Of a stretch of 37,646 bases of DNA, positions 1 through 37,646 are shown piece after piece; position 1 is the first letter of the stretch; each line of letters starts with the position of its first letter. The stretch covers positions 1 to 37,646 of IMG/VR virus record IMGVR_UViG_3300034071_002022, one strand, 5' to 3'. This stretch comes from a virus. A program made the translations under genes and the position numbers. A model generated the notes under the pieces. That model was not told where the DNA came from and did not search any database. It saw only the letters and a list, made by a program, of their open reading frames with translations.

Positions 1-470
1 TGAGCTCCTTGAGTTCCCAAATCACCTTGAGTACCAGTTCCTGTTGTACCTTGAGTTCCTAAAGTACCTTGAGATCCTTGAATACCAGAAGTACCTTGAG
101 TACCAGTTCCTAAAGTACCTTGAGTTCCTAAAGTACCTTGAGTTCCTAAAGTACCTTGAGCACCTTGTGTTCCCTGAGGTCCAGAAGCACCTTGAGAACC
201 AGAGCCTGCTAAACCTTGAGTGCCTTGTGTTCCCTGAGGTCCAGAAGCACCTTGAGAACCAGCTCCTGTTGCACCTTGAGTACCTTGTGTTCCCTGAGGT
301 CCTGAAGTACCTTGAGCACCAGCAGGACTAACCCAAGATCTCACTCCACCTGTAGTGGATGATAATATTTTTCCATCTGTATCAGGAAGCCCCAAATACC
401 TCTCAGCATCTTCGAGAGATATAAACTGACCATCAGCACCAATAACCTTACCGCTATTTAAAGTTGCCAT
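1..470 (-). CDS. Collagen-like (Gly-X-Y) virion fibre protein, C-terminus outside window
   Basis: Read on the minus strand from the ATG at 470, the frame stays open to the window edge, so about 156 N-terminal codons are visible. About 50 non-repetitive residues (start MATLNSGKVIGADG) are followed by Gly-X-Y triplets such as GTQ, GPQ, GAS and GTL. Collagen-like triplets in phages usually form trimeric shafts of tail fibres or adhesins, and I infer that role. The triplet register is broken four times by five-residue GxGxQ insertions. The start lies 4 bases after the stop of the 110-aa gene, so it is probably the last gene of the fibre operon. The C-terminal receptor-binding part is not visible. 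The same DNA is open on the plus strand only because the repeat is low in complexity. Confidence 0.85.
   Translation of the reverse strand, partial: MATLNSGKVIGADGQFISLEDAERYLGLPDTDGKILSSTTGGVRSWVSPAGAQGTSGPQGTQGTQGATGAGSQGASGPQGTQGTQGLAGSGSQGASGPQGTQGAQGTLGTQGTLGTQGTLGTGTQGTSGIQGSQGTLGTQGTTGTGTQGDLGTQGA
56..322. repeat. Tandem repeats coding for collagen triplets (18-bp and 60-bp units)
   Basis: An 18-bp unit (plus-strand ttcctaaagtaccttgag) occurs at 56-73 and in three perfect adjacent copies at 107-160; it encodes alternating GTL and GTQ triplets. A second block has a period of exactly 60 bp, with units starting near 163, 223 and 283; each encodes 20 residues including one GxGxQ break. 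Both periods are multiples of three, so slippage or recombination would change length without a frameshift. Confidence 0.85.
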
Positions 471-474
471 TTGA

Positions 475-807
475 TTACTTCGCAGATTCTAAGATACTCA
501 GAGTGAACTTTGCTTCATTATTCGCGGTTCCTACAATTTCAATCTTATCACCAACTTCAAGAACAAGACTTCCATTAATTGGATTTAATACATCTGTTGT
601 AGGAATTCTTGCATTTTTGATCAATTCAAATTGAGTTCCTGATTTGTTATAATAAACTGTTACAGTTGTGATTCCTGATGAAACATTTGATATTGCCGAA
701 AACAAATGAATAGATGCAACACCATTAGGGGCAGTGTATGCAGTTGATAACCCCGTTGTTACCGCTATACTAACTGTTTTATATGTGTTAAGTGCTAATG
801 CAGCCAT
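475..807 (-). CDS. Small virion-associated protein, 110 aa, unknown function
   Basis: The 110-aa protein starts MAALALNTYKTVSIAV and is rich in Thr, Ser, Val and Ile with predicted beta-strand character. It has no Cys, signal peptide or membrane segment. The pattern (TTGLSTAYTAPNGVASIHL, then VYYNKSGTQFELIKNARIP) resembles small beta-sandwich fibre-accessory or decoration proteins found near cyanophage tail-fibre genes, but I cannot name a family. It sits 4 bases after the 897-aa fibre gene and 4 bases before the collagen-like gene, so it is probably co-transcribed from the late promoter at 3530-3545. A run of G (agggg) lies upstream as a possible ribosome site. Confidence 0.75.
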   Translation of the reverse strand: MAALALNTYKTVSIAVTTGLSTAYTAPNGVASIHLFSAISNVSSGITTVTVYYNKSGTQFELIKNARIPTTDVLNPINGSLVLEVGDKIEIVGTANNEAKFTLSILESAK

Positions 808-811
808 TTTC

Positions 812-3505
812 TTATTTTGCCCCTAATGCGATAATAAATGGTGTTACTGTATTTAGCAGACTTCTTTCAAACGCTCTTCCACGAATGGTTCCAGTCGCCT
901 GATCTATGATTAAATCTTCACCAATTGCAAAGTTTCCATCTTGGTCTGTGCTAGTATATACAACTTCACCACCATTTAATTTAACAACTTCATTTGCTTG
1001 AATTGTTACTCCACCTTTTGAAGGTCTTGCAATTTCGATGGTATTGCCTGCACCAATATATTCAAAAGAATGTGAAGATACAATTTGCAAACTTTGTCTA
1101 GAAAGAAATACTGTTGTACCGACACCAACATTGTTATTTAATGGTTGAGCAAGAGTAACTGTAGAAATTCCTCCAGAAGGAAGAGTTGCTGAACGAACTT
1201 GATAATAAAGAGGTCTTGTAACTGCAGAGAGAGATGCTCCAGATCCTCCACCTCCACTGAAAGAAACATTCATTTCTATATCGTCTGTTTTACGGTAATT
1301 TCTACCATTACCTATCACATTAATGGAACTAATTTTTCCACCTTGAACTGTAGCAATTGCTTCTGCTCCAATTGCAGATGGACCACTAGGACTTACTAAG
1401 AATTCAATAGTAGGTGCTTCAGTAAATCCAGATCCTCCATTATTAATAGTAATTGAATCAACTTCATAATACAGTTCACCAAAATATAAAACTTGTCCAG
1501 AGTATGGACGCTCACTACCTACACCACTAATTACAATAGTTGTATCACCCTCAGATGCTGAAGATGCTACACTACCAGTGAAACGATATATTGATTTTCC
1601 TGTTGTGCTTGCAACTCCATCTGAAACTAATCCATACGTTCCAAATGAGGAGTTTGAATTGGTAATATCACATTGACCAGAATCTTTTGTTACGATTGCT
1701 TTATCATCACAGATAGTAAAAATAGAAACTAATTGTGCATAAGCACCATTAGTAATTTCAACTCCAATTCCGCCTTGATTATACTGAGTATATGAGTCTA
1801 CGCTCATCATACCAGTAATTCCCATATCTTCATTATCACCAGGTTCTGCATGGAAACCATCAACTCTCATTCCCACACTATTTGGAATGAAGTTGGTGCA
1901 GTTACGAATGTAAGGACCTTTCGTTACATTTCCTACACCCTGTGATGGAATATCATTTGGATTTGTTGTTCCAATTCCTGCATTTCCAGGATATGTAAGA
2001 TTAAATGAACTTCCAACTGCTGTTGTTCCTACACCAATAATTGTTGTAACAACACCTACACATGAATATAATGCAGAAATAACATTAGCACATGAATTGA
2101 TATCAACATTGGAACCAGTTGCATTATCTGCTTGAATGCTTAAGTCTCTGATTTGAGTAAATTCACTTTGATAGTTTCCTGTCCAAAGAACATTATTAAC
2201 ACAGGATTTTGCAATACCTGCTGCATAATTAAGTGCATTTATAGTTGTTGATCCAATACCTGCATTTAAAACACCGCCAGTATAGAATGATAATCCAACA
2301 CCAACACACTTAGAGTTTCCACCTCTAGTAATGTCATGACATACTGCAAGACATGTCGATTTAATATAATTTCTATAATTAGAAGTGCTAATTGATACTG
2401 CAGGACTTTGATATGCAGTGCTGGAAATATATGCTGCTGTTTCTGCTGCGATGAAATTTAAATTATATCTAATAATTCTTGCAGCATCAAAAAATCTATT
2501 GGAAGAAACTCCAACCAATGGTTTAAATGCAATCACCGCTGCATCACTAGTTGCACTTTGTCCTTGGAATGATAAATCTGTAATGTGATTTCCATTTGAA
2601 ACCCAGAATAAATCTGAACCTGGATTTTGTGGTGTTACGATGCAGTTTCTGAGTTCCGCACCTTCGATAGAAACATTTTGTGGTATAGTAATAGGATTAT
2701 TTTCAATATAAGTTCCTGGAGAAACTTTTACAGTATCTCCAGTACTTGCAATACCTACTGCTGCCTTAATAGTTCTCTTTGCAAAATCTAAAGTTAGACC
2801 ATTGTTAGAATCACTTCCGTTTACTGCAACATATACAGTTTTTCCTGGAGGATTATTAACTCCATTAATTTCAATATCTACACCATAAGCACTTGCACTT
2901 GTAACTGTTACTCCAACTCCAACAAAATTTAATAAAGTAATTGATCCAGCAGTTCCAACAGTTGATCCACTATCCTGAACTGTAAATCCTATACCTGCAA
3001 CAGTCTCGCCACCTATAGCAACTGGTAATGTCTGTGTTCCAAGTATTTCTACAGTTTCTTCACCAAAACAAGGATCATTTAATACAATTGTAGAACCATC
3101 ACTAGCAGTAAATTCATTTGAAGCAAGACGGACACCATTAATATAAACTTCAACTGATCCTACTTCATATGGAAATAGAAATGTAGTTTGTCCACGAAAA
3201 GCAACCGATAAAGTTGAATTTTTGGATAATTTAGACCAAGTAACTCCAGCGCCTGTTGATACTAATACCTGACTATCTTTTCCTGTCGTTCCACCAATAC
3301 TAACATAACCATCAAGAACCAAGTTAGTGATGGTTGTTATGCCAGTTACGTTTAAATTTGTTACACCAATTCCACCATTGACGTGTAGAGTGTGTCGTGG
3401 ATTTGTAGTTGCAATACCTACTTTATTGCTGTCTTTATCGGCAAATATGAGGTTATTATTTACCTCTAGACCATTTTGTATTACAAAATTCTTTTGTACT
3501 GCCAT
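812..3505 (-). CDS. Large virion structural / tail-fibre-like protein with beta-helix module, 897 aa
   Basis: The N-terminus (about 1-100) has the repetitive HTLHVNGGIGVTNLNVTG style common in cyanophage fibre proteins. Around residues 225-320 there is a pectin-lyase-like right-handed beta-helix signature (KTVYVAVNGSDSNNG, then TVKVSPGTYIENNPITIP), as in DUF1565-type proteins. Residues about 590-650 (ITNSNSSFGTYGLVSDG) match a stretch of the neighbouring 1955-aa protein, so the two share a module. A GGSGF/GNGRNY-type Gly-aromatic module lies near 690-760. It is preceded by a TATAAATA late promoter (minus strand, 3539 to 3532). The likely role is a fibre or baseplate-peripheral protein. No enzymatic residues are evident. 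Confidence 0.85.
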   Translation of the reverse strand: MAVQKNFVIQNGLEVNNNLIFADKDSNKVGIATTNPRHTLHVNGGIGVTNLNVTGITTITNLVLDGYVSIGGTTGKDSQVLVSTGAGVTWSKLSKNSTLSVAFRGQTTFLFPYEVGSVEVYINGVRLASNEFTASDGSTIVLNDPCFGEETVEILGTQTLPVAIGGETVAGIGFTVQDSGSTVGTAGSITLLNFVGVGVTVTSASAYGVDIEINGVNNPPGKTVYVAVNGSDSNNGLTLDFAKRTIKAAVGIASTGDTVKVSPGTYIENNPITIPQNVSIEGAELRNCIVTPQNPGSDLFWVSNGNHITDLSFQGQSATSDAAVIAFKPLVGVSSNRFFDAARIIRYNLNFIAAETAAYISSTAYQSPAVSISTSNYRNYIKSTCLAVCHDITRGGNSKCVGVGLSFYTGGVLNAGIGSTTINALNYAAGIAKSCVNNVLWTGNYQSEFTQIRDLSIQADNATGSNVDINSCANVISALYSCVGVVTTIIGVGTTAVGSSFNLTYPGNAGIGTTNPNDIPSQGVGNVTKGPYIRNCTNFIPNSVGMRVDGFHAEPGDNEDMGITGMMSVDSYTQYNQGGIGVEITNGAYAQLVSIFTICDDKAIVTKDSGQCDITNSNSSFGTYGLVSDGVASTTGKSIYRFTGSVASSASEGDTTIVISGVGSERPYSGQVLYFGELYYEVDSITINNGGSGFTEAPTIEFLVSPSGPSAIGAEAIATVQGGKISSINVIGNGRNYRKTDDIEMNVSFSGGGGSGASLSAVTRPLYYQVRSATLPSGGISTVTLAQPLNNNVGVGTTVFLSRQSLQIVSSHSFEYIGAGNTIEIARPSKGGVTIQANEVVKLNGGEVVYTSTDQDGNFAIGEDLIIDQATGTIRGRAFERSLLNTVTPFIIALGAK

Positions 3506-3529
3506 CGGTGGAGAGCGCCAACCTTTTTA

Positions 3530-3545
3530 TATATTTATAAATATA
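3530..3545. promoter_or_regulatory. Overlapping divergent T4-type late promoters (16-bp palindrome)
   Basis: The sequence tatatttataaatata is a perfect 16-bp palindrome. It contains TATAAATA on the plus strand at 3536-3543 and on the minus strand from 3539 to 3532. The plus copy ends 25 nt before the ATG at 3569, and the minus copy ends 26 nt before the ATG at 3505. TATAAATA is the T4 late-promoter -10 motif, and gp33, a late co-activator, is encoded in this window. Confidence 0.8.
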
Positions 3546-3568
3546 AAAAAACACTTTTAGGAAATTAT

Positions 3569-4105
3569 ATGGCTTCAGAAGTAAGAAGTGGTGCTTCAAA
3601 CGTTACCTATACAAATAATACCAGTCAGAATGTGAGAATTGTGATTAATTATATGGCAAGTACTCCTTTTGCAGCAGCAGTACGTGAAGTGAGGAATAAT
3701 GCAGGTCGTATCATTACGCCCGCGAAACCTTTAATTCCTGCTGTTCTAACTCTCAACTGGGCAGGAGTAAGTGTGAGTAATGCATCGAGGGCTGGAAACC
3801 TAATAATTGGAAGAAATCTCGCATACACTCAATTATACCGAGAAACTGCTAGTGGTGGAACTCAAAGTGTTTTTGTTGGGCTTCAGCGCACCCCCTCAGG
3901 CGATTTCGCGCAAGATAGCGATGGCGATCTAGTTGAATTATATCAGGCTGTTGGTGTTAACAACTCTGTTGCGCTAGCAGCAGTTTCAAATAATGGCCAA
4001 GGGATGGGTATTGCTCTTCCCACAGAACTGATGCTCGCCCCAGGACAAACCTTCAGTGCTGTATGTGGTGTTCATAATATCGTCATCATTCCTGAAAACG
4101 GTTAA
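3569..4105 (+). CDS. Virion-associated beta-rich protein, 178 aa, unknown function
   Basis: This is the only plus-strand gene among the left-hand fibre genes. I chose the ATG at 3569 because AGGAAA lies 4-9 bases upstream and TATAAATA lies 25 bases upstream; the frame is open further upstream but that part overlaps the promoter. The product is Asn, Val and Ala rich, with alternating strands (NVTYTNNTSQNVRIVINYM) and an ending, PTELMLAPGQTFSAVCGV, typical of small beta-sandwich virion proteins. The section near 3885-3930 is more GC-rich than its flanks, which may indicate transfer. Its TAA (4103-4105) directly abuts the stop of the opposing 1955-aa gene. I do not recognise the family; a fibre or decoration role is inferred from context. 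Confidence 0.8.
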   Translation: MASEVRSGASNVTYTNNTSQNVRIVINYMASTPFAAAVREVRNNAGRIITPAKPLIPAVLTLNWAGVSVSNASRAGNLIIGRNLAYTQLYRETASGGTQSVFVGLQRTPSGDFAQDSDGDLVELYQAVGVNNSVALAAVSNNGQGMGIALPTELMLAPGQTFSAVCGVHNIVIIPENG

Positions 4106-7100
4106 TCAGATAGGAATACTGAATCCACGAGTGGTGAACGGGTAGATATTTGCTGCTGCAGTATCTGTTGCATTAATTGTTACCTCACCAGTTCCACTTG
4201 TTGGACTGATAGTAACATTAGCACCTGCAATAATCTTAGTGACACCCGCATTACTAATTGTTGCTACAGTAATTCCACTTCCTACTGTTGCATAAGAAAT
4301 TTGAATTGCTGTTCCAGCAACTACTTCTTGATTTGATACAGTTTTCCACCCAAGAATTCCATTTCCATCTGTAAATAAAACTTGACCCAAATTTCCATAA
4401 GTTACTGGAAGTTTAAAGTTTAAGTCGGAACTTAGTGAAGTTACTCCAAGTCCAACATAGTTAGTTCTATCTGACTCATAAATTCTAACCTCACCAGTTA
4501 CAGCAGCATTTCCAACAACGTCAAGTGCAGCAATTGTTGTTCCTACGTTGATACCAACATTTCCTGAACCATCAATAATAAATGGTGTGGTATCATTTGC
4601 ACCATTTTCAACTCTTATAATATCATTTCCAGCAGTGGTTTTGATATAAAGTGAAGTTTCATTATCAGTAACAATTTCTACTTTTGCTGAAGGTTGAGTA
4701 GAACCAAAACCAACTGAACCTGTATTAGTAAAGAAAGTCGCATCTAATACATTACCTCCTGGAGCACTACCAAATCTAACTTGATTTAGATTCTGATCAA
4801 AATACATTATATTTTGACCACCAAAGGTGTCATTATCATTCCACTGGAAAGAATTATAAGGTTCTCCTGGACTTGAACCAGTAATCAGTGTCTTATCTAG
4901 GACAATTGTTGCAATACCAGTTTGCGTATCACCAACAACAGTAACTCCTCCCCCTACAAAGTTAAGATTCTGAACTCTTCCTAAGAAGTTTGTTGCATTT
5001 ACACCAGTATAAATTCCAATTCTTGGATCAGCATCCCAAGTTATTGTACTGACTCCCGAAGCACTATCAAAATCAACAGTAAATGTAAATCCAACTGCAA
5101 CAAGATTTAATAAAGTTGAGAATCCAACGTAGGTTCCTCCAGATGCAATACCAACACCAGGACCACCAATAAATCCAAATGGTTCCCACTTATTCTCTGT
5201 TACATAAGTCCAACCAACAAACTCAAACTTACTTGGTTCTGAGTTGAATATAACATCTCCATAACTTCCAGAGAATGTTGGTTCTGCATTAATGATGCTA
5301 AACTTTCTGGAAATTTCTTCATTACCTTGAATGAAGAATGAATTTGCTTCAATATCAGAACTAGAAGTAATCTTATTATTAAAGACTACTGGACCATCAA
5401 ACTCAGATACCTGATTCTTATCTTTTCCTCCTTCAATTCTCAGAGAATTTTCAACAAATAATTTTTGAGTGTCGGTAATATTAACAATCTCTGAAGCATT
5501 TCTTTCTCCAGTGTTTTTTGGAATTGGAGTATCATAAGTTTCTTCTTTACCAGTTGAAGAGTTGATCTTCTTATTTCCAGCAAAGAAGTCACCATCACTA
5601 TTCATACCAGTATAAACAACAATACCACCGTCAGTTTTTGTTGCTTGTGCTAAGAACTTTTCAGTATTGCTTAATGCACGATCTTGTTTTTCTGGTAGTG
5701 ATGTTGAATAGTTTCCAGGACCAAAACCAAGATATTCAAATGTATGTCCAGAAGCACGAATGATTGAATTGCGACGAAGTTCTACTGGAGTAACTTTAAT
5801 TCTACGAACAATAGATCCATTTTCGTGAGATTGTCTTGGAGAACCAAGAAGTGCTCTGTAAATCTTTACGGAATTGGATGTAACTGCTTCTCTAATTCTA
5901 AAGATTTCATTATCAATTAATAGATAGTCTCCAAGTTTAAATCCAAGAGCAACTGCATTTGGAATATTGAGATCTGTTGTTGTAGGATTGGTTGCGATTA
6001 GGTAAGAAGAACCAATCGTTGTTGTAATTCCTGCATACTGATAACTTAAACGACCTGAAGTGCTTTCAGTGTCTTTAACTAAATCACCACCAGTTGATGT
6101 TAGAACTTGACGATATGCAAGAAGTGTTCCTGTTGCTGCTGTTGAACTCGTCTGAATTCCAATTCTTAGAACTAACTCAGTCTTATCAACAAACTTTTCA
6201 ATTACAAAGTCTCCATTGAATACTGATTCATTTGCACCACGAACAATTACTTTATTATCAACTCTAAATCCATGAGCAGATGCAAAGTAAGCAGTTGCAA
6301 GTCCAGTTACTGAGTTGTAAGAAAGAGTATTAATTCCAACAACTTTACCTGTAAAGACATATCCAGATCTTGAGGTTAGATCTGAACCAATACCAGAAGT
6401 TGGTATACCAGTAATCGTTTCAGAAGAAATCACATTAATCTCTTTTGATTTTCCAGTAGAAATTCCAGAAACTCTATAGAGAGTATTGTAACCAGAGTAT
6501 CCTTCAGAAGAAACTCCAGAAATTTTTAGAGTATCTCCAATATTGTTAGAAACTGTTTCAACTCTTACAACACCAACGACATGACTTGTAGTTGTTGCAA
6601 CACCAACAACAGTGAGAGTATTACCAATTCCGTATGCAGAACCACCATCAATAATATTAACTCCAGTGATTACTCCAGAACCATTAACTACAATTCTTGC
6701 AGTTGCATTTGAACCAGTTGTAGATCCTGCAAATCCAACTAATCTTGCATTATAAAGAGTTGTTGCTGATCCTGATCCATAGGCACTACCACCACTTACG
6801 ATACTTACAGAAGTGATTCCAGATAATCCATGATCAATTGAGGTGTAAATGGTATGTGCTGTTCCACTTGATGAACGAATGTTAGTAATACCATAACCAA
6901 CCACTAGAGACTCTAAAGTTTCTTTAGTGATGCTATTTTGTGGATCATTAACTACAACGTTTCCGATTGTGTCTCTGACTGCATGAGAAACCGATGCACT
7001 AGGATCAGAATTTGGATTATCATTATTAGATTGGGGATAGAGATTTTCAATAGGTTGACCAAAACTCTCTTCTCTAAATGGCGTAACAGTTGGATTATTT

Positions 7101-9973
7101 GAATAATTGATTAAAGTTAGATAGTAGACACCATCTTGGACATTATTAACATATGGTTGAACTTCCTGTGTTCCATAAACTTGATAGGTCTTTACATATT
7201 TCTTTCTTCTAAAATATGGAAGATTTTCACTTCTTACAGAAGTATCATTTGCAAATGCACCAAGTGATGTTGTTGCAGTATAAGTAAATTCTTTTGCGCT
7301 TAAAACAGAAGTTACTGTATAAGTTCCATTATATCCTGTTGGACTTACATTTACAATTTGAACTTGATCACCAACTTTTAAATCATGAGGAGTTTCTGAA
7401 CGAACAGTAACAGTTCCTGAGGAATAAGACGCAGATGCAATAAATCTTGGATTTCTTAATTGTATTGAGTTAATTGCGCCTGAAGTACTGTAAAGTTGGG
7501 AGATTTCAGTTGCACCAGATCCAACAATACCATTAGCTTCTTGAAGGATGAATCCATCAACAGGAGGTCTTGCTGTAATTGGAGATTCTTTTGGTATTAC
7601 ATAGCGAACACGATAAATCGTATCAATGAGACTTCTAGAATCTTGTTTACGATTTATATAAGATCTTGTAGTTGCATCTCCAAGTCCAGAAACACCTAAA
7701 GAATTGATTACATTATAAATTTCATTACTTGTGGTGTTAACACTAACATACCACTGACTACCATCCCACTGAACTGGATGTCCAATATCTCCAGCGTTCT
7801 TATCAGAAACTCTACTTACAATTTTTAATGAACCTCCTTTATTATTCAGAGTAATAGGAGTTCCATTGATTGCATCATTAAGAGTCTTTGAAATATAAAT
7901 CTGATTTGTTTTAGTCGTTACAATTCCTACAAAAGATGCGTAATAAACCTGATCTTCTTCTACTCCATCAGGAAGGTTACCATCTTCAGAGATTACCCTG
8001 ATAGATTCTCCGTTTGAAAGAGAATGAGTTCCTGTAAGTGTAACAATATTTGCACCATCAACACCAACGCTATTAATTCCAGCAACACTTCTTCCAACAT
8101 TAAATGATTTTTCAGATGAAGATTGTGTTGAACTATAAGGACCATAAGGCATTACAACTCTTGAAGAGTATGTTACAAGTTGTCCTCCAGTAAAGACTTG
8201 AATGTTTAGCAATTCATTTTGTCTTGCACCGACATGATATCCATCAATAACTGTTTTTGGAGATACATCTTGATTTGTTTCATTATACAAATAAAGACGA
8301 TCTGTTGTTCCAGCACCTGCAGATTTTGATGTGGTAACTCCTACATCAATTGCACCAAATTCAACACCAAATTCTTCAGGATCAATTTCTTTTGGTGGAA
8401 TAATATGAGTGATATATCCATAATCATCTTGAGCAAATGCAGTCTTTTTAAATCCCGAAGATACTAATGCTTTTGCACCAAAGTTGGAGTTTGAATTATT
8501 AATTGCAAGGTCACCACCATTCTCTGCAACAAAATGTTGAGCATATCCAATAGCAAAAACAGAAACTAATTGTAAGAATGAGTCATTTGTTGCTTTAATG
8601 TGGAAGTTCTCATATTCTGGTTTAAATCTTGATCTTGAATTTGTGTGAAGATTCGCAATTTCAGTTGAGTCTTTATAGTCACCAGATCCAGTATCATATT
8701 TTACAAAGGCATTATCATCTTTTTGAAGACCAATACCAGTATATTGAGCAACAACCATGGACTTGAATCCAGTTGCTTTATCACCATCAGCAAGCAAACC
8801 ACACATTCCATAAACAGAACGTAGAGAGATGTTAAAGATGTATGGAGATGCAGAAGTTACTGTATCTACAACTAAACTTGCTGTTGATCCAGTGACGCCA
8901 GGAAGAGCATTTACTGGAGAATTTTGTACTTTATATGTAAACTGTGTGCTGTTAGGAACTGATGAAATTACAAATTGACCATCATAACCAGCAGCACTGA
9001 TGCCACTAATTTGAATTGGACTATCAACACTTAACCCTTCTATAGTATCTACGAGATCAACTGTAATGGTAGTTGTTGAAGTTGAACCATCACCTGCTTT
9101 AATACTTGTAATTCCTACAGAAGCACCTTTTGGACCTACGATGCGATACTCATCAACAACAGGTTGAATATCTACGGTTCCTGCACCATAATCTGGAGAA
9201 ATTTCTCTACCAGAAGAAGCACCATAAACTGCCGCAACTTTCTCATAATACATATCCAGATCAGTTCTGGTTGTTGAATATGTAAGAAAATCGTCAGCAA
9301 TATTTACTGCATTTACACCATCTGCATATTCAAATCCAGAGAGTTTATGGTGAGAGAAATTAGGAACAAAGATATTAGTTGTATAGTCCTTATAGCAAGT
9401 TCCATTTGGATCAGCATCCAAAATAGTGAACTGCCAGAAATAACAAGCACCTGTTGTACGGAAAACGCAGGATCTTTCAATATTATCATTTTCTGGATTT
9501 GGAACATAAGTAGGACGAATTTTAGTCTTACGAAGATCCATACCAACGATGGATGTTCCTCTTGGAACAATTACACCACCATAAACTGAGTTGAGTTTAT
9601 AGAGATGATTATCAGGAGTTGATAAATCAAAAACAGTATCCAAATCCCATTGAGTAAGATCAGTGAGTCCTGTGATACCACTTCTTTCAGAATAAGTTCC
9701 TGTACCTGTAGGAATATATCCTGGACGGTTATCTATAAGGTGATCGCCTGGATATAATACGATTGTTGTTTTATTAAATCTATCATTATTCAGTCCACGC
9801 TGATATGAAAATCTTGCTGCTTCAATCAGTGCTCTTTGAATAGTTTTAAACGGTCTTGTTAAACTATTTCCTGAGTTTTCAATATTATCGGTCGAATCAA
9901 GACTATTTGGATCAACATAAAGAATTGTTCCTCTTGCCGACTTCAGAAAATTATCGAGGCGTGAAAGACCCAT
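4106..9973 (-). CDS. Giant virion structural protein, 1955 aa (tail-fibre/baseplate-peripheral)
   Basis: This is the largest gene in the window. The N-terminus (MGLSRLDNFLKSARG) leads into a beta-helix-type region (ILYVDPNSLDS, RPFKTIQRALIEAARFSY, TTIVLYPGDHLIDNRPG) resembling DUF1565/pectate-lyase folds. The middle carries several copies of a module of about 45 aa of the form 'VGDQVQI..VSPTGYNGTYTVTSV....FTYT', and Gly-rich GGSAYG modules. The last 350 residues are fibre-like (VGINVGTTIAALDVVGNAAV). A region with NNSNSNFGAKALVSSG is shared with the 897-aa protein. A GATAAATA late promoter lies 30 bases upstream. The role in adsorption is inferred; no catalytic motif is seen. Ribosome-site complementarity is weak (only aag near the ATG). 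Confidence 0.88.
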   Translation of the reverse strand: MGLSRLDNFLKSARGTILYVDPNSLDSTDNIENSGNSLTRPFKTIQRALIEAARFSYQRGLNNDRFNKTTIVLYPGDHLIDNRPGYIPTGTGTYSERSGITGLTDLTQWDLDTVFDLSTPDNHLYKLNSVYGGVIVPRGTSIVGMDLRKTKIRPTYVPNPENDNIERSCVFRTTGACYFWQFTILDADPNGTCYKDYTTNIFVPNFSHHKLSGFEYADGVNAVNIADDFLTYSTTRTDLDMYYEKVAAVYGASSGREISPDYGAGTVDIQPVVDEYRIVGPKGASVGITSIKAGDGSTSTTTITVDLVDTIEGLSVDSPIQISGISAAGYDGQFVISSVPNSTQFTYKVQNSPVNALPGVTGSTASLVVDTVTSASPYIFNISLRSVYGMCGLLADGDKATGFKSMVVAQYTGIGLQKDDNAFVKYDTGSGDYKDSTEIANLHTNSRSRFKPEYENFHIKATNDSFLQLVSVFAIGYAQHFVAENGGDLAINNSNSNFGAKALVSSGFKKTAFAQDDYGYITHIIPPKEIDPEEFGVEFGAIDVGVTTSKSAGAGTTDRLYLYNETNQDVSPKTVIDGYHVGARQNELLNIQVFTGGQLVTYSSRVVMPYGPYSSTQSSSEKSFNVGRSVAGINSVGVDGANIVTLTGTHSLSNGESIRVISEDGNLPDGVEEDQVYYASFVGIVTTKTNQIYISKTLNDAINGTPITLNNKGGSLKIVSRVSDKNAGDIGHPVQWDGSQWYVSVNTTSNEIYNVINSLGVSGLGDATTRSYINRKQDSRSLIDTIYRVRYVIPKESPITARPPVDGFILQEANGIVGSGATEISQLYSTSGAINSIQLRNPRFIASASYSSGTVTVRSETPHDLKVGDQVQIVNVSPTGYNGTYTVTSVLSAKEFTYTATTSLGAFANDTSVRSENLPYFRRKKYVKTYQVYGTQEVQPYVNNVQDGVYYLTLINYSNNPTVTPFREESFGQPIENLYPQSNNDNPNSDPSASVSHAVRDTIGNVVVNDPQNSITKETLESLVVGYGITNIRSSSGTAHTIYTSIDHGLSGITSVSIVSGGSAYGSGSATTLYNARLVGFAGSTTGSNATARIVVNGSGVITGVNIIDGGSAYGIGNTLTVVGVATTTSHVVGVVRVETVSNNIGDTLKISGVSSEGYSGYNTLYRVSGISTGKSKEINVISSETITGIPTSGIGSDLTSRSGYVFTGKVVGINTLSYNSVTGLATAYFASAHGFRVDNKVIVRGANESVFNGDFVIEKFVDKTELVLRIGIQTSSTAATGTLLAYRQVLTSTGGDLVKDTESTSGRLSYQYAGITTTIGSSYLIATNPTTTDLNIPNAVALGFKLGDYLLIDNEIFRIREAVTSNSVKIYRALLGSPRQSHENGSIVRRIKVTPVELRRNSIIRASGHTFEYLGFGPGNYSTSLPEKQDRALSNTEKFLAQATKTDGGIVVYTGMNSDGDFFAGNKKINSSTGKEETYDTPIPKNTGERNASEIVNITDTQKLFVENSLRIEGGKDKNQVSEFDGPVVFNNKITSSSDIEANSFFIQGNEEISRKFSIINAEPTFSGSYGDVIFNSEPSKFEFVGWTYVTENKWEPFGFIGGPGVGIASGGTYVGFSTLLNLVAVGFTFTVDFDSASGVSTITWDADPRIGIYTGVNATNFLGRVQNLNFVGGGVTVVGDTQTGIATIVLDKTLITGSSPGEPYNSFQWNDNDTFGGQNIMYFDQNLNQVRFGSAPGGNVLDATFFTNTGSVGFGSTQPSAKVEIVTDNETSLYIKTTAGNDIIRVENGANDTTPFIIDGSGNVGINVGTTIAALDVVGNAAVTGEVRIYESDRTNYVGLGVTSLSSDLNFKLPVTYGNLGQVLFTDGNGILGWKTVSNQEVVAGTAIQISYATVGSGITVATISNAGVTKIIAGANVTISPTSGTGEVTINATDTAAANIYPFTTRGFSIPI

Positions 9974-10003
9974 CTTATTAATACTTATAGTTCCGTTATG
10001 GAT

Positions 10004-10011
10004 TATTTATC
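10004..10011 (-). promoter_or_regulatory. T4-type late promoter, GATAAATA
   Basis: Read on the minus strand, GATAAATA runs from 10011 to 10004 and ends 30 nt before the ATG of the 1955-aa virion gene. It fits the NATAAATA late motif seen upstream of other late genes in this window. It lies directly after the terminator of the upstream early cassette, so the late gene has an insulated start. Confidence 0.75.
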
Positions 10012-10038
10012 ATACAACAAAACCCTCCGAAGAGGGTT
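10012..10038 (-). terminator. Rho-independent terminator with UUCG tetraloop
   Basis: On the minus strand, aaccctc and gagggtt form a 7-bp stem (10038-10032 with 10027-10021) closed by C(UUCG)G, a very stable tetraloop, and followed by ttttgttgt. It lies 24 bases after the stop of the Mom-like gene and ends the early cassette. Confidence 0.85.
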
Positions 10039-10062
10039 CTGAAGCACACGGAAGGGGTTTGG

Positions 10063-10692
10063 TTAAGTATCGCCTTGGTTATTATACCACTTCTCTTCTT
10101 TCCATGTCAACCTTTCTTTAAGTTTTTTATCAAAAACCATTAAGTATCTATGCTTTCTACTTCTTTCCTTCCATTCACCTTCAGAACCTTTTACACTTCC
10201 TCTTGAGTGCTTGGTTCCATCAGCATAATAAAAATCCTTCTTAGGATCTGTTAAACCGTAATATTGAAAATTGCAAGCTCTGTATATAGTTCCAAGGTGG
10301 TGATTAGCATCAGCGTAACTAAGAATAGCACGAACGCGGGCATCTTTTCTAAATCTCCTTATACAACGACTGACGAACCAAGATGTGATATTATATTCTT
10401 CTTTTTGAATATCAGGATGTATACAAAGTCTTGAGAGTTCGTATATACCTTCTTGTTGGTTTCTTTCTAGACCAAATGCACCTACGGCAATTTCTGGAAC
10501 TGGGAGACCAGTAAAAATGCAAGTACCAAGACACCCGCCAATATTAAGGATGTCTGTGAATGAGTTGCGGTATAATCCATAGTTGAAACCAGATTTAAAA
10601 TCTTTAGATTCGTCTTTAAGATAATGATAGGTATAAAGAAGTTCTTTGATTTCTTCTTTACCTACCCTATCTATATAAAAATCCGATTTCAT
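10063..10692 (-). CDS. Mom-like DNA-modification protein (GNAT-type), 209 aa
   Basis: The pattern matches the phage Mu Mom family, GNAT-like enzymes that convert adenine to N6-carbamoylmethyl-adenine and protect phage DNA from restriction. Visible hallmarks are YELSRLCIHPD (84-94), SWFVSRCIRRF (104-114) and AILSYADANHHLGTIYRACN (122-141), then an NFQYYG turn; the SYAD...H.GTIY stretch is the most characteristic. The C-terminal 50 residues are basic and aromatic, suited to DNA contact. It is the last gene of a small early-type cassette and is followed by a strong terminator. Family assignment is by motif recognition; substrate and chemistry are inferred. An unrelated GNAT acyltransferase is the main alternative. 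In Mu, Mom is toxic and tightly controlled; no equivalent regulator is recognised here. Confidence 0.72.
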   Translation of the reverse strand: MKSDFYIDRVGKEEIKELLYTYHYLKDESKDFKSGFNYGLYRNSFTDILNIGGCLGTCIFTGLPVPEIAVGAFGLERNQQEGIYELSRLCIHPDIQKEEYNITSWFVSRCIRRFRKDARVRAILSYADANHHLGTIYRACNFQYYGLTDPKKDFYYADGTKHSRGSVKGSEGEWKERSRKHRYLMVFDKKLKERLTWKEEKWYNNQGDT

Positions 10693-10702
10693 CTAAGTAT
10701 TT

Positions 10703-10876
10703 CTACTCACTTTGTTTGCATTCTAACATATATTCTACAGTATTTGCAACATCATTCATCGCATCACGAAGAAAAGGTCGTTGACCAGACTCTTGTCTAC
10801 TAATGGGGCGTGAAGAATCAGTCAGTGTCCATCGCCACTGTTTCATTCCATCACAATACCAAAGATTAATTTTCAT
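10703..10876 (-). CDS. Small cyanophage protein, 57 aa, unknown function
   Basis: The start is the ATG at 10876 (MKINLWYCDGMKQWRWTLTD). It overlaps the last codons of the upstream 52-aa gene, as expected for coupled translation. The frame is open further upstream, but that part is antiparallel shadow of the 52-aa gene and has no coding character. The product is Trp-rich at its N-terminus (LWYCDGMKQWRW) and has a helical C-terminus (AMNDVANTVEYMLECKQ). I recognise no domain. It precedes the Mom-like gene by 10 bases, so any link to its control is only positional. Confidence 0.7.
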   Translation of the reverse strand: MKINLWYCDGMKQWRWTLTDSSRPISRQESGQRPFLRDAMNDVANTVEYMLECKQSE

Positions 10877-11024
10877 TTTTGAAATGTTCGAGTCGTATCC
10901 AGTTGAGGAGTGTGTTGTAGGAATAAATTGCCGCATCGTTGCAGTTATTTTTTTCCATATCGTGAACATAATACTCAAGTGCTTCAATGACCATTTGACG
11001 GTCTTTTTGTGAAATTAATGACAT
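10866..11024 (-). CDS. Small helical protein, 52 aa, unknown function
   Basis: This minus-strand frame runs from the ATG at 11024 to the TAA at 10868-10866. It starts MSLISQKDRQMVIEALEYYV and looks mostly helical, with a KNNCNDAAIYSYNTLLNWI segment. Its end overlaps the start of the next gene by 11 bases (aaaATGaaaattaa). It lies just after the tRNA-Thr gene in the early-type cassette. There is no clear Shine-Dalgarno sequence; the internal Met at codon 11 is an alternative start. No family is recognised. Confidence 0.65.
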   Translation of the reverse strand: MSLISQKDRQMVIEALEYYVHDMEKNNCNDAAIYSYNTLLNWIRLEHFKNEN

Positions 11025-11045
11025 TTGGAGTTTATAGAACTCAAG

Positions 11046-11117
11046 AGCCCCCGATCTGATTCGAACAGACGGCCAACGGTTTACAAAACCGTTGCTCTAC
11101 CACTGAGCTACAAGGGC
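11046..11117 (-). tRNA. tRNA-Thr (anticodon TGT)
   Basis: On the minus strand the gene begins gcccttgtagctcagtggta and folds into a full cloverleaf. The acceptor stem is GCCCUUG with CGGGGGC, the D arm contains agctca, the anticodon loop is ttTGTaa on an acggt/accgt stem, and the T loop is ttcgaat. The anticodon UGU reads ACA. CCA is not encoded. Discriminator base U and two G-U pairs in the acceptor are mildly unusual. It probably supplements host Thr-ACA decoding for the AT-rich phage. Confidence 0.93.
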
Positions 11118-11120
11118 AAA

Positions 11121-11390
11121 TTAATCAACAGGCAACATTTCGGGATTTTCTAAATCTAATTCATAAAGCAAAGGATGACACTCTTCTAACATAAGGTAGT
11201 AAGAAGATTGATATAAGTCCTCTGGTTCAAAACGTCTTTCGTTGTCTGCTAAGTTAATTAACTCCAAGTCAAATAAAGATTCGTCAGGGAGTTCATCAAA
11301 AGTAAAAGGAATAGAATTTATGAAATAAAGCAAAACGATTTGTTTTCCTCGATTATACCAAACATATCTGGCATCAATTCTATACTTCAT
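11121..11390 (-). CDS. Hypothetical acidic protein, 89 aa
   Basis: The protein starts MKYRIDARYVWYNRGKQIVL and has an acidic second half rich in Leu, Glu and Asp (FDELPDESLFDLELINLADN, then EDLYQSSYYLMLEE). It sits between the two tRNA genes. The upstream sequence aggaatattact gives AGGA about 8 bases before the ATG, supporting this start. A TCTAAATA element 24 bases upstream resembles the late motif. There is no membrane segment, Cys pair or recognised domain. Its gene order within a tRNA-containing early cassette says little about function. Confidence 0.68.
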   Translation of the reverse strand: MKYRIDARYVWYNRGKQIVLLYFINSIPFTFDELPDESLFDLELINLADNERRFEPEDLYQSSYYLMLEECHPLLYELDLENPEMLPVD

Positions 11391-11414
11391 AGTAATATTC
11401 CTATTACTTTTGAG

Positions 11415-11422
11415 TATTTAGA
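11415..11422 (-). promoter_or_regulatory. Possible variant late promoter TCTAAATA
   Basis: Read on the minus strand, TCTAAATA (11422 to 11415) ends 24 nt before the 89-aa gene start, a spacing like that of the TATAAATA elements elsewhere in the window. It differs from TATAAATA at one position, so it is only a weak candidate. Confidence 0.35.
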
Positions 11423-11434
11423 GGATAAACCTCA

Positions 11435-11518
11435 TAGGAGCGGCGAGACTTGAACTCGCACGGGCATACGCCCATCAGATTTTAAGTCTGAGATGTCTAC
11501 CGATTCCATCACGCTCCC
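11435..11518 (-). tRNA. tRNA-Leu (anticodon TAA)
   Basis: On the minus strand the gene begins gggagcgtgatggaatcggt. The cloverleaf has an anticodon loop ctTAAaa on a tcaga/tctga stem, a long class II variable arm (tgggcgtatgccc) and a T loop ttcaagt. The acceptor pairs gggagcg with cgctcct, leaving discriminator A. The anticodon UAA reads UUA, a codon frequent in AT-rich phage genes. Confidence 0.93.
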
Positions 11519-11526
11519 ATAAAATC

Positions 11527-11706
11527 TCAGAAGAGATTGAGTTGATTGTCAGATTCTACCACATAAGTTGGAGGATGTAAACGACAGTATTCATTAAATG
11601 TAATCTTCATTTCTTTGTTGGTAAGATTACAGTTTTTTGCTGCAGTTGGTACATTCCATTTTGCTGAGAACAACATTTCCATTGATTCTCGTGTTTCTGG
11701 ACGCAT
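11527..11706 (-). CDS. Small conserved-looking cyanophage protein, 59 aa
   Basis: From the ATG at 11706 the frame reads MRPETRESMEMLFSAKWNVP and ends ...NQLNLF before TGA. The middle (TAAKNCNLTNKEMKITFNEY) has a helix-turn-helix-like cadence. I believe similar short proteins are common in cyanomyoviruses, but no function is known to me. There is no Shine-Dalgarno sequence before this ATG. The same frame is open further upstream with coding-like residues (FGPKIFPVKFSHDTFFK) but has no ATG, GTG or TTG start, only an ATT at 11760. It is followed at once by tRNA-Leu. Confidence 0.65.
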   Translation of the reverse strand: MRPETRESMEMLFSAKWNVPTAAKNCNLTNKEMKITFNEYCRLHPPTYVVESDNQLNLF

Positions 11707-11765
11707 TTTGAAAAAAGTATCGTGTGAGAATTTTACCGGGAAAATTTTTGGACCAAAAATGGAAC

Positions 11766-11948
11766 TTAAAGTGGATTTGCGTATGAGAGAGTTTTTTCAT
11801 CCACAGTCGCACGAACAAACTCTAACACGTTCATAAACTCATCCACGGTATCGCATACCACTTCTTTTTCTGACCCTTCATTGGAGTACAGATATACTGT
11901 ACGCTTGATAGGGTCCACCACGCAGCGTGAGAGGTACTCGTCTTGCAT
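11766..11948 (-). CDS. Small early-type protein, 60 aa
   Basis: This is the first gene after the strong sigma70-type promoter at 11974-12002, with a predicted leader of only about 20 nt. The protein begins MQDEYLSRCVVDPIKRTVYL and continues with an acidic helical half (VDEFMNVLEFVRATVDEK). Length and position fit a host-takeover or regulatory micro-protein expressed early, but this is inference and no family is recognised. The ribosome site is weak, as expected for a nearly leaderless early transcript. Confidence 0.65.
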   Translation of the reverse strand: MQDEYLSRCVVDPIKRTVYLYSNEGSEKEVVCDTVDEFMNVLEFVRATVDEKTLSYANPL

Positions 11949-11964
11949 TCGGTCGTCCGTTGAT

Positions 11965-12002
11965 TACCTAGGTACTATAGGACCTTTGGAGGCGGTTGTC
12001 AA
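11965..12002 (-). promoter_or_regulatory. Near-consensus sigma70 promoter with a start-site palindrome
   Basis: On the minus strand the -35 TTGACA (12002 to 11997) and -10 TATAGT (11979 to 11974) are separated by exactly 17 nt. The -35 overlaps the stop codon of the upstream virion gene (11999-12001). Immediately downstream is a 10-bp palindrome tacctaggta (11965-11974) covering the expected transcription start, a possible operator. This is a host-RNA-polymerase early promoter embedded between late genes. Confidence 0.85.
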
Positions 12003-12718
12003 GTCTCGTATTCCAGAATTAACCTTCCTTCATCATCACTCATTTCAGCATTAACAATAAAATTATCCTGTCTTTCTGCTACGACCATCCAAGAAATTAA
12101 ATCTGTGCAATTCTCATCTTCACATTCAATTTCTAAAGTAGAACCATTAATTTTTCCTCTTAATCTTGACCAACCTTCAAGATTTTGTAAGAAGATATCT
12201 GGATTTCTATTTAATTTTTCCCAAGTTCCTGGTGTCATCGTTTGACCACCTGGAGAAACACAATCAGTGTCTAAGTTTACAGATGCTTTTCCATTTGATA
12301 GTCTAACCTTGTTCCTGTAAATGTTATCGTATCTTGGTCCTTCAACGAATGAGTGTCTTAATCTTTTTTCTTCTGCTACTGGATGAGTAATATCAAATGT
12401 TCCAGCTCCTTTTGTAAGTGTTCCTTCAATACAACAATCTCCCTGAACGGTTAAATTTCTACGTATTAAGGTGTCTCTATTAATTACAGCATCACCACCA
12501 ACATAAAGTCTAACATTATCAAGATCTATTGGACAAGAACCACCACCATCATCACCTGGATCATAATAACCAGCAATGGTTACAAAATCAGTAGCATAAA
12601 GTCTTCTTACAATTAAATCTAAGATATCTACTGGGTCTACAAGAGTAAGAAGTCTTCTAGTATATTCATATTGAACGCCACCTTGTGTGGAGTAAGTTAT
12701 TGGATATGGTTCAGTCAT
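11999..12718 (-). CDS. Fibre-type virion protein, 239 aa, with HP...VEGP motif
   Basis: It follows the 338-aa gene by 4 bases, with SD ggag before the ATG. The N-terminal 90 residues are specific to it (EYTRRLLTLVDPVDILDLIV); a Gly/Asp-rich turn DPGDDGGGSCPIDLDN follows. From about residue 108, DITHPVAEEKRLRHSFVEGP then YDNIYRNKVRLSNG matches the motif in the next-upstream gene (DIPHPTKEGWRLTHTCVEGP...Y.RGRV). This motif recurs in C-terminal domains of fibre and spike proteins and may be a folding or trimerisation domain. The product is probably a tail-fibre or baseplate component, ending the baseplate operon before the early cassette. Confidence 0.8.
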   Translation of the reverse strand: MTEPYPITYSTQGGVQYEYTRRLLTLVDPVDILDLIVRRLYATDFVTIAGYYDPGDDGGGSCPIDLDNVRLYVGGDAVINRDTLIRRNLTVQGDCCIEGTLTKGAGTFDITHPVAEEKRLRHSFVEGPRYDNIYRNKVRLSNGKASVNLDTDCVSPGGQTMTPGTWEKLNRNPDIFLQNLEGWSRLRGKINGSTLEIECEDENCTDLISWMVVAERQDNFIVNAEMSDDEGRLILEYET

Positions 12719-12722
12719 TTAT

Positions 12723-13739
12723 TTACTCCTTAGTATCGTAATGGTATCCTGCAATAGACCTTTGAGAATTATCGCCTGGATAATCTTCAATAGTTCCTTC
12801 ATATTCTGGAATTAGTTTTTCTGTATCTTTTCTTTCTGCCATTATATGGTAGAAACAATCAATTGGCATACCTCCTTTTGCTTGAAGATATACTTTTGAT
12901 TCATCCCATCTTTTAATAATTACATCTTGGTGAGCACCGATTGGAGTTAAATTGACTGTAATTGTATCAATATCAACTAATCCTTTCCAATATTCTGGAA
13001 GATGAATCTCTGTTTTGTTCTTAACTCTTCCACGAATATAAACTGATGCCTCTGGACCTTCTACACAGGTATGAGTCAGTCTCCAACCTTCTTTTGTTGG
13101 GTGAGGAATATCAAAATTCTTTTTAGCACTTAATCTATGACCTCTACAATTTGAATATACCTCACCTTGTGCGTCTACATTACCCGTAGGTTTAATATCT
13201 CCACCAGCATATACAGTTCCTCCTAGTACAATATCCTGACCAACTGAAGCTTTACCACCTACTGCCAATTGATTAGAAATTCTTGTATATCCACGAATAT
13301 CAACGTCACCAATGAATAATGCGGCAGAAATTGATGGAGTTACTACAGTAGGTCCTGGTCCTGCACCATCAGGTGAACATGCAGTACTAGGATCTCTAGT
13401 AAGATGTGGTCCTGCTCTTACTACAAGAGAATATGGATCAAAAAGAGCAGGTCCTTTTGGATTTCCTACCTGTACGCTACCACATACAGATACGGAAAAT
13501 GATGGATTTAATATTGTCCCATCGCAGACTTTTGGAAGGGGAGAATCTGTATTATTACAAGGAGCAATCATTACTGATGCTTCTACAGTTCTAAATGTAT
13601 TTTCATCTCCTGTGATGGTGGGTCCATCCAAATAGACAGATCCTCTAATTATTTTTCTATCAAATCCAAAACATTCAGGATAACCAATACCAGTTGTTAA
13701 TTGATGCGTTAAATGTAAAGTATCATATTGAAAAGACAT
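12723..13739 (-). CDS. Fibre-type virion protein, 338 aa, with HP...VEGP motif
   Basis: Residues about 1-130 form a beta-rich, Cys-containing N-terminal part (SVSVCGSVQVGNPKGPALFD). Residues about 140-200 contain short hexapeptide-like steps (VDIRGYTRISNQLAVGGKAS, then VLGGTVYAGGDIKPTGNV), typical of a trimeric beta-helix. The C-terminal domain begins at about 205 with FDIPHPTKEGWRLTHTCVEG and shares its signature with the neighbouring 239-aa protein. It lies 6 bases after the gp5C-like gene. I infer a spike or fibre component of the baseplate. No enzymatic motif is visible. Confidence 0.8.
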   Translation of the reverse strand: MSFQYDTLHLTHQLTTGIGYPECFGFDRKIIRGSVYLDGPTITGDENTFRTVEASVMIAPCNNTDSPLPKVCDGTILNPSFSVSVCGSVQVGNPKGPALFDPYSLVVRAGPHLTRDPSTACSPDGAGPGPTVVTPSISAALFIGDVDIRGYTRISNQLAVGGKASVGQDIVLGGTVYAGGDIKPTGNVDAQGEVYSNCRGHRLSAKKNFDIPHPTKEGWRLTHTCVEGPEASVYIRGRVKNKTEIHLPEYWKGLVDIDTITVNLTPIGAHQDVIIKRWDESKVYLQAKGGMPIDCFYHIMAERKDTEKLIPEYEGTIEDYPGDNSQRSIAGYHYDTKE

Positions 13740-13745
13740 AATTTT

Positions 13746-14351
13746 TTAAAATCTATTCAGGTTATTGAGTATTTCTTTAGATTGTGGGAATGCTTTTCCA
13801 CCTAATTGTGCCGCTGCAGAAGTTACTCCACCAACAAAGTTACTTGCCAGAGTCATAGCAGTGTTGCTGACTATATTTATTGCTTGAGGACTGAACAAAC
13901 TTACGCCATTTTCTGAAGTAACTTTAAATTGTCCTGTTCTTATTTTAACAGAATTGTTAGAATCTATATTAATATTTCCTGTTTTTTCATTAAAACCATC
14001 TGCTCGTAAATCAATATCAACTGCCTGGAGACGAATTCTTCCATTCGGTGCTTTTAGAACTAAATCTCCATTTTCAACATGGATCATTGCTCCAATTTCA
14101 CCATCTTTTACCGTGTCAGCACACTTAACTTCCCATACACCAGGATTTCTTTGAAGAGTCCAACCTTTTCTTGGACCATCATTCTCCATATGGACATAAT
14201 GAATGGAGTTGTTTGCTTGAAGAGTAATACCAGAGATAACATCTGATTCAAAACCTCCAGTTCCCGCAAGGTTTAAACTACCAAAATATAAACTTCCAAA
14301 TCTATTTCCATATTGTATTGCTTCAAATGTTTCTTTAGATCCGTTGCTCAT
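13746..14351 (-). CDS. gp5C-like beta-helix spike protein, 201 aa
   Basis: The middle of the protein has strand-turn repeats (ENGDLVLKAPNGRIRLQAVD, then GNINIDSNNSVKIRTGQFKV, SENGVSLFSPQAINIVSN) resembling the triple-stranded beta-helix of T4 gp5C and VgrG needles. It lies 5 bases after the gp5-like OB-domain gene, whose product lacks such a helix. I infer that the membrane-puncturing spike is made from a separate chain. The C-terminus (LASNFVGGVTSAAAQLGG) is small-residue rich. The start at 14351 follows a purine-rich guaggu sequence. A general baseplate protein of unknown role is the alternative. Confidence 0.75.
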   Translation of the reverse strand: MSNGSKETFEAIQYGNRFGSLYFGSLNLAGTGGFESDVISGITLQANNSIHYVHMENDGPRKGWTLQRNPGVWEVKCADTVKDGEIGAMIHVENGDLVLKAPNGRIRLQAVDIDLRADGFNEKTGNINIDSNNSVKIRTGQFKVTSENGVSLFSPQAINIVSNTAMTLASNFVGGVTSAAAQLGGKAFPQSKEILNNLNRF

Positions 14352-14356
14352 TTATT

Positions 14357-16771
14357 TTACCTACTTGGATTGATATTAAATTCAGTTCTAGGTGGAATTT
14401 TTCCAACACAATCAACTACATTAACAACTCTTGCTCCTGGAGGTGGTGTGATGTTATTTAGATCTATTTCGGAAAGAGGAATAAAGTTAAATACTGCAAC
14501 TGCTTCAAAATTAAATCCAGTTTGAGATTCAATTCTAATTAATGGAACTGAATTAAATCCAAGTCCACCATTAATAACCTTAACCTCAGTAACCTCACCT
14601 CTATCATTGACACTAAAATCAAGTTCTGCTCCTTTATTATCAATTATTTCAATTTGATCTGTTGGTGAATATCCAAATCCGGGATTTGTAATAACAACAG
14701 TGTCAATTACTGGAACTACCTCATAAGATTCTGGTCTAGTTGGAACAACTCCACCAAGAACAGTTTCTCCTGAAGATAGTGGAAAATCAACTGTAGGAGT
14801 AGTAACGACATTATCTGGATTACAAGGAGCGGTTAATGTTCCCGAACTTTCAATTACAAGTTTAGTGATTTGTCCAAGTCCATTTAATGTCTGAACAACA
14901 TTTCCATCTTGATCTAATACATCAGCGATAGTTGCAGAAGGAAGATAGACTTCATCCTCTTTTAGAACACTAAATGTGGTTCCGCACTTGTAAACTTCAT
15001 ATCCAGTTCCTTTAACTTCTCTCCCATTAATAATTTGAGTAGATCCTATTTTAAATAAGATTGTATCACTTGGACCAGCAAGAATAAATCCTGCACCACC
15101 AGTTGTTCCATTTGGTGTCGGTAAGTATTGAGATCCAGAATCAATTGGAATTGCTCCAACAAGATCAAATAAATCTTCTTGGAATTGATTTTTAGTTCCT
15201 GTTGCTCTCATAATTGGTTGGAACACAGCACCACCACCAGTTCCACATGAGTCTGCAAGTACAATTTGAGGTTCTGATATGTAGTTTGTACCGAAGACAG
15301 AGAAATCAAGTCCTAAAACTGCTCCAGTAGCACTTATAACTGCATTTGCCTTAGCGCCAGATCCTCCTCCACCCGTAATTTGAACTCTAGGAGGACCACA
15401 TGGAACTTGTCTAGAATTGCATGGATTTGAAGCAGCACCTGCAGCACTTCCTGGAAGAACAGTCTCAACTTCATTTAAGATTTTTTCTACTGTTTGACTT
15501 ATTGCACCTGGAATACTTGGTGGAATATCTTTAGGACCATTCCAGAAACTCCACTGAGTTGTATCAGGACACTTTGCTTCATCCTCTTCACATTCAAATA
15601 ACTGAAGAAGATCTAAAACAAAATCTAAAACATTTAGTACGTTTCCTGCAAATTGATTACCAATATCTAAAACTTTATTGATTTCACTCACTGCAGAATC
15701 AACAGCACCATTAATTTCTCCAATTACGTTTCCAAGTAAACCACCCAGGAATGAAGTTGCAGCACATAAAGGTGCGCTAACATAATTGGAAACAAATTGC
15801 TGTATGAGATTTTCTACTACGTCAAGAATTTTATCTTTAACTTTATTAAATGCACAAGCAAGTCCTCCCAAAACACCCTGTGCCTTAAGGTTTGCACCTG
15901 GACGTAAGAATGGAGGAAGAAGATTCATCACACCCTTAATCGCGCCATTAATAACATTAACAACAAAACCTCTCATTCTGTCCAAGAGAGTATTTGTGAG
16001 TCCAGTTATTGCTCTTGTAACTGATTTAAGAACACCTTCAGCTAGACCTGCTAAATCAGATAATCCATCTTTTGCTACATTAGTGTAATAAGATAACTTG
16101 TTTAGGAGTAATTTAATATTTGCAATAATATCTGCAGGTCCTTCACATTTTAATGTTGGATATATTGGTTCTGTTACACTACCATCCTTACGTTTATCGT
16201 TATGAGATACAGTTCTTTGTAAAGGACTTGCATTTGCTTCTACGGGAGTTCCTGTAGGATTTGTATCTTTTTTTGAGACTGGTTTTTTACTCTCATCCTT
16301 ACACTTTCCTTTATTGCCACTTCTTGGATCAAAAAATTTGTTAGGATCTCCACCAAAAAGATTTGGTTCATTTTCTTCATGAACGCCTAAGCATCCAAGA
16401 ATTAAAGGTTCTCTTCCCTCTTTTCCATCAGCATAAAATCCAATTACATGTGCTCCCTGACGAAGTGCTGAAGATTGCTTACTTCCACCCAATCCAGATC
16501 CTGCAGTTACTGGATAAACTGCCTCCGCCATTTCCAACCAGTCAGCATCTTCACCAGATTTTACAGCATAATGTCTTCCAATTATTGCAACTTTATATCT
16601 CTTACCAAATCCTTTAGTGATTTTATTAGATCCAGAATCATGCAGTTTTGAATACTCATTGGATGTATCACCATTAGAACATCCGGACCAATACTTATCA
16701 TCCTGGATGACACCATGCCACCAGTACATTAAATTTGAATGTGCTGTTTCCTCATTATAGTACTTAGACAT
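14357..16771 (-). CDS. gp5: gp5-like baseplate hub protein with OB domain, 804 aa, no lysozyme domain
   Basis: The N-terminal 130 residues (MYWWHGVIQDDKYW at 15-28, KRYKVAIIGRHY at 57-68, ALRQGAHVIGFYADG at 102-116, PLILGCLG at 122-129) follow the T4 gp5 OB-fold pattern. Where T4 gp5 has its lysozyme there is a Lys/Pro-rich linker (150-200), then a long amphipathic and hydrophobic stretch (about 215-395; GVMNLLPPFL, FLGGLLGNVIGEING). Residues 460-760 hold Gly-aromatic beta modules (FGTNYISEPQIVL, NPGFGYSPTDQIEI). The position between gp27-like and gp5C-like genes supports the hub assignment. It is larger than T4 gp5 (575 aa). The wall-cutting function seems to have moved to the 991-aa protein. 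Confidence 0.82.
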   Translation of the reverse strand: MSKYYNEETAHSNLMYWWHGVIQDDKYWSGCSNGDTSNEYSKLHDSGSNKITKGFGKRYKVAIIGRHYAVKSGEDADWLEMAEAVYPVTAGSGLGGSKQSSALRQGAHVIGFYADGKEGREPLILGCLGVHEENEPNLFGGDPNKFFDPRSGNKGKCKDESKKPVSKKDTNPTGTPVEANASPLQRTVSHNDKRKDGSVTEPIYPTLKCEGPADIIANIKLLLNKLSYYTNVAKDGLSDLAGLAEGVLKSVTRAITGLTNTLLDRMRGFVVNVINGAIKGVMNLLPPFLRPGANLKAQGVLGGLACAFNKVKDKILDVVENLIQQFVSNYVSAPLCAATSFLGGLLGNVIGEINGAVDSAVSEINKVLDIGNQFAGNVLNVLDFVLDLLQLFECEEDEAKCPDTTQWSFWNGPKDIPPSIPGAISQTVEKILNEVETVLPGSAAGAASNPCNSRQVPCGPPRVQITGGGGSGAKANAVISATGAVLGLDFSVFGTNYISEPQIVLADSCGTGGGAVFQPIMRATGTKNQFQEDLFDLVGAIPIDSGSQYLPTPNGTTGGAGFILAGPSDTILFKIGSTQIINGREVKGTGYEVYKCGTTFSVLKEDEVYLPSATIADVLDQDGNVVQTLNGLGQITKLVIESSGTLTAPCNPDNVVTTPTVDFPLSSGETVLGGVVPTRPESYEVVPVIDTVVITNPGFGYSPTDQIEIIDNKGAELDFSVNDRGEVTEVKVINGGLGFNSVPLIRIESQTGFNFEAVAVFNFIPLSEIDLNNITPPPGARVVNVVDCVGKIPPRTEFNINPSR

Positions 16772-16776
16772 AAAAA

Positions 16777-16992
16777 TTAATCTTCATAAACTCTACATTC
16801 AAGAGCATCTGGATGAGTATCGCAATATAGTTCTAAAGGTGTTGGATCATGGTCTTCGTCTGGATGATTAACTTGATATGCTTCAAGAGCATCAAGTTCA
16901 TCCTCTAAATGGCGACGACGTTGACCGCTTGTATTTGGATCATCTAGTTGATCCTTATCATCATTGATGTGTTGTTGTAGTGACTTTTCCAT
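16777..16992 (-). CDS. cp12: CP12 Calvin-cycle regulator, 71 aa
   Basis: The C-terminus LELYCDTHPDALECRVYED carries the CP12 signature CxxxPxxxECRxYxD, with Cys57 and Cys66 separated by eight residues as in the GAPDH-binding half of CP12. The middle (DELDALEAYQ) matches the CP12 core helix. The N-terminal Cys pair is absent, as in some cyanobacterial and phage forms. CP12 bridges GAPDH and phosphoribulokinase and shuts off the Calvin cycle; in cyanophage infection this is thought to free NADPH and carbon for nucleotide synthesis via the pentose-phosphate pathway. It is packed 1 base after the gp27-like gene and 5 bases before the gp5-like gene, so it should be co-expressed with baseplate proteins, which is striking. 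Confidence 0.85.
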   Translation of the reverse strand: MEKSLQQHINDDKDQLDDPNTSGQRRRHLEDELDALEAYQVNHPDEDHDPTPLELYCDTHPDALECRVYED

Positions 16993-16993
16993 T

Positions 16994-18325
16994 TTACTTA
17001 AATGGTTTTCTGTAAATTGAATCTCTAACTAAATTAAGTCGCGTATAACAACTGTTTTTAGTTAGACGATGGCATACATCTGCTATCATATATATGCCAC
17101 CAACCTTCTGACTTACAACTCTACTTGTTTTACCAGAAACTTCTGGAAAATCGCAATATATTAAATCACCTGCTCGTAAACTAAAATCGCCAGGAATAGC
17201 GATAGACATTTTATGAGCAAACAATTGATTATATCTCATTACAGATTGTCTTACAATTTCATTCATATCAAAGTTAGGTTGTCTTGCTTTCGGTATTTGT
17301 TGTGCCAACGAAAGTCCTGGAGGACAAATTCCATCGTCAGCACTTCTTCCGCTGTATTGTCTTGTCACACTTTCCTGTATTCCTGTCCCTTTTGCTATTT
17401 TAATTCTCTCCTTTCCTCCATTATTATCTCCAGAATAAGATGATGATGAATCATGAGAATTCTCATCATATCCTTTAGTTCTTCTATTAAATCTTTGTTG
17501 ACGTGCTCTCGTCATTGCACCAGTACGAATAACATTATCAAGATTTACTGTTCCAATAAATGAGTATTCAAGTATCTTTCCATCATATCCATCAGGAATT
17601 TCTCCAATTAATTGATTGTATATCAATTTTCTTTTTGGTTTTTGCATGAACAACATATCAATAGATCTAAACTGAAATCCTTCATAAGTTTCATAGAACA
17701 GATATCCAGCAAGGTTTCCGAAAGCATTTGGAAGAGCTGGAACACATTTTTTGGCTAAAAGAGTGCAAAGATAAAAAACTTTTTCAGAGTGTCCAAGAAG
17801 ACTGTAAGTATTAAGACCCGGATCTATAACAATATTTTTGGGGGTTTTTAAACAACCTCTCAATATAGACGCCATATAATCCGTAATCTTTCCATCATAT
17901 TTACCATAAACATATTTGCTGGCATCTACATTATCGATAGATTCTTTTGAATACATATCAACACTGAAAAGAACTTTATTTACATCTTCACTTGATGCAC
18001 TTGGATCACCATTAATTCTTAATTGTTTTTCTTTAATAAACTGAAGTTCTGTTCCATACCCATCCACTATTTTAATATCAACTTGTTCACCTGAAGTCAT
18101 ATTAATATCTTCTTTTTCAAAGACAGACATACCATCTTCGCTGTCTTTACGATAACCAGTGTCAACAAAAGTTGCAGTTGATCTTACAGTATTATCAAGA
18201 ATACTTTCATGATAATTTAATTCAATGCAAGCAGAAGCTACATCTACTGGTTTGTTGTAGTTTGAATAAAAAATTAATTCTTTTATCTGACCTTCGCCAG
18301 CCTGTGCTGCAATGTTTGCTGCCAT
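16994..18325 (-). CDS. gp27: gp27-like baseplate hub protein, 443 aa
   Basis: Size (443 vs 391 aa in T4) and place (between the large hub/tape genes and gp5) fit gp27, the trimeric ring onto which gp5 docks. Beta-strand-rich segments such as IKELIFYSNYNKPVDVASAC, then GYGTELQFIKEKQLRING, resemble the tube-like domains of gp27. A Ser/Asn-rich loop (ENSHDSSSSYSGDNNGGK, about 287-304) is probably disordered. The C-terminal part (MSIAIPGDFSLRAGDLIYCD) resembles the OB-like strand pattern of hub proteins. AAGGA precedes the ATG. Assignment rests on context plus general pattern, not on catalytic residues. Confidence 0.72.
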   Translation of the reverse strand: MAANIAAQAGEGQIKELIFYSNYNKPVDVASACIELNYHESILDNTVRSTATFVDTGYRKDSEDGMSVFEKEDINMTSGEQVDIKIVDGYGTELQFIKEKQLRINGDPSASSEDVNKVLFSVDMYSKESIDNVDASKYVYGKYDGKITDYMASILRGCLKTPKNIVIDPGLNTYSLLGHSEKVFYLCTLLAKKCVPALPNAFGNLAGYLFYETYEGFQFRSIDMLFMQKPKRKLIYNQLIGEIPDGYDGKILEYSFIGTVNLDNVIRTGAMTRARQQRFNRRTKGYDENSHDSSSSYSGDNNGGKERIKIAKGTGIQESVTRQYSGRSADDGICPPGLSLAQQIPKARQPNFDMNEIVRQSVMRYNQLFAHKMSIAIPGDFSLRAGDLIYCDFPEVSGKTSRVVSQKVGGIYMIADVCHRLTKNSCYTRLNLVRDSIYRKPFK

Positions 18326-18326
18326 T

Positions 18327-21302
18327 TTATCCTTGGGTTAGACTTGGTAGATTGCTCATCATAGTATTATTTACACCAGGAAATGCTAGAACACCTCCAC
18401 CTCTACCTGTAGAGACTGGAGTGACCTTTTCTATTATTATAGGTTGAATAGCAATCATCATTTCCCCATCAGAATATGAGGGATATCTTGAGAGTGATGT
18501 TGTTCTGTTTTTTGGAGACTGTTTTGGAATAAGTCCACCACCCTGATATGCTACATGAACATGGTCACTATGACCAGATGGGTCATTTCCGGCGTGAAAA
18601 AGTTCAACAGGTTTAACACCCTTTATCTTATTAAATTCTGCAACTGCCTTCAATATTGGACCTTGTTCATTTGCATACCCACCAAGATCAATGGCTCTTC
18701 CTTGATAATGTAAAGATCCTGGACTATGACCTGAAGTTAAACTATATGGAGGATGTTCTGGATGCCTATGAATACTACCAGGAACAACTCCTTTTTTCTT
18801 CATAAACCTTCCAAGTTCACCTGCAATTTTCCCACCTGCAGATCCATATCCTTTTCCTAAATCAGTGGGAGTAGATTCATCAACTTTACCTTTAACAACT
18901 TCTTTATTAATATCTGCAGGCATTAATTTGCCTTTTTTAAATCTACCAATATTTGCTCCCCTTGGTTCAAATCCAAAAGTATGTCCATAACGACTCACTT
19001 CTGTAGAATTATCCAAGTCATCATATTTTTTTTCAAAAGAGTCTGATCTAAAATTATCTCTCGGTCCAACAAAAGTTCTTGCTTTTTCTTGTTTACTTCT
19101 ATCCAATAAAGCAGCAGCAATTTTTTCAACAATATTTCCAGTATATCCTTTATATTTTTTAGCAAATGCAATAGCAGTTTCTTTTGAATTTATTTTACTC
19201 CATTCATTAACTCCACCATAGTCACTAACTGGTTGAAACTGTCCAGGTTGTAAAATCACACCTTTGATACTTTTTGGCCATCCAGGTAAAGAAACTCTAT
19301 TATAAATTGCCTGAGCAGCATCAGCAGCACCTTGATATCCGTCAGTAGGTATTCCATTTTCAAAAAGTGCTGCAGTAACAAGTAACCAAAAATCAGGACT
19401 TGTTGAAGTAACTTTTAAACTTCCCGAAGATCCTGGACTTGTATCAAGTTTTTCACCTTCTTCCCCTTTTGAAGTATCTTTCTTATATTCAGTATACTTG
19501 CCGGGCATCATTTGTTTTTGAACTTCACGAATAGCTTCATCTACCTTTTTTTGAATCAAATTTCCTAGTATTTTATCAAATCCTTTGTTTAGTTCTAAAT
19601 CATCGCGCTTTGTTAAACCCCTAAGTTTTGGAACTGGTCCACCAGATTGCATTTTAGAAATTTCTTTCTCTATACTAGATACGCTAGAAGATATTTGCTG
19701 ATTTGCAATCACACTAATTAAGTAGGAAATTCCATTACTCAAATTACTAATTGCATTTTGAGGGAGTTTTTCGCCTAAAGCAATATCAATAGCGCCACCC
19801 ATTAGTGCTCCAATACCAAAAGGAATATCTTTTAGTTTCTTTGCAACTCCAGTGAGTGCTTTATATGGATTTGGGAGTCTTTTAAGTTTTGCATCCCTCT
19901 CTAGTATCTTTTTATTTCTTTCATCAATTTCATCTTGAGTTGCATTTTCTTTAAGTGGTGGAATAGTTGGTAGTAAATCAAACCAAGGACTCTTTTGTTG
20001 TCCTTCAATTTCTGTTCTAGCAGAAGGATCTGGATAAAGTTTTTGAATATTCTTTTTACCACCAACGTCTTTACCGGGTTGGGATTGTTTCGGTTTTATT
20101 TTTTGCGGTCTTCTCTTTGTAATTTTAAGAGATCTTGTTGGACCTCCTAGAGGTTTTCCACCTCTTGTTACTGACCCTCCACCTTGTTTCTTTTGAACTT
20201 TTCCTTGAGGTTTCTTATTTTCAAAAAGAACTTCATATAATTTCCCAGCAAGTTCAGCACCAGCAACACCACCAATAAAAGTTCCAAATCCAGGAAGAAT
20301 TAAAGAACCAACAGCACCAAGAAGTAAAGTTCCAACTCCCCTAAATGCTGCTTTACCTACAGGATCTCCAAGAGCCCAAGAAAGACCAAATTCAATAAGT
20401 CCACCAAGAACTGGAAGTCTTGATAATGGACCTTTTACAAGTCTTAATAATTGACGTGTTGCTTGTTTACCTATAACTGCTTGCGTTGCTTTTCTTGTAC
20501 TAATTCTTGCTGCTTGAGCAGTTTTTTGTATGATACCTTTTTTTACTGCTCTCTTTGCTACTTCTCCTGTTGTTTTTTTCGCTGCCTCTTTTGCTGCATT
20601 CTTAGTTGATATTCCCGCTGCCTTATTAAAAGAATTGATAGCACCTGTGAGTGCAATTCCACCAATCAAGACATAATTAATATACTCGTTTAACTTACCA
20701 GATAACTTATCAAAGTCTTGCTGTGCTTTTTCTCCACCAATACTCTTTGCAAGATCTCTAACTTTATCATATGCTTGATAACCACGATCAATAAAATTAA
20801 CTAAACCACTCAACAATGATTTGAATATATTCTCAGCAACACCATAAACTTGTCCTATGGTTTTAACAATACCCTCTAATTTTGGAAGTTGATCTTGGAA
20901 CCTAGTAAATAACCAACCAAGAGCGGTAAAGAATAAAAATCTTTTAATGCGATCTAGAAAACTTGCGCCAGGAAGTGAAAGAGTTGGTAAATTAAATTTC
21001 TTTGCTTCTTTTGGTGCTTCTAGTTTTTTTTCTTCTCTCTCATAATCTGCTTTTTCTTTTTCCTTTTTCTTTTTACTTTGTTCATTTTGGTCTTCTTTTA
21101 GAATTAATTTTAAAGAAGAGTCGATGTTAACTAAAGTTTTTTGAATACTTTTTGGATCTTCTTCTTTAACAGGACCCATTAGTTTTTGAATATCGATTGC
21201 TTTTTTCTCAATCGAAACTGCAGGAACTATCTTAGCTGCTTTTATTTTTAGAAGTGGAGATCCTTTTGCGGATGGTAAAAGTTTTTGAGTATTAATTGCC
21301 AT
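18327..21302 (-). CDS. Tape-measure-like tail/hub protein with SleB-type and M15-type wall hydrolase domains, 991 aa
   Basis: The N-terminus is charged and coiled-coil-like (about 70-100, Lys/Glu-rich), then hydrophobic (SFLDRIKRFLFFTALGWLFT, 114-133) with further membrane-type stretches near 208-222 and 322-350. Two enzyme domains follow. At about 635-780 is a SleB/CwlJ-like lytic domain (AAQAIYNRV 662-670, GVILQPGQF 681-689, RYGHTFGF 771-778). At about 825-920 is an M15/D,D-carboxypeptidase-like domain with H865xxGRAxD872 and HVH (914-916) as metal ligands. The product is probably a tail-lumen or hub protein that opens peptidoglycan at injection, compensating for the missing lysozyme in gp5. 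Its N-terminal module parallels the preceding 764-aa protein. It starts by a TAATG overlap with that gene. Confidence 0.78.
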   Translation of the reverse strand: MAINTQKLLPSAKGSPLLKIKAAKIVPAVSIEKKAIDIQKLMGPVKEEDPKSIQKTLVNIDSSLKLILKEDQNEQSKKKKEKEKADYEREEKKLEAPKEAKKFNLPTLSLPGASFLDRIKRFLFFTALGWLFTRFQDQLPKLEGIVKTIGQVYGVAENIFKSLLSGLVNFIDRGYQAYDKVRDLAKSIGGEKAQQDFDKLSGKLNEYINYVLIGGIALTGAINSFNKAAGISTKNAAKEAAKKTTGEVAKRAVKKGIIQKTAQAARISTRKATQAVIGKQATRQLLRLVKGPLSRLPVLGGLIEFGLSWALGDPVGKAAFRGVGTLLLGAVGSLILPGFGTFIGGVAGAELAGKLYEVLFENKKPQGKVQKKQGGGSVTRGGKPLGGPTRSLKITKRRPQKIKPKQSQPGKDVGGKKNIQKLYPDPSARTEIEGQQKSPWFDLLPTIPPLKENATQDEIDERNKKILERDAKLKRLPNPYKALTGVAKKLKDIPFGIGALMGGAIDIALGEKLPQNAISNLSNGISYLISVIANQQISSSVSSIEKEISKMQSGGPVPKLRGLTKRDDLELNKGFDKILGNLIQKKVDEAIREVQKQMMPGKYTEYKKDTSKGEEGEKLDTSPGSSGSLKVTSTSPDFWLLVTAALFENGIPTDGYQGAADAAQAIYNRVSLPGWPKSIKGVILQPGQFQPVSDYGGVNEWSKINSKETAIAFAKKYKGYTGNIVEKIAAALLDRSKQEKARTFVGPRDNFRSDSFEKKYDDLDNSTEVSRYGHTFGFEPRGANIGRFKKGKLMPADINKEVVKGKVDESTPTDLGKGYGSAGGKIAGELGRFMKKKGVVPGSIHRHPEHPPYSLTSGHSPGSLHYQGRAIDLGGYANEQGPILKAVAEFNKIKGVKPVELFHAGNDPSGHSDHVHVAYQGGGLIPKQSPKNRTTSLSRYPSYSDGEMMIAIQPIIIEKVTPVSTGRGGGVLAFPGVNNTMMSNLPSLTQG

Positions 21303-23596
21303 TATCCTAAACTACCTATTCCATAAAGATTAGCATTTGTAATCCTAGTTTCAACACCACTTTGAGGAACCACCGAGAATGAAGAAACTTTAGAACCAGC
21401 AGCAGATCCTCCACCAGCAGCAGCAGATGCAGATTGGACGATGGGTGGAAGAGTCATCATACCTTGCATATTTCCTCTGGAGAGAGGTGTAATTTGAGGT
21501 TTATTTACTGATTTTTTAAACGGAGTAGAGTTACTATCCGTCATTGCAACCAATTTATCAATTAAAGAAGTTCCAAGACGATTTACTGTATCGACAGGAA
21601 GAACATATTCTCCGGGTTGCAATGCAGCAAGTTGTCTGTCTGCTGTTGCTCCGCGAATATTCATTCCAGTATTTTCTTTAATTAGACCTCCACCCATTCT
21701 TTGAGGTATCATATTTCCTCTATAGTCAGTTGCTCCACTCCCTTTAAAATTTCTCCAAACTCCACCAGGACCGAAATGTTTTAATAAGAATGCTTCACTT
21801 CCAATTGCTTCTAATACCTCAGCACTCGCTCCAGACCTTTGACCTTGCTTATAAGTTCTTTCTAAACTTTCTACTTCTCCACCACCCTGAAGCATTAAAG
21901 GTTTATTAACTCCAGGTTTTTCATATTGATAAGGAGCATATTTAATCTTTGGATTTTTTGAATTTGGTTTTACTGGGAGTCGATCTTCTCTAAAACCTTT
22001 TAGTTCTCCCCATCCCTTCAAATCAAATCCAGGCATTCTATATTTTTCAATCGGTGTTCTGAGTGGTAATCTATCAAGATATTTTCTTCTGTCTGCAAAA
22101 GGATTTAATCTATCCCACCAAGGTCTAACATTAGTATTAATATTAGTGTTTCCTTGTGCTTGTCTATTTAATAATCTCTCTTGAGCATCTTGCATAGAAA
22201 CTTTTAAAGGTGTTCTACCAGTATTAAGTGCATCCCAAGCAGCGCGAGAAGATGACCTTTTTGAATTTTCCGCAATACCACCACCTTGTAGTTTAATTAC
22301 TCCACCCTCTTGAAGTCTAGGTAGGGGCATTCGAGGCATTGCAAAATTTCCTCCAACCATTCCACCAGAATTATATAATGTTCCCATTTTAGGTTTATTT
22401 GCACCAGGACCACCATATTGTCTATTCAATCCAAGAAAAGTTTCTGCACCAACAGCATCAACTGTCTTTTTATTCATAACAATTTCTCCAGGTTGAGCAA
22501 CGATCATTTGAGTATCTGGACCAAACCCAGATACCTTTTCTCCTGTGTTGGTGTCTATCCCATCATATCCACCCATCACAGTTCCACCGCGAGCAGCACC
22601 TTGCAATAATCCATAAGGTGTTGTTGGGCCCATATCACCAACGCCACCAACACCCTGAACTCCTAATCCCTTTCCAGTCTGTGCTCTTGCTTTGTTTGCT
22701 GCTTGAACGGGTGCTGCTTGTCTTTGTCCAGTAACTTCATTTGCTACTGCTGCTAGACCAACAGCAGCTGCTGGAACAGCAAACCAAGGATTTAATGCTA
22801 AACCTTTAACTGCCCTTGCAATTCCTGGTATTAACTTAACTAGTTTTCCAGTAAAAAATCCTACTATCTTTAAAGTATTTCTAACAAACTTTCCAAAAGG
22901 AGTGAAGAATAAAACCGCAGCACCTAGTAAAGCAGGCCACCAGTCTTTTAAAAATCTACTAATAACTTCTATCTTTCTTTTATTTGCAGGATCACCCAAC
23001 CAATCCATTAACTGAGTAAATGCCCTACCAAGTAATGTGAAGAATATAAATCTCCAGATACGATCTATGATACTTTGAAAAGGTGCAAGAAGTTTTTTTG
23101 CTGCACCCGATACTGCTGATATTCCTCTTTTAAATCCTTCTAAACCTTCTTCTCTCTTAGTTCTTTTTTGCGACTCTTTATCTCTTCTTTCTTCCTCACT
23201 TTTTTTCTTTCTGAATTTTAGAATCATTGCTAAGGTATTAGCAATAGATTCTAGTGGTTTTCCAATAGAAAGTGTTCCTTGCTGAAGTTGAGAATCTTGT
23301 TTAGAAATTTTAGCAGGAAGTGCTAAAGTTTTTTTAGAAGGTCTTAATAATTTTGTTGTTGCAACTTTATCTGCAGTTATCTTTTCTTTCTTTGGACTAA
23401 ACCTACCCTTCTTTCCTCTTACTCTTTTTCTTTCATTAGCAAGAATAGCAAGTTCTTCTTGGGGTAATTTTTTTGAACCAGTAACAATCGCTTCCTTAAG
23501 TAGAGTCAGATAAGTATCATAATCAAGGTCGAAAACATCCTCAAGACCCAGTAATCTTAGAATTCTTTCATCGATTTGTTCTGATACTGGGTTCAT
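21302..23596 (-). CDS. Tape-measure-like tail protein, 764 aa
   Basis: It is the first long gene after the gp26-like/frameshift pair, the usual place of the tape measure. The N-terminal 160 residues are charged and helical (EERKRDK-type runs). A hydrophobic block follows (SIIDRIWRFIFFTLLGRAFT at 175-194, PALLGAAVLFFTPFGKFV at 221-238). Two copies of a QPGE motif are seen, AQPGEIVMNKKTVDAVG (367-383) and LQPGEYVLPVDTVNRLG, a repeat typical of phage tape measures and inner-tail proteins. Many Gly-Gly turns separate modules in the second half. The IDRI..F.FFT block recurs in the 991-aa protein, so the two look paralogous. T4 gp29 is the functional analogue. Which of the two sets tail length is not decidable here. 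Confidence 0.7.
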   Translation of the reverse strand: MNPVSEQIDERILRLLGLEDVFDLDYDTYLTLLKEAIVTGSKKLPQEELAILANERKRVRGKKGRFSPKKEKITADKVATTKLLRPSKKTLALPAKISKQDSQLQQGTLSIGKPLESIANTLAMILKFRKKKSEEERRDKESQKRTKREEGLEGFKRGISAVSGAAKKLLAPFQSIIDRIWRFIFFTLLGRAFTQLMDWLGDPANKRKIEVISRFLKDWWPALLGAAVLFFTPFGKFVRNTLKIVGFFTGKLVKLIPGIARAVKGLALNPWFAVPAAAVGLAAVANEVTGQRQAAPVQAANKARAQTGKGLGVQGVGGVGDMGPTTPYGLLQGAARGGTVMGGYDGIDTNTGEKVSGFGPDTQMIVAQPGEIVMNKKTVDAVGAETFLGLNRQYGGPGANKPKMGTLYNSGGMVGGNFAMPRMPLPRLQEGGVIKLQGGGIAENSKRSSSRAAWDALNTGRTPLKVSMQDAQERLLNRQAQGNTNINTNVRPWWDRLNPFADRRKYLDRLPLRTPIEKYRMPGFDLKGWGELKGFREDRLPVKPNSKNPKIKYAPYQYEKPGVNKPLMLQGGGEVESLERTYKQGQRSGASAEVLEAIGSEAFLLKHFGPGGVWRNFKGSGATDYRGNMIPQRMGGGLIKENTGMNIRGATADRQLAALQPGEYVLPVDTVNRLGTSLIDKLVAMTDSNSTPFKKSVNKPQITPLSRGNMQGMMTLPPIVQSASAAAGGGSAAGSKVSSFSVVPQSGVETRITNANLYGIGSLG

Positions 23597-23597
23597 T

Positions 23598-23777
23598 TTA
23601 TCGCTGTTGTTGCTGTTGTAGTTTTAGTTCTTCTTCTTCCAGATGTTGTTTCAATAAGATTACATAAATGTCCCTCTCCCAAGGCATCATATTTTCAATC
23701 TCTGTTAATGAATATTTATGATACTGCATCAAAGCAAAATTTAACCTGAAGTAATTCTCCAGGTCCATATGACTCAT
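23598..23777 (-). CDS. 59-codon ORF, probable -1 frameshift extension of the gp26-like chaperone
   Basis: The frame reads MSHMDLENYFRLNFALMQYH and ends in a Gln-rich tail before TAA, 1 base before the tape-measure-like start. The MMPWERDIYVILLKQHLEEE stretch is typical of short C-terminal (T) parts of tail-assembly chaperones. Its frame is exactly -1 relative to the upstream gp26-like gene, and a TTTTTTC heptamer lies 8 bases before its ATG; a -1 slip gives a fusion with R-I-G as linker. Independent initiation is also possible: AGGGA lies 8 bases before a second ATG at 23768. I favour the fusion because of the gene order chaperone, slip site, tape measure. Both products might be made. Confidence 0.72.
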   Translation of the reverse strand: MSHMDLENYFRLNFALMQYHKYSLTEIENMMPWERDIYVILLKQHLEEEELKLQQQQQR

Positions 23778-23779
23778 CC

Positions 23780-24499
23780 CTATGCGAAAAAAGATGATAA
23801 CCCTTCTAGAACAACTTCACTTTCAACTTCAGTATTTGGATTCTTAACTTTGATTTTATGAGAGAGTCTAGGCATCGTTTCAAAGAACTTTTCAATTTCT
23901 TTAAATTGAGTAGAGTTCATTTGATCAAGAAACTCCATCAGTTCTTTTTTAGTTACATCAGCAGTGGACCAAACCTCTTCTTCTGTATAAATCTTATCAA
24001 TACAAGAAGAGATCAACTCGAATGATTGATCCATTGTATTATCCGCAGTAAAATCAAAGTTACTCTTAATAAACTGATCAAGTGATGGATATTTCATTTC
24101 CATCATAATCGAATCATCAACTTTGATTTGTTTGATATGATCGGGATTTTTTTGAACTTGAATATCATCTACATTAATTTTCACAGGAACTGTGGTTTCT
24201 CCATCGTCTGGGCAAATGATATTGACTTCAATTTCTTCCCCTACAGACTTTCCACGAATGTTTAGGAAGAGATATTCAATATCAAACGTTGGAAGTGATT
24301 CTACTTTAATTCCTTTTGTTTCAATGCAATTTTTAATTACAGTCTTAATAGCATTTGTAATTTGTTTTGTATCTTCTGATTCCAATGCAAGAACTAAGAG
24401 TTTTTCTTCTCTTACAAGAAAAGGTCTATATTTAATCTCTTGTCCAGTCGAAGGCAATTCAAGAGTATACGATGGTGTAGAAATCTTAGGTAAAGGCAT
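23780..24499 (-). CDS. gp26: gp26-like baseplate hub / tail-assembly chaperone, 239 aa
   Basis: The protein starts MPLPKISTPSYTLELPSTGQ; the segments IKYRPFLVREEKLLVLALES and DIEYLFLNIRGKSVGEEIEV follow the T4 gp26-type baseplate protein family (T4 gp26 is 208 aa, required for hub assembly). It is preceded by a GATAAATA late promoter and AGGAC before the ATG. It ends ...LSSFFA at a U UUU UUC slippery site two codons before the TAG, from which a -1 shift would add 62 residues. Position just upstream of the tape-measure-like genes matches lambda G and similar chaperones. The short form would be abundant and the extended form rare. The N-terminal half is beta-rich, the last third helical (EFLDQMNSTQFKEIEKFF). 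Confidence 0.78.
   Translation of the reverse strand: MPLPKISTPSYTLELPSTGQEIKYRPFLVREEKLLVLALESEDTKQITNAIKTVIKNCIETKGIKVESLPTFDIEYLFLNIRGKSVGEEIEVNIICPDDGETTVPVKINVDDIQVQKNPDHIKQIKVDDSIMMEMKYPSLDQFIKSNFDFTADNTMDQSFELISSCIDKIYTEEEVWSTADVTKKELMEFLDQMNSTQFKEIEKFFETMPRLSHKIKVKNPNTEVESEVVLEGLSSFFA
23786..23792 (-). other. Candidate -1 ribosomal frameshift site T TTT TTC
   Basis: On the minus strand TTTTTTC (23792 to 23786) lies in the phase X XXY YYZ relative to the gp26-like frame (TCT TTT TTC GCA TAG). The zero-frame stop follows two codons later. After a -1 slip, reading continues CGC ATA GGG ATG AGT in the frame of the 59-codon ORF. A perfect 8-bp hairpin (acctggag, loop aatta, cttcaggt; 23764-23744) begins 21 nt downstream, further than the usual 5-9 nt, so a stimulator is uncertain. 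Confidence 0.7.
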
Positions 24500-24526
24500 A
24501 ATGTCCTATAGAAACTTCAGTGTGAT

Positions 24527-24534
24527 TATTTATC
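24527..24534 (-). promoter_or_regulatory. T4-type late promoter, GATAAATA
   Basis: Read on the minus strand, GATAAATA (24534 to 24527) ends 27 nt before the ATG of the gp26-like gene. Sequence and spacing match the element before the 1955-aa gene, so it probably starts the late transcript for the tail-hub operon. Confidence 0.78.
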
Positions 24535-24564
24535 GTAATATTAGAATAAGGTAAAATCTTCAGT

Positions 24565-25593
24565 CTATACAACAATATTGCCACCTCCAGGATTAACTTC
24601 ACCCGGATTTGTTCCTATACGTCTTGTTCTTAAGGCAACAACAGGTTCTGCTGGAAATCCAGGAGGACTTCCGGGAACAGGTCCTGGTGGAATGACATCA
24701 CCCTCAGGTGTTGTTATAGGAGGAATTCCTGGTGCTGTTGGTTGATTTGGTTCTTGAGGTAATTCGTTATTAGATCTCTTTGTCAGGTATCGAGTATAAG
24801 TAAAAGAAACAGTTACCTTGAGAAGTTGAGAAGAATCATAAGATACTGGGATGGAATTCAAACTAATTGGATATGCTTGCATAAATTTATATTGCAAATA
24901 TTGTCCTTTAAAATCTCTTTCAAATTTATTGATGAACAAATTGTCAGTTTGATATTGCTCAGGAAATCTAATTCTATAATAAAATTGACGAGTGTCTAAA
25001 CCTAATGCATCTTGTTCATTTGCAATATACTGCATCCATTTCTCAAAGAACCATAAAACATTATAATTACCATCAGATCTTCCATGATCTACATAAAAAG
25101 TGAAATCAACACGATCATCATATGCTCTACGATATGCGTGTCTCTCAGTAATACCAGTATAATCATCCGTGATCTCATTCGTCATAAATGATGACCCAGG
25201 AAGAGATGCTTCAGAGCAAGATAACGATATTAGTTCTTTATTAATTGTAAAGTTCAATCCTTTTTCAGTTAACCAAGAAATTACTGGTGCAGGAGGATTG
25301 AACCAGCATTGATAATTTGATGTTAATGCAGGCCGAAGAAGTTTTTCTTTAATTTGAAAATTACTTTTTATAGATGGTGCTATATTGGCACCAAAAGGTT
25401 GTGATGCAGTTCCTCCATTACCAGGACTTGTTCCGCTTCCTGATGTTGTTTGACTTGGAACTTGAGGAACTCCAGGTGCTGTGGTTGGGTTACTTGTTGG
25501 AATAGGATCAAAAGGGACAGCTGGAGTACCCGTATTCTGTCCTGGTCCAGAAAAATCAGGTATCGGTAGTGTTGGATTGGGACTTTCCGCCAT
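24565..25593 (-). CDS. gp54: gp54-like baseplate tail-tube initiator, 342 aa
   Basis: The core (about 75-290) shows the tail-tube-like pattern of T4 gp54: CSEASLPGSSF, RVDFTFYVDHG, LWFFEKWMQYIANEQ, KFMQAYPISLNSIPVSYDSS, LKVTVSFTYTRYL. In T4, gp54 caps the baseplate with gp48 and primes tube assembly; gp48 is encoded 1 kb away on the other strand. Unlike T4 gp54 (320 aa), it has Pro/Gly/Thr-rich extensions at both ends (1-70 and about 295-342, e.g. VIPPGPVPGSPPGFP). Its ATG is 2 bases from the plus-strand late promoter, so the two promoters overlap. A generic tube-fold paralogue is the alternative. Confidence 0.7.
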   Translation of the reverse strand: MAESPNPTLPIPDFSGPGQNTGTPAVPFDPIPTSNPTTAPGVPQVPSQTTSGSGTSPGNGGTASQPFGANIAPSIKSNFQIKEKLLRPALTSNYQCWFNPPAPVISWLTEKGLNFTINKELISLSCSEASLPGSSFMTNEITDDYTGITERHAYRRAYDDRVDFTFYVDHGRSDGNYNVLWFFEKWMQYIANEQDALGLDTRQFYYRIRFPEQYQTDNLFINKFERDFKGQYLQYKFMQAYPISLNSIPVSYDSSQLLKVTVSFTYTRYLTKRSNNELPQEPNQPTAPGIPPITTPEGDVIPPGPVPGSPPGFPAEPVVALRTRRIGTNPGEVNPGGGNIVV

Positions 25594-25594
25594 C

Positions 25595-25602
25595 TATAAA
25601 TA
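25595..25602 (+). promoter_or_regulatory. T4-type late promoter, TATAAATA
   Basis: A perfect TATAAATA lies on the plus strand, 20 nt before the gp4 start at 25623 and 1 nt outside the start codon of the opposing gp54-like gene. It probably drives the plus-strand late operon gp4 to gp53. A minus-strand TATAAGTA (25614 to 25607) is a poor match and close to the gp54 start. Confidence 0.85.
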
Positions 25603-25622
25603 GATTTACTTATATATTATGT

Positions 25623-26072
25623 ATGCTGGAAATGGCAGAAAGTCTTAAGAGTATCTACAAACCATCTTATCCAGAAAAGTATAAAGGTGATGCTTCAAAT
25701 ATAATTTGTAGAAGTAGTTGGGAACGTAAGTTTTGTTATTACTGTGATCATAATCCAAGTATTATTTCTTGGGCATCAGAAGAATTTTGTATTTCTTATT
25801 TGTCTCCTGTGGATGGCAGAGTTCATCGATACTTCCCAGATTACCTTATCAAGGTCCAAGAGTCAACAGGTAAGATTAAAACTTACGTGATTGAAGTGAA
25901 ACCAAAGAAACAAACAGTTCCACCAAAACAAAAATCAAGAGTGACTAAATCATATCTACATGAATGTAGAACTTATGCGGTCAATCAAGCAAAGTGGAAG
26001 GCAGCTCAAGAATGGTGTGCAGATAGAATGTTAGAATTTAAAGTCATCACAGAAGAGGAGTTATTCAACTGA
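25623..26072 (+). CDS. gp4: gp4 head completion protein (PD-(D/E)XK-like), 149 aa
   Basis: The sequence follows the T4 gp4 (gp50/gp4) head-completion family: SSWERKFCYYCDHNPSIISW, then RVHRYFPDYLIK and YVIEVKPKKQ. Glu34 in WER, Asp73 in FPDY and Glu91-x-Lys93 resemble the TnsA/PD-(D/E)XK arrangement; in T4 the protein is needed to finish the filled head before tail joining. The ATG at 25623 lies about 14 nt downstream of the expected transcript start; an in-frame ATG at 25632 (MAESLKSIYKPS) is equally good, and neither has a strong ribosome site. Its TGA overlaps the next ATG (TGATG). Confidence 0.85.
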   Translation: MLEMAESLKSIYKPSYPEKYKGDASNIICRSSWERKFCYYCDHNPSIISWASEEFCISYLSPVDGRVHRYFPDYLIKVQESTGKIKTYVIEVKPKKQTVPPKQKSRVTKSYLHECRTYAVNQAKWKAAQEWCADRMLEFKVITEEELFN

Positions 26073-26461
26073 TGGCAGAAGGTTTCGGTCAGTACGTAGG
26101 AACAGGAACACCAAGAACCAAAGAACTTCTTAAGAGAGTTGAGGAAGGGGGAATGACTGACCCTGAAGATATTATGCTACTCATTATGGATATTTTTAAG
26201 GAAGAAGTATTATATCCAGAAGTAGGAAAGTTTTATACCTTCATTTATAATCCTAAAACTCCAAACATTGAATATGATCAACATCCATTGATTGCTTGTA
26301 CAGAACTTCAAAGGTGGGGGTTTAAGGGAATCAATTTTCATTGGAGACAACCAAGACAGTATACTTGGGAAGAAGTTTCGGGAAAACTTCACGTTGTTAA
26401 GTATAATGAGTTGGATGAGTTAGTTTCATTGCAGTATGGAAAATTCCGTCTAAATAAATAA
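26072..26461 (+). CDS. Conserved phage protein, 129 aa, probably virion-associated
   Basis: It is coupled to gp4 by TGATG. The N-terminal part is Gly/Thr-rich (MAEGFGQYVGTGTPRTKELL); the centre FYTFIYNPKTPNIEYDQHPL and RWGFKGINFHW follows a pattern I associate with a widespread short phage family (F-x-Y-x-P-K-T...Y-D-x-x-P-L...G-F-x-G-x-N-x-H). Function is unknown to me. The location between gp4 and gp48 in a late operon suggests a structural or assembly role. There is no signal peptide or membrane segment. The stop region contains CTAAATA (26450-26456), a weak late-motif variant. Confidence 0.75.
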   Translation: MAEGFGQYVGTGTPRTKELLKRVEEGGMTDPEDIMLLIMDIFKEEVLYPEVGKFYTFIYNPKTPNIEYDQHPLIACTELQRWGFKGINFHWRQPRQYTWEEVSGKLHVVKYNELDELVSLQYGKFRLNK

Positions 26462-26474
26462 AAAACTCCTGTAA

Positions 26475-26537
26475 ATGTCTCATACTCTACAAAAAATTGA
26501 GATCAATAATCCTCTTGTAGGTGAGGAGGAGTTCTGA
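26475..26537 (+). CDS. Candidate 20-aa micro-ORF coupled to gp48
   Basis: A 20-codon frame (MSHTLQKIEINNPLVGEEEF) starts at 26475 and stops at a TGA sharing its last base with the gp48 ATG (TGATG). The gp48 ribosome site gaggaggag lies inside its last codons. The arrangement would couple gp48 translation to reading of the short frame. It has no clear ribosome site of its own, so it may be incidental. I list it because the overlap matches the style of real gene junctions here. Confidence 0.35.
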   Translation: MSHTLQKIEINNPLVGEEEF

Positions 26538-27919
26538 TGGCAGAAGTAACTATAGGAAATCCTTTATCATATAAAAACAGAACGATATATCCTGGTTATC
26601 AAGATGATGGATTTACTTTTATCACATATCTAGCATCAAAAACAGAAGCAGAAAGAGTTGCATCTACATATGGAGAAAGCTTTGTATCTAATGATGGACT
26701 AAATCCTCCTCAAAAATATTATGTTACGATTGGAGGATATAATAAAGGTTCTAGTAATTTTGGCGTTTTCCCTCCGGGACAAGATAGAAGTATATTAAGT
26801 GGTATTAGTAATAATGATCTTTCACTTGCTATAAAGCAAGATCGAAATTTTTACAATACCGTAAATCAATCTCCAAGTAATCCAAATTCACCAATACCTA
26901 TACCAACATCTCCATTTAATCCAAATCAACCAGGAACACCAGGAACACCAGCACCAAGTCCCGACCAAGAAGGTGGTTCAACTCCAATCAATCCAACACC
27001 AGCAAACCCATCAACTCCACCCCCAGAAAAAGCGTTTTTAACCTATCCACTTAAAATGAAAGATGATCAAGATAGGATTATGTTTGAGGCATATGAATAT
27101 CAATCTGGAGGTAGATTGGGTGGAGGAAATTTTGGCGATTTAAATCCCGTCAGATACATAAATCCAAAAGGAAAAGTTGTCTTACCAATCCAATCTGCAA
27201 TTACAGATCAAAATGCTGTCGGTTGGGAATCTGACTCATTGAATCCTATTGAAATTGAAGCGGCAAAATTATCAAGAGATTTAATGACTATGAATACTGC
27301 AAATAGTGATATTGGGACTGAGGCTGCTAAAATATTAAGTCAGGCACTTGGAAGAGCAAAAACAGGATCACAAGTTCCAGGTGCAAATGAGGCAGTAAGA
27401 ACTTACTTAGTTGGTCAAGCAATAGGTGTTAATAATCTACTTTCAAGATTACAAGGACAAGTTCTTAATCCAAACTTAGAACTTCTATTTCAAGGACCAC
27501 AGCTAAGACCATTTAGTTTTACATTTAAACTTTCAGCAAGAGAAATAGGTGAAGCAAGAGAAATCAAACAAATCATAAAATATTTTAAAAAAAATATGGC
27601 AGTTAAAAAAGAAAATTCTATATTTCTAAGAGCACCTAATGTCTTTAAAATTCAATATCAATATGGAGCAGGAAGACCACATCCAGGTCTTAACTTAATC
27701 AAGATGTGTGCTCTTACAAACTGTTCTGTCGATTATACTCCTCTTGGAAGTTATATGACTTATGAGGATGGAACTATGGTTGCATATACAATATCATTAT
27801 CATTCCAAGAACTTACTCCAATTTATGATACTGATTATGATGATGAATTTAAATATGGTGACTTAGCAGGAACAGTTCCCGCAACTTATTACACACTAGG
27901 AAACGGTATAGGACCATAA
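26537..27919 (+). CDS. gp48: gp48 baseplate tail-tube cap, 460 aa
   Basis: The C-terminal half matches T4 gp48: LNPNLELLFQGPQLRPFSFT, REIGEAREIKQIIKYFKKNM, MCALTNCSVDYTPLGSYMTY, SLSFQELTPIYDTDYDDEF. gp48 binds the central hub and, with gp54, starts tube polymerisation. An N-terminal domain (about 1-95) and a Pro/Asn/Thr-rich linker (about 115-165) are extra compared with T4 gp48 (364 aa). A perfect AGGAGG-type ribosome site precedes the ATG at 26537. It is followed after 1 base by gp53. The paired tube initiator gp54 is transcribed divergently from beside gp4. Confidence 0.9.
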   Translation: MAEVTIGNPLSYKNRTIYPGYQDDGFTFITYLASKTEAERVASTYGESFVSNDGLNPPQKYYVTIGGYNKGSSNFGVFPPGQDRSILSGISNNDLSLAIKQDRNFYNTVNQSPSNPNSPIPIPTSPFNPNQPGTPGTPAPSPDQEGGSTPINPTPANPSTPPPEKAFLTYPLKMKDDQDRIMFEAYEYQSGGRLGGGNFGDLNPVRYINPKGKVVLPIQSAITDQNAVGWESDSLNPIEIEAAKLSRDLMTMNTANSDIGTEAAKILSQALGRAKTGSQVPGANEAVRTYLVGQAIGVNNLLSRLQGQVLNPNLELLFQGPQLRPFSFTFKLSAREIGEAREIKQIIKYFKKNMAVKKENSIFLRAPNVFKIQYQYGAGRPHPGLNLIKMCALTNCSVDYTPLGSYMTYEDGTMVAYTISLSFQELTPIYDTDYDDEFKYGDLAGTVPATYYTLGNGIGP

Positions 27920-27920
27920 A

Positions 27921-28934
27921 ATGACTAAACCATACTTCAGACAAGTTCCTAACTTCGAATATGTCTCCAGAAACCCAGGAGAAAAATATATCTCAGAATA
28001 CATTCCCGTTAAGAATTTATTCAAACGTGGAAAACTACGTGAAGATATCTTTGGCAATTTAAACTTTTTTGAGAAGTATTCAATTGTAGGTGATGAAAGA
28101 CCCGATAATGTTGCTAATAAGTTCTATGGAGACTCAACTTTAGATTGGGTAGTTCTTCTTTCAAATAATATTCTGAATATTCAATCAGAATGGCCAATGA
28201 CTCAAAGAACTTTTGATAAGGTAATGTTAGAAAAGTATGGTTCTTATGATAACTTATACAATGGAGTTCGTTACTATGAGACTGAAGAAATCAAAAACTC
28301 ATTAGGAGTCACAGTTCTCAAAGGTGGTTTAAGACTTACTCAGACTTGGAAAACTAATGGAAACTTTATCGAGACAATCAACTCAAAAATTGCATCCATC
28401 TCTGCTACTCCTGATGGTGGCGTAACTCCAAGCAAAACAGTAAACGTTTTTATGTTTGATAATATTCCTGCAGAGGTGGGTGAGCAAGTTCTAATTGATG
28501 GAGTTTCCGAAAAACAATATAACGGAAGACAAGTAATTACATCAATATTTGGAAATTACTTTACCTATGAACTTCCAGAAATACCAAATGTTGTTCTTCC
28601 TACAGTATCTACATCGGGTCAGGAACAAGTCATTTATACAGTATCAGAAAATTCAATAAACAGCAGTCCTACCAATCCACGTTATTATGAATACTGGGAT
28701 GCTGGTCTTGGTAGTTCAGTCCTAGTTCCTGCAACTTCATTTGTAAAAGTAGTTACTAATTATGAGTATGAATCTGAAATTGAAGATAATAAAAGAAACA
28801 TTTACGTTCTCAAACCAAGATATCTAAACGTAGTCTTTAATGATCTTGATGAAGTATTTCCATATAAAAAAGGTTCTCAGCAATACGTTTCTGAGAACCT
28901 TAAGCGCGGTGATAATATCAGACTTTATGAATGA
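27921..28934 (+). CDS. gp53: gp53 baseplate wedge protein, 337 aa
   Basis: The motif ERPDNVANKFYGDSTLDWVV then LLSNNILNIQSEWPM corresponds to the LysM-like core of T4 gp53 (the last wedge component, joining wedges round the hub). It is longer than T4 gp53 (196 aa): residues about 145-245 hold an insertion (VNVFMFDNIPAEVGEQVLID, then YNGRQVITSIFGNYFTYELP) that resembles a module repeated in the 1955-aa protein. AGGA precedes the ATG. The last 25 codons include an 11-bp inverted repeat that acts as terminator for the opposing gp32. Its TGA abuts the gp32 stop without a gap. Confidence 0.87.
   Translation: MTKPYFRQVPNFEYVSRNPGEKYISEYIPVKNLFKRGKLREDIFGNLNFFEKYSIVGDERPDNVANKFYGDSTLDWVVLLSNNILNIQSEWPMTQRTFDKVMLEKYGSYDNLYNGVRYYETEEIKNSLGVTVLKGGLRLTQTWKTNGNFIETINSKIASISATPDGGVTPSKTVNVFMFDNIPAEVGEQVLIDGVSEKQYNGRQVITSIFGNYFTYELPEIPNVVLPTVSTSGQEQVIYTVSENSINSSPTNPRYYEYWDAGLGSSVLVPATSFVKVVTNYEYESEIEDNKRNIYVLKPRYLNVVFNDLDEVFPYKKGSQQYVSENLKRGDNIRLYE
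28866..28901 (-). terminator. gp32 terminator inside the gp53 coding sequence
   Basis: An 11-bp perfect inverted repeat (aaggttctcag and ctgagaacctt; 28870-28880 and 28891-28901) with a 10-nt loop is followed, in the minus direction only, by a run of six T (28871-28866). It lies 34-70 bases beyond the gp32 stop, within codons for GSQQYVSENL of gp53. In the plus direction no T run follows, so it is unidirectional. Confidence 0.85.
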
Positions 28935-29888
28935 TCAATCTTCAGCAAGTTTTTGGAAGTAACTGAGAGCATCATCTTCATCTTCGTCGTCTGAAGTAAT
29001 CTTAGGAAGAGAAGGAGACTTACTACGATTGTAAGACTCTTCAAGTTCTTCCATTACTTTAGTCTCACGACTTTGCGTAGGCATATAAGAATCATACTCT
29101 TCTTCTTGTTCTGCTACAGCACGAGACTGAGTAGAAGTGTTAGTTCCACCAACACCAAGAACATAATTCATACGCTTCTCAAGATCTTCATATGACTTGA
29201 ACTGATCTGGTGCAGTGATTGCAGAAAGAGAATACTCTTTTTTCCAGATTGCTTCAAGTGCATCGTCATCATCCAGCAGAGGAGCAACGCGATCAAACTC
29301 AGACTTATCGTAGTTCCAATAACCATCCTTCTTCACGATCTTGATCTTGAAGTTTGCACCTTGCCAGAAGTCAAAAGGATTGATCGGATCTTCATCATCA
29401 AACTCAGGTTGCATAGCATTCAGGATCTTATCAAAGATCTTCTTACCATACTTAAAGAGAAATACTTTACCTTCGTTTGCAGGATTTGCAGGATCCTTTA
29501 CAACGTAGATGTTAGAGTAGTAAGACAGTTTACGCTTTTGCTTACGAACAGTGTCCTTATCCTTATCACTACCACTGTTCCACAAACCACGATTGTACTC
29601 ACTCACGGGATCTTTCTGACCAATAGTAGTCAGACTATTCTCAATATACCAACCACCAGGACCTTGGAAAGCATGAGTGTACATCTTTACCCAAGGAACA
29701 TCCTCACCATCAGGAGCAGGTAGGAAGCGAATGACCGCAGAACCTACACCTGTTTTATCCATCTCTGGTTTCCAAAGACGTTCATCAGCACCACCAGAAG
29801 TGGTATTCATTTTCTCTACTTGCTTCACCAGTTTCTCAGTCAGTGAACCAAGCGAAGATTGCTTTTTCAGATTTGCAAAATTAGACAT
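28935..29888 (-). CDS. gp32: gp32 single-stranded DNA-binding protein, 317 aa
   Basis: The core follows T4 gp32: GGWYIENSLTTIGQ, RKLSYYSNIYVVKDPANP, EGKVFLFKYGKKIFDKI, then GANFKIKIVKKDGYWNYDKS. The N-terminus has a LAST-like cluster (KKQSS at 8-12) used for cooperative binding and contacts with the acidic tail; the C-terminus is acidic (SDDEDEDDALS) and binds partner proteins. The protein has no cysteine at all: the zinc-binding CPVC of T4 is replaced by a PVSE-type segment. GAGG precedes the ATG. Downstream in the gp33-gp59-DUF1825 operon, it ends at the terminator in gp53. Confidence 0.95.
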   Translation of the reverse strand: MSNFANLKKQSSLGSLTEKLVKQVEKMNTTSGGADERLWKPEMDKTGVGSAVIRFLPAPDGEDVPWVKMYTHAFQGPGGWYIENSLTTIGQKDPVSEYNRGLWNSGSDKDKDTVRKQKRKLSYYSNIYVVKDPANPANEGKVFLFKYGKKIFDKILNAMQPEFDDEDPINPFDFWQGANFKIKIVKKDGYWNYDKSEFDRVAPLLDDDDALEAIWKKEYSLSAITAPDQFKSYEDLEKRMNYVLGVGGTNTSTQSRAVAEQEEEYDSYMPTQSRETKVMEELEESYNRSKSPSLPKITSDDEDEDDALSYFQKLAED

Positions 29889-29936
29889 TTGTACCTCGTA
29901 TTTTGTTGAGATTTGGCCTTTGTGTACTTCGTTATT

Positions 29937-30281
29937 CTACAGGTCGGAACCTGTTTTGTCAATCTGCTTCTTCATCACTTCAAGCATCTTGGACATATTA
30001 CCAAAGATTACATTCATATCAACATTGGAAGGAAGACCCATCATCGTAGCAGATTCAGCAATACGTTGCTTCATTTCCTTTGCTTCGGGGTCATCGGAAA
30101 GACTCAAACGTGTATAGAGAATCTGTTGTTTATTCAAAAGTTTTTCAAGAAGATCAACATGGTTAATCTTATCGTCTTTGGTCATTGATGGAAACTTAAA
30201 AATGCTTCCATAAATTTCTTCTTGCAGTTCAGAAATTTCAGTCATCTCTGCACGAACGACTTCAGAATCAAAGAAACTCAT
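29937..30281 (-). CDS. DUF1825-like protein, 114 aa
   Basis: The start MSFFDSEVVRAEMTEISELQ and C-terminal VIFGNMSKMLEVMKKQID resemble the cyanobacterial DUF1825 family (about 110 aa, mainly helical, function unknown). It overlaps gp59 by ATGA, with AGGAG well placed before its ATG, so it is translated in the replication operon between gp59 and gp32. It looks all-helical and has no Cys. In T4 gp59 and gp32 are direct neighbours, so this gene is an insertion specific to cyanophages. A role with gp32 or in replication is inferred from position only. Confidence 0.75.
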   Translation of the reverse strand: MSFFDSEVVRAEMTEISELQEEIYGSIFKFPSMTKDDKINHVDLLEKLLNKQQILYTRLSLSDDPEAKEMKQRIAESATMMGLPSNVDMNVIFGNMSKMLEVMKKQIDKTGSDL

Positions 30282-30874
30282 TTTTCTCCTAGAATTACTT
30301 CTTTTAAAATTCGTTTATAACGAAATACATCAATATTTAGAAATGGATTATATTTTTTAATCCGACGACTGACGGTTTGCCACACCGGGTCTTGAAGTTT
30401 TTTATCAAAGTTCTTTGAGTATGCAAAGATTTTATCAAAAAGAACCATTGTTTCTAATGATACTTTACCACTCAAATATTTTTTCAAAAGAACAGGATGT
30501 CCTTTTGAACACTTAAAGACATCCTCAAATTTATTTTCTTCAAACAAAGATTGACTTTCTTCTTTAAAGACGTAGGAAAGTGATTGTACCTTTTTCTGCC
30601 AGTTTTGATACCTTGTTTCCCCCTCTTTGATCATTTCACCAATCCAAAGAGACTCTGGATCATTGCAAGATACAAAGTTAGCAACAAAAAAATCTACAAC
30701 TTCTTGATCTGTTTTTTGTCTTGAGATCTTTTCGAACCACATTCTGTCTTTCCGTTTGTAGAAAGACTGAATGGTTGCTCTTGATTTCCCACAATACTTA
30801 AAGTAATCATAACTGTCTTTTGTAAAATGATTTTTCAAAGACAGATAACATTTATATGAATCAAATGGCATCAT
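30278..30874 (-). CDS. gp59: gp59 helicase-loading protein, 198 aa
   Basis: Length and pattern match T4 gp59 (217 aa), which loads gp41 helicase onto gp32-coated forked DNA: YKCYLSLKNHFTKDSYDYFK at the N-terminus, AT.QSFYKRKDRMWFEKIS, a two-domain helical layout, VSCNDPESLWIGEM (compare ANQDAWIGD in T4), and RRIKKYNPFLNIDV near the end. The neighbours are gp33 upstream and, after one gene, gp32, as in T4 (33-59-32). It starts by TAATG with gp33; the second ATG at 30871 is possible. It is basic overall, in keeping with fork binding. Confidence 0.88.
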   Translation of the reverse strand: MMPFDSYKCYLSLKNHFTKDSYDYFKYCGKSRATIQSFYKRKDRMWFEKISRQKTDQEVVDFFVANFVSCNDPESLWIGEMIKEGETRYQNWQKKVQSLSYVFKEESQSLFEENKFEDVFKCSKGHPVLLKKYLSGKVSLETMVLFDKIFAYSKNFDKKLQDPVWQTVSRRIKKYNPFLNIDVFRYKRILKEVILGEK

Positions 30875-31131
30875 TAAAAAATTAATTTAGCGCGGGATGT
30901 TTTCTTAAGAAAATTAAGTTCCATTGCTTCATACTTAATTTTCTCTTTCAGAGGTTTAGAGATGAGTTTAGGAACTGATTCTAAATCTATATTATTCTGC
31001 TCACAAAAATAAATGATCGCATCAATATAGTTCATTTCAACATTGACTTGCACAAGATTTTCGATTTCCTGTGCAAATCGTGATGGACAAAAGAACTTAC
31101 TTTCGAGTACCTTTTCTAATTCATTCTCCAT
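30874..31131 (-). CDS. gp33: gp33 late-transcription co-activator, 85 aa
   Basis: The C-terminal portion (VEMNYIDAIIYFCEQNNIDL, LISKPLKEKIKYEAMELNFL) matches T4 gp33, which bridges RNA polymerase beta-flap to the sliding clamp for late transcription. I chose the ATG at 31131 (MENELEKVLE) since ttAGGtcag precedes it; an ATG at 31155 would add eight residues overlapping the nuclease gene. It is shorter than T4 gp33 (112 aa), mainly at the N-terminus. The NATAAATA late promoters in this window are its expected targets, together with gp55, not encoded here. Upstream overlap is about 11 bases with the nuclease gene. Confidence 0.83.
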   Translation of the reverse strand: MENELEKVLESKFFCPSRFAQEIENLVQVNVEMNYIDAIIYFCEQNNIDLESVPKLISKPLKEKIKYEAMELNFLKKTSRAKLIF

Positions 31132-31801
31132 CTGACCTAATATTGTGATGTACAAATTCTTTAATATAACGAACTAGTAGTCTAATATAGTCTGCTTTGT
31201 TTCTTTTGTCAAATACTTTAACTTCACCACCAGGAGTTACCATTAAGGTAATCAATTTAACGGGAGGGATATTGGTGAGTTCATAATAAGCAGCTGCATA
31301 AAAAGTTTCTTGAACAAAGTAATTTTCAATCCACTCTTCTGGTTTGATCTTATCTGAAGTCTTAAAGTCAATAACCGCAAGTTCACCCTCATACTCAGCA
31401 ATACAATCAACTCGCCCAGCAAGTCCAAGATATTCAGAATAGAGAGTTCTTTCAATCGCGTGAATATTATTTATCTTATCAAGATAAGGTTTAGCATGAT
31501 GAAACATAAACTTTGTTAGGGGTTGATAATCATCCCAGTTCAGTTCTTTATTTTCAAGATAATCTTGACAGACTTGGTGAAAATCTGTTCCTCTTGCTGT
31601 TGCTTTTTTTGTAATTGCATTTGCTTTTTCTGTTCCAACTCTCTTTCTCCACTCAACAAAAATCTGTCGATTGTAAAAAGAAGTCACAGAAGTGATTGAA
31701 GGCACCCATTGACCATCAGGAAGATGGTACAAACGAATGCCATTTGTTTCTTTCTTTTCTAACTCAAGGTCACCTAAGTAATTATGATGAACAAAACTCA
31801 T
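31121..31801 (-). CDS. PD-(D/E)XK exonuclease, RecB/Cas4-like, 226 aa
   Basis: Visible catalytic layout: His75 in GTDFHQ, Asp132 in GLAGRVDCIA, Asp145-Phe-Lys147 in LAVIDFKTSD, and Gln164...Tyr168 in QETFYAAAYY. This is the RecB-type PD-(D/E)XK order. It is likely a DNA exonuclease acting in recombination, host-DNA breakdown or DNA-end processing. There are no Cys ligands for an iron-sulfur cluster, unlike Cas4. It overlaps phoH by ATGA and gp33 at its end. There is no evidence for a CRISPR link. Confidence 0.85.
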   Translation of the reverse strand: MSFVHHNYLGDLELEKKETNGIRLYHLPDGQWVPSITSVTSFYNRQIFVEWRKRVGTEKANAITKKATARGTDFHQVCQDYLENKELNWDDYQPLTKFMFHHAKPYLDKINNIHAIERTLYSEYLGLAGRVDCIAEYEGELAVIDFKTSDKIKPEEWIENYFVQETFYAAAYYELTNIPPVKLITLMVTPGGEVKVFDKRNKADYIRLLVRYIKEFVHHNIRSDGE

Positions 31802-32553
31802 ACACCAACTTCCATTTTAGCAAGGATATATTCCTTCACGAATCCAGAGCGAACAATGTCATCAACTTCAAATTCGATAATATCAATTGAGGGCATAACG
31901 CGAAGGACTTTCATAAAGTCTACAATACCATTTTTTTCATTGGTCTTAATAAGATCACTTTGAGTAGCATCGCCACAGAACATGATCTTACTATTTTCAC
32001 CAACTCGTGTAATTATACTATCAAGTTCGTGAAAGTTCAAGTTCTGAAATTCATCTACAATGATAATAGCATTATCAAGAGTAGTTCCACGAATAAAGGA
32101 GGTGCTCCAGAAACTAATCGTTCCTTGAGTTTTGAGGTTTCCATAGAGCATTTCAAAAGAAGCATCATCTGGCATTTGGAACATGTACTTTACCATGTTC
32201 TTATATGGAATTTGGTAAAGAGATGATTTATCTTCGTGGTCTCCTGGAAGAAAACCAATCTCACGAGTAGCAACAAGAGACCTTACAATATAGATTTTTT
32301 CGTAAGGACTTCTTTCATCTAACACATCTTGAAGAGCATTATAAAGAGTGATGAAAGTTTTACCTGTTCCAGCACATCCATAAGCAACAATATGTTGATT
32401 TTTTTCATATGCTTTGTATAAAAGTTTTTGATTATCAGTGAGAGGTTCAATCTCTCTCATCAAATCAGAACCAATTGGTTTCTTGCGTTTCATTTGCTTT
32501 GCAGTCATTCCAACGCCAATTGGTTGATCCTCTGCCCTTCTTCTTCTTGCCAT
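31798..32553 (-). CDS. phoH: PhoH-like P-loop ATPase, 251 aa
   Basis: Walker A is GCAGTGKT (59-66), Walker B is IIIVDEFQN (163-171, Asp167-Glu168), and GDATQSD (194-200) is the PhoH motif III. PhoH proteins are ATPases related to helicase domains; many cyanophages carry them, possibly as phosphate-stress or RNA-metabolism genes, though their role in infection is unproven. The basic N-terminus (MARRRRAEDQ) may bind nucleic acid. It is coupled by ATGA to the exonuclease gene. No pho box was seen upstream. Confidence 0.95.
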   Translation of the reverse strand: MARRRRAEDQPIGVGMTAKQMKRKKPIGSDLMREIEPLTDNQKLLYKAYEKNQHIVAYGCAGTGKTFITLYNALQDVLDERSPYEKIYIVRSLVATREIGFLPGDHEDKSSLYQIPYKNMVKYMFQMPDDASFEMLYGNLKTQGTISFWSTSFIRGTTLDNAIIIVDEFQNLNFHELDSIITRVGENSKIMFCGDATQSDLIKTNEKNGIVDFMKVLRVMPSIDIIEFEVDDIVRSGFVKEYILAKMEVGV

Positions 32554-32560
32554 AAAATGA

Positions 32561-32809
32561 TTAAATTGGTTTTACTTTTGATCCTGGTGCCTTTGATGCT
32601 TTATGAAGAACATCATTCCATCCTGGATGAGATTTCATAAGTCTATCATAAATCTCACCAACTTCTCCTGATGCTGGACAAGTTGATGGATCTGACCAAT
32701 CCCTATCCCAATCTGGATTATCTTTTTTCCATTGGTCCCAATCATGAACACTGAGAACAACTTCCTTTTGCTCACCAGTAACTTTATTATAAACTGGATA
32801 TGTTGCCAA
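32561..32809 (-). CDS. FmdB-like small protein with a TTG start, 82 aa
   Basis: The pattern ATYPVYNKVTGEQKEVVLS, KKDNPDWDRDW, then GWNDVLHKASKAPGSKV fits FmdB-like short T4-type phage proteins, here without the CxxC zinc ribbon of bacterial FmdB. Only one Cys is present. The start is TTG at 32809: GGAGG at 32821-32817 stands 7 nt upstream and no ATG lies in frame nearby. It lies between thyX and phoH. Function is unknown; a regulatory role is only suggested by the FmdB name. Confidence 0.68.
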   Translation of the reverse strand: MATYPVYNKVTGEQKEVVLSVHDWDQWKKDNPDWDRDWSDPSTCPASGEVGEIYDRLMKSHPGWNDVLHKASKAPGSKVKPI

Positions 32810-32838
32810 TGTTACGCCTCCATTGTATGTAAGGATAT

Positions 32839-33549
32839 TTATTCAATAGTAATGGATGGTGCATCAGCACACTCTGAGCATCCCTCACGAGTCCATCCAA
32901 GTGCTTCAGATACTGCAGGGAACTGACATGTAAAAATACAACGAACCAGTTCTGCAATTTCCATATGTTCTTTCTGTGTACCATGTGCAGAACGAAGATC
33001 GATATAATGTATCCAAGAACGCACAGAACCGGTCATATAGAGTCGTGTGGGAGTCGCCAGAGGCAGTACAAACCTTGCACACTCCTTTGCCACACCTTTC
33101 TCCAGAAGGCGATTATAGAGGCGTAGACCTTGCTCAAAATGAACGCGGATATCTTCAGTCAGAGTCAGTCTTAGATAATCAGGAATATCATCAATTGAAT
33201 TCTGACGATTCTTATTATCCTGACGACGAAGTTCAGGAAGAGGAATAGTCTTGTTTAGAAGGTTAGTGTCGGCATATCTTTGCGAAAATTCTTGATATGT
33301 GAAGGACCTATGACGAAGTATCTGAGCTGCAATACCACGAGTCGTATTGATCTCTACGGTCATCGATGCTTGTTCAAAGATACTCCAGTGTTGATGCTGA
33401 ATACAATACTTAAGCAGTCCTGAAAACTTTTCATTCTCCTGATTTGCAGGATTACTTACACGAGCACAATATGCCATGTGCTTCTCTGCATCAGGGGTAA
33501 CACTAATGAGTTTTACCTCTGGCTTCATAAACTCGAATTCATCGTACAT
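32839..33549 (-). CDS. thyX: ThyX flavin-dependent thymidylate synthase, 236 aa
   Basis: The ThyX signature RHRx7S is present as R79-H80-R81-SFTYQEF-S89, followed by QRY. ThyX makes dTMP from dUMP using FAD and methylene-tetrahydrofolate, supplying dTMP for phage DNA. I chose the ATG at 33549 (MYDEFEFMKPE), with GAGGA 11 nt upstream; ATGs at 33558 and 33570 are alternatives and overlap the 61-aa gene. The sequence GSVRSWIHYIDLR then HGTQKEH is the conserved C-terminal active-site part. Two Cys near the C-terminus (CSECAD) are unusual. Expressed with the 61-aa gene from the promoter at 33747-33775. Confidence 0.95.
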   Translation of the reverse strand: MYDEFEFMKPEVKLISVTPDAEKHMAYCARVSNPANQENEKFSGLLKYCIQHQHWSIFEQASMTVEINTTRGIAAQILRHRSFTYQEFSQRYADTNLLNKTIPLPELRRQDNKNRQNSIDDIPDYLRLTLTEDIRVHFEQGLRLYNRLLEKGVAKECARFVLPLATPTRLYMTGSVRSWIHYIDLRSAHGTQKEHMEIAELVRCIFTCQFPAVSEALGWTREGCSECADAPSITIE

Positions 33550-33724
33550 TGTATTCATCTTCCTCATCATAAAATACTTCGTCGTAATCAGTTAAAAAGT
33601 TTTTAATCTCTTCATAGACAGGATCTTTGATATCAGAATCAGAATCAGAACCAATCTCTTCTTTAAGGCAATCTACCAGAGACTCAAGGTTTTTTACAAT
33701 CAACTTAAGTTTTTCTCTATCCAT
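33539..33724 (-). CDS. Small acidic protein, 61 aa
   Basis: It starts MDREKLKLIVKNLESLVDCL, a basic helix, then becomes very acidic (EEIGSDSDSDIKDPVYEE, ending YDEEDEYNVR). It is the first gene after the nested promoter at 33747-33775 and overlaps thyX. It may be a DNA-mimic-like or regulator micro-protein, but there is no direct evidence. The region looks coding by its frame and junctions. I recognise no family. Confidence 0.72.
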   Translation of the reverse strand: MDREKLKLIVKNLESLVDCLKEEIGSDSDSDIKDPVYEEIKNFLTDYDEVFYDEEDEYNVR

Positions 33725-33746
33725 GTTATCAACCTATACGAGGATA

Positions 33747-33775
33747 ATTATACATAAAAAAAGAGGGAGAGTCAA
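33747..33775 (-). promoter_or_regulatory. sigma70-type promoter nested in terminator
   Basis: On the minus strand the -35 TTGACT (33775 to 33770) and -10 TATAAT (33752 to 33747) are spaced 17 nt apart. The -35 lies in the loop of the terminator hairpin and the -10 directly after its T run. It is positioned to start transcription of the 61-aa gene and thyX. Confidence 0.8.
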
Positions 33776-33785
33776 GTCTCCCTCT
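33756..33785 (-). terminator. Strong Rho-independent terminator overlapping a promoter
   Basis: On the minus strand agagggaga and tctccctct form a 9-bp stem with the 6-nt loop cttgac, followed by seven T (33762-33756). It ends the transcript of the two micro-genes upstream (34021 to 33789). Confidence 0.88.
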
Positions 33786-33788
33786 GAA

Positions 33789-33887
33789 TCATTTTGCCGC
33801 TACCAGAGTAGCAAGAGATGCTTTACGACGCCTCTCTTCTTTTTGCTTTTGCTCTTTAATGAGTTGAAGTGCATTGAGTTTTTTCAT
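33789..33887 (-). CDS. Basic micro-protein, 32 aa
   Basis: The frame reads MKKLNALQLIKEQKQKEERR and ends KASLATLVAAK before TGA. A perfect AGGAGG ribosome site (ttgtaaaggaggggcacaa, then ATG) sits inside the end of the upstream gene, and the two overlap as ATGA. The strong ribosome site and the terminator right after the stop make this a genuine short gene. It is highly basic and helical; function unknown. Confidence 0.78.
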   Translation of the reverse strand: MKKLNALQLIKEQKQKEERRRKASLATLVAAK

Positions 33888-34021
33888 TTGTGCCCCTCCT
33901 TTACAAACTTAACGCCACGATAGACTTCGTTTTGTTGTTGGGGTTGTTGCATCATTTGCTGTTGATACTCAAGACGCTTTTGAGTATCATACTCTACACC
34001 GCGATAAACTACTCTAGACAT
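33884..34021 (-). CDS. DUF4278-like micro-protein, 45 aa
   Basis: The sequence has two YRGV motifs, MSRVVYRGVEYDT and EVYRGVKFVKEGHK, separated by a Gln-rich stretch (QQQMMQQPQQQNE). YRGV is characteristic of DUF4278, small cyanobacterial and cyanophage proteins of unknown function, usually with one copy. AAGGAG lies 8 nt before the ATG. It is the first gene downstream of the promoter at 34156-34184, after a long structured leader. Confidence 0.78.
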   Translation of the reverse strand: MSRVVYRGVEYDTQKRLEYQQQMMQQPQQQNEVYRGVKFVKEGHK

Positions 34022-34149
34022 TAGGGTTCTCCTTAGTTTTTTAGGTTAAAGAGCGTTCCTTCAGTCGGCGTTTGCGTTCGCTATTTGCGAATAGCGAATG
34101 AACGTTCCGTTCCGCGTCGGCTTACTTCCGTCTGTTTCCAGATGAACGT
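34022..34149 (-). other. Structured 5' leader, possible regulatory RNA
   Basis: This stretch of about 128 nt, which holds no gene, lies between the expected start of the promoter at 34156-34184 and the 45-aa gene. It is more GC-rich than its surroundings. It contains a perfect 9-bp hairpin (ttcgctatt, loop 4 nt, aatagcgaa; 34077-34098), repeated ggaacg elements and two copies of gtcggc near 34065 and 34116. It resembles no riboswitch that I recognise. Positions 34150-34155 hold nothing. Confidence 0.5.
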
Positions 34150-34155
34150 AAGGTC

Positions 34156-34184
34156 ATTATAGACCTGTTACAATATCTAGGCAA
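34156..34184 (-). promoter_or_regulatory. sigma70-type promoter TTGCCT-17-TATAAT
   Basis: On the minus strand the -35 TTGCCT (34184 to 34179) and a consensus -10 TATAAT (34161 to 34156) are spaced 17 nt apart, just after the speD stop. It should drive the two micro-genes up to the terminator at 33756-33785. Confidence 0.8.
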
Positions 34185-34202
34185 GTTCTTTTGTAACTTT
34201 TG

Positions 34203-34529
34203 TTACCGTTCTATGTAACTTAGAGTATGGTTCTGTGCATATAACTGCTCTATGATAATATCACATCCAATCTTTGGTTCACAGTCTCCACAAGTATAAA
34301 CATCCACTGCTGCCTTACCTTCCTCAGGCCATGTATGAATACTAATATGACTTTCAGACAACAAACAAATTACAGTAACTCCTTGAGGTTCAAACTTTTT
34401 TGAAATGGTTTGAACGACTGTTGCTCCGCTTGCTGCTGCTGCGTTTTCTAGTAAGTCTATAAGACAACGCTCGTCGTCCAAAAGGACAAACGAGCATCCA
34501 TACAAGTTAAGTAGATAATGCTTTCCCAT
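34203..34529 (-). CDS. speD: S-adenosylmethionine decarboxylase proenzyme, 108 aa
   Basis: SpeD makes decarboxylated SAM for polyamine (spermidine) synthesis. The self-cleavage site is LLSE|SHISIHTWPEEG: Ser60 becomes the pyruvoyl group; His65 and Cys80 align with the processing/catalytic His68 and Cys83 of the Thermotoga enzyme. The alpha chain follows with AAVDVYTCGDC. At 108 aa it is slightly shorter than most bacterial proenzymes, mainly at the C-terminus. speD is common in cyanophages and may stabilise DNA packing or thylakoid function, which is inference. It is packed 1 base after the 70-aa gene. Confidence 0.95.
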   Translation of the reverse strand: MGKHYLLNLYGCSFVLLDDERCLIDLLENAAAASGATVVQTISKKFEPQGVTVICLLSESHISIHTWPEEGKAAVDVYTCGDCEPKIGCDIIIEQLYAQNHTLSYIER

Positions 34530-34530
34530 T

Positions 34531-34743
34531 TTACAGTGGATTCTCCTCCGCTTCCTTAATCAATGAACTCACAATATCTTCTGTGCCGTCCATTGTTTTG
34601 ATAGCATACAGAGATGATTTTTGATATTTTTTAATTTTCTTATATTGTTTAATAACTTGATCTATATTATCTAAATCAATTTTAATATTTAAATCCTTAC
34701 CAGTTCTTCCCTGGTTTGGATCTCCACCAAATCCTGCAGTCAT
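34531..34743 (-). CDS. Hypothetical protein, 70 aa
   Basis: It starts MTAGFGGDPNQGRTGKDLNI, then a Lys-rich helix (VIKQYKKIKKYQKSS). It overlaps the upstream gene as ATGA and is followed by speD after 1 base. No domain or motif is recognised. Position suggests co-transcription with speD only. Confidence 0.7.
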   Translation of the reverse strand: MTAGFGGDPNQGRTGKDLNIKIDLDNIDQVIKQYKKIKKYQKSSLYAIKTMDGTEDIVSSLIKEAEENPL

Positions 34744-35078
34744 TTTCTTTTCTTTTTCTCAGGTTGTTTGTATCCCCAAAGTTTGGGATTAGTTCTACCA
34801 TATCCAAAATCAATCTTTTGAACAGCACCTGGACCATACTTGTCATAGTACATATCAAAAAGATTCACTCGCTTAGCACAACGAGTCAGATCAATACATT
34901 CTTCACCATCCACAACATACCAAATCAAATACGCATCATTGGGAAGTGAAGAATCTTTTGCTTTTTCTACAGTAGTTTTTTCAAAAAGAATTTCGCAACC
35001 ATACTCATGAGGCAGAACCTTATTAATTCTAGATTTATTTTCTGCCATTTTTTTCTTTTCTCCTACTGCTGTACTCAT
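34740..35078 (-). CDS. Conserved cyanophage hypothetical, 112 aa
   Basis: I chose the ATG at 35078 (MSTAVGEKKKMAENKSRINK) as it overlaps the upstream TGA (ATGA) and follows ggggtgg; an ATG at 35048 with GGAG 11 nt upstream is an alternative, and the ATG at 35093 is less likely. The middle (DAYLIWYVVDGEECIDLTRC) is beta-rich, the end FGYGRTNPKLWGYKQPEKKK basic. I believe such proteins are widespread in cyanomyoviruses. Function unknown. Confidence 0.75.
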   Translation of the reverse strand: MSTAVGEKKKMAENKSRINKVLPHEYGCEILFEKTTVEKAKDSSLPNDAYLIWYVVDGEECIDLTRCAKRVNLFDMYYDKYGPGAVQKIDFGYGRTNPKLWGYKQPEKKKRK

Positions 35079-35644
35079 GAACGACCACCCCACTGAACAT
35101 CAGGGTATGCCTCTTTTACATTTTCAAGAGTTATTTTGTATTTATCCGCAAGTTTCTTATCTTTCGTAAGAATTAATACCTCTGCTTCTTTAGGATGAAG
35201 ACCTCGTAGAAGATTGATAAACATCATCTCCCTACGAATAGAGGTAAGAGAATCATTACCACCTTTTACGTAATGATAAAGATTCTGCCACTCTTTGCGT
35301 AGAGATGTTTTTCCTCTTCCATCAAGGTCTTGACCTGTTGCCAATTCTCCACCATATGCTTCTTTTCTCAAGTTATCCGAAAGGGTTCCAGAATATACCG
35401 ATTGCTCATCAGCATTTCCATAAGGAACTTCTCCATCAGGAAGAAGAGAAACTACGCTCTCATCAAAGTTCCAAATAAAAATTGCTTTCAAAGAGTCGTG
35501 TTCGTATGTCTTAAGAACTTCTACCTTCTTTGCATTGCTTCTTTGCTTTGATGCAAGTTCTAGAATCTCAAATACAAAAGGATTTGTTGGAAGAGTTTCA
35601 ATCTGTTTTTCAGTCGTCGCTCTCTTCGTCTTCGTCGTAGTCAT
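35075..35644 (-). CDS. Conserved myovirus protein, DUF6433-like, 189 aa
   Basis: The sequence TNPFVFEILELASKQRSNAK, SLKAIFIWNFDESVVSLLPD, then FINLLRGLHPKEAEVLILTK and VKEAYPDVQWGGRS follows a conserved T4-like phage family that I recall as DUF6433, of unknown function. The start is uncertain: I use the ATG at 35644 (MTTTKTKRAT), overlapping the preceding gene by 35 bases; an ATG at 35662 is also open. Mostly helical, about 190 aa is typical. It is coupled to the next gene by ATGA. Confidence 0.75.
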   Translation of the reverse strand: MTTTKTKRATTEKQIETLPTNPFVFEILELASKQRSNAKKVEVLKTYEHDSLKAIFIWNFDESVVSLLPDGEVPYGNADEQSVYSGTLSDNLRKEAYGGELATGQDLDGRGKTSLRKEWQNLYHYVKGGNDSLTSIRREMMFINLLRGLHPKEAEVLILTKDKKLADKYKITLENVKEAYPDVQWGGRS

Positions 35645-35843
35645 AATCGTAATCGTTTTCAAATCGTACAGATACTATTTCGTCAGGAATAACCTGCCCA
35701 TTTTCATCAAAGAACTCTGGATGCAAATATGGAGGTCTTGATTCCAGAAGATGCCTATAAGTTAACCAACCTATTATACCTCCTACCATAAAAAAGAGCA
35801 AGGTGAACATTGTGATAAATGTTACTACGTATGCCGTTTCCAT
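35610..35843 (-). CDS. Single-span membrane protein with acidic tail, 77 aa
   Basis: Residues about 5-28 (YVVTFITMFTLLFFMVGGII) form one hydrophobic span, then a cytoplasmic-looking part (RHLLESRPPYLHPEFFDENG) and a very acidic Asp/Tyr end (ENDYDYDYDEDEESDD). GGAG stands 7 nt upstream of the ATG. It overlaps the next gene by 35 bases in another frame. Function unknown; membrane location is inferred. Confidence 0.78.
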   Translation of the reverse strand: METAYVVTFITMFTLLFFMVGGIIGWLTYRHLLESRPPYLHPEFFDENGQVIPDEIVSVRFENDYDYDYDEDEESDD

Positions 35844-35861
35844 TTGTTTTCTCCAGAGAGT

Positions 35862-36068
35862 TTATTTTTTCCTAACATCAAAGTGAAATTCTATAAAGAA
35901 GTGAAACTCTCTACGGAAAAGAGAGATCATCTTACCAAACTTCACTTGAAAAGTCTTTGGTTTTGATTCTCTCCTCCTTCTATTCCTAAGTAATAACTCA
36001 ACACCACGGTTAATTTGTGGTTCTGACTTATTTAGTTTTCTTTTTTCGCCTGCCTGGTCGTCTGTCAT
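35862..36068 (-). CDS. Basic hypothetical protein, 68 aa
   Basis: I chose the ATG at 36068 (MTDDQAGEKRKLNKSEPQIN), which overlaps the end of the upstream gene by about 40 bases; an ATG at 36101 would overlap still more. The rest is Arg/Lys rich (RNRRRRESKPKTFQVKFGKM) and ends in aromatic strands (REFHFFIEFHFDVRKK). This may be a nucleic-acid-binding protein, judging only from its charge. The second half has clear coding-like character because it is not covered by another gene. Confidence 0.65.
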   Translation of the reverse strand: MTDDQAGEKRKLNKSEPQINRGVELLLRNRRRRESKPKTFQVKFGKMISLFRREFHFFIEFHFDVRKK

Positions 36069-36387
36069 GACTGTATTTCCATGCGTCTTCAAGAATACCA
36101 TAAAGGTAATTTCTTATTTTTCTTGCTTGTGGTTTTGGAATATGTCCGTAACCTTCGCGAAGTTGTTTATGAATTTCATCATTTCCACCTTCAAGATAAT
36201 CATCCAAATCCATTACAAGACTGCTGATTTCACTAGCAGTAGAACTTTCAATAAACTCCTCAACCTCAACTCTTTTTGTTCCACGAACTTTTAGATAATC
36301 ATAAAACTTCAAAACAAATTGTCCATTAAAAGCATAATCAATTGCTTTTTCGACATCATTGTAAACTTCGTGAATGGTGTTTTCCAT
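36028..36387 (-). CDS. Conserved cyanophage hypothetical, 119 aa
   Basis: The protein starts MENTIHEVYNDVEKAIDYAF and is helical and acidic in its first two thirds, then ends in a basic tail (RRPGRRKKKTK). ATG shares bases with the stop of the upstream glutaredoxin gene (TAATG). No domain is recognised. The acidic-body/basic-tail layout resembles proteins that touch nucleic acid, but this is weak. Its last 40 bases overlap the 68-aa gene. Confidence 0.75.
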   Translation of the reverse strand: MENTIHEVYNDVEKAIDYAFNGQFVLKFYDYLKVRGTKRVEVEEFIESSTASEISSLVMDLDDYLEGGNDEIHKQLREGYGHIPKPQARKIRNYLYGILEDAWKYSHDRRPGRRKKKTK

Positions 36388-36623
36388 TAAACTAGATTTT
36401 TCTCCTTAAGGTATTGAACAGTATCAGTACATCCACCAATGTGCTGGTCGTTTACAATCACTTGAGGAAAGGTAGATCCCTCCCCAAATTCTGCATAAAA
36501 CTCATCGCGGGTAAAGTCAGTATTCAATTTGTAAACAACGTGCTGAAGTTGTGCCAACTCTAGCACTTGCTGAACCTTTGTGCAATATGGGCAACCGTCT
36601 TTTGAATAAACTGTAAACTTCAT
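36387..36623 (-). CDS. grx: Glutaredoxin, 78 aa
   Basis: The active site is C11-P-Y-C14 in SKDGCPYCTKVQQVL, with the cis-Pro motif TFPQVIVNDQHIGGCTD later, the two hallmarks of glutaredoxins. It would reduce ribonucleotide reductase or other disulfides using glutathione; phage copies are usually linked to nucleotide supply. The length (78) is typical. A CTAAATA element (36651 to 36645) lies 21 nt upstream, a weak late-motif variant. Confidence 0.93.
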   Translation of the reverse strand: MKFTVYSKDGCPYCTKVQQVLELAQLQHVVYKLNTDFTRDEFYAEFGEGSTFPQVIVNDQHIGGCTDTVQYLKEKNLV

Positions 36624-36643
36624 AATTCTTATAAAACTGAAAA

Positions 36644-36961
36644 TTATTTAGCGTTGACTGGAATTCGTTGATCTTCTGGAAGTTTAATTTGAGGTAATGG
36701 TTTACCTGGACCATTCATTCCTTTTGGAAATTCTGGTTCATAAGAACTTCCAACACCACCAACAATCCCACTGGTAGGAAGTGCTTTTGGAATTTCTATA
36801 TCAACAACAGGACCCATTAAAAATTTGTTTTTTGTAATAGTTCTATTCTGAGGATCGAACGAAACCATCATTAAAGCATCTTCTTCTTCACCACAATCAG
36901 CAATCTTTCTACCTGTTTTGGTTTCAATTACTGAGAAATATTCTTCATTGTACTTTTTCAT
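36644..36961 (-). CDS. Hypothetical protein, 105 aa
   Basis: I chose the ATG at 36961 (MKKYNEEYFSVIETKTGRKI), since the 27 codons upstream belong to another gene in a different frame. Sequence: beta-rich N-terminal half (ALMMVSFDPQNRTITKNKFL), Gly/Pro-rich C-terminal half (PTSGIVGGVGSSYEPEFPKG). It overlaps the 41-aa gene by 17 bases. No family is recognised. It precedes the glutaredoxin gene by 20 bases. Confidence 0.72.
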   Translation of the reverse strand: MKKYNEEYFSVIETKTGRKIADCGEEEDALMMVSFDPQNRTITKNKFLMGPVVDIEIPKALPTSGIVGGVGSSYEPEFPKGMNGPGKPLPQIKLPEDQRIPVNAK

Positions 36962-37070
36962 TTTTAGAAGTCTTTTGTGTATTATAAGGTGCCGATGGTT
37001 TTCTGTAAAGACCAGGCCAAGTATCACGAATGATTTCTGCAAGTTTGTGTGGTGTTGTAGAGGTTATCAT
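36945..37070 (-). CDS. Micro-protein, 41 aa
   Basis: The frame reads MITSTTPHKLAEIIRDTWPG then LYRKPSAPYNTQKTSKN. It starts one base after the stop of the 53-aa gene (TAAtATG) and ends inside the next gene, so it fits a chain of coupled short genes. The ribosome site is weak. The HKLAEIIRDTWPGLYRKP stretch looks helical. No family is recognised. Confidence 0.6.
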   Translation of the reverse strand: MITSTTPHKLAEIIRDTWPGLYRKPSAPYNTQKTSKNEKVQ

Positions 37071-37071
37071 A

Positions 37072-37233
37072 TTAAAATCTTTGTGGAGTATATTCTATTC
37101 CTTCTAAAAGTTTTTCTAAAATTTTACCATACTCTTTGAATCTTCGGTCTCCTGCAACGAAACATCTCTGACGCATCCAAAGAGCATCTGCAAGAAGTTT
37201 AATTTGGTCTTCTGAAAGTTCTAGGTTTTTCAT
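37072..37233 (-). CDS. Small helical protein, 53 aa
   Basis: It starts MKNLELSEDQIKLLADALWM and continues with a basic helix (QRCFVAGDRRFKEYGKILEK). The codons look genuine and the stop is one base before the next ATG. No ribosome site is clear. It overlaps the end of the candidate 40-aa membrane peptide in another frame. Function unknown. Confidence 0.68.
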   Translation of the reverse strand: MKNLELSEDQIKLLADALWMRQRCFVAGDRRFKEYGKILEKLLEGIEYTPQRF

Positions 37234-37321
37234 AATTGTTAGAGTAATGATAGTGGTCTGTCATTGACATTATAAACATAAAGATTCCAAAGAGTTGGAA
37301 AAAGAGGAGGATGAGGAACAT
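37199..37321 (-). CDS. Candidate small membrane peptide, 40 aa
   Basis: Right after the T run of the psbD terminator the frame reads MFLILLFFQLFGIFMFIMSM, a single hydrophobic span, then a polar end (TDHYHYSNNYEKPRTFRRPN). It fills an otherwise empty gap and overlaps the 53-aa gene by 35 bases. There is no ribosome site between the hairpin and ATG. Poly-T-derived hydrophobic codons can look like a membrane segment by chance, so this is tentative. Confidence 0.4.
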   Translation of the reverse strand: MFLILLFFQLFGIFMFIMSMTDHYHYSNNYEKPRTFRRPN

Positions 37322-37349
37322 AAAAAAAAGGAGTTCAGAGAACTCCTTA
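37322..37349 (-). terminator. Rho-independent terminator after psbD
   Basis: On the minus strand aaggagttc and gaactcctt form a 9-bp stem (37348-37340 with 37336-37328), a 3-nt loop, and a run of eight T (37329-37322). It starts 10 bases after the psbD stop. Confidence 0.87.
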
Positions 37350-37357
37350 TATTTATT
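37350..37357 (-). promoter_or_regulatory. Late-type promoter AATAAATA between psbD stop and terminator
   Basis: Read on the minus strand, AATAAATA (37357 to 37350) lies directly after the psbD TAA. The expected start would fall within the terminator stem, so a transcript starting here would lack the full hairpin and could reach the micro-genes downstream. Match is good; function is inferred. Confidence 0.5.
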
Positions 37358-37358
37358 T

Positions 37359-37646
37359 TTAGAGTGCGTTGCCCCTAGGCAATACTTCCTCAGGGAACAC
37401 AAAGTTCTCATGAGGTTGATCTACTGGTGCCATCCATGCTCTAAGTCCTTCATTAAGCAAGATATTCTTCGTATAGAAAGTCTCAAATTCAGGATCCTCC
37501 GCAGCACGAATCTCCTGAGAAACAAAATCGTAAGCACGAAGGTTAAGGGCAAGACCAATAATACCGATACTGGAGGTCCAGAGACCCATAACAGGCACAA
37601 ACAACATAAAGAAATGAAGCCAACGCTTATTGCTAAAAGCAATACC
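37359..37646 (-). CDS. psbD: Photosystem II D2 protein, C-terminal 95 residues (N-terminus outside window)
   Basis: The frame runs unbroken from the window edge to TAA (37361-37359). It ends [12 protein letters not shown], the invariant D2 C-terminus, and contains [20 protein letters not shown] then [16 protein letters not shown]. Counting back from residue 352, the visible part is 258-352, which puts Phe261 (QA pocket) and His268 (non-haem iron ligand, in RWLHFF) in their expected places. No mutations in key residues are seen. Phage D2 is thought to replace turned-over host protein and maintain photosynthesis during infection. psbA, usually near, would lie outside the window to the right. 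Confidence 0.97.

Follow-up and report, generated by a model that had tools for sequence, protein, structure and literature searches.

The window analysed here is the whole of a 37,646-nucleotide stretch of viral DNA, positions 1 to 37,646 of the IMG/VR virus record IMGVR_UViG_3300034071_002022. On its minus strand, a tail-tube-like gene is followed by gp26, a short gp51-like ORF and an ORF of 764 aa. The tail-tube-like gene (24565-25593) is clearly identified by its matches to PF23849 Phage_TTP_2 (E=6.6e-13) and the tail tube family phrog_45 (E=6.5e-29). The gp26-like ORF (23780-24499; 239 aa) matches PF12322 T4_baseplate (E=1.1e-78) and the baseplate hub family phrog_150 (E=3.4e-82), and its nearest cultured kin are cyanomyoviruses, for example Synechococcus phage S-SM2 (79% identity in gp26). 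A direct match to a tape-measure profile was not found for the 764-aa ORF (21302-23596), which matches only phrog_35029 (unknown function) and is a candidate tape measure by position only; gp26 is flanked by this long ORF and the tail-tube-like gene. The counterpart of this long ORF in Pelagibacter phage HTVC008M, located two ORFs downstream, is annotated as 'putative tail tape measure'. The next ORF in the window (18327-21302, minus strand; 991 aa) matches PF07486 Cell Wall Hydrolase, several endolysin PHROGs and, weakly, a tape-measure PHROG; it appears to encode another large tail protein, one that carries a hydrolase domain.

The gp26-like frame ends TCT TTT TTC GCA TAG. As the first-pass annotation had stated, this end contains the slippery heptamer T TTT TTC (23792-23786, minus strand) in the exact X XXY YYZ phase for a -1 slip, and the frame-0 stop TAG (23780-23782) is located one codon past it. 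From the slip, the -1 frame reads CGC ATA GGG ATG AGT CAT ATG GAC... and stays open for 62 codons (23786-23601); its stop (23600-23598) lies one base before the ATG (23596) of the 764-aa ORF, again as first described. The length of 59 codons given earlier for this frame holds when counted from the ATG at 23777, and is three codons short of the full open frame. Together with its stop, the -1 frame (23598-23786) encodes a gp51-like domain beginning RIGMSHMDLENYF..., and the predicted long product has 238 + 62 = 300 aa. Among the larger ORFs of the window, an in-phase T TTT TTN exists at only two of 9,951 codon positions, the other being in the middle of the gene at 30278-30874 (minus strand), 139 codons before its end. 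The chance that a given gene has one among its four final codons is about 0.0008, and an open -1 frame of 62 codons arises in shuffles with a probability of about 0.006.

The short ORF, which had been presented as an anonymous reading frame, does exist and corresponds to an annotated gene: it matches phrog_634 (E=5.4e-28), named gp51, 'baseplate hub assembly catalyst'. It also matches positions 240-281 of phrog_150 (E=4.8e-5), and this match to the last 40 positions of the gp26 family indicates that gp26 and gp51 are one protein in some phages. Searches of Pfam and NCBIfam with the 62-aa domain gave nothing credible, and its structure showed no significant relative in BFVD.

For comparison, 183 distinct loci were collected from IMG/VR and cultured phages. 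Heptamer, phase and downstream ORF, whose conservation had been left to be checked, are retained at all of them and in most distant T4-like groups sampled. The in-phase heptamer is T TTT TTC at 174 of the 183 loci and T TTT TTT at nine; the gp26 stop is located one codon past it in 174 and directly after it in nine. In Melnitz and HTVC008M, the heptamer runs straight into the stop (AGT TTT TTT TAA, with eight T). The -1 frame is open at every one of the 177 loci that are readable to the end, with a length of 59-69 codons. Such conservation of heptamer, phase and -1 frame makes chance untenable. Homopolymer runs are error-prone, and a sequencing or assembly error in a gene that is truly one in-frame ORF could produce a picture of this kind; the probability of such an error is negligible, and the explanation is ruled out by the identical frame break in 183 distinct sequences, cultured phage genomes included.

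Codon changes were counted on a FastTree phylogeny of gp26 codons from which the last eight were left out. At the TTT column of the heptamer no synonymous change has occurred, and at the TTC column only three, compared with 9-58 at nine other Phe columns. The codon 5' of the heptamer is AGT, TCT, AAT, GCT, GGT or GAT, with an invariable final T; it has changed 36 times on the tree, never at the third base. The codon 3' of the heptamer has undergone 73 nucleotide-level changes, which amount to 45 amino-acid changes in frame 0 and only eight in frame -1, in which Arg (CGN) is retained. This difference (45 versus 8) supports translation of the -1 frame directly past the slip, upstream of any ATG.

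The same result bears on the alternative considered in the first-pass annotation, namely that gp51 is a separate protein whose translation starts at an ATG of its own (23777 or 23768), through translational coupling or reinitiation past the gp26 stop, the heptamer being incidental. The gene is annotated in databases as its own CDS, and the second in-frame ATG in the window (23766-23768) has AGGG 9 nt upstream and is retained in the HMDL clade, although it is missing from many other lineages. However, the first ATG (23775-23777) is not conserved, being replaced by CTG, TTG, CTC or CTA in many relatives, and 49 of the 177 readable loci have no ATG, GTG or TTG among codons 1-14 of the -1 ORF (118 have an ATG there, and 10 have only GTG or TTG). 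These start-less lineages, the fixed heptamer and the amino-acid constraint on the -1 frame before its first ATG contradict independent initiation as the general mechanism, and we consider this explanation improbable; as the sole mechanism, it is ruled out by the lineages without start codons. In the clade of the window, a minor separate gp51 product could still arise from the plausible internal start at 23768. Truncated versions of gp51 are annotated in S-T4, syn9, S-B64, HTVC008M and Melnitz, and no gp51 is annotated in S-CAM1, as expected if gp51 lacks its own start.

An SD-like element, GAAGGG (23801-23806), is located 8 nt upstream of the heptamer in the window, and nearly all relatives have a Glu-Gly pair (GAR GGN) ending at this distance. 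Its pairing with the anti-SD (-6.4 kcal/mol) is stronger than that of the synonymous null (-5.14 +/- 0.12 kcal/mol; 0 of 200 null recodings as strong), with the reservation that the synonymous and shuffle nulls for this element and for the hairpins treat sequences as independent draws, the tree having been used only for codon changes and helices. GAG is chosen at this Glu column in 59% of cases, compared with 9-32% at other conserved Glu columns. The mere presence of an SD-like tetramer is uninformative (99% observed and 99% in the null), and only the pairing strength and the choice of GAG exceed the null. Upstream SD-like elements are known frameshift stimulators (PMC10885494), and the one found here probably helps the slip.

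Both the SD-like element and the in-phase X XXY YYZ fit ribosomal slippage, although phase alone decides nothing between this and transcriptional slippage on the T run as the source of the long form. A few relatives do have longer runs, with eight T in HTVC008M and Melnitz (AGTTTTTTTTAA), and slippage of the polymerase is conceivable at the gp26 end of these two phages. In the window and most relatives, however, the run is of six T, which is short for polymerase slippage, and transcriptional slippage is thus a very improbable source of the long form.

Downstream of the heptamer, the region from 5 to 50 nt is more stable than its synonymous shuffles (mean z -1.98 +/- 0.18, 60 sequences). A perfect 8-bp hairpin had been described 21 nt downstream; the position is right, and the stem consists of seven Watson-Crick pairs and one G.U, or nine pairs when a flanking G.U is added, and is therefore not quite perfect. 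This structure (hairpin B; 23743-23765) starts 20 nt past the heptamer, further away than the usual 5-9 nt, as had been remarked. When compensatory branch changes were counted for every 5-bp helix within the 63 nt that follow the heptamer (mean over helices 1.4, sd 1.8), the diagonal of hairpin B had the most, with up to 16, and a second hairpin of 5 bp, starting 10 nt past the heptamer and thus also outside the usual range, had 11. The second hairpin is limited to the V/I-HMDL clade, in which 97% of cells are paired, G-C/A-T and C-G/T-A exchanges are seen and none of 1000 shuffles reaches the observed value. Hairpin B is limited to the S-HMDL clade, which includes the window (84.5% paired; 0 of 1000 shuffles; above the synonymous null). 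RNAalifold applied to the two main groups gave essentially no structure common to them, and a single family-wide downstream stimulator is ruled out by this clade specificity.

The two hairpins overlap, and so are mutually exclusive, and both adjoin or cover the second AUG. These covarying, lineage-specific hairpins may either promote the slip or suppress separate initiation. We tentatively suggest, at somewhat less than even odds, that they are RNA elements under selection, which arose two or more times in the family (the 5-bp form at 10 nt in V/I-HMDL and the nine-pair form at 20 nt in S-HMDL), and that these mutually exclusive elements adjust the frameshift ratio or prevent separate initiation by burying the AUG, and thereby set the ratio of short to long chaperone in each lineage.

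At this locus, then, the X XXY YYZ is conserved in phase, and the -1 frame is open past the stop and selected as protein, which are features of a programmed -1 frameshift. The sequence comparison supports the lambda-type G/GT reading proposed at first, through the conserved heptamer and phase, the open -1 frame and the selection for -1 reading across the junction; that the slippage is ribosomal, how efficient it is and that the proteins act as chaperones are inferences. In this marine virus of cyanobacteria, a -1 slip of the ribosome near the end of gp26 very probably yields a second, longer tail-building helper protein. With a probability of roughly 0.93, gp26 and the downstream gp51 frame constitute one tail assembly chaperone gene that is read in two ways by -1 frameshifting, and the pair is best read as TAC-N (gp26) and TAC-NC (the gp26-gp51 fusion), equivalent to G/GT of lambda. 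Most ribosomes would stop at the TAG and release the short protein, whereas a fraction would shift back by one base at T TTT TTC to make the 300-aa fusion with a helical gp51 domain. On the model of lambda gpG/gpGT, the short form would serve as a coat on the tape measure protein, and tail tube subunits would be recruited through the fusion.

The chaperone function is backed by gene position, by the two-form logic and by the precedent of lambda. The gene order is that of the lambda locus (tail tube, G, T and tape measure) if the candidate tape measure is counted as such, and in lambda, too, a -1 slip shortly before the short ORF ends appends a C-terminal domain encoded by the ORF that follows. 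Its slippery heptamer is different (G GGA AAG), and no sequence likeness to lambda G/T is expected from the literature. In the AlphaFold2 model of gp26 (mean pLDDT 86.9), the Foldseek PDB matches of highest probability (0.77 and 0.57) were to the HK97 tail assembly chaperone 2ob9, a gp14-type fold; the better of the two (0.77; TM 0.43 by target, 62 columns) is not significant by E-value (1.1). A sequence search of the PDB with gp26 gave no match.

The heptamer, as T TTT TTC, TTT or TTG, is also found in Emdodecavirus phiN3, Ochrobactrum OC, Aeromonas AsFcp_4, Stenotrophomonas Yut2, Vibrio Va3, Agrobacterium OLIVR5 and Rhizobium N34, and most distant T4-like groups sampled thus retain it. Cba120, BX-1, phiA8-29, K452 and YC (mostly Ackermannviridae) are without a canonical T TTT TTY. 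In these five, the -1 frame continues uninterrupted past the stop codon of gp26 and into a gp51-like ORF that has a common ...PW... motif, and all have T TTY near the end of gp26 (e.g., CTT TTT GCG TAA or GCT TTC ATG TAA), which suggests a weaker slip site or stop-start coupling.

In T4-type phages the heptamer is not present, and 26 and 51 are, unlike in the window, separate and divergently transcribed genes. T4 gp26 matches the cyanophage gp26 profile (E 2e-15). T4 gp51 matches phrog_150 over positions 13-280 of 282, as well as phrog_634. An alignment of its residues 209-244 to the cyanophage -1 domain shows 31% identity (E 4e-4). This end-to-end match and the resemblance of the C-terminus to the -1 domain indicate that the fusion is present in T4 as a separate gene. 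T4 gp51 is a gp26-type protein with a C-terminal -1-type domain built in, and in T4 the short and long forms apparently come from two genes. Klebsiella P545, like T4, has a 26-like gene and a separate 26+51-like gene, and cyanophages have the frameshift arrangement. A short and an extended form with a common N-terminal domain, as expected of a tail assembly chaperone pair, are thus found.

The idea of a frameshift in gp26/gp51 of T4-like phages is not new, and the window is a well-supported, unannotated instance of it. Vladimirov, Gautam and Davidson reportedly identified gp26 and gp51 of T4-like phages as tail assembly chaperones in 2022 (Virology 566:9-15), and the abstract is said to state that frameshifting is conserved in several T4-like groups and that T4 uses genes 26 and 51. 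The view of gp26 as a single hub protein, taken over in the first-pass annotation, is thus out of date. In the T4-like chaperones (gp26 as TAC-N, gp51 as TAC-NC or TAC-C), the gene pair, its place before the tail genes and the two-form logic are as found here. A review of 2016 described G-T frameshifting as widespread 'except T4' (PMC5009743). Citing Vladimirov et al. 2022, a passage in PMC10885494 mentions some T4-like phages in which a short gene is accompanied by a longer fusion gene, and one in PMC12846349 mentions that TAC-N genes of T4-like phages carry -1 frameshift signals of the poly-T type. The GTTTTT frameshift of Vandenendeviridae and Andersonviridae likewise has a T-rich site at the end of TAC-N, an always open -1 ORF and the same genomic position, but it concerns other phage families and another slip sequence (PMC12846349). 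We found no description in the literature of the SD-like element and the clade-specific covarying hairpins, which may be new.

In short, gp51 of cyanophages has been annotated erratically, as a separate CDS, as a truncated CDS or not at all, which is explained if it forms the latter half of a frameshifted protein. The family provides a clean comparative case, in which most T4-like groups, with their frameshifted chaperone pair, can be set against T4 with its two separate genes, and the ratio of short to long form is directly testable thanks to the conserved site and the clade-specific hairpins.
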